Source of the DNA: Methylobacter sp.
Lineage (GTDB): Bacteria > Pseudomonadota > Gammaproteobacteria > Methylococcales > Methylomonadaceae
Length of the DNA stretch: 64,000 nt
NCBI GenBank assembly: GCA_030653175.1
Contig: JAURZV010000082.1
Location: forward strand, 42,571-106,570
Reading direction: 5' to 3'
The position numbers and the translations under genes are program-made. This document shows, in pieces, positions 1 to 64,000 of the stretch; the stretch's first letter is position 1, and every line of letters starts with the position of its first letter. The notes below the pieces were generated by a model. The model was not told where the DNA came from. It saw nothing but the letters and a program-made list of their open reading frames with translations, and made no database searches.

Positions 1-150
1 CAGTTGGTCGGAATGACCATCTTGTCCATGAGCCGTAGCCATAGCCGAATGCTCCAGCGCTTGCGCCGTATGATGCTCGGTAGCGTTAGACTGTGAGCTT
101 AAACCAAGAGCGAGGGCACCCATTAATACAGCAATAGGTTTTAATTTCAT
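1..150 (-). CDS. Small His-rich secreted protein (N-terminal 50 aa; truncated by window edge)
   Basis: Reverse strand reads MKLKPIAVLMGALALGLSSQSNATEHHTAQALEHSAMATAHGQDGHSDQL: signal peptide plus His-rich mature part, open to the window edge. Confidence 0.6.
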   Translation of the reverse strand, partial: MKLKPIAVLMGALALGLSSQSNATEHHTAQALEHSAMATAHGQDGHSDQL

Positions 151-265
151 GGGGATTTTTCTTAAATGATTAGTCAATATTGCATCACTGTAGCGCCTGT
201 CGTCATGGAAGACGTTTCAGCGTCACGGTTGGCGTTAGTATAGCGCATTCCGGCTGTTGTGTGAG

Positions 266-1549
266 TTACGGCATGCTCACACTCCTTCCAAAATTGTTTA
301 GAACAATTTTGCCGCCCGACATAACAAGATCAGGATATTCCAGTATTTTTAAAGCATGAACAGGGTCGCCTTTCACCGCAATCATATCGGCCGGTGCGCC
401 GGGTTGTAAGGTACCCAGCAGCGGTATATTTAAATATCGGCCTGCTTTCGATGTGGCAGTACGCAAGACATCAATCGGTTGCATGTTTGCCATGTGCATC
501 ATATAAATAAGCTCCTGCGCATCGATACCCCAAGGGATGTCCGGGTGCGCAATTTCAGCGCCGTATAAAAACTCAGCGCCCAGCGCGGCCAGGGTGTTGA
601 CATTGTGGGCAATACCCGGACATTTCGATAAGGTATCTATCGTAGTGACTATTTTTACATGCCGGGCCACGGCTTTTTTCAGCAACGGTTCGGGGATAAC
701 GTCACAAGGAACGTGCGCCCATTCATCAATGCCTGCGCCAATGGCGATCTGTACGCCTTTTTCCTCTGCAATATGCGCCGTGACTTTACGGTCATGTTGA
801 TGCGCTTCATCGACAATCGCTTTGACAATATTTTCCGGTAATAGCGGCCATGCCTGTTTTGAGTGGGCAGGTTTGTGATGGGGATTTTCATGCTCTGCAG
901 CCGGTTGATTTTCATGACCATGTCCATGACTGGAGACCCAGGGCGCACCCGCTTCACCGCCGGGTTCCAGTGCGACTTTAATCACCACTGCGCCCCCCTC
1001 TATAAGATTACGGACAGTTTCCCGCGCTTGTTCTTCTGTAGAAACAGGTGCGGCAATGTTGGTAATCCCCATGCCTGGAATAGGATAACCATCAGGCGCG
1101 GTAATAATCAGACCTGAAGTCAATACACGCAAGCTTCCGTCGCCACCGTAAGGCTTGTGTACGGGCCCGCCTACATCCCGAAGCGTGGTAATGCCATGCT
1201 TAAGAACAGTGTCAGCCGGAATCTTTTGAAATGTTATATGCGCATGCAATTCGATAAAACCGGGCAGCAGGGTTGCATCATCGCCCAGATCAATGACTTT
1301 CGCATCACTGGACTTAAATGCTTCACGCGAATCGATTTGCGCTACTTTCCCGTTTATCACCAATACCGACGTATTGGTTCTGATATTAGTGCCGTCGAAA
1401 ACGCGTGCGGCATGCAGAAGAATTGGACTTTGCCCGGTTTCTTGAGCGACGACCAATGAAGAGGTAAAGACTGTCAGGACTGAAAATAAAAAGGGCCGGC
1501 TGCGATTGAGCAACCTGAAGAGCATTTTCAGTATTATGCGTTTTATCAT
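266..1549 (-). CDS. Amidohydrolase family protein (imidazolonepropionase/prolidase-like metal-dependent hydrolase), exported
   Basis: ELHAHITF (HxH), TLRDVGG, VTAHIAEEKG and C-terminal LGTLQPGAPADMIAVKGDP typical of the family; signal-like N-terminus. Confidence 0.85.
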   Translation of the reverse strand: MIKRIILKMLFRLLNRSRPFLFSVLTVFTSSLVVAQETGQSPILLHAARVFDGTNIRTNTSVLVINGKVAQIDSREAFKSSDAKVIDLGDDATLLPGFIELHAHITFQKIPADTVLKHGITTLRDVGGPVHKPYGGDGSLRVLTSGLIITAPDGYPIPGMGITNIAAPVSTEEQARETVRNLIEGGAVVIKVALEPGGEAGAPWVSSHGHGHENQPAAEHENPHHKPAHSKQAWPLLPENIVKAIVDEAHQHDRKVTAHIAEEKGVQIAIGAGIDEWAHVPCDVIPEPLLKKAVARHVKIVTTIDTLSKCPGIAHNVNTLAALGAEFLYGAEIAHPDIPWGIDAQELIYMMHMANMQPIDVLRTATSKAGRYLNIPLLGTLQPGAPADMIAVKGDPVHALKILEYPDLVMSGGKIVLNNFGRSVSMP

Positions 1550-1772
1550 TTCACATCCTTTATCTATAGTTTTTTAAAATCGCGTTGGCGATTGAAGCGT
1601 ATTGTTCTTTGAAGTCTGGCTCTAACACTAAGCAATATTTATGCCATTTTATGCTTCATCTGTATATTTCGTTTCTTTGTAAGTAAGTTATGGGAAAAGT
1701 TACCTTGTTTTTGTCAGTATAAGGTTGTCTTCACAATGTATGCTCGTCGTTAAGTGACCGTGAAATAAAAAA

Positions 1773-2125
1773 GTGTGGCATATGGCACATTCGTATAGGT
1801 GATATGCCCTATTCGTTAATAATGAATTCTCTAAAAGAGCGTCGGACTTTATTGCACAATCAATTAATAGTGAACGCCATTTAAATATTTGTAGAATTTA
1901 TAATTACTTTTATTAACAATAATATGGCTATTAATTAAGACAGGTATTTAGTCGTAAACGCGATGTATTGTTTTAGCAAACTTCCCGTCAGTCAAATTAT
2001 TCATGCTAAGCAATTTTAATTAAAGTATGTCATATCACACACTTTACAATTAACAATCTATTGTTATAAATATAATAATTTTCAATAGCTTATGGATTTT
2101 TTTTCAAAAAATTAAAACATATCAC
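1773..2125. promoter_or_regulatory. Intergenic region with repeated GTGATATG motifs upstream of the thiF-like operon
   Basis: GTGATATG at 1799-1806 (+), 2031-2038 (-), 2118-2125 (-); gtggcatatggcaca near 1774. The same motif lies between the TonB receptor and AraC genes. Confidence 0.5.
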
Positions 2126-2372
2126 CAGAAAATGGTGAAATAACATACGGTTTAGTCCAACAAAAATCATAATTGAATACCTAACTCGTCAATATTTCAC
2201 AATAAAACAAATCTGGCGCACATGTTGCTTTATTTTAAAGAAACTATCATTTTTTCAGATATGAATATCTGTTTGTTTGATGTGTTTAGTAACGGATTCT
2301 TAATGAAACCGCCAGCTATCAATTCAGTATATGAACTGAATGAATTTTATGATTTAAACGTTGAGGTTTTAA

Positions 2373-3545
2373 ATGCAATTATTACCATTAGTCCAGCCTG
2401 CAAAGGAGTTAAGTAAGGACGAAATTTCACGCTATAGTCGCCATTTGCTGATTCCCGATGTTGGTCTGGAAGGACAAAAGCGTCTCAAGAACAGTAAAGT
2501 TTTAGTGATAGGCGCAGGCGGATTGGGGTCGCCGGCGCTTCTTTATCTCGCGGCGGCCGGGGTCGGGACATTGGGAATTATTGACTTCGATGTCGTTGAC
2601 GAATCAAATCTACAAAGACAAATCATTCATGGACAATCCGATGTCGGCAGACTTAAATCCGAGAGCGCAAAGGATTCGATCAACGAGTTAAACCCCTACG
2701 TTCATGTTCAGCTTCATAACGCACGCCTTGAAGCCGCCAATGCCATAGAGATAATTTCAGGCTACGACTTGATCGTGGATGGAACGGACAATTTCGCTAC
2801 ACGGTATCTTGTTAACGATGCCTGCGTCCTTGCAGGAAAGCCCTATGTTTGGGGATCCATCTTCCGGTTCGAAGGCCAGGCTTCTGTTTTCTGGGAAGAT
2901 GCACCGGGAGGAGTCGGTCTGAATTATCGCGATTTGTACCCCGAACCACCGCCACCGGAAATGGCTCCTTCATGCGCGGAAGGCGGGGTGTTAGGCATAC
3001 TCTGTGCTTCGATAGGCGCAATTATGGCGACAGAGGCTGTCAAATTAATTACCGGTTTAGGCGAAACTTTGTTGGGTCGACTTGTGGTCTACGATGCTCT
3101 GGATATGACGTATCGATTCATACCCTTAAGGAGGGCGCCGGTAAGGGTTCCCATTACCGGCTTGGTCGATTATCAGGAGTTTTGCGGGCTAAAGAGACCT
3201 GCAGAAGACCATAAAACAAATGTTCCAGTAATCAGCGCACTGGAACTTAAAAAAATGCAAGAAAGCGGTACTGATTTACAGTTAATCGATGTGCGCGGAA
3301 TCGAGGAATGGAATATCGTCCGTATTGAAGGCGCTAGCCATATCCCCAAAAATATCATCATGTCCGAAGACGTTTTGTCCCGGCTTAATAAAGACGATTT
3401 CATTGTTCTTCAGTGCAAAATGGGTGCGCGTTCGAGAGATGTTCTTATTGAGATGCAAAAGCAAGGTTTTACCAACGTTAAAAGTTTGGACGGTGGAATT
3501 ATAGCGTGGATCAGGGATGTGGATCCGTCACTACCCGTTTATTAA
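2373..3545 (+). CDS. MoeZ/MoeBR-type adenylyltransferase with C-terminal rhodanese domain (sulfur carrier activation)
   Basis: GAGGLGSPALLYLAAAGVGTLGIIDFDVVDESNLQRQ ATP-binding motif; PSCAEGGVLG; rhodanese loop CKMGARS. Confidence 0.93.
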   Translation: MQLLPLVQPAKELSKDEISRYSRHLLIPDVGLEGQKRLKNSKVLVIGAGGLGSPALLYLAAAGVGTLGIIDFDVVDESNLQRQIIHGQSDVGRLKSESAKDSINELNPYVHVQLHNARLEAANAIEIISGYDLIVDGTDNFATRYLVNDACVLAGKPYVWGSIFRFEGQASVFWEDAPGGVGLNYRDLYPEPPPPEMAPSCAEGGVLGILCASIGAIMATEAVKLITGLGETLLGRLVVYDALDMTYRFIPLRRAPVRVPITGLVDYQEFCGLKRPAEDHKTNVPVISALELKKMQESGTDLQLIDVRGIEEWNIVRIEGASHIPKNIIMSEDVLSRLNKDDFIVLQCKMGARSRDVLIEMQKQGFTNVKSLDGGIIAWIRDVDPSLPVY

Positions 3546-3621
3546 GCGGCTCGCCCCATCCGGCGGCACACTACTTATTGAATTCAAGATACTACCAACA
3601 CACGGATACTGAGGGAATATT

Positions 3622-4074
3622 ATGCTAGTTATACACTCCAAACTTGTTGAAGCAATGATTGCTCAATCACATAAAGATCACCCGATTGAAACCTGCGGTG
3701 TCATCGCCGGCCCTGAAGGGTCTAATATTCCGTTGCGTCTTATTCCCATGCGTAATGTGGCGCAGTCAAAGACGTTTTTTGAGTTCGACCCGCAACAGCA
3801 ATTACAGGTCTGGAGAGAGATGGAGGCGCAGGGCGAAGAGCCTGTTGTTATCTACCACTCACATACCGGCTCACAGGCTTATCCGAGTCGCACCGATGTT
3901 GAAAATGCGTCAGAACCGGGAGCCCATTATGTGATTATTCCAACAGACAATTTATATGATCGGGAAATTCGCAGTTTCCGCATTTTAGACGGGATGATTA
4001 CCGAGGAGAGGGTCTGTACGGTAAGCGCTTACCATAAATTACAAGCTGCTTTGGAACAATTAATAGAGGCTTGA
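3622..4074 (+). CDS. JAMM/MPN+ metalloprotease (Mec+/QbsD-like)
   Basis: HSHTGSQAYPSRTD matches HxHx7SxxD; upstream Glu in ETCGVIAG. Confidence 0.9.
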   Translation: MLVIHSKLVEAMIAQSHKDHPIETCGVIAGPEGSNIPLRLIPMRNVAQSKTFFEFDPQQQLQVWREMEAQGEEPVVIYHSHTGSQAYPSRTDVENASEPGAHYVIIPTDNLYDREIRSFRILDGMITEERVCTVSAYHKLQAALEQLIEA

Positions 4075-4162
4075 GTTTTGTATCGGACTTTAATTATTAG
4101 AGCAATAGCGAAACCCATCCTGCGAAACTCTTCAACACTATAAAACCCTGAAAGGAGTAAAC

Positions 4163-4435
4163 ATGCGAATCACCGTGAATATCCCAACCATATTAAGACC
4201 GCTCACTAACGATCAAAAACGTATTGAGATAACCGCTTTAAATGTTCTTGAAGTCATAGATCAGATAGAGCAACAGTATCCCGGCGTTAAGGAGAAACTG
4301 ATTACCGAAGGACAGGCACACCGTTTCGTTAATATATATGTCAACGATAATGACATTCGTTTTAGTGACGGTCTTTCAACAAGTCTGCAAGACGGCGACT
4401 CGATAACCATTCTACCCTCTGTTGCCGGTGGTTGA
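4163..4435 (+). CDS. MoaD/ThiS/CysO-like sulfur carrier protein
   Basis: 90 aa, beta-grasp-like spacing, ends ...ITILPSVAGG-stop. Confidence 0.9.
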   Translation: MRITVNIPTILRPLTNDQKRIEITALNVLEVIDQIEQQYPGVKEKLITEGQAHRFVNIYVNDNDIRFSDGLSTSLQDGDSITILPSVAGG

Positions 4436-4465
4436 GTTCAACTTAACCGTACTCACTATTTAATA

Positions 4466-6358
4466 ATGCATATGAATCGTCCATTAACCGGCTGCATGAT
4501 AACGGGGCCGTTGCAAAACCCGGCCTCTGATTTTTCTGTTATAGCCTCTTCACTTCGCTATCAATCCAGCGCATTGGGTATGGTTTGTGAGACTGGCGAA
4601 AACTCCGGAAGCAATGCAGCGTTTTCTTTTGAATTTAAAACCCCTCATACCTCACCTGTCATCTGCGAAGTGACCCGATGGGACGACGCCTCCAGGCATA
4701 CGCCTGTGACCGAAAATATCATTCAGGCAGCTTGTGGTCTAATGTCGGTGCATGGACGAGCTAGCGGTAAATCCCAGGCTTTGGGAGTAAATTACGTTTC
4801 TACCTTGACTGCGGCCCTGGCACTTCAGGGGGGCGTGGCTGCTTCGATTGGTCAACTGCGAGGCCTTTCTGTGTCGAACAGTAGCGTTTCGATGGCCGCC
4901 GCCGCCCTATTAAGCGTAGGACAGTATATAGCAGGGGCGACAGCTTTTGAGTCTCCCGAAACTCTATTGCCGGGTATTATCCCACAGCCGGCGTGTCCTC
5001 CCTTTGTTTCAGCGGATGGTGTTATCTTTGAACTGGAAACACTGGATGCAGGGCCTTGGCAAAAATTTTGGCTTGAGATAGGGGTAAGTTCACAAATCGC
5101 CGGTAAGGGTTGGACTGCTTTTTTACTACGCTATGCCAAAGCCATAGCCCCTATGCCTGCTGAATTAATCGCTGCGATAGCCAACCTCAGTTATTCACGT
5201 ATTGTCGAGCTATGTGCCATTACCGGCATGGCGACTTGTCCAATACGCTCTATTGATGCCAGAGCCCAAGACGAAGACTGCAAACGGGTGTGGCTTCAAG
5301 GACCTTGGGAATTTGCTTTCGAACCTACTCTAAAAAGCACACCGGCCAGCGTTGCCGGCAATGATTTACCGTTAAGCGGACTCACCGTTATCGAGTCCTG
5401 TCGGCGGATTCAGGGCCCTCTTGCAGGACATTTGCTTGCATTGTTGGGCGCGGACGTAATCAGGATAGAACCGCCGGGCGGCGATCCTTTGCGCGGTATG
5501 CCGCCAATGGCGGAGGGCTGTTCAGCACGATTTGACGCGCTTAATCGACACAAAACTATTCGGGAAGTTGATATTAAATCTTCAGCCGGACAAGCGGAAA
5601 TTAAAGAGCTTGTGGAACACGCCGATGTCTTTCTTCATAACTGGGCGCCCGGCAAAGCGGCGCCATTAAATCTAGACCATGAGCATTTGGCGGCAATTAA
5701 TCCCGCCCTGATTTACGCCTACGCGGGTGGCTGGGCAACAGACGGCGGGGCACAGTCATCCAGGAACATCATGCCGGGTACGGATTTTATGACTCAAGCC
5801 TATTCCGGAGTCGCAAAAAAAATTGCCGGGGCTTCGGGTACGCAAGGCGGCTCGTTATTTACGGTATTGGATGTGCTGGGTGGCGCTGTTGCGGCACAAG
5901 GAATCACTATCGCACTGCTCAATCGATGTATGAATAAAGTTGGCGGCAAAGTGACTTCATCGTTAATGAGTACAGCGACGCTGTTATGTTCGGATGATTT
6001 GCAAAAGCTCTATAAGCCGCAGAATACCGATATAACTAATAAAAGCATTATTGATGCTGTCTACGCCACCAGACAGGGACATTGTGCGATTGAATGTTGT
6101 GACGTAAAAACGACGGAGCGATTGGCTAAAGCCCTTAATATCACTATCGGTATTGACGAAGAAGGCTTTCATCAGCATTTGAGCGACTTATTGCTATCAA
6201 GAACGGCAAATGAGTGGATTGAGGTCCTGGAACAAGCAGACGTTCCTTCAGCTGTGGTTGTTGAAGACCTCACTGACTTACAAACCATCCCACATCTACA
6301 ACCGAGCTTAACTACCGGCTCTTATACCAAAGTTATTTCTCCTTGGAGGTTCAAATGA
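4466..6358 (+). CDS. CaiB/BaiF class III CoA-transferase family protein with additional N-terminal CaiB-like half
   Basis: C-terminal half: LSGLTVIESCRRIQGPLAGHLLALLGADVIRIEPPGGDPLRG and PGTDFMTQAYSG (catalytic Asp). N-terminal half has CaiB-like VTENIIQAACGLMSVHGRASGKSQALGVNYVSTLTAALALQGGVAASIGQLRG. Confidence 0.88.
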   Translation: MHMNRPLTGCMITGPLQNPASDFSVIASSLRYQSSALGMVCETGENSGSNAAFSFEFKTPHTSPVICEVTRWDDASRHTPVTENIIQAACGLMSVHGRASGKSQALGVNYVSTLTAALALQGGVAASIGQLRGLSVSNSSVSMAAAALLSVGQYIAGATAFESPETLLPGIIPQPACPPFVSADGVIFELETLDAGPWQKFWLEIGVSSQIAGKGWTAFLLRYAKAIAPMPAELIAAIANLSYSRIVELCAITGMATCPIRSIDARAQDEDCKRVWLQGPWEFAFEPTLKSTPASVAGNDLPLSGLTVIESCRRIQGPLAGHLLALLGADVIRIEPPGGDPLRGMPPMAEGCSARFDALNRHKTIREVDIKSSAGQAEIKELVEHADVFLHNWAPGKAAPLNLDHEHLAAINPALIYAYAGGWATDGGAQSSRNIMPGTDFMTQAYSGVAKKIAGASGTQGGSLFTVLDVLGGAVAAQGITIALLNRCMNKVGGKVTSSLMSTATLLCSDDLQKLYKPQNTDITNKSIIDAVYATRQGHCAIECCDVKTTERLAKALNITIGIDEEGFHQHLSDLLLSRTANEWIEVLEQADVPSAVVVEDLTDLQTIPHLQPSLTTGSYTKVISPWRFK

Positions 6359-8019
6359 ATCATGCAGGTATCATAGATATAGTCCCCAGCGAAGTTCGTA
6401 ACCAGTGGGTTGAAAATGGAACCTATCCAAATCAATCCGTATACGAGTTGTTTTGTGAGCATGTACAACAGCATCCTGATAACCCGGCGGTTCTATCCCT
6501 TGACCAAACAGTCACTTACGCAGAGTTACTGGACAAGGTTCAGCGCTTCGCTACCAGCCTCAAAGAACTGGGGATTGTCCCTGGAGATGTTGTCGCCTAT
6601 CAACTCACTAATAGTTGGCATAGCTGCGCAATAGATCTTGCGGCTGCAGCGCTGGGTGCGATCGTGGCCCCTTTCCCGCCCGGACGCGGTCGTCTTGATA
6701 TTGACTCGTTACTGAGAAGGTGTGATGCGCGCGTGATTATTGTCGAACGGGAACACGCCAACATCGATCTGTGCGAGCTCATTGAATCACTACGCCCCAC
6801 TTTGCTGTCTCTGCGCGTTCTAATCGTTGATGGAAAAGCCCGAGACGGCTGGCACACGCTGGATGACCTCTTTCAAGCCGCACCGATTGAGTCCGGCAAA
6901 TTACCATCAGTCTGCCCCAACTCACCCGTTCGCTTCCTGATCTCGTCCGGAACAGAATCCGAGCCAAAATGGGTTGCCTACTCGCACAATGCACTGATTG
7001 GCGGGCGAGGTCGTTTTCTGCAACGAATACATTCTGATGGAAGCACTTTTAGAGGGCTGTATTTGATGCCGCTTGGCACAGCATTTGGTTCATCCGCGAC
7101 ATTTGGTATTTTATCCTGGCTAGGCGGATCCATTGTGATCTTGCGGCAATTCGATGTCGCAGCGGCCATTCAAGCTATTGCAGAGCTTAAGCCGACCTAC
7201 ATCTTTGGGGTACCCACCATGTTTCAACGCATCGCTGCGGATTCGGCATTGTCGCAAATCGATAAGTCCAGTCTGATCGGTATCATTAGTGGAGGGGCGG
7301 AGATTGATGAAGCATCAATCCGCCGATGCACCGAGGCATTCGAATGTGGTTTTATCAGTTTATACGGTTCGGCGGATGGTGTTAACTGTCATACGACACT
7401 TGACGACGATTTAGAAACCGTTCTCCATAAAGCGGGTCGACCTAATCCGGAAGTTTGTTCCATCAGAATAGTCGATGACGAAGGGCAAGAGGTGCGTCAA
7501 GGGGGCGTTGGAGAAATTACCGCCAGGGGGCCAATAAGTCCCATGCAATATGTTAACGCGCCGGACCTGGATGCTCTATACCGGGACAAAGAGGGTTGGG
7601 TGTACACCGGAGACCTGGGTCTTATTGATGCTGACGGGTATTTGGTGCTGTCCGGGCGCAAGAAAGACATTATTATTCGTGGCGGCGCCAATATTAGTCC
7701 TGTTCAAATCGAAAATGTCGCTATTTCCCATCCCGATGTCGTCAGCGCGGCCTGCGTACCTGTTGCCGATCCGGATTTGGGGCATCGAGTTTGCCTCTGT
7801 TTAGTAATGCGTGAGGGTGTCGAACGCCTGTCGCTTTCCCTATTTGCCGGCTACTTGCGCGAACAGGGTTTAGAGACAAACAAGCTCCCGGAATATTTGC
7901 GCTACTATCGGCAATTACCTCTCAGTCCGGCTGGAAAGGTCGATAAAAAGCAGCTGACCGCGGAGATGGAGTTTATCCGGGTCGGGACTAAACCACGCTT
8001 TGCTGAAGGAGTTCATTAA
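6355..8019 (+). CDS. Acyl/aryl-AMP ligase (ANL superfamily)
   Basis: FLISSGTESEPKWVAYSH, YTGDLGLIDADGYLVLSGRKKDIIIRGG, LSPAGKVDKKQL motifs. ATG at 6355 overlaps upstream stop (ATGA) with GGAGG just upstream. Confidence 0.93.
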   Translation: MNHAGIIDIVPSEVRNQWVENGTYPNQSVYELFCEHVQQHPDNPAVLSLDQTVTYAELLDKVQRFATSLKELGIVPGDVVAYQLTNSWHSCAIDLAAAALGAIVAPFPPGRGRLDIDSLLRRCDARVIIVEREHANIDLCELIESLRPTLLSLRVLIVDGKARDGWHTLDDLFQAAPIESGKLPSVCPNSPVRFLISSGTESEPKWVAYSHNALIGGRGRFLQRIHSDGSTFRGLYLMPLGTAFGSSATFGILSWLGGSIVILRQFDVAAAIQAIAELKPTYIFGVPTMFQRIAADSALSQIDKSSLIGIISGGAEIDEASIRRCTEAFECGFISLYGSADGVNCHTTLDDDLETVLHKAGRPNPEVCSIRIVDDEGQEVRQGGVGEITARGPISPMQYVNAPDLDALYRDKEGWVYTGDLGLIDADGYLVLSGRKKDIIIRGGANISPVQIENVAISHPDVVSAACVPVADPDLGHRVCLCLVMREGVERLSLSLFAGYLREQGLETNKLPEYLRYYRQLPLSPAGKVDKKQLTAEMEFIRVGTKPRFAEGVH

Positions 8020-9221
8020 TGTTGGAAACGCATGGAAAATCTGCTCATACCGAATTAGCCGGATCACTTGCCAGTGAAGTGAAAAAATTTGTTGATGAAA
8101 TAATCATTCCGAACGAACCACAGTTGGCTCAAGACGGGGATTCATCATCCGCGCTACAAGCAGAGCTGACCGAAAAAGCCCGAAGTGCCGGACTATGGGG
8201 TTTATTTTATCCACTTTCCCATGGTGGAAAAATAGCCTCTCTCGAAGACTACCTCATTGTAGCTGAACAGGAGGGGCGCACCGAATTTTCCCAGGCAATC
8301 TTTGGCAGCCACTCCGCGCTCGATGCACACATGTTGCTGAAATTCGGCAGCGATGAAGTGCGTAAAAACTTCCTGGAACCCATGGTGAAAGGCAAAGCCA
8401 TCGCCAGTTATGGTATGACCGAGCCTGAACATGGCGGTTCGTTTCCCAGCTTAATCACCACATCAGCGCAGCTGGCTAACGGCAACTGGACTATCAACGG
8501 CAGAAAATGGTTTGTGTGTAACACGGATCGAGCAACTTTTGTTACCGTCCTGGCGCGTACTGCCGGGGAAAATGTGGCGATTCATAAAGCGCTTTCAATG
8601 ATTATTGTGCCAACCAACGCAGAGGGCTTTAAAGTTGAACGACAGATTAGCATGATGGGGCGTTCGCTGGGTCAAGGCGAAATGTCTTTTACCAACGTGC
8701 AGGTGCCAGAACATAATATTTTAAGCTGTAGCGGCAGCGGTATAGCCTTAATGGGACAGCGGCTTAATATTGGACGGCTGCTGCGCTCGATGAACTGGGT
8801 AGGACTGGCGCAGCGATGTTTTGATTTAATGGGCGCACGGATTAATTCCGAGCGCGGCCTGTCAGCCCGCTTGCCGGACAAACAGCTGGTACGTCAACAC
8901 ATGGTTAATACCTATCAAGCCATTACCAGTGCACGCGAATTAATTCGCGTAGCCGCACGGGGTGTCGATGCCCAACGTGCCAATGATGTTGAGATTAATG
9001 TTGCTAAAATGGCCGCCTCGCAAGCCTTATGTATGGCCTCGGACGCTGCGATGCAACTATACGGCGCTGAAGGTATTAGTGATCTCACGCCACTATCGGG
9101 TATTTACCGGATAGCGCGCACGACACGTATTCTCGATGGTTCGGACGAGTCGCTAACCAGTTCGGTTGGCCGAAAGCTCATCGATTGTTATAAAGACGGC
9201 GGCGTGTATCACTTTGATTGA
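8019..9221 (+). CDS. Acyl-CoA dehydrogenase-like flavoprotein
   Basis: YGMTEPEHGGSFPSLITTSAQ, WTINGRKWFV, YGAEGISDLTPLSGIYRIARTTRILDGSDE; start overlaps the ligase stop by 1 nt. Confidence 0.92.
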   Translation: MLETHGKSAHTELAGSLASEVKKFVDEIIIPNEPQLAQDGDSSSALQAELTEKARSAGLWGLFYPLSHGGKIASLEDYLIVAEQEGRTEFSQAIFGSHSALDAHMLLKFGSDEVRKNFLEPMVKGKAIASYGMTEPEHGGSFPSLITTSAQLANGNWTINGRKWFVCNTDRATFVTVLARTAGENVAIHKALSMIIVPTNAEGFKVERQISMMGRSLGQGEMSFTNVQVPEHNILSCSGSGIALMGQRLNIGRLLRSMNWVGLAQRCFDLMGARINSERGLSARLPDKQLVRQHMVNTYQAITSARELIRVAARGVDAQRANDVEINVAKMAASQALCMASDAAMQLYGAEGISDLTPLSGIYRIARTTRILDGSDESLTSSVGRKLIDCYKDGGVYHFD

Positions 9222-9348
9222 TTCAACTTTTACAATTCTGGCGAATTATTCGGGCGATTTGTTGCGTGAATGCAGTACGCTAACCGGCATACTGTCATTC
9301 GCGGGTATCCTGCTGCTGGTCTTGGCATACGCCCGCCGCAAAGCGCGA

Positions 9349-10788
9349 ATGATAACAACCAGCTCCACCAGGCACACAACACCCGTTGCAGATTTATGGT
9401 TTCGAATAGTCCTGGTGTTTGCAATGGCTTTACCCATGCTGGTGTTATACGCCACCAGCACACTTGGGCTGCTCCTTAGTCAGGACTTACACTTTAAACC
9501 CGAATTGCTGGGTTATTTGATTATGAGTTCTTTTGGCCTGGCAGCGATTTTATCGCTCTGGGCGGGGGCATTTGTAGATCGCCTTGGTTCACGCTATTCC
9601 CTGATAATTCTTTTCTCTGCCATTGCATTGGCCTTTACGATGATGGTAACGGTGCAGAGTTTTTATGGCCTGGTCGCGGCGGTCGGCGTGTGCGGCATTG
9701 CCCAGGCGCTGGCAAATCCGGTCACCAATTTACTGATCGCGCAGCAAGTGCCGCCGGAGAAAAAAGCAATGGTGGTAGGGCTAAAGCAGGCGGGCGTTCA
9801 GCTTGCGGCTCTTTTCGCAGGTCTCGTATTGCCCGGTATTGCCGTTGCCTATGGCTGGCGATTCGCGCTGGCTATCATTATTCCCTTGTCATTTATATTC
9901 ATCATAACAACGCCTTTTATTACCCCTAAAAGGATAACAAGAACGGGTAAAGGGTTCACGATATCAATGCCGAACGCGCTACTGTTTCGCTTGATGAGTA
10001 TTCAATTTTGCGTGGGTATCTCACTTTCCGCTTTCGTCACATTTTTGCCTACTTTTGCCACACAGCAAGGTATGCCGCTGTCTCTGGCAGGCACGTTAAT
10101 TGCCGTTTTCGGTGCGATGGGTATCATTTCGCGCATGGTATTGACGCCTATGGGGGCAAAACTTAAGGACGAATCGCTGCTATTACTCGCGCTCATTGCC
10201 ATTGCAGCCGTTGCAATGGCGGTGACGATGCAAGCGAGTCCAGAGCAGTACTGGCCGTTATGGGTGGGTGCGGTGGGTGTGGGGCTTACAGCAGTAGGCA
10301 CTAACGCGATAGCAATGAGCATGTTAATCAGAGACTCAGCATTTGGCGCGGTAACTTTTGCGTCTGGATTTGTCTCGGTGGCCTTCTTTGGTGGCTTTGC
10401 GCTTGGCCCGCCACTTTACGGCGTTTTGTCGGATTACTCCGGGGGCTTGCTGTTGAGCTGGAGTACCCTGATCGGCGTGCTCGTAGTCGGTTGTATCATG
10501 GCACTGGCATTAGCATCAGCCCGACGGCGCAGGTTGCAGCCTCGCGATGAAAACTTTCAGGAGCTCGCACAACTTAAATCAGATGTTTTGTTGCTTAAGG
10601 AGCGGTTAAGCGCATTAGAAAGCAATTATTGTGTCGTTTTGACCAGGTTGGCTGAACTATCAAACACGCACGAGTTTAGTAACGAAACAATGAGCGCAGA
10701 GAACAACGACTTTGCTCTTGAACAGATCGAAGGCCAATTGATTGATTTAAAAGCATTACGACAATCTGAACGGAACGCAAAGTCGTAG
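9349..10788 (+). CDS. MFS transporter (probable exporter); start uncertain, ORF open from 9166
   Basis: About 12 hydrophobic segments; GAFVDRLGSRYSL loop; GLKQAGVQLAALFAGLVLPGIA. Confidence 0.9.
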   Translation: MITTSSTRHTTPVADLWFRIVLVFAMALPMLVLYATSTLGLLLSQDLHFKPELLGYLIMSSFGLAAILSLWAGAFVDRLGSRYSLIILFSAIALAFTMMVTVQSFYGLVAAVGVCGIAQALANPVTNLLIAQQVPPEKKAMVVGLKQAGVQLAALFAGLVLPGIAVAYGWRFALAIIIPLSFIFIITTPFITPKRITRTGKGFTISMPNALLFRLMSIQFCVGISLSAFVTFLPTFATQQGMPLSLAGTLIAVFGAMGIISRMVLTPMGAKLKDESLLLLALIAIAAVAMAVTMQASPEQYWPLWVGAVGVGLTAVGTNAIAMSMLIRDSAFGAVTFASGFVSVAFFGGFALGPPLYGVLSDYSGGLLLSWSTLIGVLVVGCIMALALASARRRRLQPRDENFQELAQLKSDVLLLKERLSALESNYCVVLTRLAELSNTHEFSNETMSAENNDFALEQIEGQLIDLKALRQSERNAKS

Positions 10789-10861
10789 GTCGGGTTAGCG
10801 ATAGCGTAACCCGACATTTGCCGCTTCGATGTGTCGGGTTACGCTACGCTAACCCGACCTA
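10785..10861. repeat. Long inverted repeat / REP-like hairpin after the MFS gene
   Basis: gtaggtcgggttagcgatagcgtaacccgaca ... tgtcgggttacgctacgctaacccgacctac. Confidence 0.85.
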
Positions 10862-11077
10862 CATACTGACGCAGTACAACGTTTATAACTTGTTTTTATT
10901 ACCATGAAGGACATGAAGATAATGAAGGGAAGGGTTAAAAAGCTTTGTTTTATGAATCGTCACAATATCACGCATGAAGTCAATACAGTCATATCTTCAA
11001 GTCCTTCATGGTCTTCATGGTAAAAATAAGTGACATTTTCTGGAATCAGCACCCCTGTGTTCTCTGTGCCTCTGTGG

Positions 11078-11866
11078 TTAATTTTTTTTCAAAGCGTTTA
11101 CAACTTCATCAACGAATAAGTCAGGCGCGGTTCTTATCGCGCCGTGTTGCTGCCCTTGGAGTATTGCAATCCGGCTATTGGGCAAGGTCTGGTTGAGCGT
11201 CTTTGCGATGGTGTGGCGGCGCGGATGGCTTTCGCTACCCAGCAGGAGCAAAGTAGGAGTCAGCACGGCGCGAAACCGCAGGGGATCGAAGACATAGCGG
11301 TCGATACTTTGCAACTCGCGATGGATCGTGTGAGCCGCGGCCACCCGCCTCTGCCAGTTCGGTCCGGCTTGCATGGCGGCAATCTCACGAGGCGGTGTTT
11401 TGACGATGTTGCAAAGAAAGAGTAGCAAGGCCTCTTCCCTGTTTCCTGTATCCAGCAAAGCTTCCATGTGCGCGTCTAACTCCGCAGACCAGCCACTGCC
11501 GACCAATGAGAGGGGCGGTTCGTAGAGGGTGAGCCGGCCAATGTTTGGAGTCAGGAGTGCGGCTTCCAGGGCGCAAAGCCCTCCAAAGGAATGCCCTATG
11601 ACATGCACAGAGCCACCGATGGCATCAATGACTGCGACGATATCTTCACACTCGCGTTCGAATGTGTAGTCTTCTGCGGCATCGCCGCTGTCGCCACGCC
11701 CCCGTCGGTCGATGACCCACACGCTAAAGTGACGCTCAAGTGCTGCCAACACCGGCGCCCATGTGAGGTGGTCCCCGGTAGTGCCATGCACAAGTAACAG
11801 TGGCGTTCCTGCGCCGCTATGTCGGCACGCGATAGGTGTGCCATCCTTTGAGGATATTAATTCCAT
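11078..11866 (-). CDS. Alpha/beta hydrolase
   Basis: LLLVHGTTGDHLTWAPV, DRRGRGDS, nucleophile elbow GHSFGG. Confidence 0.9.
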   Translation of the reverse strand: MELISSKDGTPIACRHSGAGTPLLLVHGTTGDHLTWAPVLAALERHFSVWVIDRRGRGDSGDAAEDYTFERECEDIVAVIDAIGGSVHVIGHSFGGLCALEAALLTPNIGRLTLYEPPLSLVGSGWSAELDAHMEALLDTGNREEALLLFLCNIVKTPPREIAAMQAGPNWQRRVAAAHTIHRELQSIDRYVFDPLRFRAVLTPTLLLLGSESHPRRHTIAKTLNQTLPNSRIAILQGQQHGAIRTAPDLFVDEVVNALKKN

Positions 11867-12005
11867 GATATTTATGTTCCTGAACTTTTAAGTCTAAGCC
11901 GAGAAATTCGGCGCAACTTTTCAATATTCCATAGTAACTACTCACCCTGGCTGACGCTCACTTCTACACGTCACAAAACATGCTGTTTAAAATCGTAAGT
12001 AAATT

Positions 12006-12083
12006 TCAAAGCTGGCTTTGAACTCATTATCCACATTTTCTGGAGTCCAAAGCTTGCTTTGGTCGCTTCAAAGTTGGCTTTGC
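12006..12083 (+). repeat. Dispersed repeat (caaagcNNgctttgaactc ... ggagtccaaagcttgctttgg), copy 1
   Basis: Same module order as 15132-15206. Confidence 0.7.
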
Positions 12084-12150
12084 GATTAAAAAAGGCACGA
12101 GCAGTTACATTCCATAAAGATAAAATTTTCATTTTCATTTTGAGGCACAA

Positions 12151-13677
12151 GTGGGAAAAATCAAAAATAATATTTATAAAAGCTCTTCAACCCGCAGTTC
12201 CAGTCGCTTATTACCGCTGTTTGTTATAGCGGCAATATTTCATGCCGGCAGCGAATTGAGAGCTGAAGAAGCCAAACCTTGGGGACAGATTAACGACTAT
12301 CTGCGTGTTACCGGCGAATTTCAAGGCAGCTACGAGGCGTGGAATTTTTTTCAGCCCAGTTCAGTAAACAGTAACAACGAATACGATTTATGGTCACTGC
12401 GTGCCCGTCTGGGCTTACAACTGACTACTTCCTTTGTTGATGCCTACGCACAGGCTCAATACAATGGACTTTACGGTCTTCCCGATAATGCTGTAGCGGC
12501 TCCTCCGGTCGGTGCATTGGGGCTGGGCGGGGCTTATTATTCGGCGAATCAATCCACTGACCCCAGTAATGTATTTTTGAAACAGGCTTTTCTGAACTTC
12601 AAGGGCAACGCATTAGGACTGCCCGGAACGCAGTTAAAAGTCGGCCGATTTGAATATATGGATGGCCTGGAATACAAATCAGGCGATGTCAAGTTTGACG
12701 GCCTCAAATCGAAACGTGTCGCACAACGTCTGGTAGGGTCAAACGTCGTCCATGTAGGTCGAAGTTTCGACGGCTTTTCCACGGTCTATGATCAACCGGA
12801 TTTCAATATCACCGCCAGCGGTCTTCGTCCGACTCAGGGGGGCTTTACGGTTCAAGGGCAGGATGAGATCAGCAAAATCGACCTGTTTTATACTGCACTG
12901 ACCAGCAAGAGGAATGCGTTGTTGCCGGGGACTGAAGGCAGGCTTTTCTACCTGTATTACAATGATGACCGTAACACCCAAGTGGTAGACAACCGCCCTG
13001 TTATTAACAGACCCAACCTTGACAAGCAGGATTTAAATCTCCATACCGTCGGCACGCACTTGCTAACACTTCAATCATTGGGTTCCGGCAGTATTGATGG
13101 TTTATTGTGGGGCGCTTATCAGTTTGGCGATTGGACTAATCTGGATCAGCAAGCGTGGGCTGTAGATGCCGAAGTCGGCTATCAATGGACTAAACTGCCT
13201 CTCAAGCCGTGGCTGCGCGCCATTTATTATCTAAGTTCGGGCGACGATAATTCAACAGACGGTAAACACAAAACCTTCTTTACCGCACTTCCCTCCCCAC
13301 GCACTTATGCCAAGTTTCCCTATTACAATATGATGAATCTGCAAGACGCGTTCGTACAAATGATTGTGTCTCCCACCGATAAGATCAAAGTTGCAATCGA
13401 CTTCCATCATCTGGGGCTGGCCAATTCGAGTGATTTATTCTATAGCGGACCGGGAGCTACCTCGCGCTCAGGTTCGTTCGGCTATTCCGGGCGACCTTCC
13501 GGCGGCAATACGGACATTGGGCAATTGGTGGATATAAACTTTACCCACAACCTTACCAAGGAATTTTCATGGACCCTTTATTACGGTCACGCCTTTGGCG
13601 GTAATGTCATTCAAAATGTCTACCCAAGACAAAAACATGCTGATACCGCTCATGTAGATTTTAATCTGGTTTTCTAA
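12151..13677 (+). CDS. Outer-membrane beta-barrel, alginate-export (AlgE-like) family porin
   Basis: Signal-like N-terminus; WGQINDYLRVTGEFQGSYEAWNFF, LKVGRFEYMDGLEYKSGDVKFDGLKSKRVAQRLVGS; terminal aromatic ...DFNLVF. Confidence 0.75.
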   Translation: MGKIKNNIYKSSSTRSSSRLLPLFVIAAIFHAGSELRAEEAKPWGQINDYLRVTGEFQGSYEAWNFFQPSSVNSNNEYDLWSLRARLGLQLTTSFVDAYAQAQYNGLYGLPDNAVAAPPVGALGLGGAYYSANQSTDPSNVFLKQAFLNFKGNALGLPGTQLKVGRFEYMDGLEYKSGDVKFDGLKSKRVAQRLVGSNVVHVGRSFDGFSTVYDQPDFNITASGLRPTQGGFTVQGQDEISKIDLFYTALTSKRNALLPGTEGRLFYLYYNDDRNTQVVDNRPVINRPNLDKQDLNLHTVGTHLLTLQSLGSGSIDGLLWGAYQFGDWTNLDQQAWAVDAEVGYQWTKLPLKPWLRAIYYLSSGDDNSTDGKHKTFFTALPSPRTYAKFPYYNMMNLQDAFVQMIVSPTDKIKVAIDFHHLGLANSSDLFYSGPGATSRSGSFGYSGRPSGGNTDIGQLVDINFTHNLTKEFSWTLYYGHAFGGNVIQNVYPRQKHADTAHVDFNLVF

Positions 13678-13690
13678 AGAGACTCTTGTT

Positions 13691-14821
13691 ATGCGCATAA
13701 TGGAAAAAACACCCGGCAACACGACTGATGAAAAGCTATTGAGCCATGAAGAAATGCTGCGCGCACTTGAATTGATGATTCGTCGTATGGATGCCATTGA
13801 TGCCAATTGCACGAACGGCTTTCCTCTTTATTCGCCAGGAAGTACTGATCAATGGGTTGTCTCCCCGGGAGGTTCCTGGGTCGGCGGATTCTGGGCCGGG
13901 TGCTGGTGGTTGCGGGCAAAGGTGACGGAATCAAGGTCGGATCGACACAAAGCGTCGGATATTTGTCAACGCTTGGGCAATAAAATCAGTGCCGATTCTA
14001 TTAACCGAAGCATGATATTTTGGTACGGCGCAGCTCTTGGTGATATCTGGTTTAGCGATGAACATGCACGGAAACTTGTCAAAGAAGCCGTTGCCGCACT
14101 TGCAGCATCCTATGACCCGGAGATACGGTGCATTCCCGTTGGTACAGACATGGGGGGTGGAAAAGATGGGAATCGACGCATCACGATAGATACTTTTGCT
14201 CCCCTCATCCAACTCTTTAGCCGCAGTGAATGTAGCCAACATGAATACATCTCGCGATGGCACGCGGATACTCTATTGGCTGCATGTCGTACCGATAAGA
14301 ACGCGTTTCATACAGCTGCGTGCTATGAGCAAGGGAACTTCAGACCAACCGATCAAGCCGGTGAGTGGTCTCGCGGCCAAGCCTGGGCCCTGTTGGGACT
14401 GAGCCGGGCGGCAGCGCAATGGGGTGAACCCTACCTGAGTTATGCCCGATCTGCTTGTGAATACTGGCGATATTCACGTCCGGAGCCGATGCCTTCAAAT
14501 CGACTGGGTCATCCATCAGGTCTTTGTGATCCATCATCCTCTGTGGTTGCGTCTCTTGCTATGCTCTCCCTGGCAGACCTAATAGCTGATGGGGAACAAT
14601 GGCGAACTTATGCCCATCAACAGATTACCGCGATCATTCGAAGCCAATACTTCACAGGGTTTCAGGAAAATGGTGGCAGAGTTGCCAAGGGTATATTTTG
14701 GGGTTGCTGTTACAAAACCAATCAAGGCAAGGATGAACTGGTCGAGTCGGCTTGGGGCAGTTTTTTTCTGATGTCGGCGCTCTCCATTCTTGTTGACGCT
14801 ATAAAGCCAGGCGACTGCTAA
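13691..14821 (+). CDS. Glycoside hydrolase family 88-like (unsaturated glucuronyl hydrolase)
   Basis: GSWVGGFWAGCWWL, AGEWSRGQAWALLGLSRAA; alpha6/alpha6-barrel style. Confidence 0.75.
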   Translation: MRIMEKTPGNTTDEKLLSHEEMLRALELMIRRMDAIDANCTNGFPLYSPGSTDQWVVSPGGSWVGGFWAGCWWLRAKVTESRSDRHKASDICQRLGNKISADSINRSMIFWYGAALGDIWFSDEHARKLVKEAVAALAASYDPEIRCIPVGTDMGGGKDGNRRITIDTFAPLIQLFSRSECSQHEYISRWHADTLLAACRTDKNAFHTAACYEQGNFRPTDQAGEWSRGQAWALLGLSRAAAQWGEPYLSYARSACEYWRYSRPEPMPSNRLGHPSGLCDPSSSVVASLAMLSLADLIADGEQWRTYAHQQITAIIRSQYFTGFQENGGRVAKGIFWGCCYKTNQGKDELVESAWGSFFLMSALSILVDAIKPGDC

Positions 14822-15131
14822 AGACATTTATTGTATTGTGCTAAAATTGGCATTTTGCGTGACAGAAATTCCGTTGCTGGTTTTTCGCGATAGCAAACTG
14901 CCACGCAAATAACAAACATCATGCCATCAAAAAATCAGGCCCCAAAAAACCGATTGGAAGGTCAAAACGAGGGCGGGTCTGTACGCTCCGTTTATGGCGG
15001 ATTGCTAGCGCGAATAAGCCCTACAGCTCTAAATATTTTTACAGCAATAGTAGAAGATTTATATTTTACTCTGAGCCCGATTATTCACAAATAGAGCGTG
15101 TGCATATTCAATCAATAAAGGTGTCAAGAAT

Positions 15132-15206
15132 GTTCAAAGCAAGCTTTGAACTCCGGCGTTAAAGGAGTCCAAAGCTTGCTTTGGATGCATAAAGTTTGTT
15201 TTGCCT
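15132..15206 (+). repeat. Dispersed repeat, copy 2 (gttcaaagcaagctttgaactcc...ggagtccaaagcttgctttgg...)
   Basis: Matches module at 12006-12083; shorter copy near 34689. Confidence 0.7.
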
Positions 15207-15299
15207 CGTTCCCGCATAGCGCGTGGGAACGAGGCAACACGGAGTTTCCGTCTTGCTTTTTCTTCGTGCCCTTCGTGATAAATAAGCCTGACGCAGTAT

Positions 15300-17351
15300 T
15301 TAGAAACTCGCCGACAGGCCGATTTGCCCCCAACGGCCCGGCATCGGATAGCCGGGGATGTATTGATAATCGCGATCCAACAGGTTTTCTACCGCTAAAA
15401 ATGCCTCACCCTTTTTACCCAATAACGGGATTGGATAAGACACTCGCGCATTGACCACGGTGAACGACTTGATCTTATCCGTATTCACTGCACCGGCAAC
15501 GCGCCCGCGATTCAACGCAAAAATATCCGATTGATATTGCGCATCGAAAGCAAGGCGAACCTTTGCTATCTGCCCATTCAAACCGGCCGTCACCGAGCGT
15601 TTAGGTGCGTAGGGCAAGTTGTCGAGACTCGGATCAAGCAAGGTCAGTCCGCCGAAAATGCTCCAGTTTTCAATGATCTCCTGCTTGATCGCTATTTCAG
15701 CGCCACGGATATGATAAGTGCCGAGATTGGTAAATTGCGGTGTCGGCACGGCGGGAGGAAATCCGAACAAATAGCGGTTCCTCACCTTATCATTGAACAA
15801 ACTCACATCGATCTGGGTGGAAGCTGTCGGCGAAACCTTGGCGCCCACTTCAATATGATCCAGCTCCTCAGGCGAAAGCTTCTTCCAGGTATCGGCAAGC
15901 GGTGGAATGAATGCCGCCAGGGTAGCAACTTCCAGTCCCGGATAGTTGATGCCGCGCGATACGTTGGCAAACAGGGTGATCTTTTCGGAAACCAGCGAAA
16001 GACCGGCGTGGGGGGCGGGTTCCGAACTGTATTGGCTGTGATCGTAAACGCGCACACCGGCTGACGGCACCAGCGCCCAGTCCTTGTTGAGTTCAATGTT
16101 TTGGCTGACGGCGATATACGGCGAGGTGACGCGGAATGTCGGCGTATCGTATCGGCCCTGAAAAGCGGCCAAACCTACCCGATCCCGCACATCGCCCGTG
16201 GTCCAGTCGCTGTCCAAGCCGACTACAACATCCCCGCCCTTCCAGGGAGAGAACTCTTCTTTCCAGCGCAGGCCGCTGGTTTGAAAGTTAGTGAGCGTAT
16301 CGGTATTTCTAAGATCCCAAGGGGGGCTGTTAGGATGGTTATACCAATTGCCTTCCCCGGTGTTGATATAAAGACGCAAATCCCCGGTCCAATCGCCGTG
16401 CTGATGGGACAGGTTGGCCGAAACCATACCTGCTTCCGTCGTGAATTTAGGCGTTCTGGCCGGAGCCGCCACCCGATTGTCGCCAGGGTCGTTTGCGCTG
16501 TTATTGGTATAAAGGAATTGGGTTCCGACCGACCAGTTATCGTTTACCTGCCAACCGACATGCCCCATCACATTTTTCAATTCGCCATCGGCGTTGGGAC
16601 GGTGCCCATTCGACCTTGAGTAACCCTGGGCAAGCGAGAAATCAAGATCTCCCTTTTTACCCTCAATATCGGCCTGCTCAATAAACGTATCGAAATACCC
16701 GCCCGAGATGCGGCCGCTGCCATGAATGCCATCCTCGGTAGCGCGTTTGGTAGCCAAATTGATGGACGCAAAATTGTTGCCGTTGATCTGCGGCTGCGGG
16801 CTTTTGTAAATAGTGATCGACTGCATGCCGTTGACAGGCAGCAAATCCAGCAACGGATGCCCCCAAACGCCGGTATAGACCGGTATGCCGTCAACATAGG
16901 TCTTGATCTCGCTGCCGGGACGACTGGCGCCCATGCCCCGGATAAAAACGCCGCCGCCTTGATTTCCGCCAAAGGAGCCAACCGGATTAAAGCGGGTAAT
17001 CTGGACGCCGGGCGTGCGGCGCAATGCCGAAGCAAGATCGACCGCGTTTTGGTCGCGCAACTGATTTTCTGTCACCACCGATGAAACACTCGAGTAGGCA
17101 TCAAGGTGGGTTTCTTCAATGACCGGGCTGGCCGTCACCTCTATCGTTTTAAGTTCGATGGGTTTTTCGGCTCCTTTATCAGGGTCACGTTGGGCTTTTT
17201 TATCCGTTGCCTTTTTTGCAGCTTCAACGGCAGTAGTTGGCTGCTCTTGCGCCATTACTGCGGCACTGGAATTAAACAGTAATAAGGCAATAAAAAGGGG
17301 GCTGCTTAACTGTAAAAGCGTAACAGGCCGATTGGAGCGTAAGATTTTCAT
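15300..17351 (-). CDS. TonB-dependent outer-membrane receptor (siderophore/metallophore type); ORF open from 17378
   Basis: Plug domain SALRRTPGVQITRFNPVGSFGGNQGGGVFIRGMGASRPGSEIKTYVDGIPV; signal peptide after MKILRSNRPVTLLQ; C-terminal ...RWGQIGLSASF. Confidence 0.93.
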   Translation of the reverse strand: MKILRSNRPVTLLQLSSPLFIALLLFNSSAAVMAQEQPTTAVEAAKKATDKKAQRDPDKGAEKPIELKTIEVTASPVIEETHLDAYSSVSSVVTENQLRDQNAVDLASALRRTPGVQITRFNPVGSFGGNQGGGVFIRGMGASRPGSEIKTYVDGIPVYTGVWGHPLLDLLPVNGMQSITIYKSPQPQINGNNFASINLATKRATEDGIHGSGRISGGYFDTFIEQADIEGKKGDLDFSLAQGYSRSNGHRPNADGELKNVMGHVGWQVNDNWSVGTQFLYTNNSANDPGDNRVAAPARTPKFTTEAGMVSANLSHQHGDWTGDLRLYINTGEGNWYNHPNSPPWDLRNTDTLTNFQTSGLRWKEEFSPWKGGDVVVGLDSDWTTGDVRDRVGLAAFQGRYDTPTFRVTSPYIAVSQNIELNKDWALVPSAGVRVYDHSQYSSEPAPHAGLSLVSEKITLFANVSRGINYPGLEVATLAAFIPPLADTWKKLSPEELDHIEVGAKVSPTASTQIDVSLFNDKVRNRYLFGFPPAVPTPQFTNLGTYHIRGAEIAIKQEIIENWSIFGGLTLLDPSLDNLPYAPKRSVTAGLNGQIAKVRLAFDAQYQSDIFALNRGRVAGAVNTDKIKSFTVVNARVSYPIPLLGKKGEAFLAVENLLDRDYQYIPGYPMPGRWGQIGLSASF

Positions 17352-17492
17352 GATAATTCCAACGTAGTAAGGAAACACACCTCAGTATTGGCTGAGAATT
17401 TTTTTATTCGACCGCCATATCAATGATTAGATCTGCCGTGAACATGGTCGAAGATACTACTCAATAACCGCAGCGATTTCCTCGCGCATTCA

Positions 17493-17576
17493 TATGGCAA
17501 AAGGATTATTTCTTATGCCATAAGTAGGATTGCGTGATATGCCCTATTTTTTTATTTTAGTGTGTGATATGCCGCA
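17493..17576. promoter_or_regulatory. Divergent TonB receptor/AraC promoter region with GTGATATG motifs and inverted repeat
   Basis: GTGATATG at 17534-17541 and 17564-17571; IR TATGGCA 17493-17499 / TGCCATA 17516-17522. Confidence 0.55.
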
Positions 17577-17702
17577 CTTTTGCGCCGGAGCGTCTTTCAT
17601 CGGCGCCAGAAAAATCATTAACGCTATGAAAATAATGAGGTAACGAGTCAAGGCGTGATTTGTGCTTAATAAACCAGATAGTTTTATAGTAGGCGGGTAG
17701 TA

Positions 17703-18662
17703 ATGGAAACAAAACAAACAACAGCGAGACGATGGAGTATAAGCAGCGACGAGCTGCAATTGCACCGGCAGAAAGATTGCCTGCACCAGTCCCTGCCGGA
17801 AGATTTGGGTGTGGGGCGCTCAGCCATATTTCAGCTTGATCAGGATTTGAGCTACATAGAAACCCGCTACACGCCGTCGAAAGACTTGGCCGTTTTGAGT
17901 CGAATGGACTATCAGGAGCCACTCCTAATGGTCACGCTCGGCTTAAAAGGACAATCCCGTTTTTCCGGCAATAGCGGTGATGAACTTATTTTTCGCGAAG
18001 GCTACACGGCTATAACAACGATCCGATCCAGTATAGGCGAGCGCCAATACCAAGCCCATAAACCCACAATGCAACTCCGTTTCGCACTGAATAAAAATTG
18101 GCTGGACAGATATTTTGGTGAAAACAAGGCGGCACAGTTATTCAACAAAAACGGCATACAACTATTAAATTATCAGCCCATTTCTCCTCAGGCCATGTGC
18201 ATTGCGCAACAGTTATTGAATTACAACGCAGCAGGAGAAACAAGCCGGATATTCATGCATGGGCAAGCCATGTCGCTGCTGGCTTTTGAATTGACCCCTC
18301 TTTCTGAAGACAAGCGTCGCAATTTGACGAGATTGGATCAAAAAGATGTCGCCATCGCGAAATCGGCGCGGGATATTCTGTTACGCGAATTTAGAAACCC
18401 TCCTTCAGTTGAAGATCTGTCAAAACGGGTGGGAACCAATCAATTCAAATTAAAGCAATTATTCCACCATTTTTTTAATAATACGCCTTATGGTTTGTTG
18501 CTGGAAATCAGGATGAATAATGCTTATCAGTTGCTGGAATCGAGACGGTGTCAGGTGAGTGTTGCCGCAGACCTGGTTGGCTACAGTCATGCAAGCAATT
18601 TCAGCGCTGCATTTATAAAGCATTTTGGCATTTCACCCAAGGCTGTTTCCAAAAAACACTGA
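17703..18662 (+). CDS. AraC/XylS-family transcriptional regulator
   Basis: C-terminal double HTH: PSVEDLSKRVGTNQFKLKQLFHHFFNNTPYGLLLEIRMNNAYQLLESRRCQVSVAADLVGYSHASNFSAAFIKHFGISP. Confidence 0.93.
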   Translation: METKQTTARRWSISSDELQLHRQKDCLHQSLPEDLGVGRSAIFQLDQDLSYIETRYTPSKDLAVLSRMDYQEPLLMVTLGLKGQSRFSGNSGDELIFREGYTAITTIRSSIGERQYQAHKPTMQLRFALNKNWLDRYFGENKAAQLFNKNGIQLLNYQPISPQAMCIAQQLLNYNAAGETSRIFMHGQAMSLLAFELTPLSEDKRRNLTRLDQKDVAIAKSARDILLREFRNPPSVEDLSKRVGTNQFKLKQLFHHFFNNTPYGLLLEIRMNNAYQLLESRRCQVSVAADLVGYSHASNFSAAFIKHFGISPKAVSKKH

Positions 18663-18750
18663 ACTAACTTGAAACTTTAATATTTTTATTCAACACGAAA
18701 GTCACGAGCGACCGCACAAATACAGGAGTTAGTCGAGTAATGTCAGCGTT

Positions 18751-19761
18751 CTAAAAGATAGGCTGCTTGGACTCAGCTCCGGCTCGTTCTTTGACCAGCT
18801 TCGGCACCAGATAGCCCGGCAGGGCGGTTTGAACTTGCCGGATTAGCGCCAAGGCATCCTCTTCGGAAACCTCAAAATGTCCCGTCCCCGTCGCTTTGTC
18901 CAATAAATGCAGATAATAGGGGATGATGCCGTGACTGAATAGTTGTTCGCTCAGTTTACATAGGACTTCTGCATTATCATTCACGCCTTTTAACAGCACT
19001 GATTGATTAAACAAGGTGATGGCGCTGTTTCTCAGCGAATTGCAGGCAGCAATGACGCGATCATTAATTTCATTGGCATGATTACAGTGCACGACGATGA
19101 TGATTTGTTTGGGGCTTTGGGTTAGGGTGTTAATGAATTCATCAGTTATCCGGGCAGGCAGAACGATAGGCAATCGACTGTGTATTCGAATGCGTTTCAG
19201 ATGCTTAATACCGTCCAGTTGCCGAATAAGCCGAGCTAGTCTCGACTCGCTTAGCAGCAAAGGGTCGCCGCCGCTTAAAATAACTTCCGAGATACTTGTG
19301 TCGTTTTGTATGGCTTTGATGGCGGCATCTTCCTTTTGTTTACTAAGTTGTAAATCGGCGTACGGAAAATTGCGGCGGAAACAATACCGGCAGTTGATGG
19401 CGCAGCTGCCGGTATTGATAAATAAAACCCGGCCGTGATATTTGTGCAAAACACCGATTCGGGTGGCTGATGCAAGATCGCCGACAGGGTCATTGCTAAA
19501 GCCCGGATAGGCGAACAGTTCCTCCTTAATAGGCAATACCTGGCGTAATAAAGGGTCATGCGGATTGCCTTTTTCCATACAGGCTGCAAAACTTAACGGA
19601 ACGCGTAGAGGAAAGCTTTCGGCAGCAGCGATTGAAACCGGCAAGTCATCCGGTGATAAGTGCAGGTAACGGCAAAGGTCTTCAATGTTATTAAAAGCTT
19701 CGGCAAGTTGTTGTTGCCAGTTTTTAGTAAAGTGCTGGATTTCGGACTGTGGCTTAGGCAT
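18751..19761 (-). CDS. epmB: EF-P (R)-beta-lysine aminomutase
   Basis: Radical SAM NTGSCAINCRYCFRRNFPY, SGGDPLLL; adjacent to efp and epmA. Confidence 0.95.
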   Translation of the reverse strand: MPKPQSEIQHFTKNWQQQLAEAFNNIEDLCRYLHLSPDDLPVSIAAAESFPLRVPLSFAACMEKGNPHDPLLRQVLPIKEELFAYPGFSNDPVGDLASATRIGVLHKYHGRVLFINTGSCAINCRYCFRRNFPYADLQLSKQKEDAAIKAIQNDTSISEVILSGGDPLLLSESRLARLIRQLDGIKHLKRIRIHSRLPIVLPARITDEFINTLTQSPKQIIIVVHCNHANEINDRVIAACNSLRNSAITLFNQSVLLKGVNDNAEVLCKLSEQLFSHGIIPYYLHLLDKATGTGHFEVSEEDALALIRQVQTALPGYLVPKLVKERAGAESKQPIF

Positions 19762-19843
19762 CAGAGATTATTAAAGTTTCTATCGGTTGTTGCCTCTATT
19801 ATAATGATTAAGTTTTACATTGTTTGTCATCTTTGAGGATAAA

Positions 19844-20413
19844 ATGGCCAGTTATAGTACTAATGAGTTTAAAGCCGGGTTAAAAGTTATGTTGGATAAC
19901 GATCCCTGTGCAATTATTGAAAATGAATTTGTAAAACCTGGAAAAGGTCAGGCCTTTAACCGGGTAAAAATCAGGAACTTGAAAACTGGCCGGGTGATTG
20001 AAAGAACCTTTAAATCGGGAGAGTCGCTTGAGGGTGCCGATGTTGTCGATGTCGAAATGCAATATCTCTATAATGACGGTCAATTCAGGCATTTTATGGT
20101 GCCGGATACTTTTGAGCAGTATCAGACTGATGAAAAAGTTGTGGGCGAGGCCGGTAAATGGCTTAAAGATCAGGATTCCTGTACAGTAACCTTGTGGAAT
20201 GATGCGCCTCTTGCGATTTCTCCGCCCAATTTTGTCGATTTGGCAATTACTGAAACTGATCCCGGTGTGCGTGGCGATACCTCGGGCGGCGGCGGAAAAC
20301 CCGCGACCTTGGAGACAGGCGCGGTAGTCAGGGTGCCCTTGTTTGTGCAAATTGGTGAAGTGATTAAGGTCGACACCCGTACCGGCGAATACGTTTCCCG
20401 CGTAAAAGAATAG
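19844..20413 (+). CDS. efp: Elongation factor P
   Basis: [60 protein letters not shown]; modifiable Lys in PGKGQ. Confidence 0.97.
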
Positions 20414-21441
20414 TGTTGCTTGACTGGCGACCGACATGCGCCATAGAACTTATGCATTTAAGAGCACAGATGCTTGCCGGGATACGTCAGTTTTTTGCTG
20501 AAAGATCGGTGCTTGAAGTGGAAACTCCGCTGCTTGGTCACAGTATCGGAACAGATCCGCAGTTGGAATTTTTTATAACCGAGTATTGTTTATCGCCAGG
20601 GATGGTGTGTATGCCGCAAGCCGGTAGGGAACCAGCGCGGCAGTCGCCATTGCGACAAACACTGTTTTTACAAACATCGCCTGAATTTGCAATGAAACGG
20701 CTACTTGCAGCCGGTAGCGGTTCTATTTATCAGATAGGCAAAGCATTCAGAAACGGTGAGTCGGGGCGGTTTCATAATCCTGAATTTACGATGCTTGAAT
20801 GGTATCGGGTCGGTTTTACATTGCCTCAATTAATGGATGAAATCGCTGAGCTGATTGCCGGGCTGTTTAGTGGTCAGTCGTTACAAAAAACACAAAGAGT
20901 CAGTTATCAGGACATATTTTGTTCGTTTACCGGCTTAGATCCTTTGGTATTTTCATATCAGGACTATTGTGCTTTTGCCGGAGATTCTGGGTTATCTGAA
21001 GCAGTGGATATTTGCGGGCACGATCATGCAGTGTGGCTGGATTTTATCTTCAGTCATAAAGTCCAGCCGCATTTGGGCGACAATGCTTTGTGTATGGTTT
21101 ACGGTTATCCGGCTTGCCAGTCGTCTTTAGCAAGAATCAATGAACAGTGTGCGCTGACTACTGACCGGGTTGAATTATTTATCAATGGCATTGAACTGGG
21201 CAATGGCTATTACGAACTGGCTGATGCCGAAGAACAGAGTAGGCGCTTTGATAAGGAACTGGCTATCAGGCAACAACACCAACTCCCTGTTTTCGTTAAA
21301 GATAAGCGCCTTATTTCGGCTCTGGAATCGGGATTGCCGGAATGCTCAGGTGTAGCTATAGGTCTGGATCGTTTATTGATGCTGTTGTCGGGCAGTGTAT
21401 CCATTGATGATGTGCTTAGTTTTCCTATTCACAGGGCTTAA
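20413..21441 (+). CDS. epmA: EF-P lysine ligase (GTG start)
   Basis: LEVETPLLGHSIGTDPQL, YQIGKAFRNGESGRFHNPEFTMLEWYR, ELGNGYYELADAEEQ. Confidence 0.95.
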   Translation: MLLDWRPTCAIELMHLRAQMLAGIRQFFAERSVLEVETPLLGHSIGTDPQLEFFITEYCLSPGMVCMPQAGREPARQSPLRQTLFLQTSPEFAMKRLLAAGSGSIYQIGKAFRNGESGRFHNPEFTMLEWYRVGFTLPQLMDEIAELIAGLFSGQSLQKTQRVSYQDIFCSFTGLDPLVFSYQDYCAFAGDSGLSEAVDICGHDHAVWLDFIFSHKVQPHLGDNALCMVYGYPACQSSLARINEQCALTTDRVELFINGIELGNGYYELADAEEQSRRFDKELAIRQQHQLPVFVKDKRLISALESGLPECSGVAIGLDRLLMLLSGSVSIDDVLSFPIHRA

Positions 21442-21520
21442 GCTCGTTTAAATATTTACTGTGATATAATCCGTCAGATTTTTAACATTGGGCAATGCCG
21501 TTTTATTTTTAGACTTCTAC

Positions 21521-23899
21521 ATGAAATTAAATACTCTTTCTCGCTTGCTATTGTTATTTCTACTTGTTTCCCAAGCGGTTAAAGGTGATGAAGAGTTTGT
21601 TGTAGAGGATATTCAAGTCAAGGGCCTGCAACGTATCTCAGTAGGTACCGTTTATAATTATCTCCCTGTTAATGTGGGTGAAAAATTTTCTTTGGATAAT
21701 GTAGCTCCGGCAATCAAAGCATTATTCAAGACCGGTTTTTTTAAGGATATTTCTCTGGAAAGAGAAGGGTCAACGCTGATTGTTAATGTGGTAGAGCGGC
21801 CCTCCATCGCAAAAATCATTTTTGAAGGCAATAAAGACCTAAGTAAGGACGACTTGACCAAGGCCTTAAAGAAAATTGGTTTGGCTGAAGGCAAGGTATT
21901 CGATCAGCAGGTGCTGGATAAAGTCGAGCAGGAATTGAGCCGTCAATATTTCAGTCATGGTAAATACGGCTTAAAAATTACTACCGAAGTATCCAATCTT
22001 ACGCGCAACCGGGTTGGTATTCATATCAAAATTTCTGAGGGCAGGGTAGCTAAGATCAGGCAGATCAATGTTGTCGGCAATACCGTTTTCGACGATAAAA
22101 CGCTGTTGCGTCATCTTGAATTGAACACCTCCAATCTATTGTCGTTCTACACCAAGGACGATCAATATTCCAAACAAAAGTTGCAGGCAGACTTGGAAAC
22201 CTTGCGTTCCTATTACCTGGATCGCGGCTATATCAATTTTAATATCGAGTCCACGCAGGTGGCCATTACCCCGGATAAAAAAGATATTTATGTCACCATT
22301 AATGTTAAAGAAGGCGATGTTTATAAGCTGGAAAAAGTTAAATTAGCCGGTAATCTGGTGGTTGCTCCTCCAGAGCTTATTAAACTGGTAAAGGTCGGAC
22401 CGGGAGAAATTTTTTCCAGAAAAAACGCTACCGAAACTTCTAAAGCAATTTCTGACCGCTTAGGCGATGACGGCTACGCTTTTGCAAACGTTAATATGGT
22501 GCCGGAAATCAACGAAGCCAAAAAAACAGTTGATATGACTTTTTTTGTCGATCCGGGCAAACGCGTTTATGTCAGGCGCATTAATATGAAAGGCAATAGC
22601 AAAACCCGCGACGAAGTACTGCGCCGCGAAATGCGGCAAATGGAGTCCAGTTGGGCTTCAAGTTCAAAAATTGAACGGTCGAAAACGCGTCTTGAACGCT
22701 TGGGCTATTTCGAGGAGGTGAATGTTGAAACACCTCCGGTTGCAGGCACTGCCGACCAGATTGATGTTAATTATTCGGTAGTGGAAAAGCCCTCCGGCAA
22801 TTTATCGGCAGGTATCGGATTCTCTCAGGTTCAAGGTATTGTTTTAAATGCCAATATTGCCCAGGATAACGTCTTTGGCTCGGGCAAGCGGGTGAATATT
22901 GCTTTCAATAACAGTAGTTTTATGACGAGTTATCAGTTCGGTTTTTTCAATCCTTATTTTACCGTGGATGGTGTCAGTCAGGGCTATAATTTGGGCTATA
23001 CCAAGCGAGATGCCGGACAAATCAACATTGCCAATTATTCAACCAATGTAATGAATGCAGGGGTGAATTTCGGCATACCGTTGAATGAATTCGACAGCTT
23101 GCGCTTTGATGTTGATGCAAAACATACTGAGCTGAGTACTACCAGCTCTTCGTCCAATGAAATTTGTGATTTTATCAATGGCAATAATGGTATAGATCAG
23201 TGTACAAATAATACAGCTATTGCTGGAGTTACTACAAATACCCGGCCAATAGTTAAGGCTACAGGCGATACGTTTCTGACGCTGGCGCCGGCAGTGGGCT
23301 GGACGCACGATACGCTTAATCGGGCAATCTTTCCGAATAAGGGCCAACAGCAGCGTTTTTCTGCGTTGGCGACAGTCCCCGGTAGTGATCTGGAATATTA
23401 TAAAGTCGGTTATAAACATCAACTTTATTTTCCGTTGGCTAAGGACTTTACTTTCAGATTGCAGGGTGAAGTGGGTTACGGGGACGGTTACGGAAAGACA
23501 GCGAGCCTGCCTTTCTTTGAAAATTATTTCGGTGGCGGTACAGGATCTATACGCGGCTTCAGGAATAATACTGTGGGACCCAGAGATTCCAATGGTTTTG
23601 CATTTGGAGGCTCCAGTAAGATTATCGGCAATGCTGAAATGTTTTTTCCGGTGCCTTTTATGCCGGAGACAAAATCAGTCAGGTTAGGCACCTTTTTGGA
23701 TGCCGGATCAATCAACAATGGCTTTAAAGCGGACAATCTAAAATATTCTGTCGGGGTTTCAGGTGAGTGGTTGTCGCCGTTCGGCGCTTTATCCGTCAGT
23801 GCCGCATTACCGTTAAACGCTACGTCGACATCATCAGATGTTGGCGCTGTAGCGGATCAAAAACAGATATTTCAATTCAACTTCGGGCAAAATTTCTAG
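21521..23899 (+). CDS. bamA: Outer membrane protein assembly factor BamA
   Basis: POTRA repeats; FENYFGGGTGSIRGFRNNTVGPRD; C-terminal FNFGQNF. Confidence 0.96.
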   Translation: MKLNTLSRLLLLFLLVSQAVKGDEEFVVEDIQVKGLQRISVGTVYNYLPVNVGEKFSLDNVAPAIKALFKTGFFKDISLEREGSTLIVNVVERPSIAKIIFEGNKDLSKDDLTKALKKIGLAEGKVFDQQVLDKVEQELSRQYFSHGKYGLKITTEVSNLTRNRVGIHIKISEGRVAKIRQINVVGNTVFDDKTLLRHLELNTSNLLSFYTKDDQYSKQKLQADLETLRSYYLDRGYINFNIESTQVAITPDKKDIYVTINVKEGDVYKLEKVKLAGNLVVAPPELIKLVKVGPGEIFSRKNATETSKAISDRLGDDGYAFANVNMVPEINEAKKTVDMTFFVDPGKRVYVRRINMKGNSKTRDEVLRREMRQMESSWASSSKIERSKTRLERLGYFEEVNVETPPVAGTADQIDVNYSVVEKPSGNLSAGIGFSQVQGIVLNANIAQDNVFGSGKRVNIAFNNSSFMTSYQFGFFNPYFTVDGVSQGYNLGYTKRDAGQINIANYSTNVMNAGVNFGIPLNEFDSLRFDVDAKHTELSTTSSSSNEICDFINGNNGIDQCTNNTAIAGVTTNTRPIVKATGDTFLTLAPAVGWTHDTLNRAIFPNKGQQQRFSALATVPGSDLEYYKVGYKHQLYFPLAKDFTFRLQGEVGYGDGYGKTASLPFFENYFGGGTGSIRGFRNNTVGPRDSNGFAFGGSSKIIGNAEMFFPVPFMPETKSVRLGTFLDAGSINNGFKADNLKYSVGVSGEWLSPFGALSVSAALPLNATSTSSDVGAVADQKQIFQFNFGQNF

Positions 23900-23916
23900 A
23901 AGAAGTTGTTTTTGTT

Positions 23917-23944
23917 GTAGGGGCTACCGGCCGGTAGCCCCTAC
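23917..23944. repeat. REP-like palindrome downstream of bamA
   Basis: gtaggggctaccggccggtagcccctac; second copy at 57244-57271. Confidence 0.85.
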
Positions 23945-24015
23945 GGTTATAATTTAGCAAAATAGCGTATTTTTAATCCTTATTTATTTTAATTTCACCA
24001 GAGACCTGATTAACA

Positions 24016-24516
24016 ATGAAAACGAAAATTGCTTTATTCTTAGGATTGTTGCTTGCAGCTAATGTGAGCTATGCTGATTTAAAAATTGGCTTTGTCAATA
24101 TACCAGCCGTTCTTGAAAAAGCGCCCCAGGCAGAAAAAGCCAAAAAACGTCTGGAGCAAGAATTTTCACCGCGAGATAAGCAATTGGTTGCCCAGCAAAA
24201 AGAAATCCAAAGCATGGACGAAAGAATGGCCAAAGATGCGGCAGTGATGGGGGAGTCGGCGCGAGTCAATCTGGAAAAAGATATTTTAAATAAGAAAAGA
24301 GATGCAAAAAGAGCCCAGCAGGAGTTTAGCGAGGATTTTAATGCGCGTCGTAATGAAGAATTGGGCAAATTACAACGTCGTATCGTTGAAGCTATTCGTG
24401 AAATAGCCAAGGCTCAAAATTTTGATTTGTTACTGACTGATGGCGTTATTTATGCCAGTGAAAAAATCGACGTAACCAGTCAAGTTCAACAAAAGTTGTC
24501 AACCATGCCGGAATAA
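24016..24516 (+). CDS. skp: OmpH/Skp family periplasmic chaperone
   Basis: LKIGFVNIPAVLEKAPQAEKAKKRLEQEF; after bamA. Confidence 0.92.
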   Translation: MKTKIALFLGLLLAANVSYADLKIGFVNIPAVLEKAPQAEKAKKRLEQEFSPRDKQLVAQQKEIQSMDERMAKDAAVMGESARVNLEKDILNKKRDAKRAQQEFSEDFNARRNEELGKLQRRIVEAIREIAKAQNFDLLLTDGVIYASEKIDVTSQVQQKLSTMPE

Positions 24517-24577
24517 TTACACACAGGTTTTTATTTAATCGCATAGTCATCAACTTTTAAGAGAAGCATCCTCAAAT

Positions 24578-25021
24578 ATGTCCATTAAGTTAGATATTTT
24601 ACAAATACAAGAATTCTTGCCGCATCGTTACCCTTTTTTATTAGTTGATAAGGTTATTGAGTGTGAACCTGGCGTTAGGTTGCTGGGAGTGAAAAACGTT
24701 ACTTATAACGAACCGTTTTTTCAAGGACATTTTCCACAAAAACCTATTATGCCGGGTGTACTGATTTTGGAGGCCCTGGCCCAATCTACAGGATTGCTGG
24801 CATCGGAAACAGCAGGGGATGAATTGGCCGGGATGATTTATTATTTGGTCGGCATTGATAAGGCCAAGTTTAAAAGACCCGTTGTACCCGGCGATCAATT
24901 AATGCTGGAAGCACGATTCGTTAAAAGCAAGCGTAACATCTGGGCATTTGAATGCCGTGCAGAAGTCGATGGTGAGTTCGTCGCAAGTGCCGAAATCAGA
25001 TGTGCAGCAGTGGTAAATTGA
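24578..25021 (+). CDS. fabZ: 3-hydroxyacyl-[ACP] dehydratase FabZ
   Basis: [35 protein letters not shown]. Confidence 0.97.
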
Positions 25022-25022
25022 T

Positions 25023-25793
25023 TTGATCGATTCAACAGCGATAGTTGATAGCAAGGCGGAGCTGGCTGATGACGTATCGGTTGGCCCTTTTTCCGTCATA
25101 GGGCCCGGTGTAAAAATCGGCGCCGGTACGGTGATAGGTTCGCACGTTGTTATCAAAGGACCTACTACGATAGGTAAACATAATCGCATCTATCAATTCA
25201 CGTCCATCGGCGAAGACCCCCAAGACAAAAAGTATGCGGCTGAAATAACCCGGCTGGAAATCGGCGATAGAAATACGATACGCGAGTACACCTCTATGCA
25301 CAGAGGGACGAAGCAGGATCGTAGTCTTACCAAGATAGGCAATGACAACCTGTTTATGGCGTATACCCATGTGGCGCATGATTGCATCATTGGCAATCAT
25401 GTCATTATGGCTAATGGAGCCTCATTGGCCGGGCATGTGCATTTACATAGTCATGCCATCTTGGGTGGATTTACCTTGGTGCATCAGTTTACCCAAATAG
25501 GTCAGTACAGCTTTGCTGCGATGGGTAGCGCGATTACCCAGGATATTCCCCCCTTTGTTATGGTCGGCGGCAAGCCTACCAGGCCCCACGGCATCAATTC
25601 AGTCGGCATGGAACGTAACGGCATTTCTCCTGAAGACATCAGATTAATCAGAAAAGCTTACAAGATAATTTACAAGACCAATCTGCGTCTGGAAGATGCC
25701 ATTGATCAAATGGAAGACTTGGCCGGTGAAAGCAAAGAATTGTCCGATATGGTTAGCTTTTTGCGCAATGTAAATCGCGGCATATTGCGCTAG
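25023..25793 (+). CDS. lpxA: UDP-GlcNAc acyltransferase LpxA (TTG start)
   Basis: Left-handed beta-helix hexapeptides; HDCIIGNHVIMANGASLAGHV. Confidence 0.96.
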   Translation: MIDSTAIVDSKAELADDVSVGPFSVIGPGVKIGAGTVIGSHVVIKGPTTIGKHNRIYQFTSIGEDPQDKKYAAEITRLEIGDRNTIREYTSMHRGTKQDRSLTKIGNDNLFMAYTHVAHDCIIGNHVIMANGASLAGHVHLHSHAILGGFTLVHQFTQIGQYSFAAMGSAITQDIPPFVMVGGKPTRPHGINSVGMERNGISPEDIRLIRKAYKIIYKTNLRLEDAIDQMEDLAGESKELSDMVSFLRNVNRGILR

Positions 25794-25849
25794 GTGCCGC
25801 TTTGGCGTGAGCAAAATCGCGCTTAAATTGCTTCAGGATCGAAAAAGTT

Positions 25850-26461
25850 ATGGATGATGAGTTTTCAACAAAAATCCCTCAAGGTTTTATTGTTGCCGGA
25901 GTTGACGAAGCAGGCCGCGGACCGCTTGCAGGCCCGGTCTTCGCGGCAGCGGTTATCCTTAATCCCATGCGGCCGATAGCCGGGTTGGCCGATTCCAAAA
26001 TCCTTAGCGAAAGCAAACGGGACAGTCTTTATATCATCATCAAGGAAGCCGCTTTAAGCTGGTCAATTGCGGAGGCCAGCGTTGAAGAAATTGATGGGCT
26101 CAATATTCTTCAGGCAACACTATTGGCAATGCAAAGGGCCGTAGAGGGCTTGCACATCCAGCCTGATGAAGTGTTAGTGGATGGTAACAGGCTGCCTAAA
26201 TTGCCCATGTCTGCTCAGGCTATCGTTAAAGGCGACAGCAAAGTGCAGGCGATCAGCGCGGCGTCTATATTGGCGAAAGTCGAGCGGGATAAACTCATGG
26301 TTGACTATCATCAACACTATCCAGAGTTTTCGTTTCATTTGCATAAAGGCTACGGCACCAAACAGCATCTGGCCGAAATCGAGCTGTTCGGTTTTTTAGC
26401 GGTACACAGAAGAACATTCAATCCGGTAAAAACCATGCTGATACAGCAAGGCAGAGGTTAA
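25850..26461 (+). CDS. rnhB: Ribonuclease HII
   Basis: [46 protein letters not shown]. Confidence 0.97.
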
Positions 26462-27447
26462 CCCAACTCAAGCGGCCCTTCATTCATTAACGCGATTTGT
26501 TCGCGCAGCTCGATAATCCTGTCCTGCCAATAACGCGGCGTATCAAACCACGGAAACGCCATAGGAAAAGCAGGATCATCCCAGCGCCGTGCAATCCACG
26601 CCGAATAATGAATCAGCCGCAAGGTGCGCAGGGCTTCCATAAGATGCAGTTCCCTGGTATCGAAATCGTAAAAAGTTTTGTAACCGGTCAGCAGATGGTT
26701 TAATTGTCCGGTCATTTCAGCACGATCCCCGGCCAGCAGCATCCATAAATCCTGTATTGCAGGCCCCATCCGGCTGTCATCGAAATCAACAAAATGCGGG
26801 CCGTCATCGGTCCATAAAATATTACCGGGGTAACAGTCCCCGTGCAGGCGCAAGGTTTTCACTTTACCTGCACGTTCGAAGCAACGCCTCACGCCATCCA
26901 GCGCGTGCTCAGTCACACTGCGATAAGCTTCGACAAGATCGGCGGGGATGAAATTATTTGCCAACAGGTAAGCTCTGGGTTCATCGCCAAAATTGGCGAT
27001 ATCAAGCGTCGGGCGTTCCTTGAAAGATTTTAACGCGCCGATGGCATGAATGCGAGCGATAAACCGCCCCATCCATTCCAGCTTTTCGCGGCCCTCAAGC
27101 TCAGGTACACGGCCGCCTTGTCTTGGAAATACGGAAAAGCGGAAACCGTCGGCATGGATTAAGGTCTGATTATCGCCAAACGGCATTGCCGGTACGACAG
27201 GAATTTCAGACTCGAACAATTCCTGAACGAACGCGTGTTCTTCAAGAATGGCGGCAGTCGTCCAGCGCTCGGGTCTGTAAAATTTGGTGACAATAAACGA
27301 TGCGTCCGCCATGCCGACCTGGTAGACGCGGTTTTCATAACTATTGAGCGCCAGCAGTCGGCCATCGCCATGCAGGCCGATACTGTCGAGCGCGTTCAAA
27401 ATGATATCGGGCGTTAGTGCTGAAAAAGGAGTGAGATTAGTATTCAT
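26458..27447 (-). CDS. srkA: Stress response kinase A (YihE family)
   Basis: [45 protein letters not shown]. Confidence 0.93.
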
Positions 27448-27510
27448 GGTTACCATTGTAACGCCGAATTCAGCAGGGCCGGGTTTAATTAATCACGCAT
27501 ATGAGTTATT

Positions 27511-28314
27511 TCACTGACTAAAATGCATGACTTCACCTTCCTGCATGGTATTGCCGGTTGCAGGGTCGGCATTTTGATATGCGCTGCCGCCCAGTTGCTC
27601 GTTAATCTGTCGCGCTACATCTATGCCTAAGCTTTTAGACACTTCCGAGACTACCCTGCCACGACTCGGCACAACACGGCTTCCTCCGGTTACAACGTGG
27701 ACGTCCTGCCCTTCGCCGGTAGCGCTAAAGGCGGCTTTTACTTCGTAAGTGCGGGTATTGATCAGGCTGAACTCCGCCACCAGCATCAGGCTGAAAGTGT
27801 TGGACAGCGTGTCGGTGCCGATAATGGGATTAATCTCGTCGCGAAAATCAAGCTCGCTGACCGTGCCGAACAACACATAATCAGCCCCGGGATAGGCGCC
27901 ATTTTTGATGCGGCTGATAATGTCGTAGATTTTTTCACTGCCCTTGGCGGTGTAAGGCTTGGCTTGAGCTAGCTTAAACTCGCCGGTTTTAAGGATTTCC
28001 CCCTTAATATCGCCGACAAATTTACGCAACTCGCCATACTCGATATAACTGTAACTGCTTTCGACCTCGGTATAATCAGTCTGTGATTTTCCGCTGTACG
28101 ATGAACGACTCGAAGTCGAAGAGCTTTCGAAACTATCATGTTCACGGTCGCTCTGGCTGGCTCGCGCCGATGACTTGTTGTGATAATCAACAAGATGAAA
28201 ATAACCGCTCACCCGCTCGGCATAAGCCAGATCGGTTACAGCGATTTTGGCTGCTAGTGCGTTGCATGCCCCAAGCAGTGACGACAGCAAGAATAACAAA
28301 CGTAACAGTTTCAT
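27511..28314 (-). CDS. CsgG-like exported protein with Ser-rich insert
   Basis: Signal peptide; ADYVLFGTVSELDFRDE; AEFSLINTRTYEVKAAFSATGEG. Confidence 0.6.
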   Translation of the reverse strand: MKLLRLLFLLSSLLGACNALAAKIAVTDLAYAERVSGYFHLVDYHNKSSARASQSDREHDSFESSSTSSRSSYSGKSQTDYTEVESSYSYIEYGELRKFVGDIKGEILKTGEFKLAQAKPYTAKGSEKIYDIISRIKNGAYPGADYVLFGTVSELDFRDEINPIIGTDTLSNTFSLMLVAEFSLINTRTYEVKAAFSATGEGQDVHVVTGGSRVVPSRGRVVSEVSKSLGIDVARQINEQLGGSAYQNADPATGNTMQEGEVMHFSQ

Positions 28315-28325
28315 TGGCTATCTCA

Positions 28326-29000
28326 CTAAAACATGGATTTATTGGAAGTTTTGCGTATCTCTTTTTCATCCGCCCATTCCATGACGCCGGATTCATTATC
28401 CACCAGTTGCAAGCTGAATTTGTAATACACGTCTTTAACATCGCCGGCGCGTTTTACGATAGAGGTAATAGTGCCTTCGATGCGGAAATCGGCGCCTTCC
28501 ATGTTACCCATTTTTTTGGACTTGTTTTTTTTGTACAGGCCGGTTTGATTTTGCCGGGTCAATTCATCGACTTGGGTTTGCATGGCGCTAGTGTCTACCG
28601 CAAAGCGCACCATGCCGCTTTTTACGATTTTGGTGCGTATCGAATCGGTAATCGATTTTGTGTCAATGTATTCGCTGGTTCTGTTTTTTACTTCCGCAAC
28701 GGTCACTAAAGGACGCGATTTTACAAACAGGGCTGGAGATTGTAATAGCGAGCTGGCCATGGATTCCGCTATGGTTTGCAGGTCGGTAGAGCCAAACTCG
28801 TTGGTTAAGGTTTCAACAGTTTTGCTGTCACCGTATTCAACATTGCCGGAACTGAGCGTTGGCGATTGCGTTGCGCAGCCGCTCAGCATCAGCGCTATCG
28901 CAGTGGCTTTGAAGGCGTTTGAATTCATAATATTTTTTTTATACATGGAATTATCTCTCTTTAAGTTAATGGACGACTTCAAATCGCCTATACAGAACAT
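28326..29000 (-). CDS. LpoB-family lipoprotein (penicillin-binding protein activator-like)
   Basis: Lipobox LMLSGCA; VTVAEVKNRTSEYIDTKSITDSIRTKIVKSGMVRF; GADFRIEGTITSI. Confidence 0.8.
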   Translation of the reverse strand: MFCIGDLKSSINLKRDNSMYKKNIMNSNAFKATAIALMLSGCATQSPTLSSGNVEYGDSKTVETLTNEFGSTDLQTIAESMASSLLQSPALFVKSRPLVTVAEVKNRTSEYIDTKSITDSIRTKIVKSGMVRFAVDTSAMQTQVDELTRQNQTGLYKKNKSKKMGNMEGADFRIEGTITSIVKRAGDVKDVYYKFSLQLVDNESGVMEWADEKEIRKTSNKSMF

Positions 29001-29211
29001 TATTATTTTTGGCTATGCCAGAAGACAACTCATACAGCATTACGCTAAGGCAAGCTGTTGCAGCCGGAGTGCAAGCTTTACCTACATGGATGTAGGTAAG
29101 GGGCGTGAGCAGGAGCGGAAGCTTTGCTTGTGCTTGCAGGCGAAGCCTGCACTCCAGTAGTCAGTTGCTTTCACATATAACGATGACATAGTCTTATTTT
29201 TTGGGAATTGC

Positions 29212-29622
29212 CTAAGGCAGTTGCCCGGTGTTATCCGGGCTTTGCACAACAAGCCTGAAATCAGTGACTTGGGGCGACGGCGCGACAGCCGATAGCGTTT
29301 GTTTCTGATAAGCGTAAACAAGCACCGGCTTCCAGGCTTCTTCACCGCCGACCCCAAAACCACCTGCGTCCAGCCATTTAAAGCGATAGTAAAGTTGTTG
29401 ATTATTCGAGTCCGAGTTGTTGATCTCCGCCTGTACAGTCAAAAGATGATTGCGTTTTACGGCGCGCAGGTCGGTCACTTGCAGATACGACATTTCACTC
29501 GGTTGCTCGACCTTGGCATTGATGCTGCCGGGGTGTGGCGGCGGCTTGTGGCTGGCGCAGGCGCTCAATAGCGATAAAGCTGTCAAAGCGACAGCTAATG
29601 GTGCATTTTTAAAGGGTCGCAT
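29212..29622 (-). CDS. YcfL-like (DUF1425) lipoprotein
   Basis: LLSACASHKPP lipobox; NSDSNNQQLYYRFKWLDAGGFGVGGEEAWKPV. Confidence 0.75.
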   Translation of the reverse strand: MRPFKNAPLAVALTALSLLSACASHKPPPHPGSINAKVEQPSEMSYLQVTDLRAVKRNHLLTVQAEINNSDSNNQQLYYRFKWLDAGGFGVGGEEAWKPVLVYAYQKQTLSAVAPSPQVTDFRLVVQSPDNTGQLP

Positions 29623-29625
29623 TGT

Positions 29626-31122
29626 TTATCCTTTTGCTTGGTGGATAGATTTTTGGGCTTTTTTCTTTTTGGATTTTGATAAGGGTTTCTTTATTGCCGG
29701 GCTACCGGTATTTCCAGTGGGTTGAATTACAGCGGGTACAGTATAAACCGGCATTTGCGGCCCATAAGCAGGTTGCGACCAATAAACTTGGTTGCCCAGC
29801 AACCGGGTAACCACTACGGCGTGTGACCCTTGAATGTCAATGGATTGCTTGCTGCTGCCAATGGCTATGTCATGCTTGCCGGAAGGCAGCGTTACACGGC
29901 CAATGCTGATGGTTGCAGGCAAAGTGCGCCAGGTGCGCTCATCCGCAGATTCAGTAATGACATTGGCGACATTTAATGCAATGCCGGCAATCGCCGCACC
30001 GCCGCCTTGATCCATCAAAACCTTTTGAGACATTGCTTTCGCAGCGGCACGAAGAATGCCCCGAACAATAATCCCCGGCATATCATCCCTTAATGCGCGT
30101 TTGGACATCGTATCCAGGCTGGTGACGGCGGCTAACGGCAGGGTGTCTTTGCCATCAATGCCGAGTGTGCCGGGCTGTAAAGTGTGGCTAGGGTCAGAAT
30201 GCAACACGGGGAACGAAATAGGAATAACCCCCAAATTGCTGACAATGACCGGAACAGGAATGGTGACAGAGCTTAGCGCAGGCGCAGAGCCCGATTCGAC
30301 CACAAATAACACATCGGTTTTCGAGGGTTTACGAAGGCTGGGGCGCGCATCTAGTGTAGCCAAACCATCTTCCAGGATTTTTATATCAGGCTGTAGCTCA
30401 ATCGCCTGCCGGTAACCTGGAGAGGCAAGCCCCTGTTCATTCAAGGCTTCGTACACAAAACCGGCCAGATAATGACTGAAAGCGCTCTGGTAACCGTTTT
30501 TTAGCGTGGTGACTTCGGCCGAGCTAAGTGTCTCGACCGGATAACCGTTCAGATCTTTAAACGTAGTGGTGATGCCTTTTTCTTTACTTTCCTGTTCCAG
30601 TGCTTCGTTATCTTTCGCATTAATTTCCGCGATAATGGCTTCCCGCTCATGGGTTTTCTTAATCTCGGTTCTGGCAGCATTCCAGTCTCCAGACAACAGA
30701 TGGTCTAGGGCTAGCCGAGTAGACAACATGACTTTTTCATAATCATGGCCATCGTAGCGACGGGTCTTATCATTTAAAATCACCGCACCGGCATTTTCCA
30801 AAATGGCGCCGGCCCTGATTTTAGCTTCATTTTCCCATTCATTGACCTTTTGATCAGCCAAAAGCCACGCACCTGCGCTGTCTTTGTATTGGCTTTTCAA
30901 GCGTAATAATTCACCTTTTTCCAGGTAGTAAAGCAAATCGAAATCGCCGCCGGTATTATTGGATTCATGTTGAGTTAAAGCTTGATCCAGCTGGCCTTGT
31001 CCGGCCAGATCAATAGTTTGTTTGAGTTCATCATCGTAACTGCGCATCACAGAGCAGCCGGACAGAGTTATGGTTAATAAAATAGGCAGCGCAAGGCTGG
31101 TCGGGCGGGTAAAGATGGGCAT
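29626..31122 (-). CDS. COG3014-like TPR lipoprotein
   Basis: MPIFTRPTSLALPILLTITLSGCSVMRSYDDELKQTIDLAGQGQLDQAL; same cluster as LpoB and YcfL homologues. Confidence 0.75.
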   Translation of the reverse strand: MPIFTRPTSLALPILLTITLSGCSVMRSYDDELKQTIDLAGQGQLDQALTQHESNNTGGDFDLLYYLEKGELLRLKSQYKDSAGAWLLADQKVNEWENEAKIRAGAILENAGAVILNDKTRRYDGHDYEKVMLSTRLALDHLLSGDWNAARTEIKKTHEREAIIAEINAKDNEALEQESKEKGITTTFKDLNGYPVETLSSAEVTTLKNGYQSAFSHYLAGFVYEALNEQGLASPGYRQAIELQPDIKILEDGLATLDARPSLRKPSKTDVLFVVESGSAPALSSVTIPVPVIVSNLGVIPISFPVLHSDPSHTLQPGTLGIDGKDTLPLAAVTSLDTMSKRALRDDMPGIIVRGILRAAAKAMSQKVLMDQGGGAAIAGIALNVANVITESADERTWRTLPATISIGRVTLPSGKHDIAIGSSKQSIDIQGSHAVVVTRLLGNQVYWSQPAYGPQMPVYTVPAVIQPTGNTGSPAIKKPLSKSKKKKAQKSIHQAKG

Positions 31123-31427
31123 GGTGATTCCTTGTTCTATTATTTTTATTATTGGGTTGTATCCGGCAACTTGGATATTATCCGTAATCAAAGCGCGGGC
31201 ACGGGGAAAAGTATAAATGTTTTGTGGAGTCAATGGCTTGTTATTTTAGAGGAAGTGCCGGCAAGTAAACTGGCGGGAAAGAGTTAGGGAGGCGATTGCA
31301 CCTTACAGATTTAGCCGTATTGTTGCCCAGCTGGCTGAATGCGTGTTTGCAAGACCTGGGCTTTTCGTTTATGGTTGGGTTGTTCGTGGTAAAGACGCAA
31401 TATCAATCACCCTCAGGTACTTCCAAT

Positions 31428-31643
31428 ATGAGCCTCGCCGAACTTCACAAATTATCCGCCGTAGAAAAGTTAAAAATTATCGAGGCGCTTTGGGGGGATT
31501 TAGTCAGTGACGAAGCCAGTCTCCCCAGCCTGTTTTGGCATGAAACCGAATTCATAGAGACTGAAAAAAAATTTCTCTCCGGTGACATCGAAATACTGGA
31601 TTGGCAGCAAGCCAAGAAAGAATTGCGCTCTCAATTTGAATGA
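31428..31643 (+). CDS. Addiction-module antitoxin (TIGR02574-type) orphan
   Basis: MSLAELHKLSAVEKLKIIEALWGDLVSDEASLPSLFWHETEFIETEKKFLSGDIEILDWQQAKKELRSQFE. Confidence 0.7.
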   Translation: MSLAELHKLSAVEKLKIIEALWGDLVSDEASLPSLFWHETEFIETEKKFLSGDIEILDWQQAKKELRSQFE

Positions 31644-31735
31644 AAGTTCAGATTCTTCGGTCAGCTATAGAAGATCTTGCCGCAGGCCGAAAGTTTTATG
31701 TCAGTACAGTGTCATTGCAACAAGCCATCAATTAA
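31640..31735 (+). pseudogene. Truncated RelE/ParE toxin remnant
   Basis: ATG overlaps antitoxin end; MKVQILRSAIEDLAAGRKFYVSTVSLQQAIN-stop, toxin-like start then truncation. Confidence 0.65.
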
Positions 31736-31804
31736 AGACACAAAATAGATACACGCCGTGCATCTGATAGGGTATGGTTGATGTGAAAAGAAAGAGGAGT
31801 TTTT

Positions 31805-32091
31805 ATGTCTTACAGCCAAACATCAACCGATACACAAACCCAGACAGTTAATCTGCGCGTTCGCCGCGATATTCGCGCCTTGATTGACAGGGCGGCAAAG
31901 GCACAGGGCAGACGCGCTCTGACTTTATGATTGATGCCGCTCAACGTGCGGAGGAGGAATCCCTGCTTGACCAAACACTGGTGCGGCTTGATCAAAAAAC
32001 TTACGAGCATTTTCTTGAGGTTCTCGACTGTCCGCCTGGTGGTGAGGGGTTTGAACGGCTGATGGCTGCCGCAAAACCTTGGAATGGATAA
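31805..32091 (+). pseudogene. DUF1778 (TacA-like) antitoxin, frameshifted
   Basis: TVNLRVRRDIRALIDRAAKAQGR then -1 nt; frame continues TRSDFMIDAAQRAEEESLLDQTLVRLDQKTYEHFLEVLDCPPGGEGFERLMAAAKPWNG. Confidence 0.75.
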
Positions 32092-32478
32092 TGCTGTCTT
32101 CCCCTGTTCGGTTAGCTACGGATCATCAGCTTGATGATTTTGCCTGTGTGTCGATAGCCTTGATCCTGAAAAAATCAGTTGAAGCGCGTGGAAACCGTTC
32201 GTGAGAGCTTGTCGAAGCATGAGCGGTTTCCACGCTCTAACCCATTTGGTGAGCATTCCAAACCCCGCTCACCCTTCGACTTGGCTCAGGGCGAACGGGG
32301 TTTGGAATGCTCAACTGCGGTTTTTAGGTTGATGATTGGCTCAAGAGGCGGGCGCACCCTAATCAGGTCAGCGGAGCGTCTCGCACTTGAAGCAAAGGCT
32401 TTTTATGAGCATCATGGGTTTGTCGCGTCGCCGACACAACCCATGACCTTGATCCTGTCACTAAAGGGACTTGTGTAA
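32091..32478 (+). pseudogene. GNAT (TacT-like) toxin remnant interrupted by REP repeats
   Basis: MLSSPVRLATDHQLDDFAC ... (REPs) ... DDWLKRRAHPNQVSGAS ... EAKAFYEHHGFVASPTQPMTLILSLKGLV. Confidence 0.7.
32186..32311. repeat. Two REP-like inverted repeats inside the GNAT remnant
   Basis: gcgtggaaaccgttcgtgagagcttgtcgaagcatgagcggtttccacgc (32186-32235) and gagcattccaaaccccgctcacccttcgac...gaacggggtttggaatgctc (32250-32311). Confidence 0.8.
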
Positions 32479-32531
32479 ATATTTATGGCTCTCAGAAAGG
32501 CCTGTCCGGCAGTTATCCTGCCTGATTTGAT

Positions 32532-32840
32532 TTAAACCAAATGCACTTCCAGTTTTTTACCTACGGCGGCGGCGTATTTGCGCAAGGTGTCGATAGACGG
32601 TGAATGTTTGCCTGAGATCAAGGCGCTTTCCAGGCGCGCCACCGCAGAGGCTTTTGTGCCCATGCGTTCGGCGACTTGCGCCTGGGTTAATCCGGCTTCA
32701 CGTCTGGCGCTGAGTATTTCGTCGAGTATGGCGTATTTTGGAATGTTGGCGTCGTAGGCCGCTTTTACCGCCGGATTGTTTAATAATTGTTCGCGAAATG
32801 CGGCATCGTGTGGAACAGGTTGGTAAGTATCGTTATCCAT
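32532..32840 (-). CDS. XRE-family (HigA-like) antitoxin
   Basis: ILSARREAGLTQAQVAERMGTKASAVARLESALISGKHSPSIDTLRKYAAAVGKKLEVHLV. Confidence 0.88.
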   Translation of the reverse strand: MDNDTYQPVPHDAAFREQLLNNPAVKAAYDANIPKYAILDEILSARREAGLTQAQVAERMGTKASAVARLESALISGKHSPSIDTLRKYAAAVGKKLEVHLV

Positions 32841-32856
32841 GGTTAACCTCTTTTAG

Positions 32857-33164
32857 TCATTTTCTGGCGAGCTGTAAATCGGCAGCCGGCGTGGTGTTGG
32901 TTTTCTTGACTAGGCTATGCAAAATAACAATCGCCTGTCCAATTTGTGTGCAATAAAATACGCGCCCAATGCCTTCTTTGCCTTTGGGGCGCAGTTCGAA
33001 TAACCCGCCGCCCATTGCGCGTGAATGCGGCATGTGCAAGTTTACCCCGTGATTTTGCATTAAATCGGTTAAGTGAATGTAATCCGCTAAAATCCCTGCC
33101 GGTAGCGACATCACTTGCTGTTTAACCCGCTCATTGTAGTAGGTGATGGTATGGTATAGTTCAT
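32857..33164 (-). pseudogene. HigB/RelE-like toxin with apparent N-terminal frameshift (5-bp duplication)
   Basis: Body VMSLPAGILADYIHLTDLMQNHGVNLHMPHSRAMGGGLFELRPKGKEGIGRVFYCT. ATG at 33164 restores MNYTITYYNERVKQQV only if one ATGGT unit of 33146-33155 is removed. Confidence 0.65.
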
Positions 33165-33443
33165 GGAATCATTGTAACAAATTTGTTATTCATGGCAACT
33201 CTGTCGCTTCCCGTAGCGGATGCAATTTAAAAACGGTTGATTGGACTGCATAATCCCTTGCGGTTCGAGTTGGCATCGTCATCCATGGCTTCTCGGCAAT
33301 CGCCTAAAGCGCCTACTGTTGGTGCTCTATCTCCTGCATCCAAGTCGTGGATCCCGGTATTTTCCCTGCCGGGATGACGCGTGGAGCGGAATCCAGATGT
33401 TCATAGAAAATGCGGAGAATTACAGGCAAGTAAATTCGCCAGT

Positions 33444-34052
33444 CTATTCGCGGGTTTTGCTTTTAATGCGGGTTCCCATCAGGTAGTCGAACCAGGGCCA
33501 GGTCACACACCAGTTCGCGGCGCGGTTGCCGCCGAGATGGTGATCGTAATGCCAGCGTAAATGCTGTTTAGCCCAGATTGGGTCAAGGTGAGCCTTGCGG
33601 TGCTTGTAGTAATAAAGCATCAAGGATGCATATACAGCGCCGGTAAATGGGGGGGATAATATAAACAGCGGCACATGCAGCAGTACAATGCCCGACAATA
33701 CCGCCAATTCCTTGGTTTGGGCGTTCCATGCTGTTAATGTTACGGATTGATAACCCGGATCGAACATGGCATTTTTAGCGCAAACAGCGTGATGCTCATG
33801 CCAATGATAAGCCCAGAAACTGTGCCGGTGTTGTCCCAGTCCATGCAGAATGTATTTATGCATCAGCCATTCACCGGCATTGGCATACAGTAAGCCTAAA
33901 ATGAATTGAGCCGCTAAGCTAAGCATGGGACATAGAATAAAATACCTCATTTCTCCAAGGAGCGCAGGCGGCAGTTGCTCCTGGACAATTAGTTCATTGG
34001 CATTAACCGGAATATTTCTTCTCTCTATAATACGTTTTCTTCCCGCTATCAA
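33444..34052 (-). CDS. Fatty acid hydroxylase / sterol desaturase superfamily membrane protein
   Basis: His clusters HKYILHG, HRHSFWAYHWHEHH, HLRWHYDHHLGGN with hydrophobic segments. Confidence 0.85.
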   Translation of the reverse strand: MIAGRKRIIERRNIPVNANELIVQEQLPPALLGEMRYFILCPMLSLAAQFILGLLYANAGEWLMHKYILHGLGQHRHSFWAYHWHEHHAVCAKNAMFDPGYQSVTLTAWNAQTKELAVLSGIVLLHVPLFILSPPFTGAVYASLMLYYYKHRKAHLDPIWAKQHLRWHYDHHLGGNRAANWCVTWPWFDYLMGTRIKSKTRE

Positions 34053-34251
34053 GCCAGGTTAAAAATATTACAGAACAAATATCTTTTGTTTGTCTCATTT
34101 CTGTTCCGAATCAAAACACACCGAACGTAAGTAAATGGGCATCAAAGATTGGGTCAAGTGCTTATCTGAGGGGCGGATTGCAAGATTTCCTTTTTTAATC
34201 GCTACAAAGTAGATAAAATTAGTGGGTTTTTATTTATTAGGTGATATCAGC

Positions 34252-34575
34252 ATGAGCGTTATAGAAAGAATTAAAGACCAGATTGAAAATAATCAGGTTG
34301 TTTTATACATGAAAGGGTCACCGGATTTTCCTCAGTGCGGCTTTTCCGGCCAGACGGTGCAAATATTGGGGGCCTGTCATGCCAAATTTATGTACGTTAA
34401 TATTTTTGAGGATCCTGAACTTCGCGAGGCGCTTAAAGAATACTCGAACTGGCCGACCTATCCCCAGCTGTATATTGGCGGTGAGTTAGTCGGCGGTTGC
34501 GATATCGTTATTGACCTGTACCAGAAGGGTGAGTTGGCAAAGATGCTGGCCGCGGTTGGCGGTGTAGAGGCATAA
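34252..34575 (+). CDS. grxD: Monothiol glutaredoxin Grx4
   Basis: QVVLYMKGSPDFPQCGFSGQTVQIL, WPTYPQLYIGGELVGGCDI. Confidence 0.96.
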   Translation: MSVIERIKDQIENNQVVLYMKGSPDFPQCGFSGQTVQILGACHAKFMYVNIFEDPELREALKEYSNWPTYPQLYIGGELVGGCDIVIDLYQKGELAKMLAAVGGVEA

Positions 34576-34794
34576 GCCGGTTTCGCTAAGTTAATCGCAT
34601 TAAGGCATAAAATTACGAAGGACACGAAGAATCAAGGTAAAGCTTCGTGTCCACACCGGAGTACAAGGCTTGCCTTGTACATGTAAATCGTTCAAAGCCA
34701 GCTTTGAACTCCGAAACAACACAATTAGCTTTGTGTTAGAGTGGAGTGAACAGGTCTGAATTAAGTAAGTTGGTGCCTATGGTATGGGGTTAAG

Positions 34795-35430
34795 CTACGC
34801 CAGTCCGATCTGCGCACCCTGTTCCAGCTGCTTCCAGCGGTTGACGATCATGCAAAACAGTTCCGCTGTCTTTTCGGCGTCATAGAGCGCTGAATGCGCT
34901 TTTTCATTATCCCAGTCCAATCCTGCTGTTTGGGCCATTTTCGCCAGCACGGTCTGTTGATAGACCAATCCCCCCAATGTCGCAGTGTCGAAAGTGCTGA
35001 ACGGATGAAAAGGACTGCGTTTTATTTGGGTTCTTTGAATGGCGGCATTTAAGAAGCTGATGTCAAAAGCAGGGTTGTGGCCGACCAGAATTGCCCGGGT
35101 GCAGTTGTTACGCTTGACGGCCTCTTTAATGGGTTTAAACAGCATGTGCAGCGCGTCTTTCTCGTCAATAGCCATCCGAAACGGGTGGTGCGGGTCTATG
35201 CCGTTAAATTTGAGGGCTGCTTCGTCCAGTTCGGCGTTTTTAAAGGGAATGACGTGTGTTGTATAACGTTCGGTAATTTCCAGTTCACTGTTGCTGTTAA
35301 GCTCGACAATTACCGCGGCAATTTCCAGTAATGCATTTTTTTTGGGGTTAAACCCGGCTGTTTCAATGTCGATGACTACCGGGAGGAAGCCTCGGAAACG
35401 TTTGTCTAAGGGAATTACAGGTGTATCCAT
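34795..35430 (-). CDS. rnt: Ribonuclease T
   Basis: FLPVVIDIETAGFNPKKNALLEIAAV; ILVGHNPAFDISFLNAA; AHSALYDAEKTAELF. Confidence 0.95.
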   Translation of the reverse strand: MDTPVIPLDKRFRGFLPVVIDIETAGFNPKKNALLEIAAVIVELNSNSELEITERYTTHVIPFKNAELDEAALKFNGIDPHHPFRMAIDEKDALHMLFKPIKEAVKRNNCTRAILVGHNPAFDISFLNAAIQRTQIKRSPFHPFSTFDTATLGGLVYQQTVLAKMAQTAGLDWDNEKAHSALYDAEKTAELFCMIVNRWKQLEQGAQIGLA

Positions 35431-35543
35431 TTTTTGAGTTATGCCGAGAGGTGTCGAATGATGAGGAATAAATGCGATGATTTATGGTATGTTACGCGAA
35501 AATTGACACATTATAAAAATAATAGCACTGAGGAGTGGATGTA

Positions 35544-36305
35544 ATGCAACATAAAAAATTGATAACGCAGCTCGGATGTCTTGTTTTATTAGGGATGTTG
35601 GAAGGGTGTGCAACTACATCAAAAGACCCGCAAGATCCATTGGAAGGCTGGAATAGAGGCGTTCAGACGTTTAACGATAAACTTGATGATTATGCGATGA
35701 AGCCTGTCGCCAAAGGTTATCAATGGATAACCCCATCATTTGTCGATCGCGGTGTGAGTAACTTCTTTAGTAATATTAACGATATCGGCGTAACCATCAA
35801 CGACCTGTTACAGTTTAAAATATCGCAGACCGGCATGGATGGATCGCGCTTTATCGTTAATACTATTGCCGGTGTTGCCGGTTTTGTTGATGTCGCGGCG
35901 ATGATAGATTTACCCAAGCATAATGAAGATTTTGACCAAACAATGGGGGTTTGGGGCGTGCCGACCGGCCCTTACCTGGTGCTGCCGTTTTTCGGGCCAA
36001 GTTCTCCCCGAGGCGTGGGCGGTTTGATCGGCGATGCGGCGATGAACCCCATCAGCTATCTTGACAGCGGTGTTGTCAGCAGCGGACTGTTTGGGTTGAA
36101 TGCGATCGACCTGCGTGCAGATAATTTGGCTACTGAAAAAATTGCGACGGAAGCGGCGGTAGACCGGTATGCTTTTTTCAAAAGCGCTTATTTTCAACAT
36201 CGTGAATATCTGGTTAACGATGGCAATATGCCGGAAGGATCGGATTATCTGGAGATTGATGATGACTTTAATGAAGATAATTTGGCTCCGGTTAAGCCGT
36301 ATTAG
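35544..36305 (+). CDS. mlaA: MlaA/VacJ lipoprotein
   Basis: MLEGCAT lipobox; DPLEGWNRGVQTFNDKLDDYAMKPVAKGY; GPYLVLPFFGPSSPRG. Confidence 0.95.
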   Translation: MQHKKLITQLGCLVLLGMLEGCATTSKDPQDPLEGWNRGVQTFNDKLDDYAMKPVAKGYQWITPSFVDRGVSNFFSNINDIGVTINDLLQFKISQTGMDGSRFIVNTIAGVAGFVDVAAMIDLPKHNEDFDQTMGVWGVPTGPYLVLPFFGPSSPRGVGGLIGDAAMNPISYLDSGVVSSGLFGLNAIDLRADNLATEKIATEAAVDRYAFFKSAYFQHREYLVNDGNMPEGSDYLEIDDDFNEDNLAPVKPY

Positions 36306-36464
36306 AGTCAGACGAAGGGGCGAAAAAAACGTTGTTATCTTGAATCGTGAAAAAAGTAGGGCGCGCCGTGCGCGCCTTTTTCTCAGATTGGGATTAAATT
36401 GACGCTCCTCTCTGGCGCGCGCGGCACGCCCTACGCTAAGTGACCTTTGTGGTTTGCCGGCAAA

Positions 36465-37496
36465 TTATTGTAACTTCCAGTTCAACTCTTCATTCGCCTT
36501 GAGCGGCGTGATGGATAGGTCATTTTCTCCGTAAGCGGACGGCACTTTCCAGGCGGTTTTTTCCAGCGTGACCGTGCCTGAATTTCTGGGCAATCGGTAA
36601 AAATCGGCGCCGTAAAAACTGGCGAAACCTTCCAGTTTGTCCAATGCGTCCGCCCGTTCAAATGCTTCCGCGTAGAGCTCCAAAGCCGCATGAGCGCTGT
36701 AACAACCGGCGCAACCGCAGGCGGTTTCTTTTAATGAAGTCAAATGCGGCGCGCTGTCCGTACCCAGAAAGAATTTCGGGTTGCCGCTGGTGGCAGCCTC
36801 GACCAATGCCAGACGATGAGACTCGCGCTTGATAATCGGCAGGCAGTAATAGTGCGGTCTGATGCCGCCCGCCAGAATTGCATTGCGGTTAAATAATAAA
36901 TGCTGGGGGGTGATGGTTGCAGCAATATTGGCGCCGGAAGCCAGCACAAACTGCACGGCTTCGGTCGTAGTCACATGTTCGGCCACGATGCGTAAACCGG
37001 GAAAGTTGCGGGTGATGTCGGTCAGATAGGTGTCGATAAATACCCGTTCCCGGTCGAAAATATCGCACGCGTCATCGGTGACTTCGCCATGAATCAGCAA
37101 CGGGATGTCTAGCCGTTCCATTGCCGCAAATAACGGATATATAGCCTTGATGTCGGCAACGCCGGAATCGGAATTGGTGGTGGCGCCTGCCGGATAAAGT
37201 TTAAAGGCATGGATATGTTGGCATCCTGCGGCTTTTTTGATTTCATCCACGGTCGTCGAACCGGTCAGATAAAGCGTCATCAGCGGCGTAAAATCAAGGC
37301 CGGCAGGAACCGCCTGTAGAATTTCTTCCCGATAAGCCAAGGCTTGAGCCACCGTCGTAACAGGCGGTTTGAGATTGGGCATGATGATCGCGCGGGCAAA
37401 TTGCCTGGCGGTATGCGGTATAACGGTTTTTAAAACCGCGCCGTTTCTGACATGTAAATGCAGGTCATCCGGCCTTGTGATGGTTAATGTTTTCAT
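36465..37496 (-). CDS. pyrC: Dihydroorotase
   Basis: ITRPDDLHLHVRNG, IMPNLKPPVTT, GTDSAPH. Confidence 0.96.
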   Translation of the reverse strand: MKTLTITRPDDLHLHVRNGAVLKTVIPHTARQFARAIIMPNLKPPVTTVAQALAYREEILQAVPAGLDFTPLMTLYLTGSTTVDEIKKAAGCQHIHAFKLYPAGATTNSDSGVADIKAIYPLFAAMERLDIPLLIHGEVTDDACDIFDRERVFIDTYLTDITRNFPGLRIVAEHVTTTEAVQFVLASGANIAATITPQHLLFNRNAILAGGIRPHYYCLPIIKRESHRLALVEAATSGNPKFFLGTDSAPHLTSLKETACGCAGCYSAHAALELYAEAFERADALDKLEGFASFYGADFYRLPRNSGTVTLEKTAWKVPSAYGENDLSITPLKANEELNWKLQ

Positions 37497-37602
37497 TATT
37501 GAAGGTAAATTCTGTAAAATAGGCGGTTATTTTATAGTAAGTGTCTTGAAAAACTAAACTCAGCACTTATTGTGGTTTTTATTTTTGTTATCGGAGCGGT
37601 TA

Positions 37603-37869
37603 ATGCCAATATACGAGTACCAATGTCAGTCATGCGGTCATGAGCACGAAGCGTTACAAAAACTCAGCGCCGAGCCCCTAATTACCTGCCCGGCCTGTAG
37701 CAAGCCGGAATTAATGAAAAAGATTTCTGCGGCGGGATTCCGATTGAAAGGCACCGGCTGGTACGAAACTGATTTTAAAAGCGGCACCAAGAAGAATGTA
37801 GCGGGCGAAGCGAGTTGTTCAAGTTCCGCACCATCCTCCGGCGGCTGTTCAGGCGGCGGCTGTAAATAA
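37603..37869 (+). CDS. FmdB-family zinc ribbon protein
   Basis: MPIYEYQCQSCGHEHEALQKLSAEPLITCPACSKPELMKKISAAGFRLKGTGWYETDFK. Confidence 0.94.
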   Translation: MPIYEYQCQSCGHEHEALQKLSAEPLITCPACSKPELMKKISAAGFRLKGTGWYETDFKSGTKKNVAGEASCSSSAPSSGGCSGGGCK

Positions 37870-37875
37870 TAAAGC

Positions 37876-37938
37876 AGGCGAAAGGCTCAAGGCGAAAGGC
37901 AAAAAAAACATGCCTTCGCCTTGAGCCTTTCGCCTTTC
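37876..37938. terminator. Strong hairpin between fmdB-like gene and aspS
   Basis: ggcgaaaggctcaaggcgaaaggca ... tgccttcgccttgagcctttcgcc. Confidence 0.6.
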
Positions 37939-37966
37939 ATCTTAACCAAATCAACAGGGAAAATTT

Positions 37967-39757
37967 ATGCGTACTCACATGTGCGGAGAATTAAACACAC
38001 AACAGCTAGGCGAAACGGTTTCAATCTGCGGTTGGGTGCATAGACGCAGAGACCACGGCGGCGTTATTTTTATCGACCTCCGAGATCGTGCCGGATTGGT
38101 CCAGGTCGTGGTTGATCCCGACTTGGCTGACACCTTCGCCACTGCTGAAAGCGTCCGCAGTGAATATGTTTTAAAGATTACCGGTTTGGTTCGTCACCGT
38201 CCTGAAGGCACGGTTAATGCCAACATGCATTCCGGCGCGATTGAAATACTGGCTAAAGACATCGAAGTCCTGAATGAGTCGGAAACCCCGCCGTTCCCGG
38301 TCGAAAGCGAAATCGAGGTCAACGAAGAGTTGCGTTTGCGCTATCGTTATATCGACTTGCGTCGTACCGTGATGCAGGAAAAGATGAAAGTGCGCCGCGA
38401 TGTGACGCGCGTGTTAAGAAACTTTCTCGATGATAACGAGTTCTTCGAGATTGAAACGCCTTACTTAACCAAAGCCACACCCGAAGGTGCGCGCGACTAC
38501 ATCGTACCGAGCCGCACCCACGAAAACTCGTTTTTCGCGCTGCCGCAATCGCCGCAATTGTATAAGCAGATGTTGATGGTGGCGGGCATGGATCGCTATT
38601 ATCAAGTCGTGCGTTGTTTCCGCGATGAAGACTTGCGCGCCGACCGTCAGCCTGAGTTTACCCAGCTGGATATCGAAACCTCGTTCATGAATGAAAACGA
38701 GATCATGCACATCATGGAGGAAATGATCCGCCAGTTGTTCATCAAAGTGATCGGCGTGAACCTGGGCGACAAATTTCCGCGCATGACCCATCAGGAAGCG
38801 GTATCGCGCTTCGGCGTCGACCGTCCCGATTTGCGGATTCCGCTGGAATTGGTCGATATTGCCGAGGACATGAAAGACGTCGATTTCAAGGTCTTCTCGG
38901 CGCCGGCCAACGACCCGAAAGGCCGCGTCGTTGCGATGCGCGTACCGAACGCGGGCGATTTAAGCCGCAAAGACATCGATGCGTTAACCAAGTATGTCAG
39001 TATTTACGGCGCTCGAGGCTTGGCTTATATCAAGGTTAACGACTTGGCCGCCGGTGTCGACGGCTTACAATCGCCTATCGTTAAATTCGCCCCTGCCGAG
39101 GTATGGGACAGTGTGTTGGCTAAAACCGGCGCACAAAACGGCGATTTAATCTTTTTCGGCGCGGATAAAGCCGGCATCGTTAATGAAGCGATGGGCGCGT
39201 TGCGGGTCAAGTTGGGGCATGACCTTAACCTGCTGCAAGGCGACTGGAAACCGGTCTGGGTGATTGACTTCCCGATGTTCGATTGGGATGAGAAAAGCCA
39301 GCGTTGGAATGCCATCCATCACCCTTTTACCGCGCCAAGTTGCTCGGTCGAAGAGCTGGTAGCCAATCCGGGCGCGGCTTTATCGCGCGCTTACGATTTG
39401 GTGTTGAACGGCACCGAAGTCGGCGGCGGTTCGATTCGTATCAATCGTACGTCCATGCAGCAAACCGTACTTGAAATTTTAGGTATAGGCGAAGACGAAG
39501 CCAGGGAAAAATTCGGCTTCCTGCTGGATGCGTTGAAATACGGCGCGCCACCGCATGGCGGCCTTGCGTTCGGCCTTGATCGTCTGGTCATGCTGATGAC
39601 AGGATCAAGTTCTATCCGTGACGTAATTGCCTTCCCCAAGACGCAATCAGCGGCTTGTCCTTTAGTCAGCGCACCGGCGGTAGTTACCGATGAGCAATTG
39701 AAGGAACTGGGCATTCGGTTGATTAAGCCTGCCGGAAAAGAGAAAGCTAAGGATTAA
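37967..39757 (+). CDS. aspS: Aspartyl-tRNA synthetase
   Basis: [61 protein letters not shown]. Confidence 0.98.
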
Positions 39758-40054
39758 AAGCCTTTTATTCACCACGAACGACTGCATGGATCTCAAGCCG
39801 GACGGGGCATGTTGCCCCGTCCGAAACGTTTTGCGCTAGTTAAGTGCAAAACGTTACTTAGGCATCGCAAAAACATTAGGAGCGGGGTTGCAAACCCCGC
39901 TCCGCTGAGAGTACTACGACGAAGAATACAAAGAAATAAAACTTCGTGTCCTTCGTGCCTTCGTGGTGATATGCTTTTTCTTTTATGAATTGACCTGTTA
40001 TTAAGCCGTTACATAAAATCCCCCCAATATCTTCTCCCTAGAGGAGTATCATTT

Positions 40055-41152
40055 ATGATCAATACCCCATTTCCGATTCAAGATTACGCCTTACTCAGCG
40101 ATGAGGAATGCGATGCCCGGATTATCGCCGCCAAAGCCAAGCTGGGCCGTCGTTGCGTGGTGCTCGGGCATCATTACCAGCGCGATGAAGTGTTCAAGCA
40201 CGCCGATTTTTCCGGCGATTCGCTAAAACTGTCCAGGGATGCGGCGCAATCCGATGCCGAATACATCGTGTTTTGCGGTGTGCATTTCATGGCCGAAGTC
40301 GCCGATATACTGTCCCGTCCCGAGCAGATCGCGATCCTGCCGGACATGGCGGCAGGCTGTTCGATGGCCGATATGGCCAATCTGATCAAGGTGCAAAAAT
40401 GCTGGGATGAGTTGGCGGAAGTGATTGATGTGGAAGCCGAAGTCACCCCGGTTACCTACATCAACTCTGCCGCCGACCTTAAATCCTTTTGCGGCAAGCA
40501 TGACGGCATCGTCTGCACCTCGTCCAATGCCCGGAAAATATTGGAATGGAGTTTTGCCAAAAAACAGAAAGTGCTGTTTTTTCCCGACCAGCATCTGGGA
40601 CGCAATACCGGCTACCGGATGGACATCCCATTGGAAGAAATGGTCACCTGGGATTTTACCAAGCCGATGGGCGGCTTGACCGAACAGCAAATCCGCAACG
40701 CTAAAATCATCCTCTGGAACGGCTATTGCTCCGTGCATCAGGTATTCAAGCCGGAGCAGATTGATGATTTCCTTAAACGCTTCCCTGAAACCAAAGTCAT
40801 TTCGCACCCGGAAGCCTCATTTGAAGTCTGCCAAAAGTCGGATTACATTGGTTCTACCGAATATATTTTAAAAACGGTGCGCGAAGCCGAACCCAACACC
40901 CGCTGGCTGGTGGCGACGGAGTTAAACCTGGTCAACCGTCTGCACGAAGAATGTAAGGCGCAGGGCAAAAACGTGCATTTCATGTCGCCTACGCTGTGCA
41001 TGTGCTCAACCATGTTCAGAACCGACCCGCAACATTTGGCCTGGGTGCTGGAAAACCTGGCGGCAGGGCATGTGGTTAACCGGATTTCAGTGCCGGAAGA
41101 CATGGCCAAGAATGCCAAGAAAGCGTTGGATAACATGTTGGGGGTGATGTAA
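40055..41152 (+). CDS. nadA: Quinolinate synthase A
   Basis: VVLGHHYQRDEV, VTYINSAADLKSFCG, FFPDQHLGRNTG, CMCSTMFRTDPQHL. Confidence 0.97.
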   Translation: MINTPFPIQDYALLSDEECDARIIAAKAKLGRRCVVLGHHYQRDEVFKHADFSGDSLKLSRDAAQSDAEYIVFCGVHFMAEVADILSRPEQIAILPDMAAGCSMADMANLIKVQKCWDELAEVIDVEAEVTPVTYINSAADLKSFCGKHDGIVCTSSNARKILEWSFAKKQKVLFFPDQHLGRNTGYRMDIPLEEMVTWDFTKPMGGLTEQQIRNAKIILWNGYCSVHQVFKPEQIDDFLKRFPETKVISHPEASFEVCQKSDYIGSTEYILKTVREAEPNTRWLVATELNLVNRLHEECKAQGKNVHFMSPTLCMCSTMFRTDPQHLAWVLENLAAGHVVNRISVPEDMAKNAKKALDNMLGVM

Positions 41153-41496
41153 TGTCAGTAGATTTTAATCGTTTAAAGCATTTTTCCATGACCTATGTGT
41201 TCATGGACGAAGAAGACATAGCCTGCGAATATGAGCAAACAGAGCAAATCCCCGTCGTTGCCCCTGATGGCAACAGCGTCAGTTTTACCTTAAGAAATAT
41301 CGATCAAAGCGAAGACAAAGAGTTTTATTCGGTAGTTTTGGTAAAAGAGGGCGATGACGAGTTTTACATAAAGTCCGATTATTTTGACGATGCCGCCGAG
41401 CCTTACCCGCTGGATGTTGAGATTTCCGATGATGACGTAAAGTTCATATTGGAAGGCGAGGATGAGGTTATGTATTTGTATGGTTTTTTTGAATAA
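41152..41496 (+). CDS. Conserved acidic hypothetical protein
   Basis: Start overlaps the nadA stop; 114 aa acidic protein. Confidence 0.7.
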   Translation: MSVDFNRLKHFSMTYVFMDEEDIACEYEQTEQIPVVAPDGNSVSFTLRNIDQSEDKEFYSVVLVKEGDDEFYIKSDYFDDAAEPYPLDVEISDDDVKFILEGEDEVMYLYGFFE

Positions 41497-41552
41497 AGCC
41501 GTGATTACGGTGAATAGTGCGGTTTGCTTCATCCGCAACAACTTAAGGCATA

Positions 41553-41627
41553 AAACCACGAAGAACACAGAGGACACGAAGTCTTTACCTTGGCTTTTCT
41601 TCGTGAACTTCGTGTTCTTCGTGGTTT
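41553..41627. repeat. Hairpin repeat aaaccacgaagaacac...gtgttcttcgtggttt
   Basis: 16-bp perfect arms; related cacgaag-type repeats near 15260, 34620, 39940. Confidence 0.75.
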
Positions 41628-41713
41628 ATTAATCAATCTGCTTAGGTTGATGCTTATGGTGGGCAAAAAAACTGCCCATTCTACTGATTATAAAATTACC
41701 ACTCAGAAACAAC

Positions 41714-42068
41714 ATGGCAAAGGCTAAAGTCACCAACGAAGAACCCCTAGAAAAACAATTCTGGAAAGCCGCCGGCAAACTGCGAAAAAACATTGATGCC
41801 GCCGAGTACAAGCACATCGTGCAAAGCTTGATATTCCTTAAATATATTTCCGACTCATTTGAAGAACATTTTGCCAAACTGCAAGCAGGCGAAGACGAAT
41901 ACGCAGGCGCAGACCCTGAAGATAAAGACGAATACCAAGCCGAAAATATATTTTTTGTGCCGACTGATGCACGGTGGTCGTTTTTGCAGTCTCATGCCAA
42001 ACAACCGAAGATCGGCACTTTTGTCGATGAAGCAATGGATGCCCTCGAAAAAGAAAATCCCTCGCTTA
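41714..42068 (+). pseudogene. hsdM: 5' fragment of type I R-M methyltransferase subunit (HsdM)
   Basis: EKQFWKAAGKLRKNIDAAEYKHIVQSLIFLKYISDSFEEHF...NIFFVPTDARWSFLQSHAKQPKIGTFVDEAMDALEKENPSL, cut at IS left end. Confidence 0.88.
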
Positions 42069-43268
42069 CTCCCATCTGACTCAAAAATCGTATACTTTAT
42101 AAGTTAGCGAAACCGTAAAGCAAAGGAGGGGAAAATGATTCGCAGGATACGCCTTCAACGTTTAGCGCCCCAAGATCGGGACGCTTGGCAAAAACAGTAT
42201 TATGGACACCAAAAACATTGGCAACGCAGACGGCTATTAGCACTCAAAGCGATTTGGGATGGACAGAGCTTGGCGGAGGTATGCCGCCTGCAAAAAGTCC
42301 GTTGGCAAACATTGGCACATTGGCTCGACAGCTATTTACACGGCGGATTTGACGCGCTGCTCACGCGGGTGCCGGTGCATAGGGCGCAGCTTTTGTCCGT
42401 GCAGCGACAACGTATCCTGCGCTATATTATGCTACATAAAACACCCGCCGATTATGGTATAGACAGCTACCAATGGACGGCTGGACATGTCAGCGCGGTT
42501 GTCGAACAAAAGTGGCACATCAAAGTGGGTTGCTCGCGGCTGTATCAATTGTTCGACCAATGGGGCTTGTCGCTACAAAAAGCACATCGTGACTATGGCC
42601 CCGCCAATGTCCAGGAACAGGCCCAATTCATCGCCGACTTAAAAAAAAACGGCGCAGCCCAGCGAAGACAGCGCACTGATTGCCTTGGATGAATTCGCGT
42701 TGCAAAGCACACCTTACACCCACTATGCATGGGCTGAAAAAAACACCAAACCTAAAATCTGGAGCGACGAATGCCACCGGCAGAAACTCAACGGCTTTTT
42801 GACCGTTGACGTGCAACGCGGCAGCACACGGGTTGACTTTAAGAAACAAAGCTCGACGGAAACGGTGGTGGGGGTTGTCGTGCTGACGGTCTTGGTTTAT
42901 CTGCAACAAGGGTTCAGGCACCTGACCTTTTTACTCGACAATGCCAAAATCCACGGCAAAAAAAATGGAAGCGGCTGTGCATCAGTGGCTTGCCGAAATC
43001 GTGCAACAGGTGGAACTGCCGGAGTTTACCCTGAGCTTTTGGCATACACCCAGCTACTCGCCACGCCTCAACCCTGCCGAATACCTGATCCATGAAGTGC
43101 GGCGGAACGGTTTATATCAAGTGCCTTGTACTTTAACCCTACAAGAAAAGGCTGGACGCATAAGAACTCAACTGGCACGAGGTTCGCCTATGAACGATCA
43201 GCAAATGCGAAGGCTACTCGATTTTATAGCTCGTTCTAAAGTTAAACGATTTTAGAGTGATATGGGAG
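42069..43268 (+). mobile_element. IS630-family insertion sequence, about 1.2 kb, with TA duplication
   Basis: Imperfect TIRs ctcccatctgactcaaaaatcgt / acgattttagagtgatatgggag; TA at 42067-42068 and 43269-43270; DDE fragments ALDEFALQ, LTFLLDNAKIHGKK, YSPRLNPAEYLIHEVRR. Confidence 0.87.
42135..43255 (+). pseudogene. IS630-type transposase split over three frames
   Basis: Frames join at A9 (42641-42649) and A8 (42958-42965). Confidence 0.85.
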
Positions 43269-43378
43269 TAGACGCGATAAATCGCGTCTCTACGACGGGG
43301 CAGTGGGGATTGAATACACATGGATTGCCTGAATGCACAAAAAAGTGCATCATTCGATGATAAGTTAGGAGGCAAGCC

Positions 43379-43573
43379 ATGAGAACCACAATAGTATTAG
43401 ATGATGAATTGCTGGCGAAAGCGCAGGCTTTGACCAATGTGCTGGAGAAATCCAGTCTGGTAAAAGAAGCGCTGAAAGCCCTGATAGAACGGGAAAGCGC
43501 AAAAAGGCTGGCGAGTTTGGGCGGTAGCGAACCGCAATTGGACGCTATCCCGCGCAGACAAACCAGCGTCTAA
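43379..43573 (+). CDS. vapB: VapB-type antitoxin
   Basis: MRTTIVLDDELLAKAQALTNVLEKSSLVKEALKALIERESAKRLASLGGSEPQL. Confidence 0.88.
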   Translation: MRTTIVLDDELLAKAQALTNVLEKSSLVKEALKALIERESAKRLASLGGSEPQLDAIPRRQTSV

Positions 43574-43577
43574 CCGC

Positions 43578-43952
43578 ATGATGGTCTTGGTCGACACCTC
43601 GGTTTGGGTTGATCATCTGCGGGACAATGAGCCAAAGTTAGCCTGTTTGCTGACGGCCAATCGCGTACTGAGCCATCCCTTTGTACGTGGTGAATTGGCG
43701 TTAGGGCATTTGCACCAACGCGAAGTGATTTTGGCTGCACTGGATGATCTGCATCAAGCTCCGATTGCCTTTACCGATGAGGTTAATCTGTTCATAGAAA
43801 CGTATTCTCTCTTCGGTTTGGGCATAGGACTGATCGACGCGCACTTGTTAGCTTCTACGCTGCTATCAGACAATAGCCGGTTGTGGACACGCGATAAGCG
43901 GTTATTGGAGGTCGCTATGCGGCTTAACCTGGCGGTAGATCCACTAGCCTAA
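43578..43952 (+). CDS. vapC: VapC-type PIN-domain ribonuclease toxin
   Basis: MVLVDTSVWVDHLR, GIGLIDAHLLAS, LWTRDKRL. Confidence 0.9.
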   Translation: MMVLVDTSVWVDHLRDNEPKLACLLTANRVLSHPFVRGELALGHLHQREVILAALDDLHQAPIAFTDEVNLFIETYSLFGLGIGLIDAHLLASTLLSDNSRLWTRDKRLLEVAMRLNLAVDPLA

Positions 43953-44028
43953 GAGTTTACGGAATATCTATTTATAGAATTCCGCGCATGTATTTCCCAA
44001 CACATGCGCGGCGAAGTGCGGGTGAAAT

Positions 44029-44709
44029 TATGAAAATGCAAAAACCGATCATTATTTACGAAGTCGAAAATGGACAGACACATATCGAAGTTCAGCTGGA
44101 TAAAGACACTTTATGGTTGAATTTGTTACAGATTGCCGAACTGTTTGAACGCGATAAATCCGCTATTTCACGCCATTTAAAAAATATTTTTGACTCGGGC
44201 GAGTTGGATAAAAATGCAACAGTTCAAATTGAGGGTAATCGCAGCATAACAAGGGACATCGAATACTTTAATCTTGATGCCATTATCTCCGTCGGCTATC
44301 GCGTCAATTCCAAAAAAGGCACGCAGTTCCGCATCTGGGCAAACAATACCTGATTCAAGGCTACGCGCTGAATGAAGAAAAATTAAAGGTACAGCAAGAA
44401 AAGCTTAGCGATTTAAAACAGGCAATCGCCTTGTCTTCCCGGTTATTTAAGACCGAAAGTCTTTCGGCATCACAATCACAGGGCATTTTGGCGATACTGG
44501 AAAAATACAGCCACGCTTTAACGGTATTGGACGATTACGATCACCAACGCTTGCAAGTAGAGGGGACGCAGGCTTTAGATCATCCTAAAATTACTTACGA
44601 CGAAGCGATACAACAAATCCAGCTTTGGCGAGGCATGGAAAATCTCGGTGCGTTATTCGGCAATGAAAAAGACGATTCATTCAAGAGTTCGTTAGCAACG
44701 ATATACTAA
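44029..44709 (+). pseudogene. RhuM-family protein remnant (internal deletion/frameshift near 44345; 3' truncated)
   Basis: IIIYEVENGQTHIEVQLDKDTLWLNLLQIAELFERDKSAISRHLKNIFDSGELDKNATVQ...GYRVNSKKGTQFRIWAN then frame change to YLIQGYALNEEKLKVQQEKL...ALFGNEKDDSFKSSLATIY-stop. Confidence 0.8.
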
Positions 44710-44724
44710 ACATTTCAAATAGAG

Positions 44725-46284
44725 CTAAGTTCTGCGATAGTCCGCTAAATTAACCCCATACTTTTTCAGCTTGGTGTAGACCGCGCGCGATGTAATGCCC
44801 ATGTCTTCCGCCGCTTTTTTTACGTCGCCCTGGTGCTGTTTTAGCGCGCTTTCAAGAAACGCTTGTTCTGCCGTGGCAAGGGCTTGTTCTTTGATGTCTT
44901 TCCATTCCTCAAGATTTTTTGTTTTGTCATGAAGCGGCAAATCCAACTCGGTCATTTCTTTGCCGCCGGCAAATAAAATGCTGCGCTCAAGGATGTTTTC
45001 CAGTTCTCGAACATTGCCCGGCCACGGATAAGCGCGGATTTTTTGCATGACTTCACGGCTGACCGATTCAACCGCTTTGTTATATTTCTTGCTCAGGCGC
45101 TGCACAATCAATTGCACCAGATACGGCAAGTCTTCCGGGCGTTCGGCCAGCGGCGGAATGCTTAACCGGACCACGTTGATGCGGTAATACAGGTCATTGC
45201 GAAACAAGCCTTGTTTGACCAGTTCTTCCAGGTTGTTATTGGTTGCGGAGATTATTCTCAGATCAACCGACAGGGTTTGTTTGCCGCCGACTCTTTCCAG
45301 TTCGCCTTCCTGCAGCACGCGAAGCAATCGGGTTTGTGCGGCAGGGGACAGGGTATCGACTTCATCCAGAAACAAGGTTCCGCCTTCGGCCCGTTCAAAA
45401 TAACCTTGATGTACTTCGATGGCTCCGGTGAACGCGCCTTTTTCATGCCCGAACAGTGCACTCTCGATCAGGCTTTCCGGAATTGCTCCGCAGTTGATCG
45501 GGATAAAGGGCTTATTGCAGCGGTCGCTCATCGCATGTATGGCGCGTGCGATCAATTCTTTGCCGACACCGGTTTGCCCCTGAATCAGCACGGTTGCCAA
45601 CGTCGGTGCAATCACTTCGATGGCCTGCAATATTTTCTGCATGGTCGGCGATTTGGCAATAATCGCCGGAGGCTGGTGTTTTTTTGCAGGCTGCTTGCTT
45701 TGTTTGCGCCAGATTTGTTGCATACTCTGTTCGATGCGCGAGTGCAGCTCGTTAATATCCTGCATTTCTTTAACGGGTGTGGTGTCGGTGTATTCCATTC
45801 CCGGACGGTCTTTTGCCGCATTCGGATTGGTGTATACGCAAACTTCACACTTGCCGTCGTGGCGGGCAATGCTTTGTTTGATTTCCACTTTGGCGTAACC
45901 GAAATTTCTGGCGGCAATTCCGCCAAAGACGCTGGACGTCATTCTGCACAATTCAGGAAAGTTGGTGACCCGGTCGCCAAAAGGACAGCGTGTATTGGTA
46001 ACGGTAATGCAATCATGGCTACTGGAAACCAGTGAAAACTTACCGCCGATATTGTTTTTAAGACCGAGGATCAGTTCGGTATAGCTTTCTTTGTCGAGCA
46101 GTTCGCTTTTGTGGGTTTCTTCCCGATAGGTTTCTTCAAAAAAGCACCCGGCAGTCTTGGCAATGTGTTCAATCAATTGCTCGCAGTGCTTTTGTCCCTG
46201 TTGTTCGCTGGCGTGCATCAGTTCAAGGATGAAGGTTTGCAGAAAAAAAACAGGCGTTAAATCGGAAAGAGAGTTATTGTTCAT
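44725..46284 (-). CDS. Sigma54-dependent enhancer-binding regulator with Cys-containing N-terminal sensory domain
   Basis: AAA+ motifs GQTGVGKELIARAIHAMSDR, GAFTGA, GGTLFLDEVDTL, FRNDLYYRINV; C-terminal Fis-like HTH; N-terminal TRCPFGDRV...GKCEVCVY. Confidence 0.93.
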   Translation of the reverse strand: MNNNSLSDLTPVFFLQTFILELMHASEQQGQKHCEQLIEHIAKTAGCFFEETYREETHKSELLDKESYTELILGLKNNIGGKFSLVSSSHDCITVTNTRCPFGDRVTNFPELCRMTSSVFGGIAARNFGYAKVEIKQSIARHDGKCEVCVYTNPNAAKDRPGMEYTDTTPVKEMQDINELHSRIEQSMQQIWRKQSKQPAKKHQPPAIIAKSPTMQKILQAIEVIAPTLATVLIQGQTGVGKELIARAIHAMSDRCNKPFIPINCGAIPESLIESALFGHEKGAFTGAIEVHQGYFERAEGGTLFLDEVDTLSPAAQTRLLRVLQEGELERVGGKQTLSVDLRIISATNNNLEELVKQGLFRNDLYYRINVVRLSIPPLAERPEDLPYLVQLIVQRLSKKYNKAVESVSREVMQKIRAYPWPGNVRELENILERSILFAGGKEMTELDLPLHDKTKNLEEWKDIKEQALATAEQAFLESALKQHQGDVKKAAEDMGITSRAVYTKLKKYGVNLADYRRT

Positions 46285-46391
46285 GACGTTTTGTGAAGTA
46301 AATTTTCTTTAATTGAAGCACAGCTTCCCTGATTGGGTAAAGTTAAAAATCAAGCCCTTGTAATTTAATAGAAAAATTGTTAATAATTGCT

Positions 46392-46407
46392 GGCACGACA
46401 CTTGCTG
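46392..46407 (+). promoter_or_regulatory. Sigma54 (-24/-12) promoter
   Basis: TGGCACGACACTTGCT is a perfect match to TGGCACRNNNNTTGCW; 35 nt upstream of the DUF938 start, next to a sigma54 activator gene. Confidence 0.9.
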
Positions 46408-46441
46408 TTATTGAAGTGTAACCAACAATGAGGAGTTAATA

Positions 46442-47098
46442 ATGAACCAAGATAAACCACCTTTAGATCCACATCCATTGAGCGAATATGTTGCGTGGGC
46501 CGGAAACCGCAACCGCGAACCGCTTTTAGGCGTTTTAAAAGAAAAGCTGCCTAAAGATCCGGGCAATGTTTTGGAGCTCGCCAGCGGTAGCGGTATGCAC
46601 ATTAACTATTTTGCACCGCATTTCGAGCATTTGCATTTTCATCCTTCCGATAAGGACAAAGAGGTTTTTGAAAATATCAAGAAACTGTCAGTCGATCACA
46701 AGAACGATAATATCGCCGATCCTGTGCATCTGGATTTAACCAATCCTGAAACCTGGTTTAATGCGGGTAAGCCACATTCATTTGCTGCCATTTTCTGTAT
46801 CAATATTTTTCAGGTAGCGCCCATTTCAATTGCCGACGGCATGATGAAATGTGCTTCACATCTACTGGATGACGATGGTTTTTTGCTGATTTACGGTCCG
46901 TTTCAGGTGGAAGGCACATTCACCACCGATTCCAATAAAGAGTTTCATCAGACATTGAGTTCGGCTGGGGTTTCGGAATGGGGCTTAAAAGATGTCGCAG
47001 ACCTGAAAAAGGCGGCGGCAAACCATGGTTTGGAATTGAAAGAGCAGATTAATATGCCTGCTAATAATTTCTCGCTGATATTTGGCAGAAAGGATTAA
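46442..47098 (+). CDS. DUF938 family SAM-dependent methyltransferase-like protein
   Basis: LSEYVAWAGNRNREPLLGVLKEKLPKDPGNVLELASGSGMHINYFAPHFEHLHFHPSDKD. Confidence 0.9.
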   Translation: MNQDKPPLDPHPLSEYVAWAGNRNREPLLGVLKEKLPKDPGNVLELASGSGMHINYFAPHFEHLHFHPSDKDKEVFENIKKLSVDHKNDNIADPVHLDLTNPETWFNAGKPHSFAAIFCINIFQVAPISIADGMMKCASHLLDDDGFLLIYGPFQVEGTFTTDSNKEFHQTLSSAGVSEWGLKDVADLKKAAANHGLELKEQINMPANNFSLIFGRKD

Positions 47099-47186
47099 AA
47101 AGGCGAAGGGCGAAGGGCGAAAATAGCTTGCATCTAAGTTTAAAAAGCACGTAACTATTCAGCCACAGATTAAACAGATTTACCTC

Positions 47187-47234
47187 ATTCCCACGCGCTG
47201 CGTGGGAATGCAGTATCGGCGCGCTGCGCCGCGT
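47187..47234. repeat. REP-like repeat ttcccacgcgctgcgtgggaatgcagtatcggcgcgctgcgccgc
   Basis: Close copy at about 63752-63800; palindromic core. Confidence 0.8.
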
Positions 47235-47395
47235 GCGCGTGAAGGTTAGGTGTGCGATATGGGCTTTGGTTGCAGAAATATATTTCAGTTTATCAGCGTG
47301 CGTCTGTGACAATCTGCGGCTGAATAGTTACAAAAGCATTTCAATTTTTTATCCTTTAGCCCTTTCTCAATGATAGTCAATTTAGGGAGTGAATC

Positions 47396-48130
47396 ATGGA
47401 GCAAAAATGTTCAGCCGTTATCATCGGGGTTGGCCCGGAGCAAGGCTTGGGCGCTACACTTGCCAAATATTTTGCAGCAAAAGGTTTGCACATTTACATA
47501 GCCGGGCGAAGTGAAGACAAGCTTCAACAGGTAGCAGAAAAAATCAGGCAAAAAGGCGGATCAGTCGGCACAGTGATTGCCGATGCAACGATTGAACGTG
47601 ATGTGGCGCACTTATTTAAAGTGGCTCGATTGGATGGTTATAGTATTGATATTGCCGCCTATAATGTAGACAGCAATATCCCATCGCCTTTGCTGGAAAC
47701 GGATGCGGAAACTTTTACCACGCTTTGGAAGCAGAACTGTCTGGGTGCTTTCTTCTTCGGCAAGGAAGCGGTTAATGCAATGAAGGATCAACAAAAGGGA
47801 ACACTGATTTTTACCGGAGCGACAGCATCACTAAGGGCTAAACCGCCGTTTACTGCATTTGCAGCTGCTAAAGCCGGTTTAAGGGCGTTGGCGCAAGGCA
47901 TGGCAAGAGAATTTTCGCCGCAAGGCATACATGTGGTGCATACCGTTATTGACGGAGTAATTGACGGCGAACGGGCAATAAACCAGTTCCCGGACTATGT
48001 TAAGGCTAAAGGTAAGGATGGCTTATTACAGTTGGACGCCATCGCCGAAACCTATTGGGCTATCCACAAACAACATCCCAGCGCATGGACTCATGAACTG
48101 GATTTGAGGCCGTTTAAAGAACCGTTTTAG
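47396..48130 (+). CDS. Short-chain dehydrogenase/reductase family protein
   Basis: AVIIGVGPEQGLGATLAKYFAAKG; FTAFAAAKAGLRALAQGMAREF. Confidence 0.88.
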   Translation: MEQKCSAVIIGVGPEQGLGATLAKYFAAKGLHIYIAGRSEDKLQQVAEKIRQKGGSVGTVIADATIERDVAHLFKVARLDGYSIDIAAYNVDSNIPSPLLETDAETFTTLWKQNCLGAFFFGKEAVNAMKDQQKGTLIFTGATASLRAKPPFTAFAAAKAGLRALAQGMAREFSPQGIHVVHTVIDGVIDGERAINQFPDYVKAKGKDGLLQLDAIAETYWAIHKQHPSAWTHELDLRPFKEPF

Positions 48131-48138
48131 GAGGTAGC

Positions 48139-48747
48139 ATGTCGGAAATCAAAAACTGGATTTTGCAGGGCAGTTACTTTGAAACCTGTAACTGCGAAAC
48201 CGCCTGTCCTTGCGTATGGCTACAACCGCCCACAACAGGCGATTGTAAGCTGTTGGTGGCATGGCATATTGAACATGGGCATCTGGATGATCAATCGCTG
48301 GACGGTTTGAATGTTGCGATGGCCTGTTACGCACCGGGACACATGAAAGACGGTAATTGGCAAGCGGCTTTATATGTTGACGAGCGCGCTGATGACATTC
48401 AATTTGATGCGATTGTGCAAATCTTTAGCGGCCGACAAGGTGGGCATCCGGCCATTTTAATGAGCTTTGTTAGTGAAGTTTTGGGAGTGAAAAAAGTAAA
48501 AATCGACTATCAGGAGCAGGGCAACAGTCGGTGTGTGATTATTCCCGGTATAGCCCAGGCCGATATTGAAAGTATTCAGGGCATAACAGGCGGACAAGCA
48601 ACCATAAACAATCCGCCGTTGTGCGTGGTAACAAGTCATCCCGCGGTTGTCGCCAAATCAAAAAACTACCAGTATCAGGACTACGATAAAAACTGGCAGT
48701 TTTCCGAGCGTAACGGTTATTTCTCAGCATTTGTTTATCAGTCGTAA
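48139..48747 (+). CDS. DUF1326 domain protein
   Basis: GSYFETCNCETACPCVW start; small conserved protein adjacent to DUF2182. Confidence 0.88.
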   Translation: MSEIKNWILQGSYFETCNCETACPCVWLQPPTTGDCKLLVAWHIEHGHLDDQSLDGLNVAMACYAPGHMKDGNWQAALYVDERADDIQFDAIVQIFSGRQGGHPAILMSFVSEVLGVKKVKIDYQEQGNSRCVIIPGIAQADIESIQGITGGQATINNPPLCVVTSHPAVVAKSKNYQYQDYDKNWQFSERNGYFSAFVYQS

Positions 48748-49502
48748 TGGGCTGGTTTAAAGCGCAGACTTCAATTTTAGCTATTGTGCTGGCATGGGTT
48801 TTTGCTGCCTGGAGCTACCTGTTTTATCAGCATAACCAAATGACATCTCAACCGATGTCGAGTATGTGGATGCCCCCCTCCGAGCCATTGGCATGGCGCT
48901 TTATCGACTTCGCTTTGGTTTATTTTATGTGGGCGGTTATGATGGCGGCAATGATGCTGCCTTCCGCCATCCCCATGATTCTGGCGTTTGCCCGTGTTTG
49001 TCGGCAACAAAACAAAGCGACCTATAAATTGACTTACCTGTTTACTTCGGCCTATCTGGGAATATGGTTGTTATTCAGTAGCGCGTTAACGTTGCTGCAA
49101 TGGCAAATGTATGGTTTGGCCTGGTTATCGCCCATGATGGATAATCAAAATTCAATATCGGCTGCCGGTATTTTGTTTCTGGCGGGTTTTTATCAGTTTA
49201 TGCCGATAAAAAATGCCTGTTTGACCCATTGTAAAACCCCGATGGGCTTTTTATTAAATGAATGGCGGGATGGCGCAGCCGGCGCATTTAATATGGGTCT
49301 GAAACATGGTGCATACTGTGTAGGCTGTTGCTGGGCACAAATGCTGATCATGTTTGTCGTGGGCGTGATGAACCTGCCGGGAATGGCATTGATAACCTTG
49401 TTGGTTATATTGGAGAAGTCCATGCCTCTGCAATCAAAGCTTATTTGCAAAGCGGTAGGCGCCGCTTTTGTTGCGTGGGGAGCTTTCCTGTTGATGGCTT
49501 AA
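48747..49502 (+). CDS. DUF2182 predicted metal-binding integral membrane protein
   Basis: WAVMMAAMMLPSAIPMILAF; FNMGLKHGAYCVGCCWAQMLIMFVVGVMNLPGMA. Confidence 0.9.
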   Translation: MGWFKAQTSILAIVLAWVFAAWSYLFYQHNQMTSQPMSSMWMPPSEPLAWRFIDFALVYFMWAVMMAAMMLPSAIPMILAFARVCRQQNKATYKLTYLFTSAYLGIWLLFSSALTLLQWQMYGLAWLSPMMDNQNSISAAGILFLAGFYQFMPIKNACLTHCKTPMGFLLNEWRDGAAGAFNMGLKHGAYCVGCCWAQMLIMFVVGVMNLPGMALITLLVILEKSMPLQSKLICKAVGAAFVAWGAFLLMA

Positions 49503-49552
49503 AGATTGCCCGTTGTTAAATTCCTGTTAATTAACCTGAGAAAATTATCGTA

Positions 49553-50668
49553 ATGAAAATTCGTTCACTATTTGCTTTTTCGATTTTATTGTCCGCTATC
49601 GGCGGTATTGCTAATGCCACGACCTATACCTTGCCGGAAAACAGCAATGATAGCGTTATCACTCAATTTCATGACGATGTGCCTTTAACGCGCGCGGAAC
49701 AAAACGAGACCTTACCGGATGTGGCGAGGCGCTTTCTTCTGGGACAAACGGAAATCGTGCGGTTGAATCCCAACGTTGATCGTTGGCAAGTCAAAAAAGA
49801 CGAGATTGTTCGTTTATCCAATAGACGCATTTTACCGGATACGCCCCACGAAGGGATTACCCTGAATATCGCCGAATACCGGATGTATTATTACCCGCCC
49901 ACTCAAAAAGGGTCCGCGCCACAGGTAATGTCCTATGCTCACGGCATCGGTCGGCAAGACTGGAAAACGCCTCTGGGTAAAACCAGTATTGTACGGAAAG
50001 TCAAAGATCCGGCATGGCATCCGCCGGAATCGATTAGGCGCGAACATGCGGCAAATGGCGATCCACTGCCCGCTGTCGTTCTTCCGGGCCCCCATAATCC
50101 TTTGGGAGCCTACATGCTGCATTTGGCCGTTCCCGGAGGTTATCTGATACACGGCACCGATATTGACAAGATTTACGGTATAGGCATGCAGATAACGCAT
50201 GGTTGCGTGCGTATGTATCCTGAAGACATTGAGGCATTATACAATTCGGTTCCGGTAGGAACGCCGGTCTATATGGTCAAACAACCGATCAAGGTTGGAT
50301 GGCTGGACAATATCCTTTACATCGAAGCGCATCCCGATTTGGAGGGTGAGGAAACAACGTTGGATCAGAAATTAGATGCGGCGTTGAAGCTTATTCAAAA
50401 AGCCAATATCGCCAGAGATGGTGTGTATGCCAAAAGCCAGTCTGGAACTGGCTTGGCGATCGCCAGGGATGGTGTGTATGCCGCAAGCCAGTCGGAAACC
50501 GGCGCGGCGCAAAATATGCCTGAGATTGACCGAAAAGCATTAAATCAGGCGCTTACAGCGCTGGACGGAAATCCGGTGGCGATTTATCAAAGATTGCCGC
50601 AGAAAGAATTGCCGGTATCGTTACCGACAGGCCATGGTTCTAAGGGAGGGTACTATCATGGCGTTTAA
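49553..50668 (+). CDS. L,D-transpeptidase (ErfK/YbiS/YkuD family)
   Basis: YLIHGTDIDKIYGIGMQITHGCVRMYPEDIEALYNSVPVGTPVYMV. Confidence 0.94.
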   Translation: MKIRSLFAFSILLSAIGGIANATTYTLPENSNDSVITQFHDDVPLTRAEQNETLPDVARRFLLGQTEIVRLNPNVDRWQVKKDEIVRLSNRRILPDTPHEGITLNIAEYRMYYYPPTQKGSAPQVMSYAHGIGRQDWKTPLGKTSIVRKVKDPAWHPPESIRREHAANGDPLPAVVLPGPHNPLGAYMLHLAVPGGYLIHGTDIDKIYGIGMQITHGCVRMYPEDIEALYNSVPVGTPVYMVKQPIKVGWLDNILYIEAHPDLEGEETTLDQKLDAALKLIQKANIARDGVYAKSQSGTGLAIARDGVYAASQSETGAAQNMPEIDRKALNQALTALDGNPVAIYQRLPQKELPVSLPTGHGSKGGYYHGV

Positions 50669-51123
50669 AACAGCTGATATAAAGGCACACGTATAAATTA
50701 GAAAAGCGTTGTCCACGAAAAGCACGAAAGGCACGAAAAAACGCAGAGTCGTTATCTCCAGACTTACTGTGTAATGCCAAGTTATTCACATTGGTTACGC
50801 TCAGGGTCGGCACCTGACCGGATACTGGTATCAATGCCAGTGTTTCCCTGCCTTATTTTTTCGTGCCTTTCGTGGACAGTACCTAACATCAGTTAATAAT
50901 ATGCTCCTGAGCATCTTCATTGCCCAGATTATCCACCCAACTAATGGTGATTTTATCGCCGGGATTGCCGCCTTTCAGCGTAAAAGCAAAGTAGGGGTCT
51001 TTGGAAATATTGGCGCCTGTGTTGCCGGTAATAATAACGTTTTTGTTATGTTCTACCGTAGCTCTCTCCAGCAGGAGAGGGGATAAAGATGCCGAATTTT
51101 AATGTGCGATGAGTATAAAGCGT

Positions 51124-51744
51124 TTAACGACTGAATAAGGCCTGATAAGCCCGAGCCGACTGTTCCGGCTGATGGTCGAATACTCCGCCGATCACGGCCA
51201 ACAAATCGGCTCCGGCTGCAAGTAACTGCGCGCCATTGTCCGGCAGAATGCCGCCTATCGCAACAATAGGGATAGTCAGCGCAAGTTTTGCTTGTCGTAA
51301 TGTTTCGATCTGGGCGGGTGCTGCCAGCGGTTTTGACGAGGACGGGAAAAATCGCCCGAAAGCCGCATAAGTGGCGCCTTGAGCCTGGGCGGCTATGGCT
51401 TGTTCGACAAAGTTATAGCAGGAAACGCCGATAATGGCATCAGCGCCCAACTGCTTTCTTGCCTGAATAACAACGCCGTCTTCTTTGCCGAGGTGGACGC
51501 CGTCAGCACCTACAAGTGCCGCAAGTTCGATGTCGTCATTGATCAGCAAAGGGACGTTATGTCGATGGCAGACTTTAACCAGCTCACGGGCAAGAAATGG
51601 CGCGTCCAGCGGATTTTTGTCCCGATATTGCACAATGACTGCGCCGCCTTTAATGGCCGCTGCAACTTCGTTAATAATGGTGTCGCCGGATTTATTTTCG
51701 GTCTGGGTGATTGCGTACAGCCCGCTTGCAGGGAATTTAATCAC
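51124..51744 (-). CDS. thiE: Thiamine phosphate synthase
   Basis: IVQYRDKN, LLINDDIELAALVGADGVHLGKEDG, PIVAIGGI. Confidence 0.95.
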   Translation of the reverse strand: MIKFPASGLYAITQTENKSGDTIINEVAAAIKGGAVIVQYRDKNPLDAPFLARELVKVCHRHNVPLLINDDIELAALVGADGVHLGKEDGVVIQARKQLGADAIIGVSCYNFVEQAIAAQAQGATYAAFGRFFPSSSKPLAAPAQIETLRQAKLALTIPIVAIGGILPDNGAQLLAAGADLLAVIGGVFDHQPEQSARAYQALFSR

Positions 51745-52529
51745 TCTTCATCCATCCAGAAAAATCGATTGGGAGTGTATTGGCCTTTGCCCGGTCGGTA
51801 ACCGTCATTTAGTGAATTCCAGGTGTATTCCTGAGCTTCGATGACGGCTTGCAAAGGTTCCAGGCCGTGCGCTATTAATGCCGCAATACTGGAAGCCAGC
51901 GTACAGCCGGAGCCGTGATAGCTGAACGGCAATCTGTCCCAAGTGTAAGTTTCCCAGCTGCGCCGGTCATGGAACAGCTGATTACTGACCGAAGGCGTGG
52001 CTTCATGGCTGCCGGTAATCAGCACATAGTCGCAGCCTTTTTCCAGCAATGCCAAGCCGCAGTCGTTCAGGTCGGTCAGTCCCGCCAGTTTGCGTGCTTC
52101 TTCACTGTTCGGCGTTAACACGGTAGTGCAGGGCAGTAACAAGTCAACAATAGTTGCGATGAGCCGGTCGTTTGACAGCTCCGCGCCGCCGCCAGCCGCC
52201 AGTACCGGATCCAGGACCACAGGAATATGCGGATGCTGTTTTAATATCGCATGAATGGCGGCTGCGGTTTCATGATGGCCGATTAAACCGATTTTAAAAG
52301 CCTTGACCGGCAGATCGTCCAGTAAGGTGTTGGCCTGACTGGTAATGGCTTCAGGGTTTTGCGGGATGAGCTTTTTTACATTCCGGGTGTCCTGCTCGGT
52401 TAAGGCTGTGATGATGCTGGCGGCATGACAGCGATGGCTGACCAAGGCTTCAATGTCGGCCTGCACCCCTGCGCCTCCGCTGGGGTCATGACCGGAAAAT
52501 GAAAGCACAACGGGGCGATTTAACGTCAT
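51741..52529 (-). CDS. thiD: Hydroxymethylpyrimidine/phosphomethylpyrimidine kinase
   Basis: SFSGHDPSGGAGVQADIEAL, VVLDPVLAAGGGAEL, YHGSGCTLASSIAA. Confidence 0.95.
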   Translation of the reverse strand: MTLNRPVVLSFSGHDPSGGAGVQADIEALVSHRCHAASIITALTEQDTRNVKKLIPQNPEAITSQANTLLDDLPVKAFKIGLIGHHETAAAIHAILKQHPHIPVVLDPVLAAGGGAELSNDRLIATIVDLLLPCTTVLTPNSEEARKLAGLTDLNDCGLALLEKGCDYVLITGSHEATPSVSNQLFHDRRSWETYTWDRLPFSYHGSGCTLASSIAALIAHGLEPLQAVIEAQEYTWNSLNDGYRPGKGQYTPNRFFWMDEE

Positions 52530-53446
52530 TGTGGGTAATTGTATTGCTGCTGCGGATAACCCTGCTGCTGAGGATAACCTTGTTGCTGCTGCTGCGGATA
52601 ACCCTGCTGCTGAGGATAACCTTGTTGCTGCTGTTGCGGATAACCCTGCTGTTGCGGGTAACCTTGTTGCTGTTGGGGATAACCCTGCTGTTGCGGGTAA
52701 CCTTGTTGCTGTTGCGGATAACCCTGCTGTTGCGGGTAACCTTGTTGCTGTTGCGGGTAACCCTGTTGTTGAGATGAACCCTGCTGCGCGCCCGCATTTT
52801 TATTGGCGACAATAGTCAACTCCACCCGACGATTCTGCCCGCGATTCGCCTCATTCACATTAGGCGCTTTCGGCATTTTCTCGCCCATGCCCTGTTGGGT
52901 AAGACGGGAAAAGTTCACACCATGCTGAGTTAAATAACCCGCAACGCTGGCAGCGCGCCGCTCGGATAACATTTGATTATAACTATCGGAACCGACATCA
53001 TCGGTATGTCCGGTTACATTGATTGTCGAATCCGGATATTGATTTAATACTTTCGCTACCGAATCCAAAGCGCCTTGTGCTTGCGGTGTTAAAGTTGCCG
53101 AATCAAATGCAAAAGTAACGCTGCTCGGCATGGTTAGATTAAGAGTGTTTTCCGATGTTCTTTGCACTTCGATACCGGTACCTTGCAACGACTGCTGCAT
53201 TTCTTGTTGCTGGTGATCCATGTAAGCGCCCACAGCCGCGCCAACAACGCCACCGGCTAAAGCGCCCAATCCGGCATTCTTAAGATCGTTGCCGCCAAAC
53301 AGGGTTCCCGCGCCTGCGCCGACCGCTGCGCCCAGGCCGCCGCCCATAGCTGTCTTGCCGAGACTGGATTGCCCGGTGTAAGGGTCGGTGACACAAGCTG
53401 TCAAAAGAACCGAACTTATGCCTATCGTCAATAATTTCTTTTTCAT
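52526..53446 (-). CDS. OmpA-family lipoprotein with glycine-zipper region and C-terminal GYPQQ repeat tail
   Basis: LLTACVTDPYTGQ lipobox; GGGLGAAVGAGAGTLFGG; NVTGHTDDVGSDSYNQMLSERRAASVAGYL; tail GYPQQ(Q)n. Confidence 0.93.
   Translation of the reverse strand: MKKKLLTIGISSVLLTACVTDPYTGQSSLGKTAMGGGLGAAVGAGAGTLFGGNDLKNAGLGALAGGVVGAAVGAYMDHQQQEMQQSLQGTGIEVQRTSENTLNLTMPSSVTFAFDSATLTPQAQGALDSVAKVLNQYPDSTINVTGHTDDVGSDSYNQMLSERRAASVAGYLTQHGVNFSRLTQQGMGEKMPKAPNVNEANRGQNRRVELTIVANKNAGAQQGSSQQQGYPQQQQGYPQQQGYPQQQQGYPQQQGYPQQQQGYPQQQGYPQQQQQGYPQQQGYPQQQQQGYPQQQGYPQQQYNYPQ
52543..52785 (-). repeat. Degenerate tandem repeat encoding GYPQQ(Q)n units
   Basis: Repeated ggataaccctgctgttgcgggtaaccttgttgctgttg units on + strand. 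Confidence 0.9.
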
Positions 53447-53668
53447 AGCAATATCCTTAGATTGATTTGGATGAGACTTCTAATGAAGTCGGTTCAAATA
53501 CATTATATAACGAGCTTAATAAATTTAAGCTGAACAATACGTCAATTTTGACTACGCGATTATCGATCCCAGGCTTGGCGCGTGGGATCGATACAAATAA
53601 CGGCAAAGGTTTTCATCAAACCCGGTGTGTTATGCTTATTCATCAATACAATCAAGTGGCGAAAACCA

Positions 53669-55429
53669 GTGCAGTTAACAGAAACAGACAATCAAGCCTA
53701 TTTCGATAAAAACAAGGCCAGAGAAAAAACCTGTGCCGGTTGGCTAAAAGAGCAAAGCAAAGCGGTTCGCAAGCCCATTTTATTTGCCGCTATTGCGGGC
53801 ATTACCAACGGCTTGGGCGTGATTGTTCAATCGGCAGCACTGGCTTATATACTGCAAGCCCTTATTATCGACAAGCTGCCGTGGGCGTCTTTAATTACGC
53901 CATTCACGGTGTTGGCAGCCGATTTCATCCTGCGTAGCGTGTGCGTGTATTTGCATCAAACCTGGGGATTTGAGGCAGGAGCGCAAGTCAAAACGTCGGT
54001 AAGACAGCAGTTGTTGGCCAAGTTTTTAGCGCTGGGGCCTGCCGCCGTTAAGGAACGGCAAAGCGGCGAATTGGCGGCCGTTACGTTGGAACAGGTTGAT
54101 GCGCTGGAAAACTATTTTTCGCGTTATTTGCCTCAGCAAATGATAGTCGGCGTATTGCCGCTCATCATGATTATCGTAGTCATGCCGATCAATTGGGTGG
54201 TCGGATTGATATTTTTAGTGACCGGGCCGCTGGTGCCGATTTTTATGGCATTAGTCGGTATGGGCGCGGCCTCCGCAAATCGCAGTCAGTTTTTGGCAAT
54301 GGCAAGAATGAGCGGTTATTTTCTGGATCGTTTGCAAGGGCTGGCGACACTTAAGCTGTTCGGCCAGGCTGCCCAGGAGTTAGCCAACATCAACAAGATT
54401 GCCGACGGTTTTCGGGAAAAAACCATGGCGGTATTGCGCATTGCGTTTTTATCGTCGGCAATTCTGGAATTTTTCAGTGCGGTTGCGGTTGCCCTGGTGG
54501 CGGTCTATGTCGGGCTGGGCTTATTGGGACTGGTTCATTTCGGCCCGGCTGTACACATCAGTTTAAGTGAGGCGCTGTTCGTTCTGCTGCTGGCGCCCGA
54601 ATTCTTTATGCCGCTCAGGCAATTGGCGATTAGTTATCATGACCGGGCCGCAGCATTGGGCGCGACTGACGCTATCCTCACGATACTGGAGCAAGACGCC
54701 GAGGTGTTGGATGCAGACGTATCAATCGCGAATGATGCGCTTCGCACCTCGGCAGCATCCTACGCTGACTTTCAGGATAACAAGATCAGCTTCATCGAAT
54801 TTGACAATGTCAGCAAATCGTATGGTAAGCGGCAGGTCTTAACAGGCATCAATCTGCACATTGCAGCCGGTGAAAAAGTTGCCTTGGTCGGTGAATCGGG
54901 AGCCGGAAAAACGACGCTTTTAAATCTGTTATTAGGTTTTGAGGCGGCAACCGAAGGCCGGGTATTGCTTAACGGTCAAGCGGTTAATCGAGAATATGCT
55001 GCGAAAGCTATTGCATGGGTGGGACAAAACGCCTACATCTTCCATGGCAGCATCAAAGACAATATCGCGCTGGCCTATCCCGATGCGCCTGAACAAAACA
55101 TTATTGATGCGGCACAGGCGGCCGGTGTAACTGAATTCAGCGCACACTTGCCGGACAGTTTGCTCACCCCGATTGGCGAGCGGGGCTATGGTTTGTCAGG
55201 TGGGCAGGTGCAAAGAATCGCGCTGGCCAGGGCATTTTTAAAAAATGCCGACATTATCCTGCTGGATGAGCCTACGGCCAATCTTGATGCAGTCAACAAA
55301 ACGCTGCTACTGGATGTGATCGATCGATTGTTTATAGATAAAACCCTGATTATCGCCAGCCATGACCCGGAAGTGATTCATCGAATGGACAGACGGATAG
55401 AATTGCAGCAAGGGCGGCTGGTATCATGA
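53669..55429 (+). CDS. cydD: Thiol reductant ABC exporter subunit CydD (GTG start proposed; ORF open from 53582)
   Basis: ABC-type TMD; VALVGESGAGKTTLLNLLLGF, YGLSGGQVQRIALARAFLKNADIILLDEPTANLD; adjacent CydC. Confidence 0.93.
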   Translation: MQLTETDNQAYFDKNKAREKTCAGWLKEQSKAVRKPILFAAIAGITNGLGVIVQSAALAYILQALIIDKLPWASLITPFTVLAADFILRSVCVYLHQTWGFEAGAQVKTSVRQQLLAKFLALGPAAVKERQSGELAAVTLEQVDALENYFSRYLPQQMIVGVLPLIMIIVVMPINWVVGLIFLVTGPLVPIFMALVGMGAASANRSQFLAMARMSGYFLDRLQGLATLKLFGQAAQELANINKIADGFREKTMAVLRIAFLSSAILEFFSAVAVALVAVYVGLGLLGLVHFGPAVHISLSEALFVLLLAPEFFMPLRQLAISYHDRAAALGATDAILTILEQDAEVLDADVSIANDALRTSAASYADFQDNKISFIEFDNVSKSYGKRQVLTGINLHIAAGEKVALVGESGAGKTTLLNLLLGFEAATEGRVLLNGQAVNREYAAKAIAWVGQNAYIFHGSIKDNIALAYPDAPEQNIIDAAQAAGVTEFSAHLPDSLLTPIGERGYGLSGGQVQRIALARAFLKNADIILLDEPTANLDAVNKTLLLDVIDRLFIDKTLIIASHDPEVIHRMDRRIELQQGRLVS

Positions 55430-57105
55430 AAGACTTATGGTTTTTCCTGAAATTATTCAAACCGTATAGCGCCTGGTTAGCGGCTGGGGTTTTCTTGTCA
55501 TTGCTGACCGCATTTGCCTCTGTCGCCTTGTTAACACTGTCGGGCTGGTTTATCAGCGCTTCGGCTATAGCCGGATTGGTCGCTATTGACGGCAATACGC
55601 TGGTCTTCAATTTTATGCTGCCTGCCGCGCAAATACGCGCTTTGGCGATTATCCGCACCGTGGGACGCTACGGCGAGCGGATAGTGACGCATGAAGCGAC
55701 TTTCCGGATATTGGCGGGAATACGCAGCTGGTTTTTTCAACAGCTTGTTCCGTTGGTTCCGGGGCGATTGTCGGCTATGCACAGCGGCGATTTATTATCA
55801 CGCATGACCGCGGATATTGATGCTTTGGACGCGCTGTATTTGCGACTGCTGGCTCCTGCCGCAGTGGCGGCGATTGGCGTAACCGCAGTTATCGTCTTTT
55901 TGGCATTTTATGCGCCGGTAATCAGCCTGACTACCGGTCTTATGTTGATGATTGCCTCGGTGTGGGTGCCGTGGGTTTTTAATCGTTTGGGACGTGCCGG
56001 AGCGGAAGAAATCGTCGTATTGGCCGCAAATTTCAGGATTCGGCAAATCGATATGATGCAGGGCTTGGCGGATTTAATCGCCAACCAAGCCTATCGGCGA
56101 TTTAGCGATTTTCTTGGGCAGTTTTCCGATTTGATGATCAACACCCAGCGTCGGAACAACCGCTTGTCGGCGATTTCTTCGGCATTCACCTTGTTGCTGT
56201 CGCAGATAACATTATTGATGGCATTGGTGCTTGCAGCGATTGCATTTAAAGACGGCCTGTTGTCAGGAGTGGATTCGGCCTTGGTTGTTTTTTGTGTGAT
56301 TGCGGCGTTTGAGTTGGTGACGCCCTTGCCGCAAGCCATGCAAATGCTGGCGAAAACCCAAAAAGCCGCCCGGCGTATCAGGCAGGTTACAGAAATGTCG
56401 CCGACAATTCCCAAGCCGAATCAGCCATTAGCATTACCGGGCCGTTATGATTTGCAGTTAAACGAGGTGAGCTTTCGCTATTCGGATCAGCAGGACAGGG
56501 TGCTGAAAAATATCAGCCTGACTATTCCGCAGGGCGGCAAAGTCGCCATAGTCGGCTCTAGCGGTTCGGGTAAGACTACCTTATTGCAACTGTTAATGCG
56601 TTATTACGATCCTGAACAGGGCAGTGTATTATTGGCCGGACAAAATATCAGGCAATTCGATGCCGATGAATTAATGAGCTGTTTTGGCGTATTGTCCCAG
56701 CGCAGCCAACTGTTTGCCGCCACGATTAAAGAAAACCTGTTAATTGCCAAACCGGACGCTACAGCAATAGAGCTGAATGTTGCCGTTAAAGCCGCAGGAT
56801 TGGAAAACTTTATCGGTTATTTGCCGGAAGGTCTTGAAACCTGGGTAGGTGAAAGCGGTGTGAAAGTGTCGGGAGGGGAAGCGCGGCGTATTGCCTTGGC
56901 GCGGCTGTATCTTAAAAATGCACCTGTATTGATTCTGGATGAGCCGACCGAAGGCTTGGACAGTGATACGGAACGGGATGTATTCAAAGCGCTGGCGGAT
57001 TTTGCCAAGGATAAAACGGTGGTAATGGTCACTCACCGCGAGGCCGGATTGGTTTTGGTCGATGTTGTCTATGGCATGGAGCGGGGAGCTTTGTGCGAAT
57101 TGTAA
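55426..57105 (+). CDS. cydC: Thiol reductant ABC exporter subunit CydC
   Basis: VAIVGSSGSGKTTLLQLLMRYYDPEQGSVLLAGQNI, KVSGGEARRIALARLYLKNAPVLILDEPTEGLD. Confidence 0.93.
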   Translation: MKDLWFFLKLFKPYSAWLAAGVFLSLLTAFASVALLTLSGWFISASAIAGLVAIDGNTLVFNFMLPAAQIRALAIIRTVGRYGERIVTHEATFRILAGIRSWFFQQLVPLVPGRLSAMHSGDLLSRMTADIDALDALYLRLLAPAAVAAIGVTAVIVFLAFYAPVISLTTGLMLMIASVWVPWVFNRLGRAGAEEIVVLAANFRIRQIDMMQGLADLIANQAYRRFSDFLGQFSDLMINTQRRNNRLSAISSAFTLLLSQITLLMALVLAAIAFKDGLLSGVDSALVVFCVIAAFELVTPLPQAMQMLAKTQKAARRIRQVTEMSPTIPKPNQPLALPGRYDLQLNEVSFRYSDQQDRVLKNISLTIPQGGKVAIVGSSGSGKTTLLQLLMRYYDPEQGSVLLAGQNIRQFDADELMSCFGVLSQRSQLFAATIKENLLIAKPDATAIELNVAVKAAGLENFIGYLPEGLETWVGESGVKVSGGEARRIALARLYLKNAPVLILDEPTEGLDSDTERDVFKALADFAKDKTVVMVTHREAGLVLVDVVYGMERGALCEL

Positions 57106-57243
57106 CTTTATTCAATAGTAGGCGAGGTTTGATAAACCTAAAAAATCGGTTAACCACAGTGTTGTGAATTGAAATACCTGAATGACTTGCATTGAGCCAT
57201 GGTATTGCCGGCCAAAGTTATTCACCTAAATAGTGCGGATATT

Positions 57244-57271
57244 GTAGGGGCGACCGGCCGGTCGCCCCTAC
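57244..57271. repeat. REP-like palindrome gtaggggcgaccggccggtcgcccctac
   Basis: Near-identical to 23917-23944 gtaggggctaccggccggtagcccctac. Confidence 0.85.
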
Positions 57272-57660
57272 GGTAGCTCGGGAATATCAAATCCAACAGA
57301 TTTTTTTAGGTTATTTGTCTGGACAATGGGGTCCACTTTAATGGGCAAAAGCGGCATTTTAAAGTCGAGGTACACCATATCGCCCCCCCAATAGCCACAC
57401 CTTTGACGAGTTAAAAGTAAAACTTTTACACCTGTCATGTCATCTATAAATGTAATGATAGACTCTTTTGTGGATTGCAGACGGCGACTTGGCTGCACTT
57501 CAGAAAACGAGCAATTGAACAAAATTCCAGCCCTGCAAGATAAAGCTGAAGTGCTTGGCGCTTGATCGCCGGGTTGATTTCCCGAAGGCGGTGGGTATAT
57601 GGCCGCAAAATTTGCAATAGAAGTCAATAAAGTATAAGTTTCATGCAGGTATTTAAAAAG

Positions 57661-57905
57661 ATTTTCCTGATTAGCAAGATGCTTCAGCCAAACACGTAGA
57701 TATGCTGACGAAGGAAGCGCATCGTTCTCGATGGATAGGCTTGATATGGCTGCGCTTCACTGCGTTCACCACATCTACGAGCTGATGTGGGGGCGACTTT
57801 AGTCGCCACAGGGCGGCTAAAGTCGCCCCCACAACACAGCCACAATCCATGCCAGAGCGACGGCTTTTTAGTGCCGGCTGAAGCATCTTGCTAATTAGGA
57901 AGATT
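57661..57905. mobile_element. MITE-like element with about 30-bp terminal inverted repeats
   Basis: gattttcctgattagcaagatgcttcagcc vs reverse complement of ggctgaagcatcttgctaattaggaagatt; nested hairpin tgtgggggcgactttagtcgcc/ggcggctaaagtcgcccccaca. Confidence 0.65.
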
Positions 57906-57946
57906 TTTGCACTGACTTAGCATGATGTTAAAAACGATAAACTGAA

Positions 57947-60547
57947 ATGGTGGTAGCCACTATGAATGGTAAGTTTTTTAGCTCAAACACAGATCAGCAA
58001 CCTTGGTTGATAATCCGCCAGTTTCTTCTAATCTGGATGCTGTTGACGCTGGCCTTGGCCGCCGCCTTCTGGAGCGTTTATAAAACCCAGGAAAAATCAA
58101 CGCTGGCCTTCATAGGCGATGAAGAACGGCAGGCTATAAAACTGGGCAGTCAATTCGTCGCCGAAGAGTTGCGTATGGTGCACGACGATCTGTTTTATCT
58201 AAGAGATCAGCCGGTGCTGCATGACTGGCTCGAAAAAGAATCCCCTCATAATTTGGACCGTTTGAATGCCGATTTGCTTGCCTTCGTTAAATACCGGGAA
58301 CTCTATGATCGTATCCTGTTTCTGGATGAGAATGGACGGGAAAGAGTACGCATTGATCGGAACCGGGGGCAATCGGTAATTATGTCGGCGAGAGAATTGG
58401 AGGACAAGTCCAATCTCTATTTTGTGGAGCAAACGTTGACCCTGAATAAGGACTTTATCTATATTTCTCCATTCGATCTTGCCATTGAACACAATAAGAT
58501 TGAGCAGCCGATCAAACCCGTGATCCGATTCGGTACACCGGTATACGATCAACACGGACAAAAACGCGGCATTATTCTGCTTGGCTATCGGGGGCAGCGA
58601 CTGATTGACCGGCTTCGGGCGATTTCACGGCAAAGTATCGGCAGCCTATGGCTGCTGAACGCCAAAGGCTATTGGTTGATCGGCGCTCGCCCTGAAGACG
58701 AATGGAGCTTCATGTATCCGGGCCGCAAGAATAGACTCTTCGCCGACGACTATGGCGAGGCTTGGTCTTCAATTATCGAGCACCCCGAACGATTGCAGTT
58801 TATGATCAACGGCGATTTATTTACTTACGGCGAAATCTTGCCGAAAGCGCTGTTCGGCGATATCCGCGAAGGCGTTGTTAGCGGCGACGAACGCTGGCTA
58901 TTAGTCGCCCGTGTACCGGCTGAAAAATTCTTTGCGAAAAATGTGATGCAAACCAGGTTGCTTGCGTTCCTGGCATTATCCCTGTTATTAGGCATAGCCA
59001 GCTGGTTCATTGCCCACTACCGCGTACGACGGCGACAGACAGAAGAGGAAGTGAGTGCCAGCGAAGCCCGCTTTCGAGGCTTGCTTGAGTCAGCGCCCGA
59101 CGCCATTGTCATCGTCGATGGAGCCGGGAACATTGTATTGGTCAATGCGCAGACCGAAAAATGGTTCGGCTATAGCCGCGACGAACTGCTCGGGCAGCCG
59201 GTCGAATTGTTGATACCCGAGCGCTTTCGCATGCACCACCAGAGCTATCGGCAAGCTTATACGGACAACCCGGTAGTGCGTCCGATGGGAGTAGGCCTCG
59301 AATTATATGCCCGATGCAAGGACGGCAGTGATTTCCCGGTAGAGATCAACCTGAGCCCATTGAAGATAGAGCGGGAACTGTTCATTATCAGTATTATTCG
59401 TAATATTACGGCCCGCAAGCAATCCGAACAGGCAAAGCGGGAGGCGCAAACCAAATATCAAGAGCTTGTCAATAATCTACGGGTTGGCGTTTATCGTCAC
59501 GCGTTGGCGAGCGGATGCTTCCTGGAAGTCAATCCGGCCATAATCGCGATGTTCGAAGCAGAGTCAGCCGAGCAACTACAGGCATATCCTGTAAATGACT
59601 TATGCCGGGATCCGGGTTGCTGGCGAGTGTTTATGGACAAAATCAGCCGGCAGGGATTTGCCGATAACGAAGAGATGCCGCTGGTTACTCTAAAGGGGCG
59701 CGAATTTACTGCATCCGTTACCGCCGCTATGAAAAAAGACAGCGCCGGCAATACTTATTACGATGGCATCATCGAGGATATCAGTGAGCGTAAAGAAACC
59801 GAACGTCGCATCCAGCAACTGAATACCGCGTTGCGTGACCGGGCCATGGCTCTCGAATCGGTTAACCACGAACTCGAAGCATTCAGTTACTCTGTTTCCC
59901 ATGACTTGCGCGCGCCTTTACGAGCCGTGGACGGTTTCAGCCGTATCCTGCTCGACGAATATGCCGAGCAGCTCGATGACAAGGGCCGGGATCGCTTGAA
60001 ACGGGTGCGTGCCGCCGCGCAGCGTATGGCGATGCTGATCGACGACCTGCTCAAACTGTCACGGATCACCCGGTCCGAACTGAAACGCGAAGACATCGAT
60101 TTGGGCGCGCTTGCAGGCGAGGCGATTGAGGAGCTACGCAGGCAGGAGCCGGAGCGCGTCATACAGTGCACGATTCAACCGGACTTGATTGCCTGGGGCG
60201 ATGTCCGGTTATTGCGCATCGTGCTGGATAACCTGTTGGGCAATGCCTGGAAGTTTACCGGCAAGCGGCCCGATGCGCAGATTGAATTCGGCATGCACCG
60301 GCAGGACGACGGTGAACCGGTCTATTTCGTGCGCGACAATGGCGCAGGCTTCGATATGGCTTATGCCGAAAAATTGTTCGGCGCTTTCCAGCGCCTGCAC
60401 GAGACCAGCGAATTTCCCGGCACAGGCATCGGACTGGCGACCGCGCAACGGATTATTCACAAACACGGCGGACGCATTTGGGCCGAAGGTGAGGTCGGAC
60501 AGGGAGCGACCTTTTATTTTACGCTGGAGGCTAGGGAAAATTTATGA
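57947..60547 (+). CDS. Membrane sensor histidine kinase, Cache-like sensor plus PAS domains
   Basis: N-terminal TM; periplasmic Cache-like segment; [24 protein letters not shown]; His[19 protein letters not shown]; HATPase [17 protein letters not shown]. Confidence 0.93.
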
Positions 60548-61002
60548 ACAATAAAATCATTCTTTTGGTGGAAGACAACTCTGATGATGAGCTACTTACC
60601 ATTCATGCGCTCGAGAAAAATAATATCAACAACACTATCGTCGTGGCGCGCAACGGTGCCGAGGCGTTGGATTACCTGTTCGGCGCGGGCGCTTATGCCG
60701 GGCGCGAGGCCCACGATTTGCCGGTGGTGGTGCTGCTGGATCTGAAGTTGCCGAAGATCGACGGTCTGGAAGTGCTGCGTCGCATCCGCGCCAATGAAGT
60801 AACCCGATTGCTGCCGGTCGTCCTGCTGACCTCATCCAATGAAGAGGAGGATCGGCTCAAAGGTTATATGCTGGGAGCCAACAGTTATGTCCGCAAGCCG
60901 GTCGACTTCGACGAATTCGTTCGGGCAGCCGGTCAGCTCGGGCTATACTGGATACTGCTCAATGAACCGCCGCCCCATTGTCCGAATTCTAAAAAAAGGT
61001 GA
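60544..61002 (+). CDS. CheY-like response regulator (Rcp1 type)
   Basis: [50 protein letters not shown] overlap with kinase. Confidence 0.95.
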
Positions 61003-61006
61003 TGTT

Positions 61007-63460
61007 ATGCCAAAGCGGATAAAAACAACACAGCCATTGCGTACACTGATTGTTGAAGACTCCGAAGATGATACGTTACTGTTAGTGGATCAATTGGAGA
61101 TAGAAGGAGGGCGGCCTGTCGATTGGCAACGGGTTGATACGGAACAGGCCTTAACCGAAGCACTGCAACAGCATTGGGACATTGTGCTGTCCGATTATAC
61201 GATGCCGCATTTAAGCGGTATGCGGGCTCTTGAAGTGGTCAGGCAATACGACCCCGATCTTCCTTTCATCTTTGTGTCGGGTACGATTGGCGAAAATACG
61301 GCCGTGAAAGCGATGAAGTCCGGCGCCCAGGACTATGTCATGAAAGGTAATCTGTCGCGCCTGATGCCGGCTGTGGCGCGCGAACTTGAGGAAGCGCAGC
61401 AGCGCCGGGAACGTCGTCAGGCCGAACAAAGGCTGAGAATACTGTCCTTAGTCGTAGAGCAGGCAGCCGACAGCGTCATTATTACCGATCCCAGCGGCCT
61501 TATTGAGTATGTCAATCCGGCTTTCGAGCGAATGACCGGCTATGGACGGGCCGAGGCCGTAGGTGATAAACCTTCATTGGTGAAGTCCGGTCGGCATGAT
61601 CAGGCTTTTTATCAGGCTATCTGGGAAACGGTGACCAAGGGCGAAATATTCAGGGGGACCTTGATCAATCGCAGAAAGAATGGCGAGTTGTTTTATGAGG
61701 ATAAAGTTATTACACCCTTGAAGGACGAGCAGGGGCATGTGACCCATCTGGTCTCTACGGGTCGGGATATCACAGAACGCGTAAAGGCCGAAAAAGCGCG
61801 CGCTCAGCTGGTCGCTATTCTTGAAGCCACGACTGACCTGGTCGCGATCCTTGATCCCGGCGGTTGCCTGAATTATCTCAATAATGCCGGCTATCGCTTG
61901 CTCGGACTCGACCCCAAAATAGATATCGGCAAATTTTGCCTGACAGAGCTGTTTCCCGAACGCATAAAACAGCAATTGCAGAGCGAAGCGTTGCCTATGG
62001 CCTACCGTACAGGCAGTTGGTCCGGAGAAACTGCTTTGCGGCGTGCGGACGAAATAGAAGTCCCGGTGTCGCAAGTCCTGCTGGTGCATCGCGATGCAGC
62101 CGGCGAGGTCGAATACCTGTCCACGATTGCTCGCGATATTTCCGAACGCAAACGTTTTGAAGCCGAATTGCAGCATCAGGCTACCCACGATACTCTGACC
62201 GGCCTGCCGAACCGGATTCTGCTGATGGACCGGTTGAGTGCAGAAGTGGAGCGCGCCCGGCACGCCAATAATTCCGTTGCCGTATTGTTTCTGGACATGG
62301 ATAACTTTAAACGGATCAATGACAGCATGGGGCATACGGTCGGCGATAGCTTACTCCAACAGATTGCCGACAGGCTGCAGGCCGCTTTGCGCCCTAACGA
62401 TACGGTTGCACGCCACGGCGGTGACGAGTTTGCGGTAATAGCAGGCGATCTGCCGCGCTCGGAAAACGTATTAGCCGTGTTGCGTAAGATTTATGCGGCT
62501 TTCGAGCGCCCGATGTCGCTAGGTTCGCAGGAAGCCTACATCACCTTCTGTACCGGTATCGCACTTTACCCGCACGATGGCGCCAGCGTCGAAGACTTAT
62601 TGCGCAATGCCGGCACGGCCATGTACCGGGCCAACATGGCCGGCCATAATCAGTACCGTTTTTATGCGCCGGATATGAATGTGCGCAGCCATGAACTGCT
62701 GACGCTGGAAACCGACCTGCGCCTGGCTTTTAAACGTAATGAGTTTATTGTCTATTACCAACCTAAGGCGGAGCTTAGCACCGGCCGCATCATCGCGATG
62801 GAAGGGCTGATCCGCTGGCAGCATCCGCAACGCGGTCTTGTATCGCCGGCCGGCTTTGTATCAATGCTGGAGGAGTCCGGGTTGATCATACCGGTGGGGG
62901 AATGGATATTGAGTCAGGCCTGTGCCGAATTTAAGGAAATGGGACTTCAAGGGATGCGTATTTCCGTTAATGTATCGGGCTCCCAGTTCAACGATCCCGA
63001 GCTGTTACGCAAAGTAAGTCGTATCATGCAGCAGGAAAACATGCCCCCGAATGTGCTGGAGCTGGAAGTGACAGAGAATATCGTCATGCAGGATCCGACA
63101 GCCGCAGCCGATACCTTAAAGAAACTACGGGCTCTGGGCGTTCGCATCGCCATCGACGACTTTGGCACAGGCTATTCATCGCTGTCTTATCTCAAGCGTT
63201 TCCCGTTAGACGCGCTTAAGATCGATCAGAGCTTTGTGCGCGACATGACCAGCGATACTAATGACGCGGCCATTGTCGAGGCCAGTATTACGCTCGGTAA
63301 AAAACTCGGACTCGAAGTCGTCGCTGAAGGCGTGGAAACTAAAGAACAATTCGAATTCCTGCGCACCCATGGCTGTGATCTGGCTCAGGGCTACTATGTC
63401 AGCCGTCCTTTGTGCAAGACCGAATTGATCGATCTGTTACGGGAAGAACGGCGCTGGTGA
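61007..63460 (+). CDS. REC-PAS-PAS-GGDEF-EAL cyclic-di-GMP protein
   Basis: LIVEDSEDDTLLLVDQL; VARHGGDEFAVIAGDL with RPND I-site; EGLIRWQHP; IDDFGTGYSSLSYLKRFPLDALKIDQSFV. Confidence 0.95.
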   Translation: MPKRIKTTQPLRTLIVEDSEDDTLLLVDQLEIEGGRPVDWQRVDTEQALTEALQQHWDIVLSDYTMPHLSGMRALEVVRQYDPDLPFIFVSGTIGENTAVKAMKSGAQDYVMKGNLSRLMPAVARELEEAQQRRERRQAEQRLRILSLVVEQAADSVIITDPSGLIEYVNPAFERMTGYGRAEAVGDKPSLVKSGRHDQAFYQAIWETVTKGEIFRGTLINRRKNGELFYEDKVITPLKDEQGHVTHLVSTGRDITERVKAEKARAQLVAILEATTDLVAILDPGGCLNYLNNAGYRLLGLDPKIDIGKFCLTELFPERIKQQLQSEALPMAYRTGSWSGETALRRADEIEVPVSQVLLVHRDAAGEVEYLSTIARDISERKRFEAELQHQATHDTLTGLPNRILLMDRLSAEVERARHANNSVAVLFLDMDNFKRINDSMGHTVGDSLLQQIADRLQAALRPNDTVARHGGDEFAVIAGDLPRSENVLAVLRKIYAAFERPMSLGSQEAYITFCTGIALYPHDGASVEDLLRNAGTAMYRANMAGHNQYRFYAPDMNVRSHELLTLETDLRLAFKRNEFIVYYQPKAELSTGRIIAMEGLIRWQHPQRGLVSPAGFVSMLEESGLIIPVGEWILSQACAEFKEMGLQGMRISVNVSGSQFNDPELLRKVSRIMQQENMPPNVLELEVTENIVMQDPTAAADTLKKLRALGVRIAIDDFGTGYSSLSYLKRFPLDALKIDQSFVRDMTSDTNDAAIVEASITLGKKLGLEVVAEGVETKEQFEFLRTHGCDLAQGYYVSRPLCKTELIDLLREERRW

Positions 63461-63751
63461 ATAGCACATAGAATCAAGACATGTATCACGGGCAGTCTCA
63501 CGGTCGAGTAAGAATTCGACGCTCTCATTAGTCTGGATGAAATTATTTTTTCGCTGGTTCCCAAGCTGGAGCTCTCATCTTTATACGCAAGTCTGTTCAA
63601 GAGAGTCATTTTGACATGGACGCTGGAATGACGAACTCGGATGCAGGCCGGAAACGCCTGTCCTGCGCTTAATATTGCGTTGACCAAGGAGTTGGAGCAT
63701 TTGGTTGATGATCATTTGTAAGAGGGTAAAGTAGCATATATCTAACCCCTC

Positions 63752-63800
63752 GTTCCCACGCACCGCGTGGGAACGCATTATCGGCGCGCTGCGCCGCATA
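63752..63800. repeat. REP-like repeat, second copy
   Basis: cctcgttcccacgcaccgcgtgggaacgcattatcggcgcgctgcgccgc; cf. 47187-47234. Confidence 0.8.
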
Positions 63801-63856
63801 GCTGTAATTGTGTGCTGGCAGGCGCAACACGCCCCAACTGCATTTCCACGTAGCAC

Positions 63857-63993
63857 GTCACTGCCATTAAGCTAAGCCGAAAATAGTTATGGTTGAATGC
63901 CGTGGGCGCGAATTTATTCGCGCTTTTTAATACCTGTCGCGCGAATAAATTCGCGCCCACAATAGTTTAAATCCTTAACTTAATGGCAGTGAC
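63857..63993. mobile_element. MITE-like element with 20-bp TIRs and flanking 7-bp direct repeats
   Basis: TIR gtcactgccattaag(c/t)taag; direct repeats gtagcac at 63850-63856 and 63994-64000; inner 22-bp perfect IR gtgggcgcgaatttattcgcgc (63902-63923)/(63939-63960). Confidence 0.7.
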
Positions 63994-64000
63994 GTAGCAC

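Follow-up and report, generated by a model that had tools for sequence, protein, structure and literature searches.

The gene set PdtF-G-H-I-J was described in 2006 by Iyer, Burroughs and Aravind as a siderophore biosynthesis operon (row 4a), for which Nitrosomonas europaea and Nitrosospira multiformis were already named, and the JAMM proteases accompanying sulfur-carrier operons that resemble thioacid siderophore clusters were called 'mysterious' (PMC1779556). Dong et al. (2018) termed the same operon type a 'thioacid cassette' (PMC6006322). In the thioplatensimycin system (PtmA3, PtmU4, PtmS1-S4), a ligase and a two-domain CoA-transferase are fed by a carrier, an E1 and a JAMM, and the carriers PtmS2 and PtmS3 bear the caps MV and C, respectively. 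In vitro, thioacid formation was achieved with E1, CoA-transferase, ATP, thiosulfate and carriers cloned without their caps, with the JAMM unlisted; KSH yielded more product than did the route via the carrier, and the product was lost in the ptmS1 knock-out (PMC6006322). This knock-out does not separate trimming from release, because the carriers of this system are capped.

Mec+ hydrolyses the CysO-cysteine adduct (PMC3227635). In the pairs of TtuB and its JAMM (Thermus) and of SAMP and HvJAMM1 (Haloferax), the JAMM strips conjugates off the C-terminal glycine of the carrier. Deletion of the Thermus JAMM leaves aberrant TtuB conjugates behind and about halves thiouridine (PMC3980101).

The window, i.e. 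the whole stretch of 64,000 nucleotides from Methylobacter sp. that was analysed, contains a cassette of this already known operon type (Table 1). By gene content, it shares the five core genes of the PDTC (pdt) cluster, PdtF, G, H, I and J. The E1-rhodanese, the JAMM, the carrier and the two-domain CoA-transferase are also shared with the thioquinolobactin system (QbsC/QbsD/QbsE), which was recovered in two loci (L080 and L049). QbsE-type carriers end in GGCF or GGRS and need trimming, whereas the window carrier ends at GG. The sulfur genes of thioplatensimycin are located elsewhere in the genome and its carriers are capped; the window combines one cluster with a bare carrier. The CysO/Mec+ system of Mycobacterium likewise pairs a carrier ending in GG with a neighbouring JAMM of this clade, but the window cassette lacks a CysM-type cysteine synthase and its expected product is not an amide-held amino acid. 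The TtuB and SAMP carriers differ in that they also modify proteins or thiolate tRNA.

Gene content and kinship of the cassette

The E1-rhodanese, JAMM, ThiS/MoaD carrier, two-domain CoA-transferase and AMP-ligase were found in one cluster by Pfam, NCBIfam and synteny. The locus is a PDTC/thioquinolobactin-type thioacid cassette, and its product would, judged from these genes, be a thioacid. With the MoeZ model the E1-rhodanese scores 638 bits, just below the cut-off of 647, and its rhodanese Cys348 is present within LQCKMG. The initial annotation had the carrier end in LPSVAGG-TGA, so that trimming is unnecessary, and this was confirmed by the ORF (...ITILPSVAGG, then TGA), which has a good ribosome-binding site (AAAGGAGTAAACATG), and by the PF02597 profile, which is matched to its last position. 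The intact HxHx7SxxD motif reported for the adjoining JAMM was found as well: the gene lies directly upstream of the carrier gene, and E23 and H79-S-H81-x7-S89-x2-D92 make up a complete JAMM/MPN+ motif.

By motif reading, Asp440 in PGTDFMTQAYSG of the CoA-transferase is a candidate for the conserved Asp of the C-terminal domain. The AMP-acid ligase likely starts at the ATG at 6355, which is preceded by GGAGG, and the true start of the MFS transporter is probably located downstream of 9166. No PLP synthase of the CysM type was found among the genes scanned at 2373-14818, and the ORFs surrounding the cassette showed no kynurenine pathway genes. Three flanking genes of the window are found again next to related cassettes, also where E1 was lost; they code for an amidohydrolase-like protein, an alginate-export-type porin and an unsaturated-glucuronyl-hydrolase-like protein.

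Table 1. Genes of the thioacid cassette in the window and of its recurrent neighbours.
Feature	Position	Strand	Evidence
Amidohydrolase-like protein	266..1549	-	
E1-like adenylyltransferase with C-terminal rhodanese domain (PdtF/QbsC/MoeZ type)	2373..3545	+	PF00899 (E 2e-78); PF00581 (E 2e-15)
JAMM/Prok-JAB metalloprotease (PdtG/QbsD/Mec type), 150 aa	3622..4074	+	PF14464 (E 2e-31); motif alignment
ThiS/MoaD-like sulfur carrier (PdtH/QbsE/CysO type), 90 aa, without C-terminal cap	4163..4435	+	PF02597 (E 1e-15); nine-locus alignment; PDB matches
Two-domain type III CoA-transferase (PdtI/QbsK/PtmU4 type)	4466..6358	+	PF02515 at residues 303-612; family role from PMC6006322
AMP-acid ligase (PdtJ/QbsL/PtmA3 type)	6355..8019	+	PF00501 (E 2e-57)
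Acyl-CoA dehydrogenase-like enzyme	8019..9221	+	PF00441/PF02770/PF02771; synteny (retained by most related cassettes)
MFS transporter of the cassette	9166..10788	+	PF07690 (E 9e-37); synteny
Alginate-export-type porin	12151..13677	+	
Unsaturated-glucuronyl-hydrolase-like protein (GH88 type)	13691..14821	+	PDB matches

Outside the cassettes, the closest proteins by sequence among the records searched are those of a Tsukamurella mec-cysO-cysM locus, to which the window JAMM is 62% and the window carrier 52% identical. The best two PDB matches of the carrier profile were 4n6e, a carrier of the ThiS/MoaD family, and CysO (3dwg). In the JAMM tree, a single clade (96/80) unites the Mec-type, QbsD-type and cassette JAMMs and excludes the generic ones; the branching order inside this clade is not settled. 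Kinship alone therefore does not pick a Mec-like over a QbsD-like function, and for the same reason the window pair is not claimed to be a transplanted Mec+/CysO pair distinct from QbsD/QbsE.

Carrier ends in related cassettes and in ThiS

The comparison set comprised 67 JAMM-carrier loci, of which 60 are E1-bearing cassettes; three of the 67 are records of a plasmid collection (the mec-cysO-type loci L047 and L048 and the qbs-type locus L049). Close relatives were located in Nitrosospira, Nitrosomonas, Pseudomonas and Bisbaumannia. Cassette relatives occur in 18 of 400 genomes of a genus that is Pseudomonas-like judged by its clusters. In Nitrosomonadaceae, to which Nitrosospira sp. NpAV belongs, 39 of 125 genomes have one, and two further cassettes (L045, L046) were found among 201 genomes of the window's own family. 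A single-sequence query with the CoA-transferase's N-terminal half, run over 369 genomes of the class, matched the window only. The search for relatives in viral contigs gave none.

In total, the carrier stops directly after GG in 49 loci, among them L113 and both mec-cysO loci, extends past GG in 14 and has lost GG in 4. Within the E1-bearing cassettes, the carrier is bare in 46 of 60, and the active-site residues of the JAMM are intact in all 60. A bare GG with an intact JAMM is thus the norm and not an exception. The gene order E1-JAMM-carrier-CoA-transferase together with a ...VAGG carrier end was also found in Nitrosospira, Nitrosomonas, Pseudomonas, Halomonadaceae and dozens of further genomes, and this recurrence across genera argues against chance as the cause of a bare GG beside a JAMM. 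The carrier of Nitrosomonas europaea ATCC 25978 was read as bare as well. In the comparison of carrier ends across homologous loci, which had been proposed as a check, the bare GG is usual, but tails were gained repeatedly in orthologues.

Tailed carriers were found in L070, L049, L055 and 11 Nitrosomonadaceae loci. The capped control was recovered in the qbs-type locus L070/L080, which contains a tryptophan dioxygenase and other kynurenine pathway genes and has the carrier end GGCF; the end in the qbs-type locus of Burkholderia multivorans (L049) is GGRS. This RS-capped locus carries kynurenine-pathway-type genes; its replicon of 2.4 Mb is recorded as a plasmid (NZ_CP143551.1). On the plasmid pACIB of Aliarcobacter cibarius (L084), a cysteine synthase, a JAMM and a carrier with a one-residue cap (SIAGGI) are interrupted by a transposase gene and lie near encapsulin and cysteine desulfurase genes.

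In Nitrosomonadaceae, the orthologous carrier keeps VAGG and the residues beyond it vary, with a stop in most. The tailed ends include GGC (L102, L106, L107), GGGG (L099), GGSRI (L116), GGQEKVDC (L108; the tail of L114 is QEKINC) and GGQAEPVRAPHIR; written without the GG, the tails of L115, L091 and L092 are AEPALLHT, QAEPVRAPHIR and QAEPVRFPHIK, respectively. In one genome, the carrier stop codon was lost and the read-through results in a carrier-CoA-transferase fusion of 737 aa (L120:2835-5045; G1437:C26). In the DNA, a TAA stop has become CAA, a TGT codon has been inserted, GGCGGA is repeated and a one-base frameshift converts the L107 kind to the L115 kind, which suggests the route by which the tails arose. 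Assembly error was rejected as their source, since the QAEPVR-type tail is present in two genomes (L091, L092) as well as in L006, a RefSeq record, and contigs of megabase scale carry several more of the tailed loci; the L120 fusion is known from a single genome.

On a tree calculated from E1, JAMM, CoA-transferase and the carrier minus its tail, 10 changes of tail state were counted, nine of them forced by strong branches. Eight fall in Nitrosomonadaceae and two elsewhere, so that the gains in Nitrosomonadaceae amount to at least eight. All tailed Nitrosomonadaceae carriers, which belong to E1-bearing cassettes, adjoin the same intact JAMM. No residues were found that tell the JAMMs beside tailed carriers from those beside bare ones. 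At one GGC-ended carrier, two neighbouring JAMM matches of equal score were detected (G1433:C1:2751729-2752700), probably due to a tandem duplication of the JAMM gene.

ThiS, a carrier without a JAMM partner of its own in Nitrosomonadaceae genomes, was used as a control; it was substituted for MoaD (TIGR01682), which was dropped as it matched in only 6 of 125 genomes. ThiS ends at GGG-stop in 39 of 39 of the same Nitrosomonadaceae genomes, and also in 30 of 30 ThiS loci of the family that were picked by score and stem in part from the same genomes. Tails are thus present in 11 of the 35 cassette carriers that keep GG and in 0 of 39 ThiS (Fisher p = 1e-4, relatedness ignored); the count of events on the same species, 8 versus 0, points in the same direction. 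Tails were thus confined to carriers with a JAMM partner. Read most simply, the cassette JAMM also removes what follows GG, and the cassette JAMM family most likely still trims, since the tailed orthologues need it. In these ammonia oxidisers the end of the carrier drifts freely, by which the role of the JAMM becomes testable. New here are the comparative evidence that splits the possession of a JAMM from the need for trimming and the finding that the stop codon of the carrier was lost repeatedly and that this is tolerated; an earlier report was not found in the literature searched, which left out most subscription papers.

JAMM retention with and without E1

The five motif residues of the JAMM are intact in 46 of 46 bare-GG and 14 of 14 tailed E1-bearing cassettes. 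In bare-GG pairs, the pairwise dN/dS of the JAMM is 0.01-0.26, within the range of E1 and carrier, which indicates that the JAMM of uncapped cassettes is under purifying selection. It must therefore be selected for something besides trimming, and uncapping, the published role, is inapplicable to these cassettes, whose carriers end in GG from the start. In the Pseudomonas-like genus and Halomonadaceae, 20 bare-GG cassettes with one tailed neighbour (L055) were found, with an intact motif and low dN/dS.

In loci without E1, CoA-transferase and ligase, the JAMM motif is broken in three of four lineages. In L123-L126 (G1415, G1390, G1363, G1362), which lack E1, the motif Ser is replaced by Arg and the carrier GG has decayed to AG, GN or AD. 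Their JAMM has a dN/dS of 0.04-0.09, i.e. it is still under purifying selection, and JAMM and carrier are possibly a repurposed pseudo-enzyme pair. The motif Ser is replaced by Asn in L113/L203, and several motif residues are changed in L236. In L237/L238 the motif is intact and the carrier is only a remnant, with a low dN/dS between the two members. On the tree, four E1 losses and three motif losses were counted, an association that is not statistically significant due to too few independent events. The predicted JAMM catalysis would appear tied to the E1 pathway and not to the presence of a tail, a pattern that rests on four events.

Possible functions of the cassette JAMM

With moderate confidence, the JAMM is proposed to be a pathway-dedicated hydrolase at the activated glycine of the carrier, which would constantly clear adducts and trim tails where these are present. 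As read from the genes, the locus would make a thiocarboxylic acid: the ligase and the CoA-transferase would activate a carboxylate, the E1-rhodanese would adenylate the C-terminal Gly of the carrier and convert it to a thiocarboxylate, and the carrier would hand over its sulfur at the CoA-transferase. The JAMM, dedicated to this pathway, would act on bonds at the last glycine. Since the carrier is born with a free GG here, its constant task is probably to clear E1-dependent adducts, i.e. dead-end amide or isopeptide conjugates and possibly a slow on-pathway intermediate, and thereby to return free carrier. The same activity would strip residues after GG once a stop codon is lost, so that such losses are tolerated in relatives. 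For such a constant role on a carrier that ends in GG, Mec+ and the Thermus JAMM are the best precedents.

More tentatively, the JAMM could make the stop codon of the carrier nearly neutral, with drift between bare GG, short tails and fusion; the indispensable job would then be E1-dependent adduct clearance and not trimming, and the active site would tend to decay after E1 loss. The intact motif of the E1-less L237/L238 counts against the adduct-clearance reading. Bare, short-tailed, long-tailed, fused and pathway-less loci form a natural series by which trimming and adduct clearance can be separated experimentally.

It is unlikely that the JAMM is purely a maturation protease, with the bare GG as a recurrent temporary state. 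The enzyme could be kept in bare-GG lineages simply as tails return often; at least ten gains of tails and the known capped carriers with a JAMM (QbsE, whose GGCF end was recovered here, PtmS2 and PtmS3) fit this. However, the 20 bare-GG cassettes of the Pseudomonas-like genus and Halomonadaceae retain the motif at low dN/dS with a single tailed neighbour, and mec-cysO carriers end at bare GG as well.

The initial annotation had taken the JAMM for a product-releasing hydrolase rather than a carrier-maturation protease. The first half of this stands insofar as the enzyme does more than trim, given the intact motif and low dN/dS beside bare carriers; Mec+ is among its nearest relatives. The exclusion of maturation finds no support, given the tails gained beside an intact JAMM, in one case up to a 737-aa fusion, which imply an ability to trim. 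An on-pathway release of a carrier-product adduct without any carrier maturation, comparable to the action of Mec+ on CysO-cysteine, thus appears improbable, even though the JAMM is selected beside bare-GG carriers, is closely akin to the mec-cysO type and seems tied in its catalysis to E1. As an obligatory step, release is disfavoured by the in vitro synthesis from pre-cut carriers, E1 and CoA-transferase with the JAMM unlisted (PMC6006322), and for a thioacid product an amide adduct like CysO-cysteine would be unneeded. An accelerating role of the JAMM may still apply, as the yield with KSH exceeded that with the carriers.

A second, C-terminally extended carrier, named beforehand as a possible true substrate, does exist in the genome. 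ThiS is fused in frame to ThiG (L002:1495-2472, G000:C19; junction GGG-QDDSF-MLAGVKY...), and in the window's family all 122 relatives with a ThiS match carry it within an open frame of ThiG size (at least about 320 aa); the linker GGGQ... was read in 30 of them (L206-L235). It is nevertheless very improbable that this fusion is the real substrate of the cassette JAMM, which is present in only 3 of 201 genomes of the family, whereas a JAMM profile match was obtained in 186 of 201, nearly all via a separate generic JAMM. The generic JAMM of the window genome (G000:C18:10365-10742) is the likelier partner and may free ThiS from ThiG; none was shown in Nitrosomonadaceae, whose ThiS is unfused. 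That the JAMM is vestigial in bare-GG cassettes, where trimming is not needed, can practically be dismissed in view of the motif conservation (46 of 46) and the dN/dS values given above.

Several Pseudomonas-like cassettes (L010, L075-L079, L082, L083) contain an additional O-methyltransferase, a second MFS transporter and a piece of a TonB-type receptor. In the same cassettes, a protein of approx. 804 aa without Pfam match and one of approx. 839 aa with a class III aminotransferase domain are encoded, which may resemble PigD/PigE.
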